This document shows, piece by piece, positions 1 through 64,000 of a DNA stretch of 64,000 nt (position 1 is its first letter; each line of letters starts with the position of its first letter). Source of the DNA: Rossellomorea orangium (lineage in GTDB: Bacteria; Bacillota; Bacilli; Bacillales; Bacillaceae_B); the NCBI RefSeq assembly GCF_019334305.1, contig NZ_JAHWGH010000012.1, forward strand, positions 248,001 to 312,000. Reading direction: 5' to 3'. A program made the position numbers and the translations under genes. The notes under the pieces were generated by a model. It was not told the DNA's origin. It saw nothing but the letters and a program-made list of their open reading frames with translations, and searched no databases.

Positions 1-1203
1 GTGAATAAAGGGAAATTAGAGTCTAAGTCCAAAGTGGAAGTCCGAAACGCGGATGACTTGAGTCTAGCTTACTCCCCGGGGGTGGCGGAACCCTGCAAGG
101 TGATTTATGACAAGCCTGAAACCGTCTATGATTACACGATGAAAGGGAATATGGTCGCAGTCGTGTCCGATGGTACGGCTGTACTGGGTCTTGGAAATAT
201 CGGACCTGAAGCGGCTCTTCCCGTTATGGAAGGAAAAGCGGTTCTATTCAAGAGCTTTGCCGGGGTGGATGCATTTCCGATTTGCTTGAATACAACGGAT
301 GTGGACAAGATCGTTGAAACCGTCAAGCTTCTTGAACCGACATTCGGAGGAGTGAACTTAGAAGACATCGCTGCACCGAACTGCTTTGAAATTGAAGAGC
401 GCTTGAAGAAAGAAACCAATATCCCTGTGTTTCACGATGATCAACATGGTACAGCGATTGTAACCGTGGCGGGACTTGTGAACGCTCTCAAGATTGTCGG
501 AAAGAAAATGTCCGAGATCAAAGTCGTGGCGAACGGTGCCGGTGCTGCCGGTATGGCCATCATCAAACTCCTTTACCGTTACGGCGTAAGGGATATCATC
601 ATGTGTGATTCCAAAGGTGCGATTTACGAAGGTCGTCCTGAAGGAATGAACTCGACGAAAGACGAAGTGGCGAAGTTTACGAATCGTGATCACATCAAGG
701 GCGGCCTTGCAGAAGTATTGAAGGATGCCGATGTGTTCATCGGAGTGTCCGTTGCAGGTGCTTTAACGGAAGAAATGGTTTCTTCCATGAAGCAGGATCC
801 GATCATCTTTGCCATGGCGAACCCGGTTCCTGAAATTATGCCGGAACTTGCGAAAGCAGCTGGAGCCAAGGTAGTGGGGACAGGTCGTTCCGATTTCCCT
901 AACCAGGTGAATAATGTCCTTGCCTTCCCGGGAATCTTCAGGGGTGCACTGGATGTCCGTGCGACTCACATCAATGAAAAAATGAAGCAGGCTGCCGTTG
1001 AAGCGATCGCAGCACTTATTACAGAAGACGAATTGAATGCGGATTATGTCATTCCTGCACCTTTCGATAAGCGTGTCGCTCCGGCCGTTGCTGCAGCAGT
1101 TGCGAAGACAGCGATGGAAACAGGGGTTGCCCGCTTAAAGGTAGATCCGGAAGAAATCCGTAAGAAAACGGAAGATTTAGCGGTTATCGGGAAGAGTGAA
1201 TGA
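1..1203 (+). CDS. ytsJ: NAD(P)-dependent malic enzyme, 5'-partial
   Basis: Oxidative decarboxylation of malate to pyruvate, a cytoplasmic link between the TCA cycle and pyruvate/NADPH supply. The 400 visible residues contain the malic-enzyme signature YSPGVAEPC near residue 24, the FHDDQHGTA metal/substrate motif at about 144-152, a GAGAAG nucleotide-binding turn near 180 and FAMANPVPEI near 270. The GTG at base 1 is most likely an internal Val codon: relatives as I remember them carry about a dozen residues before the VNxGKLESKSKVEV stretch, so the real start lies just outside the window and no ribosome site can be seen. The stop overlaps the next gene by 4 nt (ATGA), indicating translational coupling. 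Family assignment is firm; the cofactor preference (NADP in B. subtilis YtsJ) is inferred from homology. Confidence 0.93.
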   Translation: MNKGKLESKSKVEVRNADDLSLAYSPGVAEPCKVIYDKPETVYDYTMKGNMVAVVSDGTAVLGLGNIGPEAALPVMEGKAVLFKSFAGVDAFPICLNTTDVDKIVETVKLLEPTFGGVNLEDIAAPNCFEIEERLKKETNIPVFHDDQHGTAIVTVAGLVNALKIVGKKMSEIKVVANGAGAAGMAIIKLLYRYGVRDIIMCDSKGAIYEGRPEGMNSTKDEVAKFTNRDHIKGGLAEVLKDADVFIGVSVAGALTEEMVSSMKQDPIIFAMANPVPEIMPELAKAAGAKVVGTGRSDFPNQVNNVLAFPGIFRGALDVRATHINEKMKQAAVEAIAALITEDELNADYVIPAPFDKRVAPAVAAAVAKTAMETGVARLKVDPEEIRKKTEDLAVIGKSE

Positions 1204-1859
1204 TGACAGAAGTGAACTCTCTCCATACACACGCTAAAGTATATATTGGAATTGTTCACCAGTTGAGAGAAATGATATCGAAGGACTGCCTCAAGCCGGG
1301 AGATAAGATTCCATCAGAGAGAGAACTGTCCGAGCGTTTGAACGTTGGACGGTCCTCTGTGAGGGAAGCACTCCGGGCCCTTGAATTGTTGGGGCTGATC
1401 GAGACACGCCGCGGAGAAGGAACCTTTCTGAGGGATTTCAGGGATCATCACCTGATCGACCTTCTCGGCATGTTCATCCTGCAGGACGACATGGCTCAGG
1501 AAGATATCCTTCAAACGAAGATGATGATTGAAAAAGAAGCGCTGAAAGCTTTGTTTATAGATAAAAAGAATACAGATTCCTTACAAGTGTTGGTTTCTGA
1601 ATGTGAGAATCTGGACGACGTGTTCAGGGAAATTGTGATGATCAGTTCGAATTTTTTATCGCAACGGATCTGGAATATCCTGAATGATTTCGAAACCTTG
1701 ATCTGCGGTGAAAAGAAGCTCACTGAAGATATGAGGAAAGAATTGATCAGAATGCTCCACGGCATCGATGATGGAGAGAAAGAGACTGTGCAAGAGACAT
1801 ATAGAAGGGTTAGGAAAATTGTCGATGAAGATGCGACAATTTCCAACATCTTTTTTTAA
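1200..1859 (+). CDS. GntR/FadR-type transcriptional regulator
   Basis: DNA-binding regulator of 219 residues. Residues about 15-80 form a GntR winged helix, with PGDKIPSERELSERL, VGRSSVREALRALELLGLI and the wing RRGEGTF clearly visible. The remaining roughly 130 residues are helical and sit where FadR-type proteins carry an FCD ligand-binding domain, but the domain is diverged and I cannot point to its metal-binding histidines. The gene starts on ATG at 1200, overlapping the malic enzyme stop; a second ATG follows immediately at 1203. The position between malic enzyme and accDA suggests control of pyruvate/malate or acyl-CoA metabolism. The target and ligand are unknown. Confidence 0.85.
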   Translation: MMTEVNSLHTHAKVYIGIVHQLREMISKDCLKPGDKIPSERELSERLNVGRSSVREALRALELLGLIETRRGEGTFLRDFRDHHLIDLLGMFILQDDMAQEDILQTKMMIEKEALKALFIDKKNTDSLQVLVSECENLDDVFREIVMISSNFLSQRIWNILNDFETLICGEKKLTEDMRKELIRMLHGIDDGEKETVQETYRRVRKIVDEDATISNIFF

Positions 1860-1993
1860 ACACTTCCATTAAACTGATAGTCAAGCAGTTTTATACCATG
1901 CATTTACTATAGAGAAGCGAATGGGCAGCTGTCGTGTCAGGGGATATTTCCCCGCTGAAGTAAGCTACTGTCATTCGGTAAGGAGGTTTCACC

Positions 1994-2863
1994 TTGCTAA
2001 AGGAACTTTTTAACAAATCGAAAAAGAAAAAATATGCAACGATTCCTTCTGAAGCGGCTAAACATGACGTTCCGGAAGGCATCATGACAAAATGTCCTGA
2101 TTGCAAAAAAATCATGTATACGAAAGAACTTCAAAAGAACTTAAAGGTGTGCATCCATTGCGGATATCATCATAGTATGAGCTCACCAGAGAGAGTCGAT
2201 AGTTTTATAGATGAAGGCACGTTCAAGGAACTGGATCAGGACCTGACTTCGGCGAACCCTCTGAACTTTCCTGATTATGAGAGTAAAGTGGACAAGGACC
2301 GTAAGAAAACGGGTATGAATGAAGCCGTGCTGACCGGATCAGGAAAAGTAAACGGCATTGAAGTCGTGACAGCCATCATGGATTCCCGATTCAGAATGGG
2401 AAGCATGGGGTCCGTTGTCGGAGAGAAAATCACGAGAGCCATCGAAGAAGCCGATAAACGGAAAGTTCCGTTCATCATCTTCACTGCTTCAGGCGGGGCC
2501 AGGATGCAGGAAGGTGTCCTCAGCTTAATGCAGATGGCGAAGACCAGTGTAGCCCTGAACCGTTTGAGCGAAAACGGGGGACTCTTCATTTCGATCATGA
2601 CCCACCCGACAACTGGTGGTGTATCGGCAAGCTTCGCGTCCGTAGGCGACTATAACTTCGCCGAACCGGGAGCATTGATTGGCTTCGCGGGCAGACGGAT
2701 CATCGAGCAGACGATTCGTGAGGACCTGCCTGAGGATTTCCAGACTTCCGAATTTTTATTGAAACATGGACAACTTGATGGAGTCATTTCAAGACTCGAG
2801 TTAAAGGAAAAGATCGGGACAGTACTTGATATACATCAGTGGGACGGTGAGCTGCCATGGTAA
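1994..2863 (+). CDS. accD: Acetyl-CoA carboxylase carboxyltransferase beta subunit
   Basis: Beta subunit of the carboxyltransferase half of acetyl-CoA carboxylase, which moves CO2 from biotin-BCCP to acetyl-CoA to give malonyl-CoA for fatty acid synthesis. At 289 residues it has the usual length. An N-terminal four-cysteine zinc ribbon is visible (C34, C37, C53, C56), followed by the crotonase-like core with the SGGARMQEG and [10 protein letters not shown] oxyanion/CoA motifs. The start is TTG at 1994, supported by AGGAGG at 1981-1986. The stop overlaps the accA start by 7 nt, as expected for an obligate A2B2 partner. The 134 nt upstream hold no promoter I would defend. Confidence 0.97.
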
Positions 2864-3837
2864 ATGAGATGGAATTTGAAAAGCCGGTACTGGAGCTTAA
2901 GAAGAAGATTGCCGAACTGAGGGAATTCACTCAGAACTCAGATGTCGATTTATCAAAAGAAATCGAGAAGCTGGAGACTCGGCTTACAAAGCTTCAAAAT
3001 GATATTTATGAAAACATGAAGCCGTGGGAAAGGGTTCAGGTTGCCCGTCATCCTGAGCGTCCGACCACGCTTGATTACATTGGATATCTCTTTACGGACT
3101 TTATCGAAATGCACGGGGATCGTCTGTATGGGGATGACGAAGCGATTGTTTCAGGCGTCGGGAAGTTTCACGATGTCCCCGTGACAATCATCGGTCACCA
3201 ACGAGGGAAAGACACGAAAGAAAACATTCGCAGGAATTTCGGGATGCCACACCCTGAAGGATATCGTAAAGCGTTACGCTTGATGAAACAGGCGGACAAG
3301 TTTAACCGCCCGATCATCTGCTTTATCGATACAAAGGGTGCGTACCCCGGGAAAGCCGCGGAAGAGCGTGGTCAAAGTGAAGCCATTGCACGGAACCTTG
3401 TTGAAATGGCCGGCCTGACCGTTCCCGTCATCTGCGTCGTCATCGGTGAAGGGGGAAGTGGCGGTGCATTGGCCCTTGGAGTCGGAAATCATATTCTTAT
3501 GCTTGAAAACTCCACATACTCCGTCATCTCTCCTGAAGGGGCAGCTGCGATCCTCTGGAAGGATTCGACTCAGGCGAAACGAGCGGCTGAATCCATGAAG
3601 ATCACGGCTCCTGATTTAAAGGAGCTTGGAATCATCGATGAAATCATTACGGAAGTAAAAGGTGGAGCCCATAAAGATGTCGAAGAACAGGCGAAATATA
3701 TCAACGACGTCCTTAAGGGCTCATTGAAAGAGTTGATCCCGATGAAAAAGGACGAATTGATTCAACATCGCTACGAAAAATTCAAGGCGATGGGTGAATA
3801 TTCCGTTTTAAATGATCTAATCGGGGTAAAATCATAA
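2857..3837 (+). CDS. accA: Acetyl-CoA carboxylase carboxyltransferase alpha subunit
   Basis: Alpha subunit of the carboxyltransferase, partner of accD directly upstream. The 326 residues fit the family. The first 50 residues form a charged helical region, then the crotonase-type core carries [21 protein letters not shown], the glycine-rich [12 protein letters not shown] loop and [15 protein letters not shown]. The start is the ATG at 2857 inside the end of accD; a second in-frame ATG follows three codons later, so the exact N terminus could shift slightly. The gene is followed within 50 nt by a strong intrinsic terminator, so accDA (perhaps with the regulator upstream) forms the operon. Confidence 0.97.
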
Positions 3838-3846
3838 AGAATGATG

Positions 3847-3883
3847 GACTGACAAATAGGAAATACCTTTTGTCAGTCTTTTT
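3847..3883 (+). terminator. Intrinsic terminator after accA
   Basis: Ten-base stem GACTGACAAA / TTTGTCAGTC with an AT-rich loop, followed by TTTTT. It closes the accDA transcript. Confidence 0.85.
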
Positions 3884-3937
3884 CATTCAATCCTTAAGAA
3901 TATACGGTTTGTGACGATATTTTGAAGGTTTTAACAA

Positions 3938-3952
3938 TTAAAACGCTTCCAT
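3938..3952 (-). promoter_or_regulatory. Candidate cre (CcpA) site upstream of pfkA
   Basis: Read on the minus strand, ATGGAAGCGTTTTAA agrees with the degenerate cre consensus WTGNAANCGNWNNCW at 14 of 15 positions; only the late C is missing. It lies about 180 nt upstream of the best pfkA promoter. CcpA control of pfk-pyk is known in some lactic acid bacteria; here it is only a motif match. The rest of the 326-nt gap between accA and pfkA is AT-rich and holds no other feature I recognise beyond the terminator and promoter listed separately. Confidence 0.35.
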
Positions 3953-4108
3953 TTAATAGATTATTTCGTCTTTTGCGTTTCCATCTAGTAACTTGTTGAG
4001 AACCTTGAACCTTCGTGTTATTTTAGAAATAATCCAAAGTCTATTGGTCCATAATAATGTAATGAATGCAAACCGGGAATTTCCTTTTCTTTAATTTATG
4101 TGAAACGA

Positions 4109-5123
<1,015 letters not shown>

Positions 5124-5153
5124 ATTGTTGTAAGATTTCAGGAGGTAAAGAAA

Positions 5154-6914
5154 ATGAGAAAAACGAAAATAGTATGTACGATCGGTCCTGCCAGTGAAAG
5201 TGTAGAGAAGTTATCACAACTGATCGAAGCAGGAATGAACGTTTCCCGCTTGAACTTTTCACATGGTGACCATGAAGAACACGGACAGCGTATCGTCAAT
5301 ATCCGCGAAGCAGCCGAAAAAGCCGGCAAGACAGTCGGTATCCTGCTTGATACAAAAGGTCCGGAAATCCGTACGAACAACATGGAAGGTGGGGCGATTG
5401 AACTGACTCAAGGTTCAAACGTCATCGTTTCCATGAAAGAAGTACAGGGAACAACAGAAAAATTCTCCGTTACATACGAAGGATTAATCGATGATGTTCA
5501 TGTTGGTTCTAAAATTCTTCTGGATGACGGATTAATCGGTTTGGAAGTAACGGAAATCGACAAAGCGAACGGTGAAATCCACACATACGTTGCCAACAGT
5601 GGAACACTTAAAAATAAAAAAGGTGTTAACGTACCTGGTGTATCGGTGAACCTTCCTGGTATCACGGATAAAGATGCAAGTGATATCGTATTCGGGATCG
5701 GACAAGGCGTAGACTTTATTGCGGCTTCGTTCGTCCGTCGTGCATCCGACGTCTTGGAAATCCGTCAATTATTGGAAGAGCACAATGCGTCTCATATCCA
5801 AATCATCCCTAAGATCGAGAACCAAGAGGGTGTCGACAATATCGATGAAATCCTTGAAGTGTCCGATGGGTTGATGGTTGCTCGTGGAGACCTTGGTGTT
5901 GAAATCCCTGCGGAAGAAGTACCACTGGTTCAAAAGATGCTGATCAAGAAATGCAACTCTTTAGGGAAGCCTGTCATCACAGCAACTCAAATGCTTGATT
6001 CTATGCAGCGCAACCCAAGACCGACAAGAGCGGAAGCAAGTGACGTTGCCAACGCCATCTTTGATGGTACGGACGCGATCATGCTTTCTGGTGAAACGGC
6101 AGCAGGTTCATACCCTGTAGAAGCTGTTCAAACGATGCATAACATCGCATCAAGAGCAGAAACGGCGCTTGATTACAACGCGATCCTATCTTCACGCAGC
6201 AAAGACAGCGAGCACAATATGACGGATGCCATCGGGCAATCAGTTGCATACACGGCTCTTAATCTTGATGTGAATGCGATCGTCGCTCCGACCGAGAGTG
6301 GTCACACGGCACGCATGATCTCTAAATATCGTCCGAAAGCACCAATCGTTGCTGTGACGGGTACAGATTCTGTATCACGCCGTCTGGCACTTGTCTGGGG
6401 CGTACATCCAACACTTGGACGTAAAGTGACGACGACTGATGAAATGCTTGACATGGCTGTTGAAGAGAGCGTCAATTCAGGTATGACGAAGCACGGAGAC
6501 CGCATCGTTATCACAGCGGGTGTTCCGATCGGTGAATCTGGAACGACGAACTTGATGAAGATCCATGTAGTGGGCGACGTCGTAGCTAAAGGTCAAGGAA
6601 TCGGCCGCAGATCTGCTTACGGTAAAGCAGTAGTAGCGACAACAGCTGAAGAAGCGGTAAAGAACACTACTGAGGGATCTGTCCTTGTGACGATCGGTAC
6701 GGATAAAGAAATGATGCCTGCTCTTGAGAAGTGCTCTGCACTGATCGTAGAAGAAGGCGGACTTACTAGTCATGCAGCCGTAGTAGGAATCAACCTTGGA
6801 ATTCCTGTAGTGGTTGGTGTTGACCATGCCACTTCATTATTCAAGAATGGCCAGGAAATCACAGTGGATGCTACTCATGGCGTGATTTATAATGGGTATG
6901 CTAGTGTACTGTAA
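5154..6914 (+). CDS. pyk: Pyruvate kinase with C-terminal PEP-utilizer domain
   Basis: Converts PEP and ADP to pyruvate and ATP. At 586 residues it is the long Bacillus form. The catalytic barrel carries [21 protein letters not shown], the signature [27 protein letters not shown] and [12 protein letters not shown], followed by the regulatory C domain (about 360-470). The extra C-terminal domain of about 110 residues resembles the phosphohistidine domain of PEP-utilising enzymes, with [11 protein letters not shown] around residue 535; in Bacillus this tail is known but not needed for basic activity. A strong AGGAGG lies at 5141-5146. Operon with pfkA, closed by a terminator. Confidence 0.97.
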
Positions 6915-6930
6915 GTAGATATTTGTTAGG

Positions 6931-6961
6931 AACCAGAGTCTTTTGTGGCTCTGGTTTTTTT
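6931..6961 (+). terminator. Intrinsic terminator after pyk
   Basis: Stem AACCAGAG / CTCTGGTT with a 10-nt loop and a seven-T tail. Confidence 0.9.
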
Positions 6962-6994
6962 ATGCTAATGGGGATGGATGTGAATTTTAGGCTT

Positions 6995-7067
6995 TGGCAC
7001 AAGTTTTGGTGAAAGTGGCACAAGTTTGGTTGGACGCTGTTGAACAGATTGGTCAAGGTGCCGCAAT
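6995..7067. repeat. Short-word array A (TGGCACAAGTT, 21-nt step)
   Basis: Two exact copies of TGGCACAAGTTT begin at 6995 and 7016, exactly 21 nt apart; two much weaker look-alikes follow near 7037 and 7059. The same word recurs in array C at 19.7 kb with the same 21-nt step. It lies between the pyk terminator and fxsA in a 323-nt gap; the rest of the gap is AT/C-rich sequence with nothing else recognisable. Confidence 0.6.
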
Positions 7068-7237
7068 CAACGCTGATATTGCAAAAAAAAACAACAAAAT
7101 TACCCCAACCAACCTCCCCCTCCTACAACCATAAAACAATATCAAAACAGACCCAATCCCTTCACATAATACATAAAATCTCTAATATGCTATAATAGAA
7201 AGAAGCAAGCACTCTAAAACAAATGGAGGAATCCATC

Positions 7238-7624
7238 ATGAGATATATGCTTTTACTATTGATTATCATACCGGCCCTTGAAATTGGCTTATTGGTTCTT
7301 TCCGGACAGGCCATTGGTCTTGTTCCGACAGTGTTATTGATCATTACGACCGGGATCCTGGGTGCGTACCTTGCGAAGAAGCAGGGGATCGAGACAATTA
7401 GAAAAGCGCAGCGGGATATGCAGTATGGCCAGCTTCCCGGCGATGCCATCATGGATGGATTGTGCATCCTTGTAGGAGGGGTCGTTCTATTGACGCCAGG
7501 CTTCATTACCGATGCCATTGGTTTCCTATTACTTCTGCCGGCCACAAGAAAAATGTTCAAACCTTTCATCTACCGATTATTCAAACGATGGATCAATAAT
7601 GGGAATGTCATCATATACAGATAA
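7238..7624 (+). CDS. fxsA: FxsA family membrane protein
   Basis: Small integral membrane protein of 128 residues. In E. coli FxsA over-expression relieves exclusion of phage T7 by F plasmid PifA; the native role in Bacillus is unknown. Three or four hydrophobic segments are visible: residues 1-23, 27-46 (TVLLIITTGILGAYLA) and about 75-105 (ILVGGVVLLTPGFITDAIG, the family signature with LTPG). The start is ATG at 7238 rather than 7223, because the GGAGG ribosome site at 7225-7229 would lie inside the longer reading. Single gene followed by a terminator. Confidence 0.9.
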   Translation: MRYMLLLLIIIPALEIGLLVLSGQAIGLVPTVLLIITTGILGAYLAKKQGIETIRKAQRDMQYGQLPGDAIMDGLCILVGGVVLLTPGFITDAIGFLLLLPATRKMFKPFIYRLFKRWINNGNVIIYR

Positions 7625-7691
7625 TACAAAGCACTGCACAGTGAAGATAACGGGTTTACTTGTGAGATGCAATACGGTAAAATTCACAATT

Positions 7692-7731
7692 AAAAAAGGC
7701 TTAGAGATAGCACTATCTCTAAGCCTTTTTT
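7692..7731. terminator. Strong terminator after fxsA
   Basis: Near-perfect stem AAAAAAGGCTTAGAGATAG / CTATCTCTAAGCCTTTTTT with a 2-nt loop. It has a T run on both strands and could act in both directions, although ytvI on the minus strand ends 360 nt further on. Confidence 0.9.
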
Positions 7732-7789
7732 GATAGAAACCACTTGTAAGTTGTATAAGAGCAGGAGATGCTAAAGCATGTCCGACTAA

Positions 7790-7978
7790 AATAAGCGGAG
7801 AAATTCCGCTTATTGAGAAAATAATCCTGAATATAAGTTGAATAGACGGAATTATTCCGGCTATTTACTCAAAAAAGCCGGAATAGTGGGATTTTCCTTT
7901 ACTTAAACGGAAAAATCCCGCCTATTTACCCCGATTCAATCTCGATTCTGAAGGTTAACCTTACTTCCTCCGCTTATT
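7790..7978. repeat. Short-word array B (AATAnnCGGA half-sites, about 51-nt step)
   Basis: Inverted half-sites of the type AATAAGCGGA / TCCGCTTATT. Forward copies start at 7790, 7841 and 7882, reverse copies at 7805, 7856, 7917 and 7969. The first two pairs have identical internal spacing (15 nt) and lie exactly 51 nt apart, forming hairpins at 7790-7814 and 7841-7865; a third, longer hairpin pairs 7882-7897 with 7909-7926. The array fills the middle of the 466-nt gap between the convergent fxsA and ytvI. Between 7979 and 8090 I see nothing. Confidence 0.6.
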
Positions 7979-8090
7979 CTATCTCTCGAAATAACCCACT
8001 GACGAGATCTCCAAACTCGAGCATACTTTCTAATCATTATTCCATATCCTGGGATGATGCACAGCACATCTAATGTAATCGGGTTAAAAG

Positions 8091-9197
8091 CTATTTTACA
8101 CCCATAATGAATTTCCACGTATCTTCAAACACTCCTGCACGCTTCAAAGTGGAAAGGATCACGAGCACCACTGGTCCTACAATCAAACCTAAAAATCCAA
8201 TCAACTTAAAACCGACAAACAGTGCAATCAAGGTGGCAAGGGGATCGAGCCCGATGCTTGAAGATAATACTTTCGGTTCCATGATCTGACGTTGGACGAC
8301 GACGACCATGTAGAGAACCGACAAACCGATTCCGAGGCCGACGTTGCCTGTGATGAACTCATAGGCGATCCAAGGGACGAATACCGCACCGGTTCCGAGA
8401 TAAGGCAGGATGTCAACGAGACCAGTCACGAGGGCGATGGTTATTGCGTAATCTACTCTCAGGATGATCAATCCGATCAGTACGATGATCGCGGTGATCG
8501 AGATGAGGGTGAATTGAGCCCGGATGAAACCGAACAGGGCACGCTTTAAGTCGATGAATACTTTTCTTCCACTGCTCATGGCTTTCCCTGGAATGATTTT
8601 TTCTGCTTTAGCAGATAATGTATACCAATCCTTACTGATGAAGAACGTGGCCAGTGCAGCGAATATCAAGACAGATGCGGCATTTGGGATCCACGAGATC
8701 AGCTGAGGCAGTTTGGTGAAAAAGTTTTGCAGGAAATCGCCTGCGGATGTGGCAATTTTAGTTCCGGCTGTCTGGATATTTTCAAGTATCGTATCCTGTT
8801 GTCCGGCTTCAAGGTTTTTAAATAAACCGGCGAGTTGATTATAAAGCGGGATGACCTGTCCGACGATGATGTCCTCTGCATATGTAACAAGGGTTTGAAC
8901 ATGCTTGGGCAGTTCTTCTGCTAAGTAATTGGCTCCGGAGACGATTTCGGCAATCAATAATGTGATGAGTCCTGCAAATATGGCGACGATCAGAATGAGG
9001 GACAGGGTCACTGCCCATATCCTCGGAAGCCATTTTTCAAGTCCGTTCACCAGGGGATTGATCAGTAAGGCGATGGCAACGGCAATGATGAATGGATAGG
9101 CAAGCTTCCATATGTAATAGAGTGAAATCAATGAGAGAATGATGATCGCTACCACGACCAGGAAACGGATCGTACGATAAACATAGTCTAAATTCAA
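8091..9197 (-). CDS. ytvI: AI-2E family transporter, sporulation membrane protein YtvI
   Basis: Polytopic membrane protein of 368 residues in the PerM/AI-2E exporter superfamily. Hydrophobic segments lie near residues 10-50 (two), 60-85, 150-180, 215-250, 260-310 and 320-350, with the conserved late motif LPYLGTGAVFVPW and the GLDPLATLIALFVGFKL loop that ends the family domain. B. subtilis YtvI is annotated as a sporulation integral membrane protein; the substrate is unknown. The TTG start at 9197 has AGGAGGG ending 6 nt upstream. It is the only minus-strand gene in the first 37 kb and stands alone. Confidence 0.88.
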   Translation of the reverse strand: MNLDYVYRTIRFLVVVAIIILSLISLYYIWKLAYPFIIAVAIALLINPLVNGLEKWLPRIWAVTLSLILIVAIFAGLITLLIAEIVSGANYLAEELPKHVQTLVTYAEDIIVGQVIPLYNQLAGLFKNLEAGQQDTILENIQTAGTKIATSAGDFLQNFFTKLPQLISWIPNAASVLIFAALATFFISKDWYTLSAKAEKIIPGKAMSSGRKVFIDLKRALFGFIRAQFTLISITAIIVLIGLIILRVDYAITIALVTGLVDILPYLGTGAVFVPWIAYEFITGNVGLGIGLSVLYMVVVVQRQIMEPKVLSSSIGLDPLATLIALFVGFKLIGFLGLIVGPVVLVILSTLKRAGVFEDTWKFIMGVK

Positions 9198-9346
9198 GGG
9201 CTTCCCTCCTACCGAGTCTAGTAATTCTATTTTATCGGAGACAGGAAATGAAAGGAAGATTTATTTACGGTGGTTTCAGTATTTTGTGAAAGATGGATAA
9301 AGTTGATATGGTAGGATAATGATTGGAGTACATAAAGGGGAGGCAG

Positions 9347-9814
9347 ATGAAGGATATGACACAGCCGTTCATGTTTTTACTGCTTTTATTAGGAATCGGT
9401 TTGATTGCAAAAAATCAATCCATTATTATAGCCGTAGCATTTTTGATTGTTTTAAAGGTACTGGGAATGGATGAAAAAGTATTCGCGTCGATCCAGTCGA
9501 AAGGGATTAATTGGGGTGTTACCGTCATCACGATTGCGGTACTCGCACCGATTGCAACGGGAGAAATCGGTTTTAAGGATCTCTTTGATTCGTTGAAGTC
9601 CCCATATGCCTGGATTGCTCTTGCCTCTGGTATGGCCGTGGCATTGATCGCAAAGAACGGGTTAATCCTATTGGAGGATGATCCTCATCTCACGACGGCA
9701 CTGGTTCTCGGAACGGTCCTCGCTGTGGCTTTATTTAGAGGGGTTGCCGTGGGACCTCTGATTGGCGCAGGCATCGCCTATCTCGCAATGAAAGTGTATG
9801 AATTTTTCCTTTGA
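9347..9814 (+). CDS. ytwI: DUF441 membrane protein YtwI
   Basis: Integral membrane protein of about 155 residues of unknown function (DUF441). At least four hydrophobic segments are visible: about residues 5-35, 50-70 (GVTVITIAVLAPIATGEIGF), 82-100 and 115-150 (TTALVLGTVLAVALFRG ending in a glycine-rich helix). The start is placed at ATG 9347, with AAAGGGGAGG just before it; a second ATG at 9355 is possible. It sits between ytvI (opposite strand) and citZ as in B. subtilis. Confidence 0.85.
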   Translation: MKDMTQPFMFLLLLLGIGLIAKNQSIIIAVAFLIVLKVLGMDEKVFASIQSKGINWGVTVITIAVLAPIATGEIGFKDLFDSLKSPYAWIALASGMAVALIAKNGLILLEDDPHLTTALVLGTVLAVALFRGVAVGPLIGAGIAYLAMKVYEFFL

Positions 9815-9905
9815 AGCGTCGCTTTGGATCACACCGGGCGATTCCTTTTTTGTTATGGTTTATTTTTCTAGAAAAATAATTTTTATAGAAATTGGTGCGT
9901 TTTCA

Positions 9906-9934
9906 TTCACAAAAGTCAGATAATTGTTTATAAT
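9906..9934 (+). promoter_or_regulatory. Putative citZ promoter
   Basis: TTCACA and TATAAT separated by 17 nt. It predicts a start near 9941 and therefore an untranslated leader of about 200 nt before citZ. Confidence 0.6.
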
Positions 9935-9939
9935 AGGAA

Positions 9940-9954
9940 ATGTAAGCGCATCCC
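9940..9954 (+). promoter_or_regulatory. Candidate cre (CcpA) site at citZ start point
   Basis: ATGTAAGCGCATCCC matches the cre consensus WTGNAANCGNWNNCW at 14 of 15 positions. It begins 5 nt after the -10 box, a position where bound CcpA would block transcription. CcpA repression of citZ is established in B. subtilis; the site here is a motif match. Confidence 0.55.
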
Positions 9955-10139
9955 AAGCTCTCGTGTTATCATAGGAGGAGCCGGGAATCATTTTTTGTAT
10001 AGGAATTGAGCAATCGCTCAACGTGTTTATTTACGTTCTTTTTAAACAAGCCTACTAGATTTAATAGATCGTTTTGTAGGGTTTTATACTCATATGAAAA
10101 TGGGTAAAAGAGAAATAACTATCAAAAGGAGAGGTTATT
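9955..10139 (+). other. Long citZ 5' untranslated leader
   Basis: About 185 nt between the cre-like site and the citZ ATG. It contains a hairpin TTGAGC/GCTCAA near 10005-10020 and a possible pairing of CCTAC with GTAGG around 10050-10080, but no T-run attenuator. Aconitase (CitB) is known to bind the citZ leader in B. subtilis; whether this leader is bound is inference. Confidence 0.4.
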
Positions 10140-11258
10140 ATGACAGCAACTCGCGGATTAGAAGGAGTTGTAGCAACAACATCATCTATCAGTTCGATCA
10201 TTGACGACACTCTTACATATGTTGGCTACAACATTGATGATTTAGCAAACAATGCAAGTTTCGAAGAGGTAATCTACCTATTATGGCATCTGAAATTACC
10301 TAACGCATCGGAACTTCAGGAATTCACAGAGCTATTAGCAGCCAACGCTGAACTGCCTAAAGAAGTGCTCGAGCACTTCAAGATGTATAACATTAAGGAA
10401 GTTCATCCAATGGCCGCTTTACGTTCTGCCGTTTCCTTACTGGGCTTATATGATGACAAAGCGGATGTAATGGAAGACAAGGAAAACTACTTGAAAGCCG
10501 TTCGTCTTCAAGCGAAGATCCCGACGATCGTCACAAGCTTTGCCCGCATCCGCAACGGTCAGGAACCGGTTGCACCACGTAAGGACCTGGGGTTTGCCGC
10601 TAATTTCTTATACATGCTGACAGGAAAAGATCCAGAGCCTGTTGAAGTTGAAGCATTCAATAAAGCGCTTGTCCTTCATGCGGATCATGAGTTAAACGCT
10701 TCCACGTTCACAGCACGTGTATGTGTGGCGACTCTATCAGACGTCTACTCAGGTGTTACCGCTGCAATTGGAGCTTTAAAAGGGCCTCTTCACGGTGGTG
10801 CGAATGAGCAGGTTATGAAGATGCTTACTGAAATCGGTTCTGTCGATAAAGCAGAAGAATATATCCTGGACAAGTTAGAAAAGAAAGAAAAAATCATGGG
10901 CTTCGGTCACCGCGTATACCGTCAAGGGGACCCACGTGCGAAGCATCTTAAAGAAATGTCCAAAAAATTAACTGAATTAACAGGACAAAGTAAATACTAC
11001 GAAATGTCCGTTAAGGTAGAAGACGTATTTACGTCTAACAAAGGCTTGCCGCCAAATGTTGATTTCTACTCAGCATCTGTCTACCACAGCTTAGGCATCG
11101 ATCATGATCTATTCACTCCGATCTTTGCTGTAAGCCGTGTATCCGGCTGGTTGGCGCATATTCTTGAACAATATTCCAACAACCGCCTGATCCGCCCGCG
11201 TGCTGATTATGTAGGGCCTGGCAAGCAGGAATATGTACCTGTTGATCAAAGAGGTTAA
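10140..11258 (+). CDS. citZ: Citrate synthase
   Basis: Condenses acetyl-CoA and oxaloacetate to citrate, entry step of the TCA cycle. The 372 residues match the short Gram-positive type I enzyme. Active-site elements are visible: the first His in LHADHELNASTF, GPLHGGANE, the MGFGHRVYRQGDPRA region with the catalytic His and Arg, and the catalytic Asp in NVDFYSASVYHSLG. GGAGAGG stands just before the ATG. It heads the citZ-icd-mdh cluster, with hairpins between the genes that may adjust relative expression. Confidence 0.97.
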   Translation: MTATRGLEGVVATTSSISSIIDDTLTYVGYNIDDLANNASFEEVIYLLWHLKLPNASELQEFTELLAANAELPKEVLEHFKMYNIKEVHPMAALRSAVSLLGLYDDKADVMEDKENYLKAVRLQAKIPTIVTSFARIRNGQEPVAPRKDLGFAANFLYMLTGKDPEPVEVEAFNKALVLHADHELNASTFTARVCVATLSDVYSGVTAAIGALKGPLHGGANEQVMKMLTEIGSVDKAEEYILDKLEKKEKIMGFGHRVYRQGDPRAKHLKEMSKKLTELTGQSKYYEMSVKVEDVFTSNKGLPPNVDFYSASVYHSLGIDHDLFTPIFAVSRVSGWLAHILEQYSNNRLIRPRADYVGPGKQEYVPVDQRG

Positions 11259-11263
11259 TCATC

Positions 11264-11347
11264 AATATTTACAAATAGTAAAAATATTGGTGTAATAATA
11301 AGAGAAGGGGAATGACTCAACATGCTTAACTAATGGGTCATCCCCTT
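11264..11347 (+). other. Two hairpins between citZ and icd
   Basis: CAATATTT / AAATATTG pairing at about 11264-11290, then AAGGGGAATGAC at 11305-11316 with GTCATCCCCTT at 11337-11347. The second is GC-rich but is followed by TTTGATAATG rather than a run of T, so it is a weak terminator or an mRNA-processing/stabilising structure rather than a full stop before icd. Confidence 0.45.
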
Positions 11348-11374
11348 TGATAATGAAAAAATGGAGGTTACATA

Positions 11375-12649
11375 ATGACACAAGGTGAAAAAATTACAAA
11401 CCAGAATGGCCAACTTAATGTGCCTAACAATCCAATCGTCCCATTCATTGAAGGTGACGGAACGGGTCCAGATATTTGGGCAGCAGCTCAACGCGTCCTC
11501 GATGCTTCTGTAGAGAAAGCATACAAAGGCGAACGCAAGATTTCCTGGAAAGAAGTATATGCTGGGGAAAAAGCATTCAACAAAACAGGCGAATGGCTTC
11601 CGAACGATACGCTTGAAGCAATCCGTGAATATTTCATCGCAATCAAAGGTCCACTTACGACTCCTGTCGGCGGCGGAATCCGTTCATTGAACGTGGCGCT
11701 TCGCCAGGAATTGGATCTATTCACATGCCTGCGTCCAGTACGTTACTTCGAAGGTGTTCCTTCACCGGTTAAGCGTCCTGAAGATACTGATATGGTCATC
11801 TTCCGTGAAAACACTGAAGATATCTATGCAGGTATCGAGTACGCTAAAGGTTCTGATGAAGTGAAAAAATTAATCAGCTTCCTGCAAGATGAAATGGGCG
11901 TTAACAAAATCCGTTTCCCTGAAACATCAGGTATCGGAATCAAGCCTGTATCTGAAGAAGGGACAAGCCGTCTTGTACGTGCAGCAATCAACTATGCGAT
12001 CACTGAAGGCCGTAAATCAGTAACGCTTGTTCACAAAGGAAACATCATGAAGTTCACTGAAGGAGCTTTCAAAAACTGGGGTTACGAGCTTGCTGAGAAA
12101 GAATTCGGCGACAAAGTATTCACTTGGGCTCAATATGACAAGATCAAGGAAGCTGACGGATTGGAAGCGGCTAATAAAGCTCAATCCGATGCTGAAGCAG
12201 CAGGTAAGATCATCGTGAAGGATTCAATCGCTGATATCTTCTTACAACAAATCCTTACTCGTCCAGCTGAGTTTGATGTAGTAGCTACAATGAACCTAAA
12301 CGGAGATTACATCTCTGATGCACTTGCAGCTCAAGTAGGTGGAATCGGTATTGCTCCTGGAGCAAACATCAACTACGAAACAGGACATGCGATCTTTGAG
12401 GCGACTCATGGAACGGCTCCTAAATATGCAGGTATGGATAAAGTGAATCCATCTTCTGTTATCCTTTCAGGTGTGCTAATGCTTGAACACCTTGGCTGGA
12501 CAGAAGCTGCTAACCTGATCACAAAATCAATGGAAAAAACAATCGCTTCTAAAGTAGTAACATATGACTTTGCCCGTCTGATGGATGGCGCAACAGAAGT
12601 GAAATGCTCTGAGTTCGGTTCTGCTTTAATCGAAAACATGGAAGCATAA
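11375..12649 (+). CDS. icd: Isocitrate dehydrogenase (NADP)
   Basis: Oxidative decarboxylation of isocitrate to 2-oxoglutarate. The 424 residues match the bacterial NADP enzyme. [11 protein letters not shown] lies at the N terminus, the substrate/phosphorylation loop [17 protein letters not shown] near 100-116, [13 protein letters not shown] follows, [14 protein letters not shown] near 145, [14 protein letters not shown] near 230 and the adenine-binding [11 protein letters not shown] near 350. The Bacillus enzyme is not known to be phosphorylated in the E. coli manner although the serine is conserved. ATGGAGG at 11361 supports the ATG start. Confidence 0.97.
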
Positions 12650-12662
12650 TAATTTGACATAA

Positions 12663-12695
12663 GGATGGGGTGCTTCGTAAAGGGGCACTCCTTCC
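12663..12695 (+). other. Hairpin between icd and mdh
   Basis: GGATGGGGTGC / GGCACTCCTTCC stem with a loop of about 10 nt and no long T run. Like the citZ-icd hairpin it may be a weak terminator or stabilising structure within the citZ-icd-mdh operon. Confidence 0.45.
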
Positions 12696-12727
12696 TTTAC
12701 ATAATGACATGAATAGGAGGAATCATG

Positions 12728-13666
12728 ATGGCCATTAAACGTAGAAAAGTATCTGTTATTGGTGGAGGTTTCACCGGGGCGACAACGGCACTGATGCTCG
12801 CTCAGAAAGAACTTGGAGATGTGGTATTGGTTGATATTCCGCAAAACGAGGATCCAACGAAAGGGAAAGCGCTGGATATGCTTGAAGCGAGCCCTGTACA
12901 GGGATTTGATTCAAACATCATCGGTACGTCCAATTACGAGGATACAAAGGATTCGGATATCGTTGTCATCACTGCAGGGATTGCCCGGAAACCGGGTATG
13001 AGCCGGGATGATCTCGTTCAGACCAATCAAAAGGTCATGAAATCAGTTACGCAACAAATCGTCAAGCACTCACCTCACTGCTACATCATCGTCTTGACCA
13101 ATCCCGTGGATGCCATGACCTATACCGTGTTCAAGGAATCCGGGTTCCCGAAAGAACGCGTAATCGGCCAATCGGGCGTATTGGATACAGCCCGCTTCCG
13201 TACGTTCGTCGCTCAGGAGCTGAACCTCTCTGTGAAGGATATCACCGGATTCGTACTCGGTGGCCACGGAGATGACATGGTTCCTCTTATTCGCTACTCT
13301 TATGCAGGAGGCATCCCGCTAGAGACGTTGATCCCTAAAGACCGCCTTGACGCCATCGTTGAGCGTACCCGTAAAGGAGGGGGCGAGATCGTAGGACTTC
13401 TCGGTAACGGAAGTGCCTACTATGCTCCAGCAGCCTCACTCGTCCAAATGGTCGAAGCCATCCTTAAAGACCAGCGCCGCGTCATCCCAGCCATCGCCTA
13501 CTTAGAAGGCGAATACGGATTCGAAGGCATCTATCTAGGTGTCCCGACAATCCTCGGCGGAAACGGCCTCGAAAAAATCATCGAACTCGAACTGACCGAA
13601 GACGAAAAAGCTGCACTGGCCAACTCCGCTGACGCTGTTAAAAACGTGATGTCTTCATTGGCTTAA
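12728..13666 (+). CDS. mdh: Malate dehydrogenase
   Basis: Oxidises malate to oxaloacetate with NAD. It is of the LDH-like tetrameric type with the Rossmann glycine motif [12 protein letters not shown], the DIPQ segment carrying the NAD-selecting Asp, [11 protein letters not shown] with substrate arginines, [10 protein letters not shown], and the catalytic His in [11 protein letters not shown]. The ATG at 12728 is preferred over 12725 because it gives 7-nt spacing to AGGAGG (12715-12720) and a 312-residue product. It ends the citZ-icd-mdh cluster and is followed by a strong terminator. Confidence 0.97.
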
Positions 13667-13676
13667 CGACATAATC

Positions 13677-13711
13677 AAAACTGGCTTCCATTATGGAGGT
13701 CAGTTTTTTTT
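13677..13711 (+). terminator. Terminator after mdh
   Basis: Stem AACTGGCTTCCA / TGGAGGTCAGTT with a 3-nt loop and an eight-T tail. The following 200 nt up to the palindromic element at 13921 hold nothing I recognise. Confidence 0.9.
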
Positions 13712-13920
13712 GTTGTTTTGACTCTTTACCAATGACTGTGCCTATAATTAGGATTCAATAATCAGGAAATGCGCTGTAAATAAATAATAGAAGAGGAGAG
13801 GGGACTTCTCCACTTGAAGATAGCGTTTGGCAATCTTTATCTCCAACGACCAGTGTAGATCTTCTTAGAAGAAGTTGTGGTTATAATAGATTTTGAAGTA
13901 GTGAAAAATATACCCCGATA

Positions 13921-14046
13921 GTTGATTGGAGCGGAAGGATGCTCGACTCCTGCGGGAAAAGCTGGACAGGTGAGACCCCGCAGGCGCAGCCGAGGAGGCT
14001 CACCGCCAGCCCCGCGGAAAGCGAGCATCCTGGAGCGGAAATCAAC
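13921..14046. repeat. Palindromic intergenic element, copy R1
   Basis: Imperfect palindrome of about 126 nt with ends GTTGATT / AATCAAC, then arms GGATGCTCG / CGAGCATCC, inner pairing GCTGG / CCAGC and a core GGTGAG / CTCACC around GCAGCCGAGGAGG. It is far more GC-rich than its surroundings. Related copies occur at 24878, 36871 (inverted, diverged) and 37067. It encodes no believable protein. Elements of this look are common in Bacillaceae intergenic DNA as far as I recall; I do not know an accepted name. Confidence 0.85.
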
Positions 14047-14241
14047 CAGCACTCTCTCCGTTTTCAACAGCTACCATCCTAATCCCAAACGAGATTTTAA
14101 AGAGAAAATGAAATTGTCTTTCCCTGCGTAAAAACTCTTTGTATGGAAACCCTAAAAATGATAAAATACTAATAGACAGACAATAAAAACAATTTTTATT
14201 ATTTAAAATTGTAATCGTTTACATACTCGGAGGTGCTTCTT

Positions 14242-14718
14242 ATGCTATTGGGGAAAAAGAGAAAACTCGGAAGAAAAATCGAAGAAATGACAGTGGGAGA
14301 AAAACTGACCCTGACAGAAAAAATTGAAGACAACGAATTGCTTCTATATCTTGGGCTCACGAACGATGCCAATCCATTATACATTCAACACGATTACGCT
14401 TCACAAACACCTTTTAAAAAGCCAATCGTTCCATCGATCATGCTGACAGGAATCATTACATCGGCCGTTTCGAAATATTTACCGGGGCCGGGCTCTCATA
14501 TTGTAGAGCAAAACATTGAGTTCCCTAAACCGGTCTATCATTATGCTACTGTTCAATTTCTTTTTGAGGTGACAGAAGTAAATCCGAGTAACCACCTCGT
14601 AACCATTCAAGTTTCGGCTACGAATGAAGAGGATGAGAAAGTCATTAACGGGACCATCAAAGTTTGTCCACCTCATCACTTAGAAAAAATGAATAGCCAT
14701 GCGTTAGAGAACTTCTAA
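14242..14718 (+). CDS. MaoC-like hot-dog dehydratase
   Basis: A 158-residue protein with a MaoC/R-hydratase hot-dog fold. The catalytic-type motif is visible near the start of the fold, where DANPLYIQHDYASQTPF (about 45-62) holds the Asp and His used by (R)-specific enoyl-CoA hydratases. PIVPSIMLTGIITSAVSKYLPGPG follows as the hot-dog helix. The substrate is unknown; a 3-hydroxyacyl or enoyl thioester is likely. CGGAGGTG precedes the ATG at 14242, which I prefer to the upstream in-frame start at 14233 that lies inside the ribosome site. Single gene with its own terminator, between mdh and phoP. Confidence 0.8.
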   Translation: MLLGKKRKLGRKIEEMTVGEKLTLTEKIEDNELLLYLGLTNDANPLYIQHDYASQTPFKKPIVPSIMLTGIITSAVSKYLPGPGSHIVEQNIEFPKPVYHYATVQFLFEVTEVNPSNHLVTIQVSATNEEDEKVINGTIKVCPPHHLEKMNSHALENF

Positions 14719-14723
14719 TGCGG

Positions 14724-14756
14724 AAAGAGAGCTGTGGTCGCATAGCTCTCTTTTTT
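14724..14756 (+). terminator. Terminator after the MaoC-like gene
   Basis: AAAGAGAGCT / AGCTCTCTTT stem with a T tail. Confidence 0.88.
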
Positions 14757-14928
14757 ATGCATGTAAATGATAATTATAAAAGACAAAGTGTATCCTATAA
14801 AAGAAAACTAATAAGTGTTAAATCTTCTTAAATGATGGTAACCCTGAAGATTTATATTATAATGAAAGTACAATTACATAAACGTTTGGATGTTGGGGTT
14901 AATTTTCTTTTGTATGGAGGCACATGAT

Positions 14929-15648
14929 ATGAGCAAAAAAATCTTGGTAGTGGATGATGAACAATCTATCGCAACACTCTTAAAGTATAATCTTGAGCAA
15001 TCAGGTTATTCGGTTACAACGGTCCATGATGGTGAAGAAGGAAGGGATGCAGCGCTTGAACAGTCCCCGGACCTGATCATCCTTGACCTGATGCTTCCTT
15101 CTATGGACGGAGTAGAGGTATGCAAGGATTTACGACAGCGAAAGATCAATATTCCCATCCTGATGTTGACGGCCAAGGATGATGAATTCGACAAGGTTCT
15201 GGGCTTGGAGCTTGGTGCGGATGATTATATGACAAAGCCGTTCAGCCCACGTGAAGTGGTGGCAAGGGTGAAAGCGATCCTCAGACGAAGTCAGGCAATC
15301 CAGGAAGCGGCGGATACAGTTGTTCAAGAACCGACGGATTACAAGGAAGTCGGGGAACTAAAGGTGTATCCGGAGCAATATGAAGCATATTTCCAAGGTG
15401 AACTGCTGGAACTTACACCGAAGGAATTCGAGCTCCTCTTATACTTAACGGATAATAAAGGCAGAGTGTTGACGAGAGATCAGCTCTTAAGTGCGGTTTG
15501 GAACTATGATTTCGCCGGTGATACGAGAATTGTGGACGTTCACATCAGCCACTTACGGGAAAAAATTGAATCAAATACGAAGAAACCGACCTACATTAAG
15601 ACCATTCGCGGCCTCGGATATAAATTGGAGGAGCCAAAAACTCGATGA
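14929..15648 (+). CDS. phoP: PhoP phosphate-regulon response regulator
   Basis: OmpR-type response regulator of 239 residues, partner of PhoR encoded next to it. The receiver domain has the acidic pocket VDDEQ, phosphoacceptor Asp in LIILDLMLPSMDG (about residue 53), the switch Thr in LMLTAKDD and Lys in DYMTKPFSPRE. The C-terminal winged helix (about 140-238) carries LTPKEFELLLYL and the recognition region DTRIVDVHISHLREKIE. The ATG at 14929 is 8 nt after TGGAGG; upstream in-frame ATGs lie in or before that site. A TATAAT at 14858-14863 without a good -35 box suggests an activated promoter. Confidence 0.93.
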   Translation: MSKKILVVDDEQSIATLLKYNLEQSGYSVTTVHDGEEGRDAALEQSPDLIILDLMLPSMDGVEVCKDLRQRKINIPILMLTAKDDEFDKVLGLELGADDYMTKPFSPREVVARVKAILRRSQAIQEAADTVVQEPTDYKEVGELKVYPEQYEAYFQGELLELTPKEFELLLYLTDNKGRVLTRDQLLSAVWNYDFAGDTRIVDVHISHLREKIESNTKKPTYIKTIRGLGYKLEEPKTR

Positions 15649-17414
15649 CCAAATTTAGAACAAAGCTCCTATTTGCTTTAATTACCTTGATCATCGCTGT
15701 TTTGATAGGGCTTGGGCTGCTTTTGGGACAAATTTTCAAGAACTTTTACTTAGATACATTCAACTCAAGGATCGAAAAAGAGGCGAGGCTTCTCGCAAGC
15801 TCCATTGAAGAGAACGGAACACCGAAAGAAATCAATCCGGACATGATCCAGGAATTGAGTGACATATTGGATGTTAGGATCACGATCCTTGATCAAGCAG
15901 GCAATGTGGTTCATGATACAGAAGCGTTGGAATCGTTTGTCGGCCCGCAGCAAGAGAGAATCGTAAAGGAAATCCATAAGAATTGGGATGTTAAGCATAA
16001 GCATAAAAAGCTGGTCACGTCAGAAAACGAATTTAGGTTTTATTGGTATCCGTTAAAGGATGCCAATGATCAGATGAAGGGACTCCTCGTCATGAGTGCA
16101 GAGGTGGATGCCCTTGAGAAAGGGACCCAGCAAATCTGGTTTGTTTTATCCATTTCCCTGGGACTCGCTTTGGTCCTCATCATAATCCTGGGATCCAGGA
16201 TTACAGTGAGGTATACTAAACCCATCGAGTCTGCCACCAATGTTGCCATTGAGCTGGCCAAAGGGAATTACCGGGCCAGGACATACGAAGACCGGTTGGA
16301 TGAAACGAGTATGCTAAGTACTTCCATCAATATTCTGGCAAGAAATCTTCAAGAGATGGTGAATGCCCAGGATATGCAGCAGAATCGGTTAACGACCCTC
16401 ATCGAAAACATGGGAAGCGCCCTACTTCTAATCGATCATCGGGGTTTTGTCGTATTGACCAACAAGACGTTCAGGGATTTCTTTAATCTGAAGGAAAGTC
16501 AATTGAAGAAAGTACGATATCATGAGGTCATTCACTATCAGGAAGTGAATAAGCTCGTGGAGGAAATCTTCATGACGGAAGAACGACTACGTAAACAGAT
16601 CCTCCTTCCTCATAAGCTTGATCGAAAGCATTATGAAGTGTACGGTGCCCCGATCATCGGGAACAATGACGAATGGAAAGGGATTGTCGTTGTATTTCAT
16701 GACATAACCGAACTTAAAAAGCTCGAACAGATGCGTAAAGACTTCGTGGCGAATGTTTCACACGAACTGAAAACGCCGATCACTTCGATCAAAGGATTCT
16801 CTGAAACGTTGTTGGACGGAGCGATGAATGATCCAGAAACATTGAAGTCATTTTTAGACATCATCTTGAAAGAAAGTGACAGGCTGCAATCCCTCATCAA
16901 GGATCTGCTGGAACTGTCCAAGATTGAGAAACAGGGATTTGAGCTGGCCGTGGAGGAAGTGGAAGTAGCAGGGTTGATTGAAGATGTGATGCCTATTTTA
17001 AAAGAAAAGGCGAAGCCGAAAGAGATATCGCTTCAATCCGATTTCGAGTCAAGGGGACTGGCTGAAGTGGATTCATATCGTTTGAAGCAGGTCTTCATCA
17101 ACTTGATCAGCAATGCCATTGTATATACGCCTAAAGGCGGGAATGTGTGGATCACGCTTCAGGAAGATCAAGACAAAGTATACGTAAAAGTGAAGGATGA
17201 TGGCATGGGCATCAGTCCTGAAGAGTTGCCCCGTATCTTTGAACGGTTTTATCGGGTCGATAAAGCGAGAAGCCGTAACTCCGGTGGGACCGGTCTTGGG
17301 CTTGCCATTGTCAAACATATCATTGAAGCTCATGAAGGAGATATAGAAGTGGAAAGTGAATTGAATCAAGGAACGATTTTCACTGTCTCGCTGAATAAGC
17401 AGTTTTTATCCTGA
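15645..17414 (+). CDS. phoR: PhoR phosphate-sensing histidine kinase
   Basis: Membrane histidine kinase of 589 residues. TM1 lies at about 8-30, an extracytoplasmic sensor at about 31-165, TM2 (SISLGLALVLIIILGSRITV) at about 167-188, then HAMP, a PAS domain (about 255-350), the H-box VSHELKTPITSIKGF near 372 and a HATPase domain with N, G1 (DDGMGIS), F and G2 (GGTGLGLAIVKH) boxes. It overlaps phoP by 4 nt (ATGA). In B. subtilis PhoPR governs the Pho regulon and teichoic/teichuronic acid synthesis. Downstream, instead of polA directly, lie a Pho-box array and hflKC. Confidence 0.93.
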   Translation: MTKFRTKLLFALITLIIAVLIGLGLLLGQIFKNFYLDTFNSRIEKEARLLASSIEENGTPKEINPDMIQELSDILDVRITILDQAGNVVHDTEALESFVGPQQERIVKEIHKNWDVKHKHKKLVTSENEFRFYWYPLKDANDQMKGLLVMSAEVDALEKGTQQIWFVLSISLGLALVLIIILGSRITVRYTKPIESATNVAIELAKGNYRARTYEDRLDETSMLSTSINILARNLQEMVNAQDMQQNRLTTLIENMGSALLLIDHRGFVVLTNKTFRDFFNLKESQLKKVRYHEVIHYQEVNKLVEEIFMTEERLRKQILLPHKLDRKHYEVYGAPIIGNNDEWKGIVVVFHDITELKKLEQMRKDFVANVSHELKTPITSIKGFSETLLDGAMNDPETLKSFLDIILKESDRLQSLIKDLLELSKIEKQGFELAVEEVEVAGLIEDVMPILKEKAKPKEISLQSDFESRGLAEVDSYRLKQVFINLISNAIVYTPKGGNVWITLQEDQDKVYVKVKDDGMGISPEELPRIFERFYRVDKARSRNSGGTGLGLAIVKHIIEAHEGDIEVESELNQGTIFTVSLNKQFLS

Positions 17415-17443
17415 TGTGCTAATCTGAGGGAATACTTAGTTTG

Positions 17444-17511
17444 TTTTCACTTATTTTACATTGTTTTTACAATAGCTTTAAATACAATTAACAATCAGGT
17501 GGTACGATACT
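17444..17511 (+). promoter_or_regulatory. PhoP box: five hexamers at 11-nt steps, with candidate -10
   Basis: Direct repeats TTTTCA (17444), TTTACA (17455), TTTACA (17466), TTTAAA (17477) and TTAACA (17488), each starting exactly 11 nt after the previous one. This is the layout of B. subtilis Pho boxes (TT(A/C/T)A(A/C)A-type hexamers with 5-nt gaps). A -10-like TACGAT (17503-17508) or GATACT (17506-17511) follows at the expected distance. Only a terminator, no gene, lies in the next 100 nt. Confidence 0.75.
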
Positions 17512-17540
17512 AAGTGAAACCCCTTCATCCAAGGTGTTAA

Positions 17541-17575
17541 GAAAAGGCGAGAACCAACCCCGTTCTCGTCTTTTC
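17541..17575 (+). terminator. Terminator-like hairpin downstream of the PhoP box
   Basis: Stem GAAAAG..CGAGAAC / GTTCTCG..CTTTTC with a CAACCCC loop and a T-rich tail. It lies 127-161 nt after the phoR stop but only 50-80 nt after the PhoP-box array, so it could end phoR messages, a short PhoP-driven RNA, or act as an attenuator before hflK. Confidence 0.75.
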
Positions 17576-17587
17576 GCTTTTTTATTT

Positions 17588-17602
17588 TTGAAAGCGCTAT
17601 TA
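17588..17602 (+). promoter_or_regulatory. Candidate cre (CcpA) site upstream of hflK
   Basis: TTGAAAGCGCTATTA fits WTGNAANCGNWNNCW at 14 of 15 positions, including the central TGAAAGCGCT. It lies about 115 nt before the hflK ATG. I could not place a convincing promoter next to it. Confidence 0.4.
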
Positions 17603-17716
17603 TTACCCGGTCCGAATTGTCACCTTCTTTTAATATTCTTGAAACCTTTTTACCTTATGTCCGTATATCTTAGTAGGCAGAAAATAAGATATAGAGATAG
17701 AAAAGGGAGGGTGCAT

Positions 17717-18679
17717 ATGAGTTTGAAGCGTGTTTATACTGTGGCAGGAATGGTGCTTGCAGCCATTATTTTAATTGTTGTACTTCTTACGTCCTGGTAT
17801 ACCGTTGATGAATCCGAGCAGGCACTTGTGTTGACGTTCGGGGAAGCAGGGGAGCCGATCGTTGAACCGGGACTTCATTTCAAGATGCCATGGCCGATGC
17901 AGTCGGTGGAGGTATTGTCCAAAGAAACCTTCAGTCTTCAATTTGGATATGAAGAAAAAGACGGGAAGATCAAAGACTTTCCGAAAGAAACCAAAATGAT
18001 TACGGGGGATGAGTACATCGTCCTCGCCGATCTCGTCGTACAATGGAAAATCACAGATCCGGAAAGCTATTTATTCAATTCGGATGACCCAAAGGAAATT
18101 CTGTATGATGCGACTTCTTCTTCATTAAGAAGCATCATTGGAAGTTCGTTGATCGATGATGCCTTGACGTCTGGAAAGGCAGAAATCGAAGCGGATGTCA
18201 GAGATTTGTTAACTGAGTTGATTGACGATTACGATATCGGTATTTCCATTCTTGCCGTGAAATTACAGGATGTTGAACTGCCAAACTCAGAAGTTCGTTC
18301 AGCCTTTACGGCGGTTACGGATGCCAGGGAAACGATGAACACGAAAATCAATGAAGCGAAGAAATATCGTAATCAGCGGACCAACGAAGCCCAAGGGGAA
18401 AAGGATGCGATCATTTCCAGGGCCAAAGGGGATAAAATCGCTCGTGTCGAGCAGGCGCGTGGGGACGTCGCCGTATTTGATAAATTGTACAACGAGTATA
18501 AATCCAATCCTGAAATCACCAGGAAACGACTTGTATTGGAAACCCTTGAAAATGTGTTGCCCAATGCAGAAATATACATCATGAAAGATAGTGGGGAAAC
18601 GCTGAAGTATTTCCCTATCAGACAGATGGAGAATCAGAATCCTCCGGCGAAGCAGGAAGGAAGTGAAGAGAATGAGTGA
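17717..18679 (+). CDS. hflK: HflK-like SPFH membrane protein
   Basis: Single-pass membrane protein of about 320 residues. The N-terminal transmembrane helix (VAGMVLAAIILIVVLLTSWY, about 7-28) is followed by an SPFH/band 7 domain starting TVDESEQALVLTFGEAG, and a charged coiled coil (about 230-275, NEAKKYRNQRTNEAQGEKDA). HflK and HflC form a complex that modulates FtsH protease in E. coli. The ATG at 17717 has GGGAGGGTG 6 nt upstream; upstream extensions lack a site. It overlaps hflC by 8 nt. B. subtilis lacks hflKC at this spot as far as I recall, so the pair looks inserted between phoR and polA. Confidence 0.85.
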   Translation: MSLKRVYTVAGMVLAAIILIVVLLTSWYTVDESEQALVLTFGEAGEPIVEPGLHFKMPWPMQSVEVLSKETFSLQFGYEEKDGKIKDFPKETKMITGDEYIVLADLVVQWKITDPESYLFNSDDPKEILYDATSSSLRSIIGSSLIDDALTSGKAEIEADVRDLLTELIDDYDIGISILAVKLQDVELPNSEVRSAFTAVTDARETMNTKINEAKKYRNQRTNEAQGEKDAIISRAKGDKIARVEQARGDVAVFDKLYNEYKSNPEITRKRLVLETLENVLPNAEIYIMKDSGETLKYFPIRQMENQNPPAKQEGSEENE

Positions 18680-19607
18680 TCAAAACGTGTTTGATATTAA
18701 TTCTAAGAAGAATGAGCCCATTGAGTGGAGACGCTATACTAAATTAGGGATCTTTCTTGTGATTCTCATTGCCGTACTTTTGCTCCTGTTCACGAGTCTT
18801 TTCATTGTAAAAGAAGGGGAATACAAAGTCGTCCGTCAGTTTGGGGAAGTGGTCAGAATCGATAAAGATCCGGGATTGAAATATAAGATCCCGTTCATCC
18901 AGTCAGTAACGACGCTGCCGAAGCATCAAATGACGTATGACGTAACAGAAGCCGAGATAAATACGAAAGATAAAAAGCGTATGCTCATCGATAATTATGC
19001 CGTATGGCGCATTGAAGATCCCTTGAAAATGATCAAAAATGCACGGACGGTAATCAATGCCGAGACGAAGATGGAGGAGTTCATCTACTCGGTCGTTCGT
19101 TCAGAGCTCGGTCGATTGGAGTATGACGAGATCATCAATGATGAAAAATCGTCACGGGGAAGCTTGAACGATAAAGTGACAGATAAAGTGAATGAGTTGT
19201 TGAAGCGTGACGGATACGGCATCGTCGTTCAGGATGTCCGCATGAAACGAACGGATTTACCTGAAGCAAATGAAAACTCCGTCTACACACGAATGATTTC
19301 CGAGCGTGAATCCAAAGCGCAGGAATACCTGTCCATGGGAGATGCCGAGAAACAAAGGGTTACAGCGGAAACTGACCGTGAAGTGAAGGAACTGCTTGCA
19401 AAGGCAGGAGCGGATGCCAACGTGATCCGTGCCGAAGGAGAAGCAGAAGCTGCGCAGGTGTATAACAAATCGTTCTCGAAAGATCCTAGTTTCTATGATT
19501 TGTATAAGACGCTTGAAACGTATAAGAAAACCGTCGATGATAAAACAGTTATCATTCTACCATCTGATTCTCCGTACGCGAGGTTATTGATGGGGTATAC
19601 GGAATAA
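18672..19607 (+). CDS. hflC: HflC-like SPFH membrane protein
   Basis: Partner of HflK, about 311 residues. A cytoplasmic N-terminal segment of about 23 residues precedes one transmembrane helix (LGIFLVILIAVLLLLFTSLFIV), then an SPFH domain beginning VKEGEYKVVRQFGEVV with the HflC-like DPGLKYKIPFIQSV, and a coiled coil with SERESKAQEYLSMGDAEKQ near 220. ATG at 18672 is chosen; an in-frame GTG at 18663 is possible. It is translationally coupled to hflK by overlap. No clear terminator follows; the next 350 nt hold array C. Confidence 0.86.
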   Translation: MSDQNVFDINSKKNEPIEWRRYTKLGIFLVILIAVLLLLFTSLFIVKEGEYKVVRQFGEVVRIDKDPGLKYKIPFIQSVTTLPKHQMTYDVTEAEINTKDKKRMLIDNYAVWRIEDPLKMIKNARTVINAETKMEEFIYSVVRSELGRLEYDEIINDEKSSRGSLNDKVTDKVNELLKRDGYGIVVQDVRMKRTDLPEANENSVYTRMISERESKAQEYLSMGDAEKQRVTAETDREVKELLAKAGADANVIRAEGEAEAAQVYNKSFSKDPSFYDLYKTLETYKKTVDDKTVIILPSDSPYARLLMGYTE

Positions 19608-19714
19608 CAATCAGTACTCTTGGAGGGTGGCGTGGTCCATTCTTCAAGGGTTTTTTGGTTTTCTAAGCGTGGGATGGGAATGTTTGCAGGGCGTTCTCGT
19701 TGTTCATCACATTT

Positions 19715-19821
19715 TGGCACAAGTTATTGTAAGGGTGGCACGAGTTCCATTAGAAGTGACACAAGTTATGCCGACCTCATAGAATCTCACACCGAATTGT
19801 ACGTTAAGATACACCGAACAA
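19715..19821. repeat. Short-word array C (TGGCACAAGTT, 21-nt step)
   Basis: TGGCACAAGTT at 19715, TGGCACGAGTT at 19736 and TGACACAAGTT at 19757 are spaced exactly 21 nt apart. Two related words, CACACCGAATT near 19788 and TACACCGAACA near 19810, follow 22 nt from each other. Spacer bases between words are unrelated. The word is the same as in array A, 12.7 kb away. The flanks 19608-19714 and 19822-19959 hold no other recognisable feature apart from the polA ribosome site. Confidence 0.65.
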
Positions 19822-19959
19822 TGATGTCCAGCCCCCATCTACTAGCCCGATCTCCAATCACTCTCTTCCTCGATGAAATAAGTGCCCCGTTTTTCCTTTC
19901 ATTCCTCAACGTGATAGAATAAACCTATAGAATCAGAAGCCTTTACAGGAGGTACTTAC

Positions 19960-22590
19960 ATGTCCAAAAAATTAGTCTTGATTGACGGTAACAGTATTGC
20001 TTACCGTGCATTCTTTGCCCTTCCTTTATTAAATAACGACAAGGGTGTACATACAAACGCGGTGTATGGCTTCACGACCATGCTGCAAAAAATATTGGAA
20101 GATGAAAAACCATCACATATCCTTGTCGCATTTGACGCTGGTAAAACGACCTTCAGACATAAGACATTCACGGAATACAAAGGCGGCAGGCAGAAAACTC
20201 CGCCGGAACTATCTGAGCAATTCCCTTATATCCGGGAACTGTTGGATGCATATGGCATCAAACGGTATGAAAAGGAAAATTATGAAGCGGATGATATCAT
20301 CGGCACCCTTTCCCTGCAGGCGGAATCAGACGGGTTTGAAGTGAAGGTCTATTCCGGGGATAAAGATTTGACCCAGCTGAGCTCGAAAGACACCACGGTC
20401 TGCATCACGAGAAAAGGGATCACGGATATTGAAGTATATACTCCGGAGCACATTAAAGAAAAATGGGAGATCACTCCTGACAGGATCATCGATATGAAAG
20501 GCTTGATGGGGGACAGCTCTGATAACATCCCAGGGGTACCTGGTGTAGGAGAAAAAACGGCCATCAAGCTCCTGAAGGAATTCGATTCCCTTGAAAAGCT
20601 TCTGGAGTCCATTGACAAAGTGAGCGGAAAGAAACTGAAAGAGAAGCTCGAAGAAAATAAAGAGCAGGCCATCATGAGTAAAGAACTGGCTACGATCCTC
20701 CGGGAAGCTCCTATTGAAGTTACGGTTGAAGAGTTGAATTATGAAGGCTGGGATGAAGGGAAGCTGAAGGAAGTTTACAGGGATCTTGGATTCAATTCCC
20801 TGCTAGAAAAAATGGGGGAATCCACACAAGCTGAACCTGAGGAGCTGGATGATATCTCCTTTGACGTGGTGGACACCATTAAAGAAGAACATCTATCAGA
20901 CGAAAGTTCTCTTTATATCGAAATGCTTGAAGAGAATTATCATCTTGGGGACGTCATCGGGTTAAGCCTCCATAATGAAAAAGGGACGGTTTTCTTCACT
21001 CTGGAAACAGCGGTGAATTCAGATGCCTTTAAGAAGTGGGCAGAGGACGAATCTGCGATGAAGTATGTGTACAACTCGAAGGAGACTGTTGTTGCCCTGA
21101 AACGACAGGGTATCGATATCAAAGGGATCGAGTTCGATCTATTGCTCGCTTCCTATATCATCAATCCTTCTGAATCAAGTGAAGACTTCGCATCCATTTC
21201 AAAAGGGCACGGTCAGCCTTCCATCGAGTCGGATGAAGCGGTTTATGGAAAAGGGGCGAAGCAGAAAGTCCCTGCCACTGAGATTCTATCCGAGCATCTT
21301 GCACGTAAGGCATTCATCCTGCATGAGTTAAAGAATACGTGCATGAAGGAACTGGAAGAGAACGAACTGTATGACTTATATATGAAGCTTGAATTACCAC
21401 TCGCTTTGATTCTTGCTGAAATGGAATTCACAGGTGTGAAAGTCGACCAGGAGCGTCTTAAGACCATGAAGGAAGAGCTTGCTCATCGTTTGGAAGAATT
21501 GGAAAAGAACATTCATGAACTGGCGGGGGAAAGTTTCAATATCAATTCGCCTAAACAGCTGGGTGTCATCCTATTTGAAAAACTGGGTCTTCCGGTTGTG
21601 AAGAAAACAAAAACGGGATACTCCACTTCGGCAGACGTATTAGAAAAACTGCAATCGAAGCATGAGATCATTGATCATATCCTTCATTACCGTCAATTAG
21701 GGAAGCTGCAGTCCACTTACCTTGAAGGGTTATTGAAGGTCGTCCATAAAGATTCAAGCAAGATCCATACCCGTTTCAACCAGGCCCTCACCCAAACAGG
21801 ACGACTGAGTTCAACGGACCCGAACCTTCAGAACATCCCGATCCGACTTGAAGAAGGGCGGAAGATCCGTCAGGCTTTCATTCCTTCTGAAAAGGGATGG
21901 GTCATGTTCGCTGCCGATTATTCTCAGATCGAACTAAGGGTACTCGCCCACATTGCAGGTGACGAGAAGTTGGTAGAAGCATTCAGAAACGATATGGACA
22001 TTCACACGAAGACCGCCATGGACGTCTTTGGAGTGAGCAAGGACGAGGTAACGTCCAATATGAGAAGGCATGCGAAAGCCGTCAACTTCGGTATTGTGTA
22101 TGGAATCAGTGATTACGGCTTATCACAAAGCCTTGATATCACACGGAAAGAAGCAGGGGAATTCATTAAGAAATACTTGGAAAGCTTCCCCGGCGTAAAA
22201 GAATATATGGATGATATCGTCCAGGATGCGAAACAGAAGGGGTATGTGACAACTCTGTTGAATCGTCGCCGTTACCTTCCTGAAATCACGAGCCGTAATT
22301 TCAATTTACGAAGTTTTGCAGAACGTACAGCGATGAATACACCGATCCAGGGAAGTGCAGCGGATATCATCAAGAAAGCCATGATTGATATGGCGGCCAG
22401 ATTGAAGGAAGAGAATCTTCAATCCAGAATGTTATTACAGGTGCATGATGAATTGATCTTCGAGGCTCCTGAGGAAGAAATCGAAACCTTGAAGAAGATC
22501 GTACCTGAAGTGATGGAGAATGCCATGGAGCTTGAAGTTCCGCTGAAGGTTGATTATTCGTATGGACAAACATGGTACGACGCGAAGTAG
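19960..22590 (+). CDS. polA: DNA polymerase I
   Basis: 876-residue repair and gap-filling polymerase. The N-terminal 5'-3' exonuclease/FEN domain (1-290) has the acidic residues of YEADDIIGTL and SGDKDLTQL and the HhH motif GVPGVGEKTAIKLL. The middle domain (about 300-470) keeps the 3'-5' exonuclease fold but lacks the DxE active-site signature (the equivalent strand reads LYIEMLEENYH), so it should not proofread, as known for Bacillus stearothermophilus Pol I. The polymerase domain carries motif A DYSQIELRVLAHIAGD, motif B RRHAKAVNFGIVYG and motif C QVHDELIFE. AGGAGG precedes the ATG. First gene of polA-mutM-ytaF-coaE. Confidence 0.97.
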   Translation: MSKKLVLIDGNSIAYRAFFALPLLNNDKGVHTNAVYGFTTMLQKILEDEKPSHILVAFDAGKTTFRHKTFTEYKGGRQKTPPELSEQFPYIRELLDAYGIKRYEKENYEADDIIGTLSLQAESDGFEVKVYSGDKDLTQLSSKDTTVCITRKGITDIEVYTPEHIKEKWEITPDRIIDMKGLMGDSSDNIPGVPGVGEKTAIKLLKEFDSLEKLLESIDKVSGKKLKEKLEENKEQAIMSKELATILREAPIEVTVEELNYEGWDEGKLKEVYRDLGFNSLLEKMGESTQAEPEELDDISFDVVDTIKEEHLSDESSLYIEMLEENYHLGDVIGLSLHNEKGTVFFTLETAVNSDAFKKWAEDESAMKYVYNSKETVVALKRQGIDIKGIEFDLLLASYIINPSESSEDFASISKGHGQPSIESDEAVYGKGAKQKVPATEILSEHLARKAFILHELKNTCMKELEENELYDLYMKLELPLALILAEMEFTGVKVDQERLKTMKEELAHRLEELEKNIHELAGESFNINSPKQLGVILFEKLGLPVVKKTKTGYSTSADVLEKLQSKHEIIDHILHYRQLGKLQSTYLEGLLKVVHKDSSKIHTRFNQALTQTGRLSSTDPNLQNIPIRLEEGRKIRQAFIPSEKGWVMFAADYSQIELRVLAHIAGDEKLVEAFRNDMDIHTKTAMDVFGVSKDEVTSNMRRHAKAVNFGIVYGISDYGLSQSLDITRKEAGEFIKKYLESFPGVKEYMDDIVQDAKQKGYVTTLLNRRRYLPEITSRNFNLRSFAERTAMNTPIQGSAADIIKKAMIDMAARLKEENLQSRMLLQVHDELIFEAPEEEIETLKKIVPEVMENAMELEVPLKVDYSYGQTWYDAK

Positions 22591-22614
22591 TTTTATGCAG
22601 AAGGAGGTGCCACA

Positions 22615-23439
22615 TTGCCTGAATTGCCTGAAGTAGAAACGGTCAGAAAGACATTGGAGCTCCTGGTCCTCGGAAAGAAGATTAAAGATGTCAGTGTCTA
22701 TTGGCCGAAAATGATCAAAAATCCCATTGAAACGGATGAATTCACTGATAGTCTGAAAGGTCAGGAAATCCTTGAAATGAGGAGAAGAGGGAAGTTTCTC
22801 ATCTTCTACTTGAATGATGTTGCCCTCGTTTCCCATTTAAGAATGGAAGGGAAGTATAACTTAGCGGAACATCAGGATCCCATTGAAAAACATACTCATG
22901 TCATCTTTCACTTTACGGACGGGACGGAGCTCAGATACCGCGATGTCCGGAAGTTTGGTACGATGCATCTGTTCAAGAAAGGGGAGGAACTGCTTCACCT
23001 TCCCCTTCTTCAATTGGGACCAGAGCCTTTCCTTTCTGAATTCACAGTGGATTACCTGGCTGAAAAGCTTGGCAGGACGGACAGGATCGTGAAGGCGACC
23101 TTATTGGATCAGACGGTTCTTGTGGGCCTTGGGAATATTTACGTGGATGAAGCCTTATTCCGTGCCGGCATTCATCCTGACCGGAAGTCGAAGTCCCTGT
23201 CACAAGATGAAATCAAACAACTGCACAGGGAAATCATTCACACGTTGACCGAAGCCGTGGAAATGGGTGGCAGTACGATCCGGTCATACGTGAACTCCCA
23301 GGGGCAGATGGGGATGTTCCAGCAGAATCTTTATGTTTACAGCAGGAAAGAAGAGCCTTGCCGTAACTGCGGGACGCCCATCGAGAAGAAAGTATCAGCC
23401 GGGAGAGGGACTCATTATTGTCCCCGATGTCAGCGGTAG
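22615..23439 (+). CDS. mutM: Formamidopyrimidine-DNA glycosylase
   Basis: Bifunctional glycosylase/AP lyase excising oxidised purines such as 8-oxoG; 274 residues. The TTG-initiated product begins M-PELPEVE, which leaves the catalytic Pro and Glu at the mature N terminus after Met removal. The lesion-recognition helix region and NIYVDEALFRAGIHP precede the H2TH motif, and the C-terminal zinc finger is complete (CRNCG and YCPRC). AGGAGG lies 6-8 nt before the TTG. It follows polA after 24 nt, so a shared repair operon is clear. Confidence 0.96.
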   Translation: MPELPEVETVRKTLELLVLGKKIKDVSVYWPKMIKNPIETDEFTDSLKGQEILEMRRRGKFLIFYLNDVALVSHLRMEGKYNLAEHQDPIEKHTHVIFHFTDGTELRYRDVRKFGTMHLFKKGEELLHLPLLQLGPEPFLSEFTVDYLAEKLGRTDRIVKATLLDQTVLVGLGNIYVDEALFRAGIHPDRKSKSLSQDEIKQLHREIIHTLTEAVEMGGSTIRSYVNSQGQMGMFQQNLYVYSRKEEPCRNCGTPIEKKVSAGRGTHYCPRCQR

Positions 23440-23507
23440 AAAGAAGGTTTAACATTTGATAAGCCCTTACCATATAGTATTGTAATGATTTTTGGGAGGG
23501 CTATTAG

Positions 23508-24140
23508 ATGAGTGAAACAATCTCCTTATTACTGCTGGCGTTTGCTGTGAGTCTCGATAGTTTTAGCACTGGTTTGACTTATGGATTGCGAAAAGTGAAA
23601 ATCCCTACAAAATCAATCAGCATCATATCGATCTGTTCAGCGAGCTCATTATTGCTGGCCATGTTACTCGGTCAAACCATCGGATCCGTCATTACCCCGG
23701 TCTGGGCAGGGAGGATCGGCGGACTGATCCTTGTCGTGATCGGCGCAGCCGTTCTTTACCAGTTTTTCAGACCGGAAAAGGAAACGGTGTTATCACATGA
23801 AAAAACATTGATCAATTTTGAAATCAAATCCATAGGTTTAGTGATACAAATATTAAGAAGACCGCTTACGGCGGACTTTGATAAATCCGGTACGATTACG
23901 GGTATCGAAGCGTTCATGCTGGGGATTGCCCTGTCACTGGATGCCTTCGGTGCCGGGATCGGTGCCGCATTATTACATTTCTCACCAGTCATGCTCACCC
24001 TTGCGATCTTTGTGATGAGCTTTTCGTTCTTATTTTCCGGATTGAAAATGGGGGAATTCTTCTCACATCTTCGCTGGATTCACCGCGTCTCGTTTCTTCC
24101 GGGCGTCCTGCTCATCCTCATTGGGATCCTGCGGTTTTAA
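23508..24140 (+). CDS. ytaF: Sporulation membrane protein YtaF
   Basis: MntP-related integral membrane protein of 210 residues with about six hydrophobic helices. Two similar halves each start with a conserved acidic motif, LLAFAVSLDSFSTGLTYG at 7-24 and MLGIALSLDAFGAGIGAAL at about 144-162, the Asp-containing repeats typical of the family. Annotated in Bacillus as a sporulation membrane protein; a cation efflux role by analogy with MntP is inference. GGGAGGG precedes the ATG. Operon position between mutM and coaE is conserved in Bacillus. Confidence 0.88.
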   Translation: MSETISLLLLAFAVSLDSFSTGLTYGLRKVKIPTKSISIISICSASSLLLAMLLGQTIGSVITPVWAGRIGGLILVVIGAAVLYQFFRPEKETVLSHEKTLINFEIKSIGLVIQILRRPLTADFDKSGTITGIEAFMLGIALSLDAFGAGIGAALLHFSPVMLTLAIFVMSFSFLFSGLKMGEFFSHLRWIHRVSFLPGVLLILIGILRF

Positions 24141-24164
24141 TGGCTGGTACGAAAGGATTCGATC

Positions 24165-24770
24165 ATGGCAACTATTATAGGATTGACAGGTGGTATTGCG
24201 AGCGGTAAAAGCACCGTTTCCACCATGTTAAATGAAAAAGGATATACAATCATCGATGCAGACCTGGCTTCCCGCATGGTCGTAGAAGTCGGCCAGCCGG
24301 CCTACCTTGCCATTGTGGAGGAATTTGGTGACACCATCCTTCACGAAAACGATTCAACCATCAACCGTGAAAAACTCGGTCAAATCATCTTCAACTCCGA
24401 AGAAAAACGAAAAAAACTGAACAGCATCGTCCATCCAGCGGTAAGAAGCATGATGCTGCAGCACAAGGATGAAGCCATAGCTGCCGGCAAACATACAATA
24501 TTCCTGGATATACCCTTACTATTCGAGAGCGACCTGACGTGGATGGTGGAACGCACCCTCCTGGTCTACGTGAACGAGGAAACACAGCTATCACGCTTAA
24601 TGGAACGAAATCATTTTAATCGTGAAGATGCAGAAGCACGAATCGCTTCCCAATTTCCATTAAAAGACAAAGTCAATCTAGCCGACGCCGTCATCGACAA
24701 CAACGGATCACTGCAAGAAACTAAAGAACAGCTTGAAGCCCTATTAGCAGAATGGGATTTACAACCATAG
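24165..24770 (+). CDS. coaE: Dephospho-CoA kinase
   Basis: Phosphorylates the 3'-hydroxyl of dephospho-CoA, last step of CoA synthesis. The 201 residues contain the P-loop GLTGGIASGKST at 6-17, DADLASRMVVE (substrate Asp), HPAVRSMM, FLDIPLLFES and the lid motif NHFNREDAEARIASQF. It follows ytaF after 24 nt and ends the polA operon with a strong terminator. Confidence 0.96.
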   Translation: MATIIGLTGGIASGKSTVSTMLNEKGYTIIDADLASRMVVEVGQPAYLAIVEEFGDTILHENDSTINREKLGQIIFNSEEKRKKLNSIVHPAVRSMMLQHKDEAIAAGKHTIFLDIPLLFESDLTWMVERTLLVYVNEETQLSRLMERNHFNREDAEARIASQFPLKDKVNLADAVIDNNGSLQETKEQLEALLAEWDLQP

Positions 24771-24776
24771 TATAAT

Positions 24777-24818
24777 AAATGACCGACAAGAAAATTCTTG
24801 TCGGTCATTTTGTTTTTT
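24777..24818 (+). terminator. Terminator after coaE
   Basis: 16-bp perfect stem AAATGACCGACAAGAA / TTCTTGTCGGTCATTT with a 2-nt loop, then TGTTTTTT. Confidence 0.92.
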
Positions 24819-24877
24819 AGATTGACTATTGCTGTAGAGTTATATGTTGTTTTAATTGGTCCCATCATGATATCAAT

Positions 24878-25005
24878 GGTTGAGTGTAGAGGAAGGTTGC
24901 TCGACTCCTGCGGGAAAAGTGGGACAGGTGAGACCCCACAGGCGCAGCCGAGGAGGCTCACCGCCCACCCCGCGGAAAGCGAGCAACCTGGAGCGGAACT
25001 CAACC
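24878..25005. repeat. Palindromic intergenic element, copy R2
   Basis: Same family and orientation as the element at 13921. Ends GGTTGAGT / ACTCAACC, arms GGTTGCTCG / CGAGCAACC, inner pairing GTGGG / CCCAC and the same GGTGAG / CTCACC core. Every difference from copy R1 in these helices is matched on the partner strand. Confidence 0.85.
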
Positions 25006-25134
25006 CAGCACATATCCCTACAAATTATTAAACGGGGTAATTTGAAAACACGTATGTTTCCAAACCACAAAAATATACATACAATAAGCACATTTGTCAG
25101 AATTATAAAACATTTAAAATCCGCAAAATACTTA

Positions 25135-25162
25135 TTAACTAATTCTCTAAATATGTTATACT
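25135..25162 (+). promoter_or_regulatory. gapB promoter overlapped by a CcpN operator
   Basis: TTAACT and TATACT with 16-nt spacing. The -10 box lies inside TATGTTATACT (25152-25162), a perfect match to the CcpN operator consensus TRTGHYATAYW known from B. subtilis gapB and pckA. A second, minus-strand near match (10 of 11) is at 25185-25195, just downstream. Confidence 0.75.
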
Positions 25163-25184
25163 ATTTTTAGCAAATAAACATATA

Positions 25185-25195
25185 AGTATAACATT
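25185..25195 (-). promoter_or_regulatory. Second CcpN-like half site
   Basis: On the minus strand AATGTTATACT matches TRTGHYATAYW at all positions but the first. It lies 33 nt from the first site, in inverted orientation, over the expected start of transcription. Confidence 0.45.
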
Positions 25196-25217
25196 AATAT
25201 AGAGGGGAGCCGGATTT

Positions 25218-26246
25218 ATGAAGGCGAAAATTGCAATCAATGGTTTTGGACGTATTGGGAGAATGGTTTTCAGAAAAGCGATCTTAGAGGATGAATTAGA
25301 GGTTGTAGCCATCAATGCAAGCTACCCGGCTGAAACGTTAGCCCATTTAATAAAGTATGACACAAATCATGGTACTTTCCAGGCAGACGTAGTGACAGAA
25401 GATGATGCACTCATCGTCAACGGTAAACGTGTCCTGTTATTAAGCAATCGTGATCCTAAAGCATTACCTTGGAACGAGTTGGATATCGATATCGTGATCG
25501 AAGCGACTGGTAAATTCAATTCAAAGGATAAAGCAAGCCTTCATTTAGAAGCCGGAGCCAAAAAAGTCATCCTGACGGCCCCTGGTAAAAATGAAGACGT
25601 AACGATTGTGATGGGTGTAAATGAAAGCGCATTAAATATAGAAGAACACAGCGTCATCTCAAACGCTTCCTGCACGACGAACTGCTTAGCGCCTGTTGCA
25701 AAAGTGCTGGATGAACAGTTTGGAATTGAAAACGGTCTCATGACAACCGTACACGCTTATACAAATGATCAAAAAAATATCGACAATCCACATAAAGACT
25801 TACGAAGAGCAAGAGCGTGCGGACAATCGATCATCCCGACCACGACGGGTGCTGCAAAAGCATTATCATTGGTCCTTCCGCAATTGAACGGAAAGCTTCA
25901 CGGAATGGCACTGCGTGTTCCGACTCCAAACGTTTCATTGGTTGATTTAGTCGTGGATGTGAAAAGGGACGTAACCGTGGAAGAAATCAATGAAGCATTC
26001 ATCACCGCATCCCTCGGTTCCCTGCACGGTGTGCTTCAATACACAACAGAACCATTGGTATCGATCGACTTTAATACAAACCCTCATTCAGCCATCATCG
26101 ACGGATTGTCCACGATGGTCATGGGCAGCCGTAAAGTGAAGGTGCTCGCATGGTACGACAATGAATGGGGCTACTCATGCCGCGTCGTCGACCTTGCTAA
26201 ATTCGTAGCAAACAAAATGAACGCCAAACAAGAAGTCAACGTTTGA
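25218..26246 (+). CDS. gapB: Gluconeogenic glyceraldehyde-3-phosphate dehydrogenase
   Basis: 342-residue phosphorylating dehydrogenase. NAD(P)-binding INGFGRIGRMVFRKA lies at the N terminus, the catalytic SNASCTTNCLAPV with the active-site Cys near residue 152, then GAAKALSLVLPQLNGKL and WYDNEWGYS at the C terminus. It is the second-type enzyme: the residue after the NGFGRIGR strand region reads INASYPAETLAHL, as in GapB, which uses NADP in gluconeogenesis. GAGGGGAG precedes the ATG. The CcpN operator on its promoter independently supports GapB rather than the glycolytic GapA. Confidence 0.93.
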   Translation: MKAKIAINGFGRIGRMVFRKAILEDELEVVAINASYPAETLAHLIKYDTNHGTFQADVVTEDDALIVNGKRVLLLSNRDPKALPWNELDIDIVIEATGKFNSKDKASLHLEAGAKKVILTAPGKNEDVTIVMGVNESALNIEEHSVISNASCTTNCLAPVAKVLDEQFGIENGLMTTVHAYTNDQKNIDNPHKDLRRARACGQSIIPTTTGAAKALSLVLPQLNGKLHGMALRVPTPNVSLVDLVVDVKRDVTVEEINEAFITASLGSLHGVLQYTTEPLVSIDFNTNPHSAIIDGLSTMVMGSRKVKVLAWYDNEWGYSCRVVDLAKFVANKMNAKQEVNV

Positions 26247-26279
26247 AAGAACCAACATAAACAATAAATCAAATTATTA

Positions 26280-26310
26280 GAACGTACCTGTCGGGTGCGT
26301 TCTTTTCTTT
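26280..26310 (+). terminator. Terminator after gapB
   Basis: GAACGTACC / GGTGCGTTC stem (one G-U pair), short loop, then TTTTCTTT. It separates gapB from speD. Confidence 0.8.
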
Positions 26311-26434
26311 ATTTACCTAATGAAAAGTTGGCATTGGGTAGTTTTTATGGCTTTTGTATCTAGGAGTTCCATTGGCAAAAGATTTGTTTAGGGTCTGCCA
26401 GTGCTATTTTTAAAGCCGTATGGTGAGTAATAGT

Positions 26435-26493
26435 GTAGAACCACAGAGTGGAGCGGAAAGGAACGGTCTCCGATGAGGAGGTGAAATTTCTAC
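26435..26493. repeat. Possible decayed palindromic element (R5)
   Basis: Ends GTAGAA / TTCTAC enclose TGGAGCGGAAAGGAACGG and GAGGAGGTGA, fragments that resemble the outer and middle parts of the elements at 13921 and 24878 with most of the interior missing. It lies in the 502-nt gap between gapB and speD. Between 26311 and 26434 I see nothing. Confidence 0.35.
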
Positions 26494-26562
26494 AAATTGT
26501 TTGTATATCAGAAGGTGAGAAGGATTATCACTTTACAGGGTTAAAAAACTTGAAAAAATTTA

Positions 26563-26591
26563 TTGCAAAAGAGTTTTAAACAAAGTATACT
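26563..26591 (+). promoter_or_regulatory. speD promoter
   Basis: TTGCAA and TATACT with a 17-nt spacer; predicts a start near 26598 and a leader of about 150 nt. Confidence 0.7.
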
Positions 26592-26629
26592 ATTTTTCGT
26601 GAACTTCTTATTAGCAAATGAATACTGAT

Positions 26630-26685
26630 TTAGCTACTTAAAGGGTTAGGACCTCTTCGGACTAACTTTCCCCCGTGGTAGTTAA
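26630..26685 (+). ncRNA. Structured leader of speD
   Basis: TTAGCTAC (26630-26637) pairs with GTAGTTAA (26678-26685), and inside it AAAG..TTAG (26640-26649) pairs with CTAACTTT (26662-26669), capped by a C-UUCG-G tetraloop sequence. No T run follows, so it is not an intrinsic terminator. I do not recognise it as a named riboswitch. It lies in the leader of a polyamine gene, so a cis-regulatory RNA is a reasonable guess. Confidence 0.5.
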
Positions 26686-26748
26686 GATTTTGCCAAAGGA
26701 TTCGTTCATTTTGACGAAAAAAATCATGTCAAAGGGGGAAATACGAAA

Positions 26749-27129
26749 ATGGAAACAATGGGACGTCATGTAATCTCTGAATTATGGGGTTGCGATTTTG
26801 AAAAATTAAACGATGTAGTTGGAATTGAGAAAACATTCGTAGATGCTGCGCTTAAGTCAGGTGCAGAAGTACGTGAGGTAGCTTTTCACAAGTTTGCGCC
26901 TCAAGGTGTGAGTGGAGTGGTGATCATCTCAGAATCACATTTAACTATCCACAGCTTTCCTGAACATGGTTATGCCAGTATTGATGTATATACTTGCGGT
27001 GATTTAGATCCTAATATCGCTGCTGAATATATTGCAGATGCTCTTGGTGCTGACACACGCGAAACGATTGAATTGCCGCGTGGAATGGGTCCTGTACAAG
27101 TGAAGAAGTCTCAGGCTCAAGCCCTTTAA
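26749..27129 (+). CDS. speD: S-adenosylmethionine decarboxylase proenzyme
   Basis: Pyruvoyl-dependent enzyme making decarboxylated SAM for spermidine synthesis. The 126 residues match the short class 1B form. The self-cleavage site is visible in [14 protein letters not shown]: cleavage between Glu62 and Ser63 makes the pyruvoyl group. The catalytic Cys of YTCGD lies near residue 83. AAAGGGGG stands 10 nt before the ATG. It has its own promoter and terminator; gapB-speD adjacency is conserved in Bacillus. Confidence 0.96.
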
Positions 27130-27145
27130 TTCATAATAACTCAGA

Positions 27146-27176
27146 AGAGATGCGTGTTTCATGCATCTCTTTTTTT
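27146..27176 (+). terminator. Terminator after speD
   Basis: AGAGATGC / GCATCTCT stem, loop of about 8 nt, then seven T. Confidence 0.88.
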
Positions 27177-27262
27177 GTGCGCATTTTTCACCTGTACACT
27201 TTTGGGTTTTTCAATTGTGACATTTCGTGTAAAATAAGGATAACTAAAGGGAGGAACTTGAT

Positions 27263-27643
27263 ATGAGTGGAATACGAACCCTATTGAAGCGATTTCAATC
27301 AGAATGCGAAACATCCGATCAACATGAAGATAAAGAGCTGAAATCCCGCTATTATAAATCAATGCATCAAAGTGCATTCAATGCAGTACTCGGATTATTC
27401 TCATCCTCAGAGTATGAGGTGATCTCACAGTCCAAGGACAGAGGGGAAATCACAGTCCGAAAAAACGGGACGCCCCAATTGTTCATCGTGGCCACTGTGA
27501 TTACAGTAAGGCCGCTTGAAACGGCAGTGGACTTCAAGGTCAGTGCCGATAAAGGGAAGATTTTTGGTACATACACGGTTTTAAAAGCGCAGATCAGCCA
27601 TTATTATCACCAGCTTGATAGTGAATTGACCAAAGTGAAATAA
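27263..27643 (+). CDS. Conserved hypothetical cytosolic protein
   Basis: 126 residues, no signal peptide or membrane segment and no motif I recognise. The N-terminal third is helical and charged (RTLLKRFQSECETSDQHEDKE); the rest looks alpha/beta, with strands around VISQSKDRGEITVRK and FIVATVITVRPLETAVDF. I recall similar short proteins annotated only as cytosolic protein between speD and nrdR in other Bacillus genomes. GGGAGG lies 8 nt before the ATG. Expressed alone or with nrdR (82-nt gap). Confidence 0.75.
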   Translation: MSGIRTLLKRFQSECETSDQHEDKELKSRYYKSMHQSAFNAVLGLFSSSEYEVISQSKDRGEITVRKNGTPQLFIVATVITVRPLETAVDFKVSADKGKIFGTYTVLKAQISHYYHQLDSELTKVK

Positions 27644-27725
27644 CGGTAAATCCTTCAGATGCTTGTGAAAGTCGCCGCTTTTTTATATGATGAAGGTAAT
27701 AGTTTGTAATAACGGAGCTGATATT

Positions 27726-28181
27726 ATGAAATGCCCGTCTTGCCAGCATAATGGTACACGAGTAGTGGACTCCCGTCCTGCTGATGAAGGACGTTCGATC
27801 AGAAGAAGAAGGGAATGTGAAGTGTGTAATTTTCGCTTTACAACGTTCGAGAAGGTTGAGGAGCTTCCTTTAATTGTGGTCAAAAAAGAAGGGGTAAGAG
27901 AAGAGTTTAGTCGAGAAAAGATTTTGAGAGGGCTGATTAAGGCCTGCGAGAAACGCCCTGTGCCTCTTGAAAGATTAGAAAAGATCTCAACAGACATTGA
28001 GAAGGACCTGCGGAATCAAGGTTCCTCTGAAGTGGAATCTGTCAAGATCGGAGAAATGGTCATGGATCATCTTGCAAAAGTAGATGAAGTGGCATATGTC
28101 CGTTTTGCATCCGTATATCGACAATTTAAAGATATTAATGTATTTATAGATGAATTAAAAGAATTGATAAAAAAAGAGTAG
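27726..28181 (+). CDS. nrdR: Ribonucleotide reductase repressor NrdR
   Basis: Zinc- and ATP/dATP-binding repressor that binds NrdR boxes upstream of ribonucleotide reductase genes. The 151 residues start MKCPSCQ. The N-terminal zinc ribbon has CPSC and CEVC with the basic SIRRRRECE segment, followed by an ATP-cone (about 49-139, [20 protein letters not shown]). ATG at 27726 is chosen because it gives the family-standard start; the upstream in-frame start at 27687 has no ribosome site. It lies immediately before dnaB, as in B. subtilis. Confidence 0.95.
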
Positions 28182-28187
28182 AAGAAT

Positions 28188-28217
28188 GAGCTGAAGATAG
28201 TATTCTTTAGCTCTTTT
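28188..28217 (+). terminator. Terminator-like hairpin after nrdR
   Basis: GAGCTGAAGA / TTCTTTAGCTC stem, 5-nt loop, tail TTTTCTCTTT. It lies between nrdR and dnaB and may only reduce read-through. Confidence 0.7.
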
Positions 28218-28248
28218 CTCTTTATGTATTGAAAGGTAGAATCCAACT

Positions 28249-29637
28249 ATGATGAAGAAGCATTGGAATGAAATACAGCCGATCGATCACTATACGGTAG
28301 GGACTAATGGGATGCTTCAGGAATATGACCGTAAAATCATCACATTTTTGTACCAGCCTCTAATCGGTTCTGTGTGCTACAGCCTCTATATGAGTTTGTG
28401 GGGGGAAGTAGAGGAAAATCGTCTATGGTCGACGGATTCCACCCATTACCATCTCATGAACGTTCTTTCCGTCAACCTTCAGGACGTCTATGAAGCCAGG
28501 ATGAAGCTTGAAGGGATCGGGCTGTTGAAGGTATATGAAAAAAAGGATGATGAAGACCGGCAATTTCTATATGAACTGCAGCCGCCCCTTTCCCCTCGGG
28601 AATTCTTTCATGATGGAATGCTGAATGTATATCTATACCGCAAGATCGGACGCACCCATTATCTTCGTTTAAAGAAGTTTTTTACGGATGTGTCCGTTGA
28701 TATGAATCAGTACACCAACATTACCCGTTCGTTTCAGGATGTGTTTACGTCGGAACAGATCAACTTCCTTCATCATGATGCCAATGTGGATTCAGAAACC
28801 GGCACTGGTGAACAATATATGAAATACGGTAAAAATGATGGACTTGCCTTGGACGAAGTCGATTTTGATTTTCAACTGTTGCTTGCCGGTTTATCCGAAT
28901 CCATGGTCCCGCGGAAAGCTTTTACACAGAATGTGAAAGAAACGGTGTTGAAGCTGAGCTATCTTTATGGAATCAATCCTCTTCAAATGAAGAACATCGT
29001 ATTAAGCTCACTGGATGCAGATGATGCAATCGATATCGAATTACTGCGGAAAACCGCCCGGGACTGGTACGGCATGCAAACGGGAGATCAGCTGCCGGAC
29101 CTGACGACGAGAATGGAAGCGAAGAAACCTGCCGTTCGGGATAAACCTCTCTCTCAGGAAGAGGAGCTCATTGACTATTTGGAAACGACATCCCCAAAGG
29201 ACGTTCTTTCTGATATTTCCAATGGCGGTTCTCCTTCAAAGGCGGATCTGCAGGCTGTGGAAGAAGTGCTCATGTCACAGAAGCTGCCGATAGGCGTCAT
29301 GAATGTGCTGATTCAATACGTGTTATTGAAAACGGACATGAAGTTGACAAAAGGATATATGGAGAAGATTGCTTCCCATTGGTCCAGGAAAAAGGTGACG
29401 TCGGCTAGTGAAGCGATGATACTTGCGAAGAATGAACATAAGCAGTATCTCGAGTGGGCGGAAGGTAAAAAAGAAACCAAATCGAACAGGCGGAGAAAGC
29501 CGATTCGTACTGAAAAGCTTCCCGACTGGTTCAAGGAAGAGGAAGCTCCTGAAGAATCTGATTCCCCTTCTGACGGATACGATTTCGAAGCAGAAAAGAA
29601 AAAACTCGAAGAAGAGCTTAAAAATTTTCGGAAGTAG
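28249..29637 (+). CDS. dnaB: Replication initiation and membrane attachment protein DnaB
   Basis: Helicase co-loader of low-GC Gram-positives, acting with DnaD and DnaI at oriC and at restart; not related to E. coli DnaB helicase. The 462 residues contain a winged-helix N-terminal region (about 1-120, with YDRKIITFLYQPLIGSVCYSLYM) and a DDBH2 domain in the second half (about 325-400). A long Lys/Glu-rich tail ends the protein. It abuts dnaI: the dnaB stop at 29635-29637 overlaps the dnaI ribosome site. Confidence 0.93.
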   Translation: MMKKHWNEIQPIDHYTVGTNGMLQEYDRKIITFLYQPLIGSVCYSLYMSLWGEVEENRLWSTDSTHYHLMNVLSVNLQDVYEARMKLEGIGLLKVYEKKDDEDRQFLYELQPPLSPREFFHDGMLNVYLYRKIGRTHYLRLKKFFTDVSVDMNQYTNITRSFQDVFTSEQINFLHHDANVDSETGTGEQYMKYGKNDGLALDEVDFDFQLLLAGLSESMVPRKAFTQNVKETVLKLSYLYGINPLQMKNIVLSSLDADDAIDIELLRKTARDWYGMQTGDQLPDLTTRMEAKKPAVRDKPLSQEEELIDYLETTSPKDVLSDISNGGSPSKADLQAVEEVLMSQKLPIGVMNVLIQYVLLKTDMKLTKGYMEKIASHWSRKKVTSASEAMILAKNEHKQYLEWAEGKKETKSNRRRKPIRTEKLPDWFKEEEAPEESDSPSDGYDFEAEKKKLEEELKNFRK

Positions 29638-29649
29638 GTGAACATAACG

Positions 29650-30582
29650 GTGGAGAAAATCAATAACACCTTAAAAAGGTTGGCGACTTCTGGTTCGTTT
29701 CAACAGAGATATGAGCAAATGAAAAAAGAGATCTTAGAGAACAATGATGTGAAAGATTTTATCCGCAGGAACGAAGGCCTTGTAACTAGTGAAATGGTCA
29801 ATGAAAGCTTGATGAAGCTGTATGAATACATTTCCCAAAGCAAGGAGTGTCGTTACTGCCCTTCTTTGCAGGAATGTAAGAACATGATGGAAGGATATGA
29901 CCCTCACTTGGTGATCAGGGGCAATACCATCGACATCGACTATCATCGCTGCCCGCGTAAAGTCATCCATGATGAAAGAACGAGTGCCCAGCGTCTGATC
30001 AAAAGTCTTTATGTACCCAAAGATATTTTACAAGCGTCGTTCCAGACCCTGGAACTTGATTCGAAAAGCCGTCTCGAAGCTGTGCGTTTGGCGAAAAATT
30101 TCGTGGAGACCTATACAGAAGGAACAAAAATGAAGGGTCTTTATTTTTACGGGAAGTTCGGTGTCGGGAAATCCTATCTGTTAGGGGCTATGGCTAATGA
30201 ACTTGCCGAGAAAAAGATCGGGTCTTTGATTGTATATGTACCGGAGTTCTTCAGGGAAATCAAGCAGTCACTCGGTGATAATTCCGTGAATGAAAAGCTT
30301 GAAATGGTGAAATCGGCACCGATCCTCATGCTGGATGATATCGGAGCGGAAACGATGTCGAGTTGGGGAAGGGACGAAATCCTCGGGACGATTCTCCAGT
30401 ATCGGATGCTCGAGAACCTGCCGACATTCTTTACTTCCAACTTTAATTTCAACGAACTGACCCATCACTTGACCTATAGCCAGCGTGGGGAAGAAGAGAA
30501 ATTGAAGGCTGCGCGGATCATGGAGCGGATTAAATATTTGTCCAAGCCTGTGTTGATTGACGGCAGGAATAGAAGAGAATAG
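29650..30582 (+). CDS. dnaI: Primosomal helicase loader DnaI
   Basis: AAA+ ATPase that loads the replicative helicase. The 310 residues fit the family. The N-terminal zinc-binding domain shows CRYC, C and a later HRCP; the C-terminal AAA+ domain has Walker A YGKFGVGKSYL, Walker B ILMLDDIGAE, sensor FFTSNFN and the arginine-finger region SQRGEEEKLKAARIMERI. The GTG at 29650 is preferred over GTG 29638: AGGTGA sits 8 nt before it inside the dnaB stop region, and the product then aligns with the start of B. subtilis DnaI. Confidence 0.93.
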   Translation: MEKINNTLKRLATSGSFQQRYEQMKKEILENNDVKDFIRRNEGLVTSEMVNESLMKLYEYISQSKECRYCPSLQECKNMMEGYDPHLVIRGNTIDIDYHRCPRKVIHDERTSAQRLIKSLYVPKDILQASFQTLELDSKSRLEAVRLAKNFVETYTEGTKMKGLYFYGKFGVGKSYLLGAMANELAEKKIGSLIVYVPEFFREIKQSLGDNSVNEKLEMVKSAPILMLDDIGAETMSSWGRDEILGTILQYRMLENLPTFFTSNFNFNELTHHLTYSQRGEEEKLKAARIMERIKYLSKPVLIDGRNRRE

Positions 30583-30589
30583 ATTGATG

Positions 30590-30625
30590 GAGAGGAGATC
30601 GCATGCGGTTTCCTTTCTTTTTTTT
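30590..30625 (+). terminator. Terminator after dnaI
   Basis: AGAGGA..GC / GC..CCTTTCT stem around GATCGCATGCGG, followed by eight T. Confidence 0.65.
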
Positions 30626-30646
30626 GTGGAACTGGTTGAGGTGGTG

Positions 30647-30880
30647 CGGTTGTATTTTACATTTTTTGTTAAACGGCTGAATTTTGTAGGATATCGGCTG
30701 GATTCTCACAGAAAACCGCTGGATTATATTAAGTTTCGGCTGGATTTTCGTGCTAAACGGCTTGTTTCACAGTGAAATCGGCTGGATTTGCTGTAACGAA
30801 CGACCGGACCAACGCCAATCCAGACGAGACTGCCTCACTTAAGAGACGAATCCGCAACAATCCAGACGAGACTGCCTCCA
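30647..30880. repeat. Short-word array D (CGGCTGGATT, 21-nt step)
   Basis: The word CGGCTGGATT and close variants start at 30674, 30695, 30716, 30737, 30758 and 30779: six units at exactly 21-nt steps, with unrelated 11-nt spacers. A weak unit lies at 30647. The inverted word appears in two identical 21-nt blocks beginning CAATCCAGACGAGACTGC at 30816 and 30858, 42 nt (two steps) apart. The array occupies most of the 480-nt gap between dnaI and ytxC; from 30881 to 31046 I see only C-rich and AT-rich sequence. Confidence 0.75.
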
Positions 30881-31062
30881 GAAGCCTCTGTAATTATCCC
30901 AACCACTGCATCCCCCCAAGCCCCTGACGGAAACGAAACCTTTTCCATCACATCTTCCACAAACCCTGCCCCACGGAAAAGAAATTCCCTCATCAACTTC
31001 TAATTTATACAAGCCTCCCATATATATAAATCAGGGAATTGGGTTTAAGGAGGCGAGAAAGT

Positions 31063-31929
31063 TTGATTGAATTTATTTTCAAGCAAAAAAACGATGCGAT
31101 AAAGCTTCAAGGATACCTCAATAAAGAATTCATCCAATCATGGTTCCATGAAACGCTCTTTCAACATAAAGCGCACTATAATCTGACGATAGACGTTTCC
31201 CCCTTCTTTAAGGAAAGAGAAAAGCTGTTCAAGGGTGTTTCTAAATTCGTCATCAATGATAAATGCATGGACTGGTCCGAATCAGTCCTAAGGGAAAACT
31301 ATTTCTATGAAGATGTGGATGAAATCAATCAGATATTAGAAATCGTATCAGAATTGAGAATGGGGGAACGGCCGGAATTGATGGAGTTGATCGGGGAATG
31401 GGATGAAGCCGGCTACGTCCTTGAAAGTTTGGAGCCATTGATGGAAGGGAAAGCCCCCATATCATTCGATTCCTTTAGTAAATTCAGGCTGAAGAAGCTT
31501 CAGGAAAGACTGAAGTTGATGGTGGACCTCGCCATAGATGAATATAAGATGGAGCAGGAATATCAAATGTTTGTTCATATGCTTCGGGAGTATCTGGCAT
31601 CAAGGGAGCAGAAGATGCGCACGATTCATTTATACTCGACGGGCTATGGTTTTCGCTTTTTTGATGAAGATATGAAGGAAGTGGCTCGCGGGGATTTGAC
31701 GAAGCTAATTGATAAACGTCTTCTGACGAATCACCCGTTATACGTTGATTCATTCACCATTGCGCCGTTATTATCCCTTGCTCCTGAGAAGATACTCGTT
31801 TACGGGCAAAGCGACCATCAATTGATCAGGACCCTTCAAAATATTTTTGAAGAGCGGATCGACCTTTTGCCGTCGAGTTATTTTCCCGATACCCTCTTGT
31901 ATCCTTCATGGGATATCGCGAATGAATAG
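31063..31929 (+). CDS. ytxC: Putative sporulation protein YtxC
   Basis: 288-residue protein of the YtxC family, conserved in endospore formers and of unknown function. It has no signal peptide or obvious membrane segment; the middle (about 140-190) is strongly helical and charged (FRLKKLQERLKLMVDLAIDE). TTG at 31063 is chosen because AAGGAGG at 31047-31053 lies 9 nt before it, whereas the longer reading from 31039 would place the ribosome site inside the gene. It precedes thrS, as in B. subtilis. Confidence 0.82.
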   Translation: MIEFIFKQKNDAIKLQGYLNKEFIQSWFHETLFQHKAHYNLTIDVSPFFKEREKLFKGVSKFVINDKCMDWSESVLRENYFYEDVDEINQILEIVSELRMGERPELMELIGEWDEAGYVLESLEPLMEGKAPISFDSFSKFRLKKLQERLKLMVDLAIDEYKMEQEYQMFVHMLREYLASREQKMRTIHLYSTGYGFRFFDEDMKEVARGDLTKLIDKRLLTNHPLYVDSFTIAPLLSLAPEKILVYGQSDHQLIRTLQNIFEERIDLLPSSYFPDTLLYPSWDIANE

Positions 31930-31931
31930 GC

Positions 31932-31960
31932 TTGCTTTTCAAACCATAACCGATTATAAT
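31932..31960 (+). promoter_or_regulatory. thrS promoter
   Basis: TTGCTT and TATAAT with a 17-nt spacer, placed just before the T-box leader. Confidence 0.6.
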
Positions 31961-31984
31961 ACCTACATAATAAGTCAATAAATA

Positions 31985-32259
31985 AAGGTTATGATGAGGA
32001 CAACAATATTTCTATTCCATTCACAGAGAGGGAAGTCACCAGGCTGCAAGCTTCCTAATTCGGTAGTGATATTTACCGCCTCGGAACTTCAATCATGAAC
32101 GGGATCATAAAGGATCCACAGTATTGATTGACGGCTAAATGTCGTTATTCGTTTTCAATGAAGTCATTGGGTGCTCCGGCACACAGTGAGAAGTTGGGTG
32201 GAACCACGAGTTTACTTATTAACCTCGTCCCTTCAAACGTGAAGGGGCGGGGTTTTTTT
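31985..32259 (+). ncRNA. T-box riboswitch of thrS
   Basis: tRNA-Thr-sensing leader. The conserved T-box core AAGTTGGGTGGAACCACG lies at 32191-32208. A candidate specifier ACC (Thr) is at 32075-32077 in the stem I internal loop, followed by G. The intrinsic terminator CCTCGTCCCTTCA / TGAAGGGGCGGGG with seven T (about 32223-32259) overlaps the antiterminator. Uncharged tRNA-Thr should favour read-through into thrS. Confidence 0.93.
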
Positions 32260-32294
32260 ATGTTTTATAACGATACTTTAAGGAGTGAAATCAC

Positions 32295-34226
32295 ATGTCA
32301 GAAGTAGTGAAAATGCAGTTCCCTGATGGAAATGTCAAGGAGTTTCCTAAAGGGACAACAACAGAAGAGATTGCTGCGTCCATCAGTCCAGGACTGAAGA
32401 AGAAGGCGCTGGCTGGTAAAATAAATGGTGAAATGATCGACCTGCGTACAGGGATTCAGGAAGATGGAGCGATTGAAATTGTTACAGCTCCTTCAGCGGA
32501 TGCCCTTGAAGTCCTTCGTCACAGTACAGCCCATTTAATGGCACAGGCGATCAAACGTTTATATCCTGAAACGAAACTTGGAATCGGTCCGGTCATTGAA
32601 GGCGGATTCTACTACGATATCGATTCGGAGCACACATTCACTCCGGAAGATCTTCCGGTGATCGAGAAGGAAATGAAGAAGATCACAGGTGAAAATCTGG
32701 AAGTGGTACGTAAAGAAGTGAGCCGAGATGAAGCGCAGAAAATGTACGAAGAAATCGGTGACGAATATAAGCTTGAACTGCTTGAAGCCATTCCTGAAGG
32801 GGAGCAGGTTTCCATATATGAGCAGGGTGAATTCTTCGACCTGTGCCGTGGAGTCCACATCCCTTCTACAAATAAAATCAAGGAATTCAAGCTGTTAAGT
32901 ATCGCCGGTGCTTACTGGCGAGGAAACAGCGATAATAAAATGCTTCAACGTATTTACGGTACGGCTTTCTTCAAGAAGGAAGACCTGGAAGAGCATCTTC
33001 GTCTCTTAGAAGAAGCGAAAGAGCGTGATCACCGTAAAATCGGTAAAGAATTGAACCTGTTCATGAACTCGCAAAAAGTGGGACAAGGTCTTCCAATGTG
33101 GCTGCCAAAAGGTGCAACGATTCGTCGTATCATCGAGCGTTACATCGTTGATAAAGAAGAGCGTCTGGGCTATGACCACGTCTACACTCCAATCATGGGT
33201 AGCGTTGAGTTGTACAAAACAAGCGGTCACTGGGATCACTATCAGGAAAACATGTTCCCGGTCATGGAAATGGACAATGAAGATCTTGTCCTTCGCCCGA
33301 TGAACTGCCCTCACCATATGATGATTTACAAAAACGGCATCCACAGCTACCGTGAGCTTCCGATCCGTATCGCCGAGCTGGGTACGATGCACCGTTATGA
33401 ATTATCTGGTGCTCTTTCTGGTCTGCAGCGTGTACGAGGAATGACTCTGAATGATGCCCATATCTTCGTCCGTCCTGATCAAATCAAGGAAGAATTCAAG
33501 CGTGTCGTGCGTCTTGTTCAGGAAGTATACAAGGACTTTGATCTGAATGACTATTCGTTCCGTCTTTCGTACCGCGATCCTGAAGATACTGAGAAGTACT
33601 TTGATGACGATGAGATGTGGAACCGTGCACAAGGTATGATCAAGGAAGCGATGGATGAACTGGATGTCGAGTACTTCGAAGCAGAAGGAGAAGCGGCATT
33701 CTATGGACCTAAACTGGATGTGCAAGTGAAGACGGCACTGGGTAAAGAAGAAACACTATCCACTGTTCAATTGGACTTCTTACTTCCAGAGCGCTTTGAC
33801 TTAACATACGTTGGGGAAGACGGGAAGCAGCATCGTCCGGTTGTTATCCACCGTGGTGTTGTATCCACAATGGAACGATTCGTGGCATTCTTGATCGAAG
33901 AGTACAAAGGAGCCTTCCCGACATGGCTCGCTCCAACGCAGGTTCAAGTGATCCCGGTTTCTCCGGATGTCCACTTCGATTATGCGAAAGAAGTGAAAGA
34001 AAAGCTTCAGGCTGAAGGGCTTCGTGTCGACATCGATGACCGTAATGAAAAAATCGGCTATAAGATCCGTGAAGCACAGATGAGTAAAGTCCCTTACATG
34101 CTTGTCGTGGGAGACAATGAAATCAAGGAAACGGCCGTCAACGTCCGTAAATACGGCGAGCAAAAATCCGAAACGATTTCCCTTGACGCATTCATCGCCC
34201 ACATCACAAAAGAAGCGAATCGCTAA
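32295..34226 (+). CDS. thrS: Threonyl-tRNA synthetase
   Basis: Class II synthetase of 643 residues. TGS domain (1-60), the second N-terminal editing domain with [16 protein letters not shown] and GGFYYDID (about 70-230), the catalytic core with motif 2 region [12 protein letters not shown] (zinc Cys), [18 protein letters not shown] and [23 protein letters not shown] (motif 3), and the anticodon-binding domain (about 535-640). AGGAG precedes ATG 32295. It is controlled by the T-box leader. Confidence 0.97.
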
Positions 34227-34234
34227 TAATAGAA

Positions 34235-34299
34235 GAGGGACGGACCTCCCGATGGTCATTAAGGTTTACAATAATCTTTCCGTTGGAGGTCCGTCCCTC
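34235..34299. repeat. 15-bp perfect inverted repeat after thrS
   Basis: GAGGGACGGACCTCC (34235-34249) and its exact complement (34285-34299) flank a 35-nt loop. There is no T run on either side (CCCAATAAATTT follows), so it is either an unusual terminator, a 3'-end stabiliser, or a small mobile-type palindrome. Confidence 0.7.
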
Positions 34300-34379
34300 C
34301 CCAATAAATTTCAAAAAAACTGTTGCACTCTCCTTAGATGTCTGATATTATGAAATACGTTGTGATATTAAATGATTAT

Positions 34380-34408
34380 TTGACAGCGGTATTGTCATGT
34401 GATATAGT
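34380..34408 (+). promoter_or_regulatory. infC-rpmI-rplT promoter
   Basis: TTGACA and TATAGT with a 17-nt spacer; predicts a start near 34415 and a 235-nt leader. Confidence 0.8.
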
Positions 34409-34414
34409 ATCTAA

Positions 34415-34569
34415 GGTGAATTGAATACAGTTTGGTACAAGCAGGAGCTACCCGCTTCTCACCTGAATAACGCGTTAAAGCTGTTTACAGGTATGTGATT
34501 GACTATTAAAGCCATTTATATATGCTTAATAATCAGGTGCGGGTGTTTCGACACTCGCATCTTTTTTTG
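34415..34569 (+). ncRNA. L20 (ribosomal protein) leader with attenuator
   Basis: Leader between the infC promoter and infC. It ends in the intrinsic terminator TGCGGGTG / CACTCGCA followed by seven T (34537-34569), well before the infC start. In B. subtilis L20 binds the infC leader and promotes early termination; position, gene order and terminator fit this family. The upstream pairing is not drawn in detail here. Confidence 0.8.
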
Positions 34570-34648
34570 TGTGTTATACACAAAAAGGGAAGCGAGTACG
34601 TCAACCAAAGCCGTGTATTCTTTTAATAAACCTTGGAGGTGGCTAATT

Positions 34649-35164
34649 ATTAGCAAAGACATGATCTTAAACGAAACGATTCGTGCCCGTGAAGTACGTC
34701 TTATCGATCAAAACGGTGAGCAGCTTGGGATTAAATCCAAGAATGAAGCTCTTGAAATTGCTGAACGTGTAAACCTTGATCTTGTTCTTGTTGCTCCAAA
34801 TGCAAAACCACCCGTTGCTCGTATCATGGACTACGGTAAGTTTAAATTTGAACAACAGAAGAAAGAAAAAGAAGCACGTAAGAATCAGAAGATCATCAAT
34901 CTTAAAGAGGTGCGTTTAAGCCCGACGATTGATGAACATGATTTCAACACTAAGCTTCGTAATGCTCGTAAGTTCCTTGAAAAAGGAGACAAAGTTAAAG
35001 CGTCAATCCGATTTAAAGGTCGTGCGATCACGCACAAAGAAATTGGTCAACGCGTTCTGGATCGCTTCAGTGATGAGTGTAAAGATGTAGCAACCGTTGA
35101 ATCAAAACCAAAAATGGATGGTCGTAGTATGTTCTTGGTGCTTGCACCAGTCAACGAAAAATAA
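34649..35164 (+). CDS. infC: Translation initiation factor IF-3
   Basis: IF-3 keeps ribosomal subunits apart and checks start codons. The 171-residue product begins at an AUU codon at 34649, 9 nt after GGAGG (34635-34639), giving [19 protein letters not shown] as in B. subtilis. No ATG or GTG lies between the ribosome site and conserved sequence. The rare AUU start is the classic basis of infC autoregulation. N domain about 1-75, basic linker [16 protein letters not shown] domain about 85-171 with [13 protein letters not shown]. First gene of infC-rpmI-rplT. Confidence 0.96.
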
Positions 35165-35187
35165 AGGACCCGAGGAGGAAAAGCATC

Positions 35188-35388
35188 ATGCCAAAAATGA
35201 AAACTCACCGCGGCTCAGCTAAGCGTTTCAAGAAAACAGGTTCTGGTAAACTTAAACGTTCACACGCTTACACAAGCCACTTATTCGCAAACAAATCTAC
35301 TAAAGCAAAGCGTAAGCTACGTAAAGCGGCTGTTGTCTCTAAAGGAGATTTCAAACGCATTCGTCATATGCTTGACAACCTAAAATAA
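35188..35388 (+). CDS. rpmI: 50S ribosomal protein L35
   Basis: 66-residue, very basic ribosomal protein. The family pattern [20 protein letters not shown] is complete, with [11 protein letters not shown] in the middle. AGGAGG lies 7 nt before the ATG. Second gene of the infC operon. Confidence 0.97.
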
Positions 35389-35398
35389 GAAGTAATAG

Positions 35399-35776
<378 letters not shown>

Positions 35777-35800
35777 TACCTGCTGACTCTGTTAGCAGAT

Positions 35801-35830
35801 AAAAGGACTGGCCCCCGGCCGGTCCTTTCT
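35801..35830 (+). terminator. Terminator after rplT
   Basis: AAAGGACTGGC / GCCGGTCCTTT stem with a CCCCG loop (one G-U pair), followed by CTTATAT. Confidence 0.75.
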
Positions 35831-35864
35831 TATATCATCAAAAAATAGAAAGCAGGTAGATTAC

Positions 35865-36143
35865 GTGGATTCACTAACCGGTATCTTATATATCTATGCC
35901 GTCGTCATGAATATCATCGGTTTTATCATCATGGGAAGGGATAAAAAGAAAGCGAAGAAACACGAATACCGCATCAGTGAGCGGGTACTGTGGCAGGTGG
36001 CCATCGTTGGGGGAAGCGTCGGAGCGTATTTGGGTATGAAGGTGTTCAGGCATAAAACCAAGCACAAACAGTTTGCCCTTGGCTTTCCGCTGCTTGTCAT
36101 GCTCCACTGCGTGCTGTTCATCTGGTTGAATGCGAATCTCTGA
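35865..36143 (+). CDS. ysdA: DUF1294 membrane protein YsdA
   Basis: 92-residue integral membrane protein. Three hydrophobic helices are visible at about 5-23, 42-60 (VLWQVAIVGGSVGAYLGM, the DUF1294 signature region) and 70-90, with the conserved KKKAKKHEYRISE between the first two. Function unknown. The start codon is GTG at 35865, with a modest GCAGG site upstream. It follows the infC operon terminator, as in B. subtilis. Confidence 0.85.
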   Translation: MDSLTGILYIYAVVMNIIGFIIMGRDKKKAKKHEYRISERVLWQVAIVGGSVGAYLGMKVFRHKTKHKQFALGFPLLVMLHCVLFIWLNANL

Positions 36144-36238
36144 AATCAAAGTTTTCATTCTTTAACCCGTCTCTTCTACATACTATATAGAGAGTGTGTA
36201 GAAACAGCTTAGAAAAGCAGAAGGAGGTCGCGTTAGCC

Positions 36239-36808
36239 ATGGACGAACGGTTGGTAGCTGCATTCGCCCTGATGGAATCAAGCGGATATATGGCTCCTGT
36301 TCTGTTTATCTTGTTTCACGTCCTGAGGCAGTTTTTGTTCATTCCCGTCGCCCTTGTCTGCATGGCGGGAGGGGTACTGTTCGGCAGCCTCTTCGGCACG
36401 GTGTATTCATTGATCGGATTAACGCTCTTATCTGTCACTTTTTATTTTGTCATCAAAGGATTCAAATCGTTTTACGAAAAGCTTCTACGATTGAAGGAGA
36501 AATGGTTCGGCCGGAATGCAACCCTTACGACAGGCCAAATCGCCGTTCTCAGGTTGATCCCTTTTGTCCATTATCAGCTCTTAAATCTTTGTCTGCTCGA
36601 ACGGAAGAAGGAGCTCAAGCCCTTCATTCGTGCATCTGTCCTTTCAAACATTCCCCTGGCGTTCTTTTACACTGTCTTCGGCCAGTACATCAAACAATTT
36701 TCCCCGCCCATTCTCGTTATGATCTTCCTTGCACTCATTGTCCTATTCTACCTTTTAAGAGAAAAAGTGCGTGTTATTCAGTGGAGAGAGTTTTTTCCCA
36801 GTAAATAA
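36239..36808 (+). CDS. TVP38/TMEM64 family membrane protein
   Basis: 189-residue polytopic membrane protein of the TVP38/VTT (SNARE-associated, DedA-related) family. After a short N terminus come helices at about 15-45, 50-75 (the signature glycine-rich MAGGVLFGSLFGTVYSLIG), 125-150 and 155-175. B. subtilis YtxB belongs to the same family but lies between dnaI and ytxC; if this is its counterpart it has moved, which is inference. ATG at 36239 is preferred because AAGGAGG at 36221-36227 lies 11 nt before it and the earlier in-frame ATG would contain it. Confidence 0.78.
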   Translation: MDERLVAAFALMESSGYMAPVLFILFHVLRQFLFIPVALVCMAGGVLFGSLFGTVYSLIGLTLLSVTFYFVIKGFKSFYEKLLRLKEKWFGRNATLTTGQIAVLRLIPFVHYQLLNLCLLERKKELKPFIRASVLSNIPLAFFYTVFGQYIKQFSPPILVMIFLALIVLFYLLREKVRVIQWREFFPSK

Positions 36809-36870
36809 AATCAATGGTTGTTATTTACACAAAATGTGTATCGCGATGCTCTGTCAATGAGTGTGTGCTA

Positions 36871-36991
36871 GAGGGTGGTGGGAACTGCTTCGCTTTCCGC
36901 GGACGTTCGGCCAAGCCTCCTCAGCACACTTCGCTTCCGGGGTCTTGCTCGCCCGTTTTCCGCAGGAGTCTACGCAGTTCCCACCACCCTC
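36871..36991. repeat. Palindromic intergenic element, diverged inverted copy R4
   Basis: 18-bp perfect terminal inverted repeat, GAGGGTGGTGGGAACTGC and complement at 36974-36991. The interior contains GCTTTCCGCGG, AGCCTCCTC, GGGGTC and TTTTCCGCAGGAGTC, the reverse-complement landmarks of copies R1-R3, so this is a diverged member in the opposite orientation with unrelated ends. Confidence 0.7.
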
Positions 36992-37066
36992 TTAACAAGA
37001 TTTTGGTGACAGAGCTAAATAGTACTTAGCCATCATTTAACTTATTGGATAAAAATATCATCATGA

Positions 37067-37190
37067 GTTGATTGGAGCGGAAGGTGCTCGACTCCGGCGG
37101 GAATTGCTGGACAGGTGAGACCCCGCAGGCGCAGCCGAGGAGGCTCACCGCCAGCCCCGCGGAAAGCGAGCACCTCTCGCTGTAATCAAC
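37067..37190. repeat. Palindromic intergenic element, copy R3
   Basis: Ends GTTGATT / AATCAAC, arms GGTGCTCG / CGAGCACC, inner GCTGG / CCAGC and GGTGAG / CTCACC. It lies only 75 nt from copy R4, in the opposite orientation. Together they fill the gap between the TVP38-like gene and ysdB. Confidence 0.85.
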
Positions 37191-37240
37191 CGCTACTAGC
37201 TTCTTTAACAGCATGAATGTTTAGGAAAATAATAAAATTA

Positions 37241-37267
37241 AAAAAACGACTGGCTAGTCGTTTTTTT
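37241..37267. terminator. Bidirectional terminator at the ysdB 3' end
   Basis: AAAAAACGACT / AGTCGTTTTTT with a GGCT loop. It overlaps the ysdB stop codon (minus strand). Confidence 0.85.
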
Positions 37268-37652
37268 GTTGCGCGTTTTGAAGAAATTCGTGGATCGGGC
37301 TTTTCCAGTCGAGTTTGGCATTGGGGTATCGTTCTCTGATTTCGTTTTGTAAATATTCGAAGTCCTCCCGGGTGAGGCCATTCAGGGAAGAGACATTTTT
37401 CGTCCATACAAAAATGGACACAACTTCGAAAGACCGGTCTGTAGCCCCCAGATATTTTTCCCCTTCGAATCGGACACCTTTATATGTTATGTGGAAATTC
37501 TTTCGGACATTTTCCTGATCATCCAGAAAATAAAAACGTTTCTGCTCTTGGGCAAGCTCGAGTTTTCGCTTTGGGTTCATAATGTATTTCACGCTGCTGT
37601 ATAAAAGATAAATAATAAGGACAAAAATCACTAACCGAATAATCCAAAGCAT
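37254..37652 (-). CDS. ysdB: YsdB family sigma-W-type membrane-anchored protein
   Basis: 132-residue protein with one N-terminal transmembrane helix (MLWIIRLVIFVLIIYLLYSSV, 1-21) and a soluble domain with ENVRKNFHITYKGVRFEGEKYLG and SFEVVSIFVWTK. B. subtilis YsdB is similar and belongs to the sigma-W regulon; function unknown. ATG at 37652 is preferred, 8 nt after GGAGG, since the earlier ATG at 37658 is too close to the site. It is transcribed against its neighbours. Confidence 0.82.
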   Translation of the reverse strand: MLWIIRLVIFVLIIYLLYSSVKYIMNPKRKLELAQEQKRFYFLDDQENVRKNFHITYKGVRFEGEKYLGATDRSFEVVSIFVWTKNVSSLNGLTREDFEYLQNEIRERYPNAKLDWKSPIHEFLQNAQQKND

Positions 37653-37797
37653 CACCATTACCTCCATAGGCATATTTCTTCCACTATAATTTACGGTTAA
37701 AACAGAAAAAGGTTTCATATTATTTAAAATTTGTTTAAAAATTTGTCATACTAAGAGTGAGCGACATAAATACAGACATCATAAGGGGAGAATGACG

Positions 37798-38286
37798 ATG
37801 AACATTGAGAAGTTATTGGACATGCAGAAGAAACTGGATCAGCATATCGAAGAAGAACATGGATTAGAAAAAGAAGACCTGGTCGACAAGAAGATCCTTG
37901 CTTTACTTGTAGAAGTAGGGGAACTGGCGAATGAAACAAGAAGCTTTAAGTTCTGGAGTACAAAACCTTCTTCCTCAAAGGATGTAATCCTGGAGGAATT
38001 CGTGGATGGTGTGCACTTCATCCTGTCCCTTGGAATCGAAATTGGCATTCAGCAATTTGATTTGGGTGAAACAAACTATACGAATGAAGATGTGACAAAG
38101 CAATTCATGGACGTGTTCAAGTACGCCAACCATTTTGCTGAAGAACGTTCGGTTGAACATTTTCAGGAGTTATTCAGACACTATGTATATCTGGGGGAAC
38201 TACTTGGATTTTCCCATGAAGAAGTGTTTGATGCATATGTGAAGAAGAATGAAGTGAATTATAATCGTCAAAAAGAAGGATATTAA
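37798..38286 (+). CDS. dut: Dimeric all-alpha dUTPase
   Basis: Hydrolyses dUTP to dUMP and PPi. The 162-residue protein belongs to the all-alpha NTP pyrophosphatase (MazG-like) dUTPases, not the trimeric beta type. Magnesium-binding carboxylates are visible as ExxE in LLVEVGELANETRSFKFW and ExxD in LEEFVDGVHFIL. ATG at 37798 gives proper spacing from AAGGGGAG (37783-37790); the in-frame ATG at 37792 touches the site. Single gene. Confidence 0.88.
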   Translation: MNIEKLLDMQKKLDQHIEEEHGLEKEDLVDKKILALLVEVGELANETRSFKFWSTKPSSSKDVILEEFVDGVHFILSLGIEIGIQQFDLGETNYTNEDVTKQFMDVFKYANHFAEERSVEHFQELFRHYVYLGELLGFSHEEVFDAYVKKNEVNYNRQKEGY

Positions 38287-38392
38287 AAGAAAGCGTCATA
38301 TCTATGAATAGTGAAGAAGATTCAGCAAATTTTGATGAATCACACATGTTTTAGTATAATGGAAGAGTATAATCATTTAGGGGGTCGAAATA

Positions 38393-39478
38393 ATGGCGAA
38401 ATTAGACGAAACTTTGACAATGCTCAAGGATTTAACCGATGCCAAAGGGGTACCGGGTAATGAACGAGAAGTACGTGACGTCATGAAGAAATACATAGAG
38501 CCGTTTGCAGATGAAGTGACAACAGATAATCTTGGAAGCCTGATCGCTAAGAAAGTCGGCGATGAGAATGGTCCCAAAATCATGGTGGCTGGCCATCTTG
38601 ATGAAGTAGGGTTTATGATCACACAGATCGACAGCAAAGGATTCCTTCGCTTTCAAACCGTAGGAGGCTGGTGGTCTCAAGTCATGCTCGCCCAGCGTGT
38701 GACGATCGTGACCAGCACTGGGGAAGTGACAGGTGTGATCGGTTCCAAACCGCCGCATATCCTGCCTCCGGAAGCGCGGAAAAAACCGGTTGACATCAAA
38801 GATATGTTCATTGATATCGGTGCGTCAAGCCGTGAAGAAGTACAGGAATGGGGAGTGAAGCCGGGAGATATGGTCGTCCCTCATTTCGAATTCACGGTGA
38901 TGAATAATGAGAAGATGCTCCTTGCGAAAGCATGGGATAACCGAATCGGATGTGCGATTGCCATCGATGTGTTAAGGAATCTGAAAGATGAGAAGCATCC
39001 TAACATCGTCTATGGTGTCGGTACCGTACAGGAAGAAGTCGGTCTTCGTGGAGCGAGGACGGCGGCAGCGAAGATCCAGCCTGACATCGGATTTGGTGTG
39101 GATGTCGGAATCGCCGGCGACACACCTGGTGTTTCTGATAAGGAAGCGTCAAGTAAGATGGGGGAAGGTCCACAAATTATTTTATACGATGCGTCAATGG
39201 TTTCCCACAAAGGTCTTCGCGACTTTGTTACGGATACGGCGGATGAGCACAACATCCCGTATCAGTTTGATGCGATTGCAGGTGGTGGGACGGATTCAGG
39301 AGCGATTCATTTAACCGCCAACGGAGTTCCTGCATTATCCATTACCATCGCAACACGCTACATCCATTCCCATGCAGCCATGTTGCATCGTGATGATTAT
39401 GAAAACGCCGTTAAACTGATTACAGAAGTGATCAAGAAGCTCGATAAAGAGACAGTGGCGAAAATAACGTTTGATTGA
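38393..39478 (+). CDS. ysdC: M42 family aminopeptidase
   Basis: 361-residue cobalt/zinc-dependent aminopeptidase of the glutamyl-aminopeptidase/cellulase M family, forming large cytoplasmic tetrahedral complexes in studied members. Metal ligands and base are visible: AGHLDEVGF (His, Asp), DVGIAGD (bridging Asp), [11 protein letters not shown] (Glu-Glu) and [11 protein letters not shown] (His). TTAGGGGGT precedes the ATG. Followed by a terminator. Confidence 0.92.
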
Positions 39479-39486
39479 TTTTACGG

Positions 39487-39516
39487 AGAGACCCTTATGA
39501 AAAGGGTCTCTTTTTA
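39487..39516 (+). terminator. Terminator after ysdC
   Basis: GAGACCCTT / AAGGGTCTC stem, ATGA loop, then TTTTT. The convergent hydrolase gene ends 8 nt further on. Confidence 0.88.
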
Positions 39517-39523
39517 TGTGCAT

Positions 39524-40066
39524 TCATAAGGTCATTTCCCCGGATAAGGTCATGTCGGCGGAGATCGTTTTTTTAATGATGCGAATGGCGCTTTCATTAT
39601 CCTCATCCGTTTCAGAAGCCATGCAATCCCTTGGTATCGACATATCATATTCCCTCATATAAGCATCATTGGCAGTATACAGGACACAGATGTCACCTGC
39701 GATGCCTGTTAAAATAAGGTGCCCTACATCTAGCTGATGAAGCAGGATATCGAGCTGCGTCCCGAAAAAGCAGGAGTGCTTGGGTTTGATGATGAAATAG
39801 TCATCGGTATCAGGGTGAAGCTTCTCGATGACGGTTCTCCCCCTTCCTTTTTTGCACTCTTCAATGACGTCATTCATATTATCCTGCCAAAGCCCATAGT
39901 TATCATTCACATAAATGACCGGTACTCCTGCTTCCTTTGCTTTCTTCTTCAATTCCCGAATATTCCCGACGATATTCAGCGTATTTTCGTAAAGTTTCTC
40001 TCCGCCCTCAAAATCAAACGTATTAATCATATCGATGATTAACAATGCGCTTTTCTTATGATTCAT
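39524..40066 (-). CDS. Isochorismatase-like cysteine hydrolase
   Basis: 180-residue cysteine hydrolase. The triad of the isochorismatase/nicotinamidase superfamily is present: Asp12 in ALLIIDMIN, Lys in FIIKPKHSCFF and the nucleophilic Cys in TGIAGDICVLYTA followed by NDAYMREYDM. The substrate cannot be read from sequence; nicotinamide and other amides are the usual candidates. ATG at 40066 follows AGGGGAA with good spacing. The reading frame extends 31 codons further upstream without a ribosome site, so the short form is chosen. Confidence 0.85.
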   Translation of the reverse strand: MNHKKSALLIIDMINTFDFEGGEKLYENTLNIVGNIRELKKKAKEAGVPVIYVNDNYGLWQDNMNDVIEECKKGRGRTVIEKLHPDTDDYFIIKPKHSCFFGTQLDILLHQLDVGHLILTGIAGDICVLYTANDAYMREYDMSIPRDCMASETDEDNESAIRIIKKTISADMTLSGEMTL

Positions 40067-40142
40067 ACAGCGTTTCCCCTTTTGTTTACATATGTATTTT
40101 TCATTACCACTGAAAGGGCGATCTATAAACCTGGAAGGAATA

Positions 40143-40179
40143 AAACAAGGGCAATCCATTTTTAGGATTGCCCTTGTTT
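40143..40179. terminator. Terminator after sspI
   Basis: 15-bp perfect stem AAACAAGGGCAATCC / GGATTGCCCTTGTTT with an ATTTTTA loop, adjoining the sspI stop codon on the minus strand. Confidence 0.88.
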
Positions 40180-40395
40180 CTAATGCATTTGCTGCAATGA
40201 TTCCTCTAATGTTTCAAGGACCATTTTTTGTTCCTGCGGATCTGCGTTTTGCCAGAAGACTTCAAGCAGTACACCGAGGCCTGGAAGAGTTTTTTCTTCC
40301 CCTCCCTGGATGGCGTCGACGATGGTGTCTCTCAGTTCGTCCTGGTTATTACCAGATACGTTGTGTATGATCGCTTTACGTAAATTAAGATTCAT
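40180..40395 (-). CDS. sspI: Small acid-soluble spore protein I
   Basis: 71-residue minor spore protein, expressed in the forespore in B. subtilis. It begins [13 protein letters not shown] and carries [23 protein letters not shown], nearly the full SspI signature. ATG at 40395 is 8 nt after AAGGAGA. Its presence supports an endospore-forming host. Confidence 0.95.
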
Positions 40396-40519
40396 CACAC
40401 ATTTCTCCTTTTTTCTAGGATAAGGAACTCATTGTTATCTTGTCTCAAATTGAATTTATTATGTAGGAAAGTTAAGGTATAATGAGACGTTGAATAGGAA
40501 TTTAAAGGAGCGGATACGA

Positions 40520-41281
40520 TTGAAGTATATTCAATCCTCAAAAAACCCTGTAGTTAAACAGTGGAAGAAATTATTAACCAAAAAAGAACGGGATCTCACC
40601 CGTACATATATCATTGAAGGCTTTCATCTTGTGGAGGAAGCGTTAAAACAGGAAGATACAGTCTTAGAGATCATCCTTGTAGAAGGAGTCGACATCCCTC
40701 AGAAGTGGAACGTGGACTCTGTTTCCATCACGATGGTGTCCGATGAAATTGGGAAAGTCCTGTCTGATACGGAAACCTCACAAGGGATCTTTGCCATCTG
40801 TAAGCAAAAAGAGGATGAGCATATCATCGACCAGGCAGCAACGCTGATGCTCCTTGATGGTCTGCAGGACCCAGGTAACATCGGCACAATCATCCGAACA
40901 GCCGATGCAGCTGGGATCGATTTGGTCGTGTTAGGGAAAGGGACGGTGGATCCTTATAACCCTAAAGTATTGCGCTCGGCACAGGGAAGCCATTTCCATA
41001 TTCCCATTGTCAGGAAAGACCTTCATGAAGTCATTCCAATGTTGAAGGAGCGGAACATTCCTGTGTACGGGACCGCCCTTGAAAATGGTGTTGAATATAC
41101 AACGGTCAAGCCGCACTCTTCTTACGCCCTCATTATGGGGAACGAAGGAAATGGGATGTCGAAAGACCTTTTATCGGAGACGGATCAGAACCTCTATATT
41201 CCGATTTACGGCAAAAGCGAATCATTGAATGTAGCGATAGCTGCAGGTGTTTTACTGTACTATTTCAAAAATGGGCAGTGA
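40520..41281 (+). CDS. ysgA: SpoU/TrmH family RNA 2'-O-methyltransferase
   Basis: 253-residue methyltransferase with an N-terminal substrate-binding domain (1-95) and a SPOUT knot. The three SpoU motifs are clear: LLDGLQDPGNIGTIIRTADAAG (motif 1, split here by reading as LQDPGNIGTIIRTAD), LIMGNEGNGMS (motif 2) and IPIYGKSESLNVAIA (motif 3). The target RNA is unknown. TTG at 40520 is chosen, 9 nt after AAAGGAG (40504-40510); upstream in-frame starts lack a site. Confidence 0.9.
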   Translation: MKYIQSSKNPVVKQWKKLLTKKERDLTRTYIIEGFHLVEEALKQEDTVLEIILVEGVDIPQKWNVDSVSITMVSDEIGKVLSDTETSQGIFAICKQKEDEHIIDQAATLMLLDGLQDPGNIGTIIRTADAAGIDLVVLGKGTVDPYNPKVLRSAQGSHFHIPIVRKDLHEVIPMLKERNIPVYGTALENGVEYTTVKPHSSYALIMGNEGNGMSKDLLSETDQNLYIPIYGKSESLNVAIAAGVLLYYFKNGQ

Positions 41282-41296
41282 ATTCCCTGAAAAGGT

Positions 41297-41325
41297 TTGA
41301 AATTTGCTGTGAAATTCACTATAAT
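41297..41325 (+). promoter_or_regulatory. pheST promoter
   Basis: TTGAAA and TATAAT with a 17-nt spacer, just upstream of the T-box leader. Confidence 0.7.
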
Positions 41326-41354
41326 AATGCACATATAACTTTAAAAACGTTGAA

Positions 41355-41599
41355 AGAGGAAAGTAGCACATGACCTTCTTTAAGGGAGAGGATGCCTTTA
41401 GACTGCAAGCATCCTTAAGAAAACATGATGTGAACATTTCACCTCTCGAGTTGGCATCGGGACCATTCCATTATTGCGAATGTAAAGATGCACCGGCAAA
41501 GCCGTTATCCGAATGAAGTGAGTATGTCCACCCGTGGATATGCTTATAAGGGTGGTACCGCGATATAAACCTCGTCCCTTTTGGGGATGGGGTTTTTTT
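41355..41599 (+). ncRNA. T-box riboswitch of pheST
   Basis: tRNA-Phe-sensing leader. The T-box core AAGGGTGGTACCGCG lies at about 41548-41562, the specifier codon TTC (Phe) at 41438-41440, followed by A, and the terminator CCTCGTCCC / GGGGATGGGG with seven T at 41570-41599. Confidence 0.93.
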
Positions 41600-41661
41600 A
41601 TTTGTTTTAAAATAAATTAAAACCGCCCGTTCGGACGATATACATTAAAGGAGGAAGAACA

Positions 41662-42699
41662 ATGGAGGACAAATTACGATCCCTTCAACAAGAAGCCATC
41701 GAAAAAGTAAACGAAGCTCAAGACCTGAAAGAACTGAACAACATCCGTGTTGCCTATCTGGGGAAAAAAGGACCGGTAACCGAAGCTTTAAAAGGAATGG
41801 GAAAACTGTCAGCGGAAGAGCGTCCTAAAATGGGGGCACTTGCCAATGAAGTCCGTGGAGCGATCACGGAAACAATTGAAGCGAAGCAGGCCGTGCTTGA
41901 AAAAGAAGCGGTGGAAAAGAAGCTTCAATCCGAAACGATCGATGTCACATTACCAGGTCGCCCCGTGAAAAAGGGAAATCATCATCCCCTTACGATGATC
42001 GTGGAAGAAATCGAAGACCTTTTCATCGGTATGGGCTACACGGTTGCTGAAGGACCGGAAGTCGAGAAGGATTATTATAACTTTGAAGCCCTGAACCTTC
42101 CGAAAGGACATCCGGCCCGCGATATGCAGGATTCTTTCTATATAACTGAGGAAACACTGTTGCGTACCCATACGTCACCAGTTCAGGCAAGAACGATGGA
42201 ACTCGCCAAAGGAAAAGGCCCGATCAAGATCATCTGTCCAGGTAAAGTGTACCGTCGCGATACGGATGATGCGACACACTCACATCAATTTACTCAAATC
42301 GAAGGTCTTGTCATTGATGAAAACATCCGCATGAGTGATCTTAAAGGAACGCTGAATGTGTTTGCCAAGAAAATTTTCGGTGAAGACCGTGAAATCCGCT
42401 TACGCCCAAGCTTCTTCCCATTCACAGAGCCTTCTGTCGAGATGGATATCTCATGTAAGATTTGCGGTGGAAAAGGCTGTCGTGTATGTAAAGGAACAGG
42501 TTGGATCGAAATTCTCGGCGCAGGGATGGTTCATCCGAATGTCCTTGAAATGGCAGGATTTGATTCGAAGAAATATACTGGATTCGCATTCGGTATGGGA
42601 CCGGAGCGTATTGCCATGCTGAAATACGGAATCGATGATATCCGTCATTTCTACACAAATGATACGCGTTTTGTCACACAGTTCGGAACACAAGAGTAA
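41662..42699 (+). CDS. pheS: Phenylalanyl-tRNA synthetase alpha subunit
   Basis: Catalytic subunit of the alpha2-beta2 class IIc synthetase; 345 residues. N-terminal coiled coil (1-85), then motif 1 region, [14 protein letters not shown], motif 2 [19 protein letters not shown], the [18 protein letters not shown] insert, and motif 3 [22 protein letters not shown] precedes the ATG. It is coupled to pheT 28 nt downstream and controlled by the T-box. Confidence 0.97.
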
Positions 42700-42727
42700 T
42701 CGAAAATCGGGTAGGAGGTACTAACAC

Positions 42728-45142
42728 ATGTTTGTTTCATATAAATGGTTGGAAAATTATGTAGACCTATCAGGCACAACACCTGAAGAGTTGGCAGAGA
42801 AAATTACAAGAAGCGGGATCGAAGTTGAAGGGGTAGAACGTATCGGCGAAGAAATCAAAAATGTGGTCGTCGGCTATGTACTTCAATGCGAGCCTCATCC
42901 CGATGCGGATAAATTAAATAAATGCCTGGTGGATGTAGGGGAAGAAGACCCCGTCCAAATCATTTGCGGTGCACCGAACGTAGCACAAGGTCAGAAAGTG
43001 GCTGTGGCAAGAGTAGGAGCGGTCCTTCCCGGCAATTTCAAAATCAAAAAAGCAAAGCTTCGCGGTGAAGCATCCCACGGGATGATTTGTTCCCTGCAAG
43101 AGCTTGGGGTAGAAGGTAAGCTTGTACCGAAAGAACATGCAGAAGGAATCTATGTATTCAGTGATGATGCACAAGTCGGTCGCAATGCAGTTGAATTATT
43201 AAACCTGGATGATGCGATCCTCGAGCTTGGCTTGACACCAAATCGCTCAGACTGCTTAAGCATGCTTGGTGTTGCGTATGAAGTGGCAGCGATCCTGGAT
43301 CGTGAAGTAAAGCTTCCTGTAACCAATCTTTCCGAAGCTGGTGAACGAGCATCGGATTATGTAACGGTTAAAGTAGAAGCTAAAGAAGATAATCCTTTAT
43401 ATGGTGCTAAGATCATCAAAAATGTCAAAATCGGACCATCTCCACTTTGGATGCAAAATGCACTGATTTCAGCGGGAATCCGTCCGCATAATAATGTAGT
43501 CGACATTACGAACTACGTGCTGTTGGAATATGGCCAACCGCTCCATGCGTTTGACTATGACCGCCTCGGTTCAAAAGAAATACTTGTCCGTCGTGCAAAA
43601 GATGGTGAAACCTTCGTAACACTGGATGATGCGGAAAGAACCTTATCAAGCAGCCAGCTTGTTATCACCAATGGTACGGAACCTGTTGCCCTTGCCGGAG
43701 TGATGGGTGGAGCGAATTCAGAAGTCCAGAACGATACGACCACTGTCCTTCTTGAAGCGGCTTACTTCACTGGTGCCATCGTAAGGGGAGCGTCGAAAGA
43801 TCATGGGCTCAGAAGCGAAGCGAGCACCCGCTATGAAAAGGGAGTAGACCCGAACCGTGTCCTGAAAGCAGGAGAAAGAGCGGCTCAATTGATGGCTGAA
43901 TATGCCGGAGGGGAAGTCCTTGAAGGCACTGTATTGGTTAATGAATTGGATGTAGAACCTGTTAAAGTGGAGATCACTCTGGAAAAAATTAATTCTTCTC
44001 TAGGAACAGACATCACAGTTGAAACAGTGGAAGACATCTTCCGCAGACTTCAATTTGATATCGAAGTGAACGGTGAAACGTTTGCCGTTACGGCTCCTAC
44101 AAGAAGGGGAGATATCACCATCCCTGAAGATTTACTTGAAGAGGTGGCACGCCTTTACGGCTATGATAATCTTCCGCTTACTCTTCCAGAAGGAGAAGGA
44201 ACGCCTGGTGGTCTTACGCATCACCAGCTGAAACGACGGACTGTCCGCCGTTATCTAGAGGGAGCAGGATTATTGCAAGCCATCACGTATTCACTGACAA
44301 ATGATAAAAAAGCGACCCAGTATGCACTGGACGTGAAAGAGCCTGTCCGTTTATTGATGCCGATGAGTGAAGAACGCAGCAACCTACGCTTAAGCATCAT
44401 TCCGCAGCTTCTAGAAGTGGTTTCATACAATAAAGCCCGTCAAAACGATTCACTTGCTTTCTATGAAGTCGGATCCGTTTTCTTAAGCGAAGCAGGGGAA
44501 GAGCTTCCCGAGGAACAGGAGCATATCGCAGGTGCCCTCACAGGCCTGTGGCACCAGCACGCTTGGCAGGGAGAGAAGAAGCCTGTTGACTTCTATGTAG
44601 CTAAAGGGATCCTTGAAGGAATGTTTGAAGAAATCGGTGTTTCTGAAGCCATCTCTTACCGTCAGGCGACTGTAGAGGGAATGCATCCAGGCCGGACGGC
44701 AGAAATTCTCTTGGATAACGAAGTGATCGGTTTTGTCGGAGCGATTCATCCGGAAGTGGAAAAAGAATTGGATCTGAACGAAACGTATGTGTTCGAACTG
44801 AAAGCTTCTCCTGTATTTCATTATGAAAAGCCGGCACTAAGCTATACGCCGATCCCACGTCATCCATCGATCACAAGAGATATCGCCCTTGTTGTAGATG
44901 TGGATGTGAAAGCAGGGGAACTGCAATCCATCATTAAAGAGGCTGGAGGAAAACTTCTGAAAGAAGTGGCCGTCTTCGATCTTTATGAAGGGGAGCATAT
45001 GGAAGCAGGCAAGAAATCACTTGCATTCTCCTTGAAATACTTCGATCCGGCGAAAACCTTGACGGATGAGGAAGTCGTAAAAGTGCATGATAAGGTACTT
45101 TCAACAGTGAAAGAAAAAGCAGGAGCCGAATTGAGGGGATAA
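42728..45142 (+). CDS. pheT: Phenylalanyl-tRNA synthetase beta subunit
   Basis: 804-residue beta subunit. An EMAP-type tRNA-binding domain lies at about 40-155 ([19 protein letters not shown]), then B3/B4 editing domain (about 210-385) with [17 protein letters not shown]5 (about 405-480), the catalytic-like core (490-690) and the C-terminal ferredoxin-fold anticodon domain (about 710-804, [14 protein letters not shown]). AGGAGG precedes the ATG. A terminator follows. Confidence 0.97.
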
Positions 45143-45158
45143 TTCGATTCTTGGAGGA

Positions 45159-45190
45159 GATGTCAGACAGGGGTCTGGCATCTTTTTTTT
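45159..45190 (+). terminator. Terminator after pheT
   Basis: GATGTCAGAC / GTCTGGCATC stem (one G-U pair), short loop, then eight T. Confidence 0.9.
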
Positions 45191-45230
45191 GTATGTACGG
45201 GATTTTGGAAGGGGAATATTCTGTGGGGAA

Positions 45231-45394
45231 TCAGCAGGTGAAATAAGGATGATATTCAGCAACTGAAATATACAAATAAATCACCTGCTGAATTAAGGCT
45301 AATATTCAACAGGTGAATTACCTAGAAAATTCACCTGCTGAAAAACAAAGAAAAATCAGCAGCTAAATATCTTTCACTTTTCAACAGCTGAACA
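45231..45394. repeat. Short-word array E (TCAGCAGGTGA, 25-nt step)
   Basis: Seven units start at 45231, 45256, 45281, 45306, 45331, 45356 and 45381, each exactly 25 nt after the last. The word is TCAGCAGGTGA or its reverse complement TCACCTGCTGA: units 3 and 5 are inverted, the others forward, with small changes (TCAGCAACTGA, TCAACAGGTGA, TCAGCAGCTAA, TCAACAGCTGA). Spacers are AT-rich and unrelated. It lies between the terminators of the convergent pheT and rnhC. Confidence 0.8.
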
Positions 45395-45408
45395 AGCCAC
45401 CAAAAAAC

Positions 45409-45437
45409 AAAAAGCCGCATCGCTACACTGATGCGGC
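45409..45437 (-). terminator. Terminator of rnhC
   Basis: Read on the minus strand: GCCGCATC / GATGCGGC stem, 8-nt loop, then TTTTTG. Confidence 0.85.
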
Positions 45438-45444
45438 CTCTTCC

Positions 45445-46368
45445 TCATTTCCTTGCTAACTTCATTGCCTTCTCACTATTCGCAAAATGCCATTTGGTGA
45501 TCGATTTTAATTCCTCGACCCCTTTTCGCTTGATGATCTTGGCTGCGGCGACATCCACATGTTTTCCTGCGCCTTTAGGTATTTCGACGCCAGCTTTTGC
45601 ACTCAGCTTATCCATTTCTTTCAGGAATGCATAGCGTGCGATGATTGAGGCAGCTGCAACGGCAAGATGGATGCTTTCTCCCTTTGTGCTGAAGTATACC
45701 CGGTCCTTTTGGACTTTTTGTTGAGCAGACACGTGTTTGAAGTATGTATTCTTTTCGACGAATTGGTCGATCAATATTCCCTCAGGTTGTTCAGGGTCCA
45801 TCTTTTCCAGTAGGTTCAGGATGGCTTTGTTGTGAAGGAGTGCCTTCATTTTCCCTTGTGTCATCCCTTTGGCCTGCATCTCATTGTATTTTGGATTATG
45901 CAGGATGAGCAGGGAATAAGGAATGGTGGAAATGAGATCCCTGGCAATGCTGATGATTTGAGGGTCTGATAGGTTTTTGGAATCCTTCACCCCGAGTTCT
46001 TTCATGAGGGGGATATGCTCTTTCTTCACGTAAGCACTGACGACGGTGATCGGTCCGAAGAAATCTCCTGTCCCGACCTCGTCTGAACCGATGACAGACC
46101 AATCGGCAAAGTTCTCAGGCAGGTTCGTCGTACCCTTGGTTGGGGATTTGACCTTCGGGGTAACGCTGCTTCCCCACTGACTTGCTTCGCCATCACCGTT
46201 TGCTCCCTGAAACAATACTTTCCCGGATTTATAAGCGGTTACCGTACAGCCTGATGGTTTAGCCACAAATACGGCACCCGGCGGCAACTTGTCGACCAAC
46301 ACCTTTTGATAATGGTCTTTCATTTTCTCGATTGTTCCTTTAGTTGTTTGAATGACGGTATTGGCCAT
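45445..46368 (-). CDS. rnhC: Ribonuclease HIII
   Basis: 307-residue RNase H removing RNA from RNA-DNA hybrids. An N-terminal TBP-like domain (about 1-85) precedes the RNase H fold with active-site DEVGTGDFFGPI near 98, DSKNLSDPQI near 127 and a later acidic residue in GILIDQFVEK. Type HIII is typical of Bacillus. AAGGAG precedes the ATG at 46368. It is the only minus-strand gene between 40.4 kb and the end, divergent from zapA. Confidence 0.95.
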   Translation of the reverse strand: MANTVIQTTKGTIEKMKDHYQKVLVDKLPPGAVFVAKPSGCTVTAYKSGKVLFQGANGDGEASQWGSSVTPKVKSPTKGTTNLPENFADWSVIGSDEVGTGDFFGPITVVSAYVKKEHIPLMKELGVKDSKNLSDPQIISIARDLISTIPYSLLILHNPKYNEMQAKGMTQGKMKALLHNKAILNLLEKMDPEQPEGILIDQFVEKNTYFKHVSAQQKVQKDRVYFSTKGESIHLAVAAASIIARYAFLKEMDKLSAKAGVEIPKGAGKHVDVAAAKIIKRKGVEELKSITKWHFANSEKAMKLARK

Positions 46369-46500
46369 GTTTCTCTCTCCTTATGACAAAAATCTTGTAT
46401 TGAATAAAAATTGTGAGCTATTATGACAAATTCCTTCCATAATCAAAAAGTTTCATGGTATGATTATGTGTAGGATTCTTAATGAATGGGGGCTTTCAGG

Positions 46501-46761
46501 TTGTCTGATGAACAAAAAAATCGTACCACTGTAGACATATATGGACAACAATATACGATTGTTGGGACTGAATCAACAAGTCAAATCCGATTCGTTTGTT
46601 CGAAAGTCGATGACAAAATGAGAGAGATCAACTCCATGAATCCATCTCTCGACACAAGCAGATTGGCGGTTCTGACAGCGGTGAACGCCGTAAACGATTA
46701 TCTCAAACTTCAAGAACGAGTTGAAGAGCTTGAACGGGAAATTAAACGATTAAAGGATTGA
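46501..46761 (+). CDS. zapA: Cell division protein ZapA
   Basis: 86-residue FtsZ-ring stabiliser. The N-terminal globular part holds [14 protein letters not shown], and the C-terminal half (45-86) is a coiled coil ending [18 protein letters not shown] at 46501 is chosen: it gives the family-standard N terminus and lies 9 nt after GGGGG; the earlier in-frame ATG at 46486 precedes that site. It is followed at once by cvpA. Confidence 0.9.
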
Positions 46762-46768
46762 AAAAAAG

Positions 46769-47308
46769 ATGTTGGACTTAGCTTTGTTAGTCATCCTGGT
46801 GATAGGGTTTTTAATAGGATTAAAACGTGGATTCATACTCCAGGTCATCCACATATTCGGGTTTATCGTTTCTTTCATTGTAGCATACATATATTATGAT
46901 CAGCTTGCTCCGAAGTTGACTTTATGGATCCCTTATCCTGTACTGGACGAGCAATCCACATTGAATATGATATTTGAATCGACCCATTTGGATCAAGCAT
47001 ACTATCGTGTGATTGCGTTTGCGCTGATTTTCTTCGCAACTCGTATCATACTGCAAATCATTGGATCGATGCTCGACTTCGTTGCACATCTTCCTCTATT
47101 AAAGCAGTTGAATGTACTTGGCGGAGGGATATTGGGCTTTATTGAAGCATACTTAATGATCTTCATTCTATTATATATTGCTGTATTATTGCCGATTGAG
47201 TCGGTTCAATCACTCATCAATCATTCGTTCATAGCACAAGGGATGGTGAAACATACTCCTGTTTTCTCTGATATGGTGAAATCATGGTGGATTGAATACG
47301 TTGCCTGA
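46769..47308 (+). CDS. cvpA: CvpA family membrane protein
   Basis: 179-residue integral membrane protein of the colicin V production family (B. subtilis YshB). Four hydrophobic segments: about 1-14, 20-44 (VIHIFGFIVSFIVAYIYY), 85-105 and 118-145 (GGGILGFIEAYLMIFILLYIAVL), with the early LIGLKRGFILQ motif. Function in Bacillus unknown. It lies 7 nt after zapA and shares its transcript. Confidence 0.88.
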   Translation: MLDLALLVILVIGFLIGLKRGFILQVIHIFGFIVSFIVAYIYYDQLAPKLTLWIPYPVLDEQSTLNMIFESTHLDQAYYRVIAFALIFFATRIILQIIGSMLDFVAHLPLLKQLNVLGGGILGFIEAYLMIFILLYIAVLLPIESVQSLINHSFIAQGMVKHTPVFSDMVKSWWIEYVA

Positions 47309-47312
47309 AAAA

Positions 47313-47395
47313 GGGCTGACTATAAGTATGCAACTCACATTCGTAAGGGTTCCCTTCACGGATTAGTTCATCTTATAAGTCAGTCTTTTTTCTTT
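47313..47395 (+). terminator. Long terminator hairpin after cvpA
   Basis: GGCTGACTATAAG..ATG pairs with CAT..CTTATAAGTCAGTC across a long loop, followed by TTTTTTCTTTTT. Confidence 0.7.
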
Positions 47396-47471
47396 TTATG
47401 GCAATTTTGCTACTATAATAGGTGGAGTGTTAGGACCATATTTTTTAATTCTAAGATAGAGGGTGAATCTC

Positions 47472-49181
47472 TTGAATAAAAAAGATATTATAAAATTATT
47501 AGAACAAATTGCAATATATATGGAATTAAAAGGTGAAAATTCGTTTAAAACATCAGCCTACAGAAAAGCGGCAGCGGCACTGGAGAATGATGACCGCAGC
47601 TTACAGGAAATCAGTGATTTCACCAAGCTTCCAGGCATAGGGAAAGGGACAGCCGGTGTCATTGAAGAGTACATAAACGAAGGGACCTCTTCTGTTCTTG
47701 AAGAATTGCAAGAGGAAGTTCCCAAAGGATTGATCCCCCTTTTGCAATTACCGGGCCTTGGCGGGAAGAAAATCGCTAAGCTTTATAGTGAACTTGGGGT
47801 AGAAAATATAGAAGATTTGGAAGAAGCTTGTAAAGAGAGCAGAGTACAGGCTCTTGCAGGTTTCGGGAAGAAGACGGAAGAAAAGATCTTAGCAGCCATT
47901 GAGCAGGTAGGGAAAAGACCTGACCGATTACCTATCGGATTTATGATGGGGATTGCAGAAGAGATTGAAGGTTATCTTTCTGAGATTGAGAGCATCCATA
48001 CCTATTCGAGAGCCGGAAGCTTGAGAAGGATGAGGGAAACCATTAAGGACCTCGACTTCATTCTGGCAACAGAACATCCTCATAAGGTGAAAGAAGAACT
48101 GTTGAAATTGCCGAATATCGTTGAAACCATTGCGGCAGGGGATACGAAAGTTTCATTGACCCTCTCTTACCAATGGGATGTCAGCATCGATTTCCGAATT
48201 GTAAAACCGGAAGAATTTGCGACAACCCTTCACCATTTCACGGGATCCAAGGACCATAATGTCCGCATGCGTCAGCTTGCAAAAGAACGTGGAGAGAAAA
48301 TCAGTGAGTATGGAGTAGAGAATAGTGAAACAGGTGAAGTGACAACCTTTAAGACCGAGGAAGAATTTTACCATCACTTCAATCTTCCCCTGATTCCACC
48401 GGAGCTGAGAGAGGATGGAAAAGAAGTAGAAGAGTTCAGTAAGGAATATCCTCTTCTCACGTTGGAAGATATAAAGGGAGACCTTCACATGCACTCCACT
48501 TGGTCTGATGGTGCCTATTCCATAGAAGAAATGGTGCAAGCATGCCGTGCCAAAGGGTATCAATACATGGCCATCACCGATCATTCCCAGTATTTGCGGG
48601 TGGCAAACGGTCTTACAACAGAACGGTTATTGAAACAGATCGAGGAAATAAACGAAATCAATCAGAAATACGATGATATAGAAGTCCTTTCAGGTATCGA
48701 AATGGATATCCTTCCTGACGCTACCCTGGATTATGACGATGACATCCTGGAAAAGGTGGATCTCGTGATTGCCTCCATTCATTCAAGCTTTTCACAGTCT
48801 CAGGAGAAAATCATGGAGAGACTATCAACAGCCTTGAAAAGTGCACATGTGGATATCATTGCCCACCCCACTGGCAGAATCATTGGTAGACGGGAAGGCT
48901 ATGATGTCGATATAGATCTTCTTATCCAGTTGGCGAAAGAAACAGGTACGGCTCTTGAGCTGAATGCAAATCCGAACCGCCTGGATTTGTCTGCTGAAAA
49001 TATCCGGAAAGCACAGGAGCAAGGTGTGAAGCTTGTAATCAACACAGATGCCCACAGTATCGACCATCTGGAATTTATGAAGGTCGGTGTCGGGACTGCC
49101 CGTAAAGGATGGATCAAGAAAGACAGTGTCATCAATACATGGGATAAAGATGAGTTCATTCAATTTATTAAGCGAAACTGA
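47472..49181 (+). CDS. polX: DNA polymerase/3'-5' exonuclease PolX
   Basis: Family X polymerase with a C-terminal PHP domain; base-excision repair in B. subtilis. The 569 residues show helix-hairpin-helix motifs ([29 protein letters not shown]), the polymerase palm with catalytic DLDF near 193 and SIDFRIV near 238, and TGSKDHN. The PHP nuclease domain (about 330-569) has the metal motifs [37 protein letters not shown] and NTDAHS. TTG at 47472 follows GAGGGTGA; the GTG at 47463 lies within that site. Confidence 0.94.
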
Positions 49182-49201
49182 AAAAAGGTGGAATACATTC
49201 C

Positions 49202-51556
49202 GTGAATTCTAAAGTATTAAAGACGTTAGAGTTTGACAAAATCAAAGAACTATTAAAGCAATTCGCAGCATCTGCACTTGGTCATGCAAGGGTATCTTCC
49301 CTCATGCCTTCAGTCGAATATGAAGAGATCACAGCTCTGCATGAAGAGACGGATGAAGCTATGACCATACTCAGATTAAAAGGTCACGCGCCACTAGGGG
49401 GGATTTTCGATATACGACCTCACGTGAAGCGGGCTCAGATAGGCGGTATGCTTTCGCCTTCTGAATTCGTACAGGTGGCGAGTACGATCCGGGCAAGCAG
49501 GAAGCTGACACAGTTCGTGGAAGAACTACTTGAGGAAGAAGTGGAGATACCACTGTTACAGGAGAAAATGGGGACGGTCATTCCGCTTCCTCAACTGGAG
49601 CAGGATATAAGGAAAGTGGTGGACGATAACGGTGAAATCCTGGATTCAGCCAGTGAAACACTGCGCACGATCCGCACCCAGCTCCGTGCCAATGAAGGCC
49701 GGATCCGGGAGAAGCTGGAACGTATGATCCGATCTTCAAATGCTCAGAAAATGTTATCCGATGCCATCATCACCATCCGGAATGACCGGTACGTCATTCC
49801 GGTAAAACAGGAATATAGAGGGCAATACGGCGGGATCATCCATGACCAGTCCTCATCAGGGCAGACGTTGTTCATCGAGCCTGAAGCAATCGTTCAGCTG
49901 AATAATCAGCTGCGGGAGTATCGATTAAAGGAACAAACGGAAATAGAAAAGATTCTGCAAGAGCTTTCTGAGAAAGTCCAGGAATTTGGAGAAGAACTGC
50001 TTCTGATCGTCAACGTGCTGTCAGACGTAGATTTCATGTTTACGAAGGCAAAGTTCGGGCGGTCCATCAAAGGGTCTAAACCAACGATCAATAATGAACG
50101 ACGGGTAAAGCTGAATAAAGCGAGGCATCCATTGCTGCCGATTGAAGAAGCTGTTGCCAATGATATCGAGCTTGGGAATGAGTTTTCCTCCATCGTCATC
50201 ACCGGTCCGAATACGGGTGGTAAAACGGTTACCCTGAAGACATTGGGCTTAACAAGCCTGATGGCACAGGCCGGACTTCCGATTCCTGCTCTGGACGGAT
50301 CCGAAGTAGGGGTATTCCGTACCATCTATGCCGATATCGGGGATGAGCAATCGATTGAACAAAGCTTGAGTACCTTCTCTTCCCATATGGTCAATATCGT
50401 CGACATTCTGAAAAAGGTCGATCACGAGAGCCTCGTATTGTTTGATGAATTGGGAGCAGGTACGGATCCTCAAGAAGGGGCGGCATTGGCGATTTCCATC
50501 CTGGATGAAGTTCATGGAACAGGGGCAAGGGTCGTTGCGACCACCCACTATCCCGAGTTGAAAGCATATGGATACAATCGGGAAGGTGTCGTGAATGCCA
50601 GTGTGGAATTTAATGTAGAAACATTAAGTCCTACGTACAAGCTTTTACTTGGGGTGCCGGGAAGAAGTAATGCGTTTGACATTTCCAAGCGTCTCGGTTT
50701 GTCAGATGGGGTCATTCAACGGGCGAAGTCCCACATCGGTACCGATAGTAAAGAAGTCGAGAACATGATTGCCTCCCTCGAAGACAGCAGACGTCAGGGC
50801 GAACGGGAGCTTGAGGAAGCTCATGAGCTTTTAAGACAGGCAGAGAAGATGCATAAAGATATGCAAAAGCAAATGATGGAGTATTACGAGAAGAAAGATA
50901 CCCTTTATGAAAAGGCTCAGCAAAAAGCCAGTGAAGTCGTTGAAAAGGCGAAGGCGGAAGCTGACCAGGTGATCAAGGATCTGCGGAAAATGCAGCAGGA
51001 GAAATCGGCACAAATCAAAGAACATGAATTGATTCAGGCGAAAAAACAGCTCGAAGATGCGACTCCTAAGTTGAAAACGGGTCAAAAGAAGAAGTCCACG
51101 GGATCAAGCCATGAATTGAAGCCAGGTGATGAAGTCAAGGTGTTGAGCTTTGATCAAAAAGGTCATTTGGTCGAAAAAGTGTCGTCAAAGGAATGGCAGG
51201 TTCAAATGGGCATCATGAAGATGAAAGTGAAGGAATCGGACCTTGAATTTATCCAGTCCCAGCAAAAGGTGGAAACGAAGCCCCTCGCTACAGTTAAGGG
51301 AAAGGATTTCCATGTCAGTCTTGAACTTGACTTGCGCGGTGAGCGTTTTGAAAATGCATTATCAAGAGTGGAGAAATATATCGATGACGCCCTCCTTGCC
51401 GGCTATCCCCGCGTTTCCATCATCCATGGAAAAGGGACAGGTGCTTTAAGACAGGGAGTACAGGAGTATCTGAAAAATCACCGCTCAGTCAAAAACATTC
51501 GTTTTGGGGATGCAGGTGAAGGTGGAACGGGAGTAACGGTCGTTCAATTCAAGTAA
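49202..51556 (+). CDS. mutS2: MutS2 ATPase/endonuclease
   Basis: 784-residue MutS paralogue lacking the mismatch-recognition domain. The ATPase has Walker [11 protein letters not shown] near 335, Walker [14 protein letters not shown] near 410 and TTHYPELK. A long charged coiled coil follows (about 515-640), then the Smr nuclease domain (about 705-784) with [12 protein letters not shown] and [12 protein letters not shown]. In Bacillus MutS2 has been linked to recombination and to rescue of collided ribosomes. GTG start with AAAGGTGG upstream. Confidence 0.96.
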
Positions 51557-51585
51557 TTGAAAAAAGGATTAAAGGGAGCTTTTCA

Positions 51586-51993
51586 ATGGAGAATTTCTGG
51601 GAAAATGAATTTGTTCAAACGGCGGGGAACTACAGTGTCGTCATCCTTTGCCTGGTATTGTTCTTAGCGATTTTTGAACTGGTGACCAAGTATCGGAACT
51701 GGGAAGAAATTAAAAAAGGAAATTTGGCTGTGGCAATGGCGACAGGCGGTAAGATTTTCGGGATCGCCAATATTTTCAGGCACTCGATCAGCCACAATGA
51801 TACCATTCTTACCACAATAGGATGGGGCGTTTTCGGCTTCATCTTATTGTTGATCGGGTATTTTATTTATGAATTTCTGACACCCAAATTCAGGATCGAT
51901 GAAGAAATTGAAAATGATAACCGGGCGGTTGGCTTCATTTCGCTGGTCATCTCAGTCGGATTATCCTATGTCATAGGAGCCGGTATATCGTAA
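51586..51993 (+). CDS. yshE: DUF350 membrane protein YshE
   Basis: 135-residue polytopic membrane protein with four hydrophobic helices (about 16-36, 48-70, 80-105, 113-133) and the family's small-residue pattern NLAVAMATGGKIFGIANI. Function unknown. AAAGGGAG precedes the ATG. It starts 30 nt after mutS2 and ends 11 nt before the 27-codon ORF. Confidence 0.85.
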   Translation: MENFWENEFVQTAGNYSVVILCLVLFLAIFELVTKYRNWEEIKKGNLAVAMATGGKIFGIANIFRHSISHNDTILTTIGWGVFGFILLLIGYFIYEFLTPKFRIDEEIENDNRAVGFISLVISVGLSYVIGAGIS

Positions 51994-52004
51994 GGAGAGG
52001 GAAT

Positions 52005-52088
52005 ATGGAAACATTGGCAAAGGTTCTGCTTACCCTGTGCGGGGTATTCATCGTGGTCGGGATCATCTACATGCTCTTCTTCACATGA
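52005..52088 (+). CDS. Predicted 27-residue single-pass membrane peptide
   Basis: Short ORF beginning ATGGAAACATTGGC and ending TGA, 27 codons. The product starts METLAKVLLT and continues into one uninterrupted hydrophobic helix of about 20 residues ending MLFFT, with a single charged pair at the N terminus. A strong ribosome site AAGGAGAGG begins directly after the yshE stop, with 4-5 nt to the ATG. It lies 11 nt after yshE and before the terminator at 52150, so it belongs to the mutS2-yshE transcript. I do not recognise it; too short for standard gene finders. Confidence 0.65.
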   Translation: METLAKVLLTLCGVFIVVGIIYMLFFT

Positions 52089-52149
52089 TCAGACCAAAGG
52101 ACTCAAAAAAGGGATAAACATCATACCAAAATAATAATAGTGTACAAAC

Positions 52150-52184
52150 AGACTGTCATATGGTTGAATAGGCAGTCTTTTTTC
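52150..52184 (+). terminator. Terminator before lcfA
   Basis: AGACTGTC / GGCAGTCT stem (one G-U pair), loop of 13 nt, then TTTTTTC. Confidence 0.8.
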
Positions 52185-52258
52185 TTTAATAAAAATGATC
52201 TTTCACGAAGGGCAAGCTTCAAGGATAGTAAGAAAGTCGGGTCGTCATTTTTTTCAAA

Positions 52259-52287
52259 TTGTAACTGAAGTCCCCTTATATTATAAT
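52259..52287 (+). promoter_or_regulatory. lcfA promoter
   Basis: TTGTAA and TATAAT with a 17-nt spacer, about 45 nt before the lcfA ATG. I see no FadR operator here, unlike at fadR. Confidence 0.65.
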
Positions 52288-52332
52288 AATGAATAGAAGA
52301 AATTTTCTAAAAATTATGAAGGAGGGATTACG

Positions 52333-54030
52333 ATGAACAAACCATGGCTTGCTGAATATCCGGCTGAAATACCAAAGGAGCTTAACCTTGTCGAAAAACC
52401 TTTACAGTCTTATTTGACCGATGCCGCTTCTCTTTATGCGGAAAGGACAGCGATTCATTTCATGGGAAAAGAAATAGGATACAAAGAACTGTATGAATCG
52501 GCTCTTACATTTGCCGGCTATCTTAAGACACTTGGGATCAATAAGGGCGATCGGGTGGCGATCATGCTTCCGAATACCCCTCAATCAGTCATCGCCTACT
52601 ACGGCATCCTATATGCAGGAGGAGTGGTGGTACAAACCAATCCGCTATATATGGAAAGAGAAATCGAATATCAAATGAAGGACTCCGGTGCCAAGGTAAT
52701 CCTGACATTAGACATCCTTTATCCGAGGGTATCGAAAGTAATGAAAAACACCGATCTTGAGCACATCATTGTAACCGCTATCAAAGATTATCTTCCTTTT
52801 CCCAAGAATCTCATTTACCCATATATCCAGAAGAAACAATATGGTATCGTCGTGAAAGTGGACCATGCAGGTCAGAACCATTTATTCACTGAAATCATGA
52901 AAAGAGAGAAGGGTGAAGTTATACCCCGGGAAGAGTTCGACTTTGAAAATGATCTCGCCCTGCTTCAGTACACAGGGGGCACTACAGGTTTCCCTAAGGG
53001 CGTCATGCTCACCCATAAGAATCTGGTCGCGAACGCCTCCATGTGTGATGCCTGGCTGTATAAGTGTAAAAAAGGGGAAGAAAAGATGCTCGGGATCCTT
53101 CCATTCTTTCATGTGTATGGAATGACTGCCGTGCTGATTCTCTCTGTCATGCAGGGATACCAGATGATCCTGCTCCCTAAATTCGATGCTGAAACGACGT
53201 TGAAAACAATACAGAAGCAGAAGCCGACACTTTTTCCAGGTGCCCCGACGATCTATATCGGACTCTTGAATCACCCGGAATTAAAGAAATATGATCTGTC
53301 CTCCATTGATTCATGTCTCAGCGGCAGTGCACCATTACCGGTGGAAGTGCAGCAACAATTCGAGGAGGTCACGGGCGGGAAGCTTGTTGAAGGATATGGC
53401 TTAACCGAATCATCCCCCGTCACTCATTCCAATTTCCTTTGGGATAAAGCGAGAATAAAGGGAAGCATCGGTGTACCATGGCCTGGTACGGACAGTGCCG
53501 TGTTCTCGATGGAAACGGGAGAACCACTCCCTCCAAATGAAATGGGTGAGATCGTCGTCAAAGGTCCGCAGGTGATGAAAGGATATTGGAACCGTCCTGA
53601 GGAAACCGAGCAAACGTTAAAGGACGGATGGCTCCTGACGGGAGATATCGGGTATATGGATGAAAAGGGCTATTTTTACGTAGTGGATCGTAAGAAAGAT
53701 ATGATCATTGCCGGCGGCTTTAATATCTATCCCCGGGAAATTGAAGAAGTCCTTTACGAGCACCCTGCCATTCAGGAAGTTGTTGCAGCAGGCGTCCCTG
53801 ACCCATATAGAGGAGAGACCGTCAAGGCATATGTTGTTTTGAAAGAAGGAGAATCCCTGACAGAAGAGGAGCTCAATGAGTACTCCCGTAAATACTTGGC
53901 TGCCTATAAAGTGCCGAGGATATATGAATTCAGGAAGGAACTGCCTAAAACCGCTGTCGGAAAGATCCTACGGAGATCCCTTGTGGAAGAGGAGCGCCAA
54001 AAAATAGAAAACGAACAAAAAACAAGCTAA
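52333..54030 (+). CDS. lcfA: Long-chain fatty-acid-CoA ligase
   Basis: 565-residue acyl-adenylate enzyme activating long-chain fatty acids for beta-oxidation. Motifs: P-loop LQYTGGTTGFPKGVMLTH near 215-232, VEGYGLTESSPV near 355, TGDIGYMDEKGYFYVVDRKK near 435, the hinge IIAGGFNIYPREIEE, and C-terminal lysine in KTAVGKILRRSL. AAGGAGGG precedes the ATG. It heads lcfA-fadR-fadB-etfB-etfA. Confidence 0.95.
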   Translation: MNKPWLAEYPAEIPKELNLVEKPLQSYLTDAASLYAERTAIHFMGKEIGYKELYESALTFAGYLKTLGINKGDRVAIMLPNTPQSVIAYYGILYAGGVVVQTNPLYMEREIEYQMKDSGAKVILTLDILYPRVSKVMKNTDLEHIIVTAIKDYLPFPKNLIYPYIQKKQYGIVVKVDHAGQNHLFTEIMKREKGEVIPREEFDFENDLALLQYTGGTTGFPKGVMLTHKNLVANASMCDAWLYKCKKGEEKMLGILPFFHVYGMTAVLILSVMQGYQMILLPKFDAETTLKTIQKQKPTLFPGAPTIYIGLLNHPELKKYDLSSIDSCLSGSAPLPVEVQQQFEEVTGGKLVEGYGLTESSPVTHSNFLWDKARIKGSIGVPWPGTDSAVFSMETGEPLPPNEMGEIVVKGPQVMKGYWNRPEETEQTLKDGWLLTGDIGYMDEKGYFYVVDRKKDMIIAGGFNIYPREIEEVLYEHPAIQEVVAAGVPDPYRGETVKAYVVLKEGESLTEEELNEYSRKYLAAYKVPRIYEFRKELPKTAVGKILRRSLVEEERQKIENEQKTS

Positions 54031-54085
54031 GATGAGTTTCATTGAGCTTTCTCTTTTTGGATTCGAATGGGACAAGGATCTATTC

Positions 54086-54114
54086 TTGACAATCATGGAG
54101 AAACCTTTTATTAT
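54086..54114 (+). promoter_or_regulatory. fadR promoter
   Basis: TTGACA and TATTAT with a 17-nt spacer; its expected start point falls at the left edge of the FadR operator. Confidence 0.65.
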
Positions 54115-54121
54115 AAAAATA

Positions 54122-54139
54122 TGAATGAATGGTCATTCA
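54122..54139. promoter_or_regulatory. FadR operator
   Basis: TGAATGAATGGTCATTCA, an inverted repeat with 7-base arms TGAATGA / TCATTCA, matches the B. subtilis FadR (YsiA) consensus TGAATGANTANTCATTCA with a single central mismatch. It lies 26 nt before the fadR ATG, so the gene is probably autoregulated. Confidence 0.85.
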
Positions 54140-54165
54140 TATTTTGTTAAGGCAGGTCAGAACTT

Positions 54166-54753
54166 ATGAAACGAAATAAACCTAAATACATGCAAATTAT
54201 CGATGCAGCTGTTATTGTTATAGCTGAAAATGGCTACCATCAGGCCCAGGTCTCAAAGATTGCAAAGCAGGCAGGTGTCGCAGATGGTACCATCTATCTT
54301 TATTTTAAAAACAAAGAAGATATCCTGATTTCTTTGTTCAAAGAAAAAATGGTTCTCTTTGTCGAAAAAATTGAGGAAGTTGTAGCAGGAAAACAGACAG
54401 TTTCAGAGAAATTATTAGTGATGATTGAAAATCATTGTAGGATTCTGTCGGATGATCATCATCTGGCCATCGTTACACAATTGGAACTCAGACAATCCAA
54501 TAAAGATATCCGTTTAAAAATCAATGATGTATTAAAGGGATATCTGGAATTAGTCGATAAAATCCTGATCAGTGGTATTGAATCAGGAGAGTTCTCAAGT
54601 GACCTGGATGTCCGCCTCGCCCGCCAAATGATCTTTGGAACATTGGATGAAATGGCGACAACATGGGTGATGAATGATCAGAAATATGATTTGGTAGCTC
54701 AAGTCCCTGCTATACACAAACTACTACTTCATGGATGTGGCGGCAGGAACTAA
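54166..54753 (+). CDS. fadR: TetR-family fatty acid degradation regulator FadR
   Basis: 195-residue TetR repressor. The N-terminal helix-turn-helix (about 10-55) includes QVSKIAKQAGVADGTIYLYFKNKEDIL; the rest is the helical ligand domain, which in B. subtilis FadR binds long-chain acyl-CoA and releases beta-oxidation genes. Location inside the lcfA-fadB-etf cluster and the FadR operator directly upstream support the assignment. Confidence 0.93.
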   Translation: MKRNKPKYMQIIDAAVIVIAENGYHQAQVSKIAKQAGVADGTIYLYFKNKEDILISLFKEKMVLFVEKIEEVVAGKQTVSEKLLVMIENHCRILSDDHHLAIVTQLELRQSNKDIRLKINDVLKGYLELVDKILISGIESGEFSSDLDVRLARQMIFGTLDEMATTWVMNDQKYDLVAQVPAIHKLLLHGCGGRN

Positions 54754-54774
54754 CTTAGTTTAGGGGGATGAGAG

Positions 54775-55545
54775 ATGGAAAGTTTATCATGGGTCTTAGA
54801 AGGACAAGTAGCAACGGTCCTGATTCAAAGACCTCCAGCTAATGCACTCGCAAGTGGACTCATCAGGGAGATTGATTTGGTTCTTGATGAGCTTGAAACA
54901 AATAAGGATGTCAGGGTCATCTTGCTGAAAGGTGAAGGACGTTTCTTCTCGGCAGGTGCTGATATTAAGGAATTCACGACCATCGAAAGTGGGGAGGAAT
55001 TCTCTAAGCTCGCGAAAAGGGGGCAGGACGTGTTCGAACGGATGGAGAACTTCCCGAAACCGATCATTGCAGCGATTCATGGAGCTGCTTTGGGTGGTGG
55101 ATTGGAACTCGCAATGGGCTGTCACATCCGGTTGGTCAGTGAGAATGCCAAACTCGGATTACCGGAACTGCAACTTGGACTTGTTCCTGGATTCGCAGGA
55201 TCTCAGCGCCTTCCGAAGCTTGTTGGCAGAGCAAAAGCAGCTGAAATGCTGTTGACGAGTGAGCCGATCAGCGGAACAGAAGCCGTTCAGTGGGGACTCG
55301 CCAATAAGGCCTATCCAGAAGACCAGCTTTTTGATAAAGCAAAGGAAATGGCGGAAAAGATTGCGAAGAAGAGCCCAGGTGCCATGAAGGCTGCGATCGA
55401 TTTGTTAAGTTATACGAAAGATGACCGTTTCTATGAAGGCGTAAAGAAAGAATCGGATCTTTTTGGTGAAGTATTTGTGTCCGCTGATGCCAAAGAGGGT
55501 ATTTCAGCGTTCGTTGAAAAGAGAGAACCACACTTTAAAGGCTAG
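54775..55545 (+). CDS. fadB: Enoyl-CoA hydratase
   Basis: 256-residue crotonase-fold hydratase of beta-oxidation. The oxyanion-hole motifs FFSAGADIKEF near 59 and AAIHGAALGGGLELAMGC near 99 and the catalytic glutamates of LGLPELQLGLVPG (about 130) are present. TTAGGGGGATG lies before the ATG. It follows fadR by 21 nt and precedes etfB by 133 nt. Confidence 0.93.
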   Translation: MESLSWVLEGQVATVLIQRPPANALASGLIREIDLVLDELETNKDVRVILLKGEGRFFSAGADIKEFTTIESGEEFSKLAKRGQDVFERMENFPKPIIAAIHGAALGGGLELAMGCHIRLVSENAKLGLPELQLGLVPGFAGSQRLPKLVGRAKAAEMLLTSEPISGTEAVQWGLANKAYPEDQLFDKAKEMAEKIAKKSPGAMKAAIDLLSYTKDDRFYEGVKKESDLFGEVFVSADAKEGISAFVEKREPHFKG

Positions 55546-55678
55546 AATACATTCTAGTAATATAGTAAACTCTTAGTGAGGGGCAGTATTGCATGTCAAT
55601 GCTGCCCATTCAAAGGGGTTAAATTGTCGAAATCTTTTTAAGGGAAAGAATGTTTACATTATTAGGAGGGACTTACGA

Positions 55679-56452
55679 ATGAACATCTATGTACTTTTGA
55701 AAAGAACGTTTGATACTGAGGAGAAAATTTCGATCCAAAACGGTCAAATTGCCGAAGACGGAGCTGAATTTATCATAAATCCTTACGATGAATATGCAGT
55801 CGAAGAAGCCATTCAAGTCCGTGATGCACAAGGCGGAGAAGTAACAGTCGTGACAGTCGGCGGAGAAGAAAGCGAAAAGCAATTGAGAACGGCTTTAGCA
55901 ATGGGTGCTGACAAAGCAGTCCTTATCAATACAGAAGATGATCTTGATCATGGAGATCAATTCACAACAGCCAAAATTCTTGCTCACTATTTAAAAGAAC
56001 AGGAAGTTGATTTGATCCTTGCAGGTAATGTTGCTATTGACGGTGGATCTGGACAAGTTGGACCACGTGTGGCAGAACAGCTTGATATTCCTTATGTAAC
56101 AACCATCACAAAATTGGAAATCGATGGTGAAACGGTAACGGTCACTCGTGACGTAGAAGGGGACTCAGAAGTCATTGAAACATCTCTTCCACTGTTAGTG
56201 ACAGCTCAACAGGGGTTGAACGAACCGCGTTACCCATCCCTTCCAGGAATCATGAAGGCAAAGAAAAAGCCTTTGGATGAAGTGGAATTGGATGATATCG
56301 ATTTAGACGAAGATGAAGTAGAAGCGAAGACCAAGACAATTGAAATCTACCTTCCACCGAAGAAGGAAGCAGGTAAAGTATTAGAAGGCGAATTGGATGC
56401 TCAAGTATCGGAGCTTGTTTCACTTCTTCGCAACGAAGCGAAAGTTATATAA
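55679..56452 (+). CDS. etfB: Electron transfer flavoprotein beta subunit
   Basis: 257-residue ETF beta chain, passing electrons from acyl-CoA dehydrogenases to the quinone pool through ETF oxidoreductase. It starts MNIYVLLKRTFDTEEKI and carries the adenosine-binding VTVGGEESEKQLRTALAMGAD, AGNVAIDGGSGQVGP and the recognition loop RYPSLPGIMKAKKKP. ATG at 55679 follows AGGAGGG; the frame extends upstream without a site. Coupled to etfA (43-nt gap). Confidence 0.95.
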   Translation: MNIYVLLKRTFDTEEKISIQNGQIAEDGAEFIINPYDEYAVEEAIQVRDAQGGEVTVVTVGGEESEKQLRTALAMGADKAVLINTEDDLDHGDQFTTAKILAHYLKEQEVDLILAGNVAIDGGSGQVGPRVAEQLDIPYVTTITKLEIDGETVTVTRDVEGDSEVIETSLPLLVTAQQGLNEPRYPSLPGIMKAKKKPLDEVELDDIDLDEDEVEAKTKTIEIYLPPKKEAGKVLEGELDAQVSELVSLLRNEAKVI

Positions 56453-56495
56453 GCGGGAGTCACAGTAATAACTAACATTCAGGGGGTAATTTAAC

Positions 56496-57476
56496 ATGGC
56501 GAGAAAAGTATTAGTACTTGGAGAAGTTCGAGACGGATCATTACGTAATGTTTCCTTTGAAGCGATTGCGGCAGGTAAAACAGTATCTGAAGGCGGAGAA
56601 GTCGTCGGTGTCCTTATCGGCAAAAGTGTAAGCGCTTTAGGAGAAGAGATGATTCAATATGGCGCGGATAAAGTAGTGGTTGTGGAAAACGATAAGTTGG
56701 ATCAGTACACGTCAGACGGTTATTCACAAGCGATTCTTTCAGTCATTGAGGAAGAGGAGCCTGAAGGCATCATTTTCGGTCATACGGCACTTGGAAAAGA
56801 CCTGTCCCCTAAAGTGGCAAGTAAACTAAGCACAGGATTGATTTCAGATGCAACAGATCTTGAGGAAGCTGGCGGTAACCTCGTCTTCACAAGACCGATT
56901 TATTCAGGGAAAGCATTTGAAAAGAAAATCGTGACAGACGGAGTGATCTTTGCGACCATTCGTCCAAATAACATTGAGCCATTGGCGAAAGATGAGTCAC
57001 GTAGTGGTGAGGTTACATCCCTTTCCGTTGATATAAAAGATTTACGCACGATCATTAAAGAAGTTGTACGCAAAGCAAGCGAAGGTGTTGATCTTTCCGA
57101 AGCAAAGGTCATCATTGCCGGTGGACGTGGAGTGAAGAGTGAAGATGGATTCAACCCTCTTAAAGAACTTGCCGATGTACTTGGTGGGGCAGTAGGAGCA
57201 TCCCGTGGAGCGTGTGATGCAGACTATTGTGACTACTCCCTGCAGATTGGTCAAACAGGGAAAGTCGTAACGCCTGATCTATATATTGCTTGCGGTATTT
57301 CCGGAGCCATCCAGCATTTAGCCGGTATGTCCAACTCTAAGGTCATCGTTGCGATTAACAAAGATCCAGAAGCGAATATTTTCAACGTTGCTGATTATGG
57401 TATCGTTGGAGACCTGTTTGAAGTAGTACCAATGTTAACGGAAGAGTTTAAAAAATTAAAAGTATCTTCTTCTTAA
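56496..57476 (+). CDS. etfA: Electron transfer flavoprotein alpha subunit
   Basis: 326-residue FAD-binding ETF alpha chain. The C-terminal FAD domain (about 195-326) shows [14 protein letters not shown], the [17 protein letters not shown] loop, [13 protein letters not shown] and [20 protein letters not shown]. It directly follows etfB and ends the beta-oxidation set. Confidence 0.96.
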
Positions 57477-57525
57477 TCCGTTCATGTTTGGAAGGAACGG
57501 ATACAGGGTAAGAGCATAATATGAA

Positions 57526-57577
57526 AACAAATGAGGACGTAGCTGAATCACGGGCTGCGCCTTATTTTTTCTCTCAA
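57526..57577 (+). terminator. Weak terminator-like hairpin after etfA
   Basis: CGTAGC / GCTGCG pairing with a 9-nt loop and a tail CCTTATTTTTTC. A second hairpin, GGTATATTCC / GGAATATTACC, lies at about 57578-57609 without a T run. Confidence 0.4.
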
Positions 57578-57688
57578 GGTATATTCCGTTTTCCAAAGGG
57601 AATATTACCTACGAGCAGAAAGATAGCATCCCCAAAAAAACGGTGATATACTTACGTTACATTCAAAGATTTTAGGAGGCGCATATAT

Positions 57689-58003
57689 ATGGCTATTACA
57701 CATGCTACTGATCAATCATTCACAACTGACACAAACTCTGGACTGGTACTTGCAGATTTCTGGGCACCTTGGTGTGGACCTTGTAAAATGATCGCTCCAG
57801 TTCTTGAAGAGCTTGATAGCGAAATGGGCGACAAAGTGAAAATCGTCAAAATCGACGTTGATGAAAACCAGGAAACAGCAGGGAAATACGGAGTTATGAG
57901 TATCCCGACTTTAGTTGTCCTTAAAGACGGCGAAGTGGTAGACAAAGTGATCGGTTTCCAACCTAAGGAAGCACTTGCTGAATTATTAAACAAACACGTA
58001 TAA
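57689..58003 (+). CDS. trxA: Thioredoxin
   Basis: 104-residue cytosolic disulfide reductase. The active site WCGPC has Cys29 and Cys32, followed by [10 protein letters not shown] and the cis-Pro region [18 protein letters not shown] lies 10 nt before the ATG. In B. subtilis uvrC follows trxA; here the conserved order ends at this gene. Confidence 0.97.
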
Positions 58004-58021
58004 GAGATTACTCAGAAATAT

Positions 58022-58050
58022 CGGGGCTGAAGTTCAGCTCCGTTTTTTTT
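58022..58050 (+). terminator. Terminator after trxA
   Basis: CGGGGCTGA / TCAGCTCCG stem, AGT loop, then eight T. Confidence 0.9.
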
Positions 58051-58164
58051 ATGTTGATGTAACTGGTTTTTTGTAATGAAGGCTAGAGGAAAGTCCCCCA
58101 ACAAACCTAAAAATGCTGCCACCACTCATAAATTCCCCACAACAAAATTAATTTTCAAAATACG

Positions 58165-58219
58165 TTGACTGTGAGAATCATTCTCGCTATAATTTAAATG
58201 GAATTGAAAATCATTATCA
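58165..58219 (+). promoter_or_regulatory. Fur-controlled promoter of the lipoprotein gene
   Basis: TTGACT (58165-58170) and TATAAT (58188-58193) with 17-nt spacing. The spacer holds the perfect palindrome GAGAATCATTCTC, and TGAAAATCATTATCA (58205-58219) downstream matches the 7-1-7 Fur box TGATAATNATTATCA at all defined positions but one. Two Fur boxes thus cover the core promoter and start point. Confidence 0.85.
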
Positions 58220-58244
58220 TTTAATCAGTCGGGGGTTTATACAT

Positions 58245-59432
58245 ATGAGAAAGAGAGATTTAACGAAGATTTTTGCCGCATTTTTATTAACGGGTTCTGT
58301 CCTTGCAGGGTGTGGAACAGATGATAAAAACAGCGATGAAAAAACAGCTGCATCAGATGAGTCGAAACAAGTAGAAAAGGAAGATGAATCAGAAGAGGCA
58401 AATGTTGATTTCTCTGCTTCATTTGAGGAAGCAAAGGCAGAGCTTTCCAAAGCAAAGGAAGACAAAGAGGTTGACTTTGATAAAGTGACTTCGATCTATG
58501 AATCAGATCTGCAGGAACTTGTGCAAAAACGTGATCAGGAATTTGAAGATACGGTGGATGAACATATTTCCACTGCTCTTGAAGCAGGGAAGGATGGTTC
58601 CCTTGATCAAGTGGTCGTAGCACAATTATTTGATAAATTAATGCAAAAAGTATTTTATACAACCATGAAACATGAATTCACAGAAGTAGCCGAGAACTGG
58701 GGCAATACAGAAGAAGTGAATGAAGAAATAGAAGAAGCGAAGGAATTCTATGAAATTCTTGAACCAACTGTCGAAAAGCGGGATCAGGCATATGGAACAA
58801 AGATGATTGACGCCATTAATGGTGGATTCTCCGAAATGGAGAAGGCGGTTGAAGAGGATGATGAACTCGGCTTCCAACTTGGAAAACAAGTGGTTGATAA
58901 GACACTCATGAAGACGTTTTATCTAGCTTCCGGGGCACTTCCGAACGGTTATGCCATGAAAGCCTCTATGGAAGCGAAGGAAGATGCTGAAGCGGCCAAA
59001 GCGGAACAAGCAGAAGGATGGGCATTCTATCAATCTCTTGCTAGTTATCTATCAGGCAACGCTCCTGAAGAAGCAGAAATGATCAACAACCAATTTGATT
59101 TACAAACGGACGTGACGTCCATCGACCCTGAAGCAGTGAATCATGCTTTCGTTCGCGGATTCTCTAAAATTGCTTTACATGAGTATGAAGAGAGCGAAGA
59201 GTACTGGGGAGAAGATAAATCTGCGATCACGGCATTGGAAGGTGCTTTGTTTATTGATTTGATCTCTTCTGATATTAAGAGTCTGATGGGTGAAGAATCA
59301 TATGAGTCCTTATCGACCAATGCTCAAAGCTACTTAGAAGCTGTTAAGTCACAAGATAAAGAAAAAGCAGAAGGCTTAAGGAAAGACCTTGAAAAAATGT
59401 TGAACGATGTGATGGCGAAAGCGAATAAATAG
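58245..59432 (+). CDS. Fur-regulated lipoprotein with threefold internal repeat
   Basis: 395-residue predicted lipoprotein: signal peptide 1-22 with lipobox LAGC (Cys23), a low-complexity acidic linker to about residue 55, then an all-helical body. Three similar segments are visible: VQKRDQEF ... QLFDKLMQKVFYTTMKHEF (about 93-145), VEKRDQAY ... QVVDKTLMKTFYLASGALP (about 176-233) and a weaker third around DPEAVNHAFVRGFSKIALHEYEE (about 294-316). Glu/Asp and His residues are abundant. No named family is certain; the Fur promoter and the FTR1 permease 4.4 kb downstream suggest a surface iron-uptake component. It ends with its own terminator. Confidence 0.7.
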   Translation: MRKRDLTKIFAAFLLTGSVLAGCGTDDKNSDEKTAASDESKQVEKEDESEEANVDFSASFEEAKAELSKAKEDKEVDFDKVTSIYESDLQELVQKRDQEFEDTVDEHISTALEAGKDGSLDQVVVAQLFDKLMQKVFYTTMKHEFTEVAENWGNTEEVNEEIEEAKEFYEILEPTVEKRDQAYGTKMIDAINGGFSEMEKAVEEDDELGFQLGKQVVDKTLMKTFYLASGALPNGYAMKASMEAKEDAEAAKAEQAEGWAFYQSLASYLSGNAPEEAEMINNQFDLQTDVTSIDPEAVNHAFVRGFSKIALHEYEESEEYWGEDKSAITALEGALFIDLISSDIKSLMGEESYESLSTNAQSYLEAVKSQDKEKAEGLRKDLEKMLNDVMAKANK

Positions 59433-59438
59433 TCATTT

Positions 59439-59518
59439 GGGTTGACCCTTTATAATTGTGTGAAGTCCTTCTTTCATCATAGATGGAGTTTCAGAGCACA
59501 ATGGGGTCAACCCTTTTT
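59439..59518 (+). terminator. Terminator after the lipoprotein gene
   Basis: GGGTTGACCC pairs with GGGTCAACCC (10 bp) across a long structured loop, followed by TTTTT. It separates the Fur-controlled gene from the sugar operon. Confidence 0.8.
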
Positions 59519-59545
59519 CACTTTCTCTCTTAGGTAGGGTACAAT
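59517..59545 (+). promoter_or_regulatory. Putative promoter of the glycolipid-type operon
   Basis: TTCACT and TACAAT with a 17-nt spacer. No Fur box overlaps it. Confidence 0.4.
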
Positions 59546-59584
59546 ATAGAAGGATTAAATCGGTATGGTACGAGGTGTAAGATA

Positions 59585-60538
59585 TTGAAGATTATTGTTA
59601 CAGGTGGTGCCGGGTTCATCGGTTGCCATTTATCAAGAAAGCTCATTGAAGAGAAGCATGATCTGTTGATCATAGACAGCTTCCACCCCTATTATTCTCC
59701 TGAAAGAAAGAAACGGCAGTTATCCTTCGTGAGGGAAATCGGTTCATTCAGATTTGCTCAAAAAGACTTGCTGCTGGATGAGGAAGATCTCCAAGAGGTG
59801 TTTCACGAATTTAAAGGTGACTGTGTCGTCCATCTGGCCGCAATCCCGGGAGTATCACACTCCTTGAGTGCTCCTCATGAATACGTCGATTATGATATTA
59901 AAGCGACAATCAACACGCTCCGGATGGCCGGAGAGAGCGGTGTCAGTAAGTTTGTTTTCGCATCTTCCTCCTCTGTATATGGAAATACGAACCATAAACC
60001 TTCACGGGAAGAGGATGCTACGGGGTCGGTAGTGTCGCCGTATGCTGCGGCAAAGTATAGCGCCGAATCGTTTTGTAAAGCGTATGCGTCCATTTATGGG
60101 ATGGAGTTGACAATCCTCCGTTTCTTTACTGTTTACGGTCCTTGGGGAAGACCTGATATGGCCATTTATTCTTTTATCAAGAAGCTTATGAATGGTCAGG
60201 AACTTCCCATATTCGGTTTGGAGAACACACGGGATTATACGTACATAGATGATATCGTAGATGGTACATATAAGGCGATCGGAAGTGATGAGTCAGGTAC
60301 GTTCAATCTGGGAAACGGATCTCCTATTTCCATGGACAGATTGATATCTGAATTGAAACGCCATTTTCCCTCGCTTAATCTGAATGTGACAGATAGGAGA
60401 CTTGGGGATGTTACGTCTACGTGTGCGGACTTCTCGAAAGCGAATGAAGTTCTCGGGTATTCTCCCATGGTTTCCTTTGAAGAAGGAATCAGAAGAACGG
60501 TTCAGTGGATGAGAGAACATGAAGAAATCGTACTATAG
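59585..60538 (+). CDS. NAD-dependent sugar-nucleotide epimerase/dehydratase
   Basis: 317-residue short-chain dehydrogenase of the extended type, close in pattern to UDP-glucuronate/UDP-glucose 4-epimerases. GGAGFIGCHL forms the NAD site, HLAAIPGVSHS, SSSVYGN, the catalytic SPYAAAKYSAE (Tyr and Lys) and RFFTVYGPWGRPDMAI follow. The sugar is not determinable. Start TTG at 59585, after GAGGTG. The stop lies 17 nt inside the next gene: first of four overlapping genes. Confidence 0.85.
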   Translation: MKIIVTGGAGFIGCHLSRKLIEEKHDLLIIDSFHPYYSPERKKRQLSFVREIGSFRFAQKDLLLDEEDLQEVFHEFKGDCVVHLAAIPGVSHSLSAPHEYVDYDIKATINTLRMAGESGVSKFVFASSSSVYGNTNHKPSREEDATGSVVSPYAAAKYSAESFCKAYASIYGMELTILRFFTVYGPWGRPDMAIYSFIKKLMNGQELPIFGLENTRDYTYIDDIVDGTYKAIGSDESGTFNLGNGSPISMDRLISELKRHFPSLNLNVTDRRLGDVTSTCADFSKANEVLGYSPMVSFEEGIRRTVQWMREHEEIVL

Positions 60539-61451
60539 GTTTGCAAAAAACGGCGTGCGGATCCTATTGACTGTTGTCTTTTTCATCTTACTATTATTCT
60601 ATTTTGACAAAGAATATATGACGAAAACCTTACAGCAGCTTCTCCATCATCCCGTCATCGTGTTAGTCGTGCTGGGAATCTATTTTTTTTCATTCTTCCT
60701 GAAGGGAATCGCATGGAAACTCTACTTGAATGATGAGGTACGATTATCTAGTTGTTTGATCGGACTGTTTTACAGTTTGCTGTTTAATCACTTGTTACCC
60801 TTGAAAGTAGGGGACGGGCTGCGGGTCATGGTGATGAATCAGCGAGAAAAGCATATTAGCGTTGAAAGGTCCTTTCATTCCGTCGTGGTTTTAAGGGTAA
60901 TGGACACATTATTGCTTTTACTGCTGGCAGGATGCGGGCTTTTCTTTTTCCCATTTGCTTTAAAGCTCCCTGGCTTTTTAACAGTCGGATTGGTCATTGT
61001 ATTCATAGTGGCCGCATGGGTCCTCCTTCAATTCATTACACCAGACATTCTTTCAAGACATGTCGGGATGTTGAAACATGCGCTGTCAGGAGGCAGGGGG
61101 CTTTTGGTGGCAGGTCTTATCCTTTCAAGCTGGGTATTGGAAGGAGCCATTCTTTACGGGGTTTCCATGATCATACTTGAGCCTTTATCGATGGGAGCTG
61201 CGATTTGGGTTAACAGTGTGACGATCACTGGTCAGTTATTTCAATTTGCCCCAGGGGGACTTGGTACCTATGAATCTGTTATGAGTTATACTTTGCTCTC
61301 GGCTGGTATCCCCTTAGGGAAAGGCCTTTCCATGGCTATTTTGAGCCATGGATTAAAATTTATTTTTTCTTTTGCAGTTGGAGGAATCGTAATCGCCGTA
61401 TCACCTGTTTCGATTAAGCAAGTGAAACAGTGGGGCAGGATGAAAGGATGA
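60519..61451 (+). CDS. LPG-synthase-type flippase domain membrane protein
   Basis: 310-residue polytopic membrane protein of the UPF0104/lysylphosphatidylglycerol synthase transmembrane family (the MprF flippase-like half, without the synthase). About eight hydrophobic helices; conserved elements LLFNHLLPLKVGDGLRVM near 90 and FQFAPGGLGTYESVMSYTL near 235 are typical of the family. It probably moves or modifies a lipid-linked head group. It overlaps the epimerase by 20 nt and ends 0 nt before the next gene. Confidence 0.82.
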   Translation: MKKSYYRFAKNGVRILLTVVFFILLLFYFDKEYMTKTLQQLLHHPVIVLVVLGIYFFSFFLKGIAWKLYLNDEVRLSSCLIGLFYSLLFNHLLPLKVGDGLRVMVMNQREKHISVERSFHSVVVLRVMDTLLLLLLAGCGLFFFPFALKLPGFLTVGLVIVFIVAAWVLLQFITPDILSRHVGMLKHALSGGRGLLVAGLILSSWVLEGAILYGVSMIILEPLSMGAAIWVNSVTITGQLFQFAPGGLGTYESVMSYTLLSAGIPLGKGLSMAILSHGLKFIFSFAVGGIVIAVSPVSIKQVKQWGRMKG

Positions 61452-62912
61452 ATGACATTGAAAAGCGCATCGAAATTTGAAAAAACGGCGGCAAGATGCT
61501 GGAATCTGCTGAATGAAGGGAAGCCATTCACCCCTATTTTTGTCGTAGGGACTATGACGATCTTTCACTTTCAGGGATTGCTGCAAGGTGAATGGTTCTC
61601 GTTCCTTATTAGCTTGCTGTTTACACTTCCCCTATTTATTTTATATTTCTATTATGATTTTCCATTGTTCTTACGAAACTATTTATGGATCCCTGTCATA
61701 GGGTATCTTCTTCTCTTTGAATCACCGGATTTAGCATTGTGGGGACTTGGGATTGGCCTTTATTTCTTCTTTACGGTCTTTTTCTGGGGAACCTTTTATT
61801 ATCACCTCCGGATCGGGACGGACTGGCTGAATTTCACCCGGTTTTGGAAACTGGTGCTGAAGAACAGTGATTCAACGAGCGGGAACGCCCAGGAACAGCT
61901 GCCGAAATTCCTACTCCTGCTCTCGGTATGGGATGGAATGATGACGAATTTGTCAACGGGGGAATTACTTCCTACGAATGATTATTTCATCTTCTGTGGT
62001 GTGGTTTTCGCATTGGCGTTCATCCTTCACCATTTTCTATTTGACTGGAAGCCGAAGCAGTATGATTCATTTACAGCAGGAGAGCCAGGCGAAGCACTCA
62101 ATGATAAAGTGGTTGTCATCGTGATAGACGGGATGAGGAAGGAACGCTTCTATGAAGCGAATACGCCTTTTCTTGATGGATTGATGGAGAAGGGAACCGA
62201 GTATTTAAATATGGAGACGGTGTATCCTGCGAGAACGGTTGTCTGCTTCTCTTCCATGTTCACTGGCACATATCCTAAGGAACATGGCATGAGATCAAAT
62301 ATGGTCTGGAAGCTTGGCATCAAGGTGGAAAGTATCTTTGATTCTTTACGGAAAGTAGGGAAAAAAGGGAAGATGCTTGGAATCGCCCACCTGGTGGATT
62401 CGTTCGGCAGTGATGTTGATACGGTCACAGCCGTGATGCACAAAGATAAAGCAGATCGAAATATTATCAATAAAGCCAAAAAAATCATGGAAGAGGAAGA
62501 CCCTGATCTATTTATTGTCCAATTAATCGGCACCGATCAAATTGGGCATAGTAGGGGTGTCCTATATAATGAATACATTGAAAAGATTGAAGAAGCGGAT
62601 CGTTTAATACAAGAATACGTGGAGTGGCTGGAAGCTGAAGGGAAGATGGAAAACACGACCCTCATGATATGCGCCGATCACGGACAGGCAGATGGAATCG
62701 GTGGACATGGTCATCTTGATGAAGGCGAGAGGTTCGTTCCTTTCTTTATGGTCGGTCCAGGGGTAAAACCTGGTGAGAAGATTCAGGAAAAACACAGTCT
62801 TGTTTCCATGGCACCGACCATCGCCCATTTATTAGGGGCTCCCTTTCCGGGGAACAGCAGAGGACCTGTATTAAACGAGGCGTTAAAGGAGAGTTGGAAG
62901 CAACATGAATAA
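61452..62912 (+). CDS. Membrane-anchored alkaline-phosphatase-superfamily phosphodiesterase
   Basis: 486 residues. The first 200 hold about five hydrophobic helices; the rest is a type I phosphodiesterase/nucleotide pyrophosphatase domain with metal and nucleophile residues VVIVIDGMRKERF (Asp), YPARTVVCFSSMFTG (nucleophile Thr), GTDQIGHSRG (Asp, His), ICADHGQ (Asp, His) and GGHGHLDEG. The substrate is unknown; a lipid-linked phosphate or phosphodiester is likely given its neighbours. ATG at 61452 or TTG at 61458 could be the start: the latter has better spacing from AAAGGATG. Confidence 0.8.
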   Translation: MTLKSASKFEKTAARCWNLLNEGKPFTPIFVVGTMTIFHFQGLLQGEWFSFLISLLFTLPLFILYFYYDFPLFLRNYLWIPVIGYLLLFESPDLALWGLGIGLYFFFTVFFWGTFYYHLRIGTDWLNFTRFWKLVLKNSDSTSGNAQEQLPKFLLLLSVWDGMMTNLSTGELLPTNDYFIFCGVVFALAFILHHFLFDWKPKQYDSFTAGEPGEALNDKVVVIVIDGMRKERFYEANTPFLDGLMEKGTEYLNMETVYPARTVVCFSSMFTGTYPKEHGMRSNMVWKLGIKVESIFDSLRKVGKKGKMLGIAHLVDSFGSDVDTVTAVMHKDKADRNIINKAKKIMEEEDPDLFIVQLIGTDQIGHSRGVLYNEYIEKIEEADRLIQEYVEWLEAEGKMENTTLMICADHGQADGIGGHGHLDEGERFVPFFMVGPGVKPGEKIQEKHSLVSMAPTIAHLLGAPFPGNSRGPVLNEALKESWKQHE

Positions 62913-63672
62913 ACAGAAAGTCATTGTCTTCATGCCTGCCCATAATGAGGAAGAGTCGATCGGGGCCGTGATCAGGCGGGTCCCCCGTTCTTTTCATCCT
63001 TCCGTTGAAGTGGAGGTGCTGGTCATCAATGATGGTTCAACGGATCGTACGGTTGAATTGGCACAGGAGGCAGGTGCTGATCACATCGTAACATTCGATC
63101 ATAACCGCGGTTTGGGCGCTGCCGTGAGGGTAGGGTTGAAAGTTTCCGTTGAACTGGGTGCCCATATCGGTGTCATGATAGATGCAGATGGAGAGTATCC
63201 CCCCGAACAGATTCCTGATCTATTACAGCCGCTTTTCAAGGGAGAAGCCGACTATACAATGGGATCGAGGTTCCTTGGTACCATTAACGGGATGAAGCTT
63301 CACCGCCGTTTAGGTAATTACTGTTTTACAGCACTGCAATCCCTTTTGCTCAGAAAGTGGATATATGACGGTCAGTCCGGAATGCGTGCATTTTCTAAAC
63401 AGGCGATGGAACATGCAGAAATCATCCATGATTACAATTATGCTCAAGTGCTGACCTTGAACCTTGTACGAAAGGGGTTCAGGGTGAAGGAAATCCCGAT
63501 TTTGTATCATGTACGGACAACGGGACGCTCCTTCATAAAGTTCAAATCTTATATGTCTTCTGTTCTACCTGCGATTTTGAAAGAGATGCGGAAGCCTGTA
63601 AGGAAAGTGTATGTAGAAGAGCAGGCCCATTTCATCCCTTCTGAAGAAGGAATGAATCAATACGCTAAATAA
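62905..63672 (+). CDS. Family 2 glycosyltransferase (dolichol-phosphate mannose synthase-like)
   Basis: 255-residue GT2 enzyme without transmembrane helices. FMPAHNEEESIGAVI at 9-23, the nucleotide-binding VLVINDGSTDRTVEL, the DAD metal motif in GVMIDADGEYPPEQI near 95, TMGSRF and YDGQSGMRAFSKQ match polyprenyl-phosphate sugar transferases. It overlaps the phosphodiesterase by 8 nt. Together the four genes suggest making and moving a lipid-linked sugar for a surface glycolipid or polymer. Confidence 0.86.
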   Translation: MNKQKVIVFMPAHNEEESIGAVIRRVPRSFHPSVEVEVLVINDGSTDRTVELAQEAGADHIVTFDHNRGLGAAVRVGLKVSVELGAHIGVMIDADGEYPPEQIPDLLQPLFKGEADYTMGSRFLGTINGMKLHRRLGNYCFTALQSLLLRKWIYDGQSGMRAFSKQAMEHAEIIHDYNYAQVLTLNLVRKGFRVKEIPILYHVRTTGRSFIKFKSYMSSVLPAILKEMRKPVRKVYVEEQAHFIPSEEGMNQYAK

Positions 63673-63700
63673 GGTAGGATAAGGTTTGTCTATATCGTGA

Positions 63701-63740
63701 AAAATAAGTACTCTCCTTGTAGTGAGAGTACTTATTTTTT
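63701..63740 (+). terminator. Terminator after the glycosyltransferase
   Basis: AAAATAAGTACTCTC / GAGAGTACTTATTTT stem with a CTTGTAGT loop and TT tail. Confidence 0.9.
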
Positions 63741-63741
63741 A

Positions 63742-63771
63742 TTGACAATACGAATGATAATCATTATCATT
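63742..63771 (+). promoter_or_regulatory. Fur-controlled promoter of the FTR1 permease
   Basis: TTGACA (63742-63747) and TATCAT (63765-63770) with a 17-nt spacer. The 19-bp sequence AATGATAATCATTATCATT at 63753-63771 is a perfect Fur box and covers the spacer and -10. Confidence 0.9.
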
Positions 63772-63792
63772 GAAAACAGGAGGGAATTATAG

Positions 63793-64000
63793 ATGAAAAA
63801 AACATTCATTACCAGTTTACTCTTAGGTTTACTACTTAATATAATGCTATCTTCGCAGGCAGCCGCCTATTCTTACGGTGACCCAAGCGAAGAAAAAATT
63901 GCAGAAGCGTATAAAGAAATCATGATCAAGCTAGATGAAAACCCTCCAAACTATTCTGAGTCCAAAAAGATTTATGAAACGGTTCAAGAAGAAGTGGATC
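63793..64000 (+). CDS. FTR1-family iron permease, 3'-partial (N terminus only)
   Basis: The first 69 codons are in the window. A signal peptide (KKTFITSLLLGLLLNIMLS, ending near AAA-YSYG) is followed by DPSEEKIAEAYKEIM and the SKKIYETVQEEVD helix, which I recognise as the start of the extracytoplasmic N-terminal extension in Bacillus FTR1/EfeU-type permeases; the membrane part with its REXXE motifs would lie beyond base 64000. AGGAGGG precedes the ATG. The perfect Fur box supports an iron-uptake role. Confidence 0.65.
   Translation, partial: MKKTFITSLLLGLLLNIMLSSQAAAYSYGDPSEEKIAEAYKEIMIKLDENPPNYSESKKIYETVQEEVD

Follow-up and report, generated by a model that had tools for sequence, protein, structure and literature searches.

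A predicted PhoP-driven small RNA with a near-invariant C-rich seed downstream of phoPR in Rossellomorea orangium and its relatives

Few two-component systems of Gram-positive bacteria have been studied as thoroughly as PhoPR. FsrA and RoxS/RsaE are short, C-rich base-pairing sRNAs of Firmicutes, which have their own promoter and terminator and answer to a nutrient-stress regulator. A review from 2015 considers small non-coding RNAs in the regulation of phosphate only as participants that might emerge in the future (PMC4415409), and Mcr7 of Mycobacterium tuberculosis is a PhoP-dependent ncRNA (PMC4038636). In the open literature we found no PhoP- or PhoB-driven sRNA at the locus described here and none under Bacillus PhoP; B. 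subtilis transcriptome data may already include such a transcript without a name, and novelty is judged with this reserve. Moreover, none of the Rfam covariance models matched the RNA except at chance level (E 0.3-0.9).

We report that positions 17444-17582 of a 64,000-nt stretch of Rossellomorea orangium DNA (GCF_019334305.1, NZ_JAHWGH010000012.1, 248,001-312,000, forward strand; hereafter the window) are best explained as a unit for a PhoP-activated sRNA of approximately 65 nt in the phoPR 3' UTR, with a C-rich seed that probably pairs with G-rich ribosome-binding sites; judging from sequence comparison we put this reading at roughly 0.75. The Bacillus-type phosphate-starvation response would then probably have an RNA arm, seemingly undescribed. 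The wider proposition, that the Pho response, including that of the B. subtilis group, comprises an undescribed PhoP-driven phoPR 3'-UTR sRNA whose 12-nt seed is near-unchanged across most of the order and which silences several mRNAs under phosphate starvation, we regard as having slightly better than an even chance. The features of the locus are as follows.

14890-15648, plus strand: phoP open reading frame, identified by identity to the PhoP of relatives
15645-17414, plus strand: phoR, located by a match in 101 of 101 genomes (the R. orangium genome and 100 relatives)
17444-17493, plus strand: Pho box, five PhoP hexamers in 11-nt register (sequence, shuffles, kept in relatives)
17500-17508, plus strand: extended -10, TGgTACGAT (sequence; the corresponding columns in 150 aligned relatives read TGnTAATAT)
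17516-17582, plus strand: predicted small RNA (start placed from the -10, end from the terminator)
17519-17530, plus strand: C-rich near-invariant seed, ACCCCTTCATCC (150-sequence alignment)
17541-17585, plus strand: intrinsic terminator with 14-bp stem, loop CAACCCC and T tract (sequence, stem covariation)
17640-17665, plus strand: sigma-W-type promoter TGAAAC-N16-CGTA of hflKC, a separate unit (comparison of flanks)
17717-18679, plus strand: hflK, a neighbour outside the sRNA unit (open reading frame, flank comparison)

The true start of phoP is probably the ATG at 14929 (MSKKILVVDDEQ), and the terminator presumably also ends the phoPR mRNA. Elsewhere in the window Rfam matches an L20 leader (34433-34572) and a T-box leader (41341-41582). 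Spurious open reading frames on both strands at approximately 13837-14131 and 24873-25170 have near-identical translations (CSTPAGKxGQVRPxRRSRGGSPPxPRKAS), which indicates an interspersed intergenic repeat after mdh and after coaE.

The hexamers TTTTCA (17444), TTTACA (17455), TTTACA (17466), TTTAAA (17477) and TTAACA (17488) follow each other in an exact 11-nt register, and direct reading confirms the initial annotation in this respect. Four-hexamer sites were scored on both strands of the 64-kb window using the consensus TT(A/T/C)A(C/T)A and a cut-off of at least 22/24; the box after phoR was the single site found, with a score of 23/24 from 17455 and 28/30 over five hexamers, and 60 dinucleotide shuffles of the window gave zero sites reaching 22/24. 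Nine bases separate the last hexamer from the hexamer of the extended -10, i.e. the box stands immediately 5' of a sigma-A -10 with fixed geometry, as expected for a Pho promoter, and in 124 of approximately 149 flanks the seed follows the fourth hexamer at a distance of 30-31 nt. The initial annotation had also recognised a -10-like box, at about 17503-17511, and a short transcript of about 60 nt running from near 17518 to the terminator at 17541-17575; the -10 and the short, terminated transcript stand, but the box is better read as an extended -10 at 17500-17508, which would place the start at approximately 17515-17516, near GAAAACCCC, and gives a predicted RNA of approximately 65 nt. Promoters of the pstS type bound by PhoP in Bacillus likewise consist of tandem TT(A/T/C)A(C/T)A hexamers in 11-nt register 5' of a -10, and the pstS box in the R. 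orangium genome (TTTACA-TTTACA-TTAAAA-TTAACA) has the same layout. Unlike these promoters, however, the box after phoR drives no protein gene and lies within the 3' UTR of the operon that encodes the regulator. From the box and its geometry we infer PhoP binding and induction by phosphate limitation.

When 150 flanks were aligned on the seed they shared four hexamers, the extended -10 and GAAAACCCCUUCAUCCAAGGAG with a nearly invariant core. The near-invariant 5' segment of the RNA across relatives reads (A)ACCCCUUCAUCCAAGG, and the core columns are 96-100% identical in the 150 sequences, these columns being partly fixed by the search pattern. Since the columns of the pattern are identical by construction and the loci from an exact 22-nt search were fetched by the seed, the alignment is partly biased, and the counts from flanks chosen by phoR or phoP (see below) are the fair measure. 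The region 3' of the seed has little sequence conservation, yet it folds into a hairpin. In the window this hairpin (17541-17575) has 14 pairs and the loop CAACCCC and is followed by a T tract; among 23 sequences with the same hairpin type both sides have changed in 11 of the 14 pairs and 99.7% of the cells are paired. None of 500 shuffles was as good, and shifted registers did not come near. Other families have quite different hairpins at the same place, and a terminator-like hairpin was detected automatically in 133 of 152 seed-bearing flanks, the failures in the other 19 being partly due to strict thresholds. A covariance model from relatives scores the window RNA at 92 bits, the window sequence being one of the 23 used for building it. 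The 5' part of the RNA is single-stranded or weakly folded. The locus combines its own promoter and an intrinsic terminator with an unpaired conserved seed and a covarying structural part, as expected of base-pairing sRNAs, and the near-invariant single-stranded 5' end together with the covarying terminator is, at the sequence level, the signature of this class.

A short peptide encoded in the RNA (GTG AAA CCC CTT CAT CCA AGG TGT TAA in the window) is hardly credible. The window and much of the genus have this frame open, but an extra A before CCCC shifts it in most other genera, and with an A-run of 1 to 4 nt at this position reading frames are not preserved across the seed; it is the bases themselves that are conserved, at every codon position alike. 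The conserved 20 nt might also be a DNA operator over the transcription start, with the short RNA as a by-product, in agreement with the position of the segment at approximately +1 to +20 and with a weak inverted repeat in it (CCTT-N5-AAGG). This repeat is lost in several relatives, however, and twelve successive near-invariant bases suit a pairing seed better; an operator should also recur at other genes, whereas nearly all genomes have one copy of the motif, at phoR, other copies being near background within 3 mismatches. We consider an operator unlikely, whether for a second regulator or for PhoP acting as a roadblock that controls phoPR read-through.

The distribution of the predicted sRNA was assessed in 108 distinct phoR downstream flanks, selected by phoR or phoP rather than by the RNA. 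Within the genus, box and seed are present in 36 of 36 flanks; the 72 flanks from outside it comprise 47 with both, 13 with the box alone, 12 with neither and none with the seed alone. At the family level (47 sampled families of the order) the corresponding numbers are 26 with both, 10 with the box alone and 11 with neither by the thresholds used. The joint conservation of box, spacing, 5' segment and terminator in 26 of 47 families supports the suggestion in the initial annotation that PhoP drives a short RNA, and nearly all seed-bearing families have a terminator hairpin with compensating base changes. A pattern search allowing up to 3 mismatches matched 254 of 397 genomes of the order, and the reversed pattern, used as control, far fewer. 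An exact 22-nt form of the pattern was found in 79 stretches of the collection of genomes; among the matches listed, those checked adjoin the phoR 3' end and have a Pho box, apart from a single one at the edge of a contig that truncates phoR. Exact motifs occur in Rossellomorea, Metabacillus, Sutcliffiella, Cytobacillus, Peribacillus, Mesobacillus, Anoxybacillus and Ectobacillus, and also in Bacillus methanolicus. The unit is also present in a group with PhoP 83-98% identical to a B. subtilis PhoP sequence; we take this group to include the B. subtilis group on the basis of one genome, whose PhoP has 98% identity to that sequence. Class-wide covariance-model matches outside the order were rejected, those inspected being generic terminators without phoR.

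Families scored as seedless include seed variants, AACCCCCUUUAUCC (f40), ACCCCAUCAUCC (f22) and ACCCCUUCAUAUAGG (f37), and family f2 has AAACCCUUUCAUCCAAGG with a weaker Pho box. Families with a diverged RNA still have the Pho box and retain CCCCUU or CCCCCUU. In f3, f6, f26 and f42 (L263, L264, L273, L279) a longer transcript-like stretch, approximately 110-150 nt, comes after the Pho box that follows phoR, with ACGGTTTCATC or similar near its 5' end and, shortly before the terminator, ATCCCCTTG or a block like it; f46 and f28 have ACCCCCTT there. The unit in f3, f6, f26 and f42 is perhaps a second type of sRNA at the phoR locus. In one genus (g13 of family f13; L066, L261) the phoR-polA interval is without Pho box and RNA while sister genera keep both, and g13 is possibly a natural knock-out lineage.

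The initial annotation had offered two further explanations, which fared less well. In one of these the hairpin would attenuate Pho-dependent transcription into hflKC, and a Pho promoter and a terminator do both lie upstream of hflKC in the window. Among the flanks chosen by phoR or phoP, however, the unit precedes hflKC in 24 and polA in 23, including genomes without hflKC at this place; being equally common before both, it is the leader of neither gene, and its presence is not tied to hflKC downstream. Moreover, a separate sigma-W-type promoter for hflKC is situated 3' of the terminator; it was found in 98 of the 106 flanks in which hflKC follows and in none of the 68 in which polA does, which leaves attenuation unsupported. 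A conserved antiterminator was not seen, the 5' part of the RNA being single-stranded or weakly folded, and we regard attenuation as quite improbable. A second perfect match to the sigma-W-type promoter is present in the window at 37717 on the minus strand (TGAAACCTTTTTCTGTTTTAACCGTA).

In the other, the box would be an orphaned promoter, left at this site after the loss of a pst operon that had stood behind phoR. The order phoR, Pho box, pstS does exist, in two sampled families (G042, L265 and G046, L266) and in none of the other sampled families, so that pstS following phoPR, which the initial annotation had raised for relatives, is borne out in these two only. A common origin of the promoter is compatible with this order, and the promoter after phoR may be older than the RNA. 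On the other hand, the only PstS-type gene found in the R. orangium genome lies on a different contig and is preceded by a Pho box of its own, and promoter and downstream RNA are strongly conserved in dozens of genera with no sign of decay, unlike what a decaying promoter would leave behind. An orphaned promoter is thus very improbable.

Concerning targets of the predicted sRNA, the CCCCUU shared by the relatives is complementary to AAGGGG, which suggests, from sequence complementarity, ribosome-binding sites. Perfect complements of the seed (GGATGAAGGGG) occur at 12 places in the R. orangium genome, one of which is the sRNA locus itself on the opposite strand; the remaining places are mostly within genes (Asp-Glu-Gly codons) and none is at a clear ribosome-binding site. 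Seed matches together with start codons were compared in six and then three genomes, and these start-codon searches gave no target conserved beyond the expectation from natural Shine-Dalgarno sequences; the conserved matches at citB, parE, ydcC-like, sspF-like and med-like genes look like ordinary G-rich Shine-Dalgarno sites. The citB leader, compared in 28 genomes (L422-L449), carries in nearly the whole order a ribosome-binding site rich in G, mostly AGGGGG; genomes that lack the seed have such a site too, so it is not specific to the sRNA, and citB is a weak candidate. Pairing with 16S rRNA (GATGAAGGTTTTC) was discarded, the duplex energy being no better than for shuffled sRNAs.

We propose that phosphorylated PhoP would bind the tandem hexamers, which stand in for a -35 element, and recruit RNA polymerase to the extended -10, and that the transcript would begin near 17516 and stop at the hairpin as a non-coding RNA of approximately 65 nt. 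Its 5' end would expose GAAACCCCUUCAUCCAAGG, C-rich and unpaired, which most probably pairs with G-rich ribosome-binding sites of the AAGGGG type, the mRNAs concerned being those whose products should be reduced under phosphate shortage. If true, a conserved PhoP-driven RNA beside phoPR would account for repression effects that PhoP binding alone leaves unexplained.

With respect to known systems, Mcr7 is likewise non-coding and controlled by a regulator called PhoP, but it belongs to another phylum and another PhoPR system. Like FsrA and RoxS/RsaE, the predicted sRNA has a C-rich stretch that is exposed and would be expected to pair with G-rich ribosome-binding sites; it differs from them in sequence, regulator and locus, is shorter, and has a near-invariant seed of 12 nt at its 5' end.
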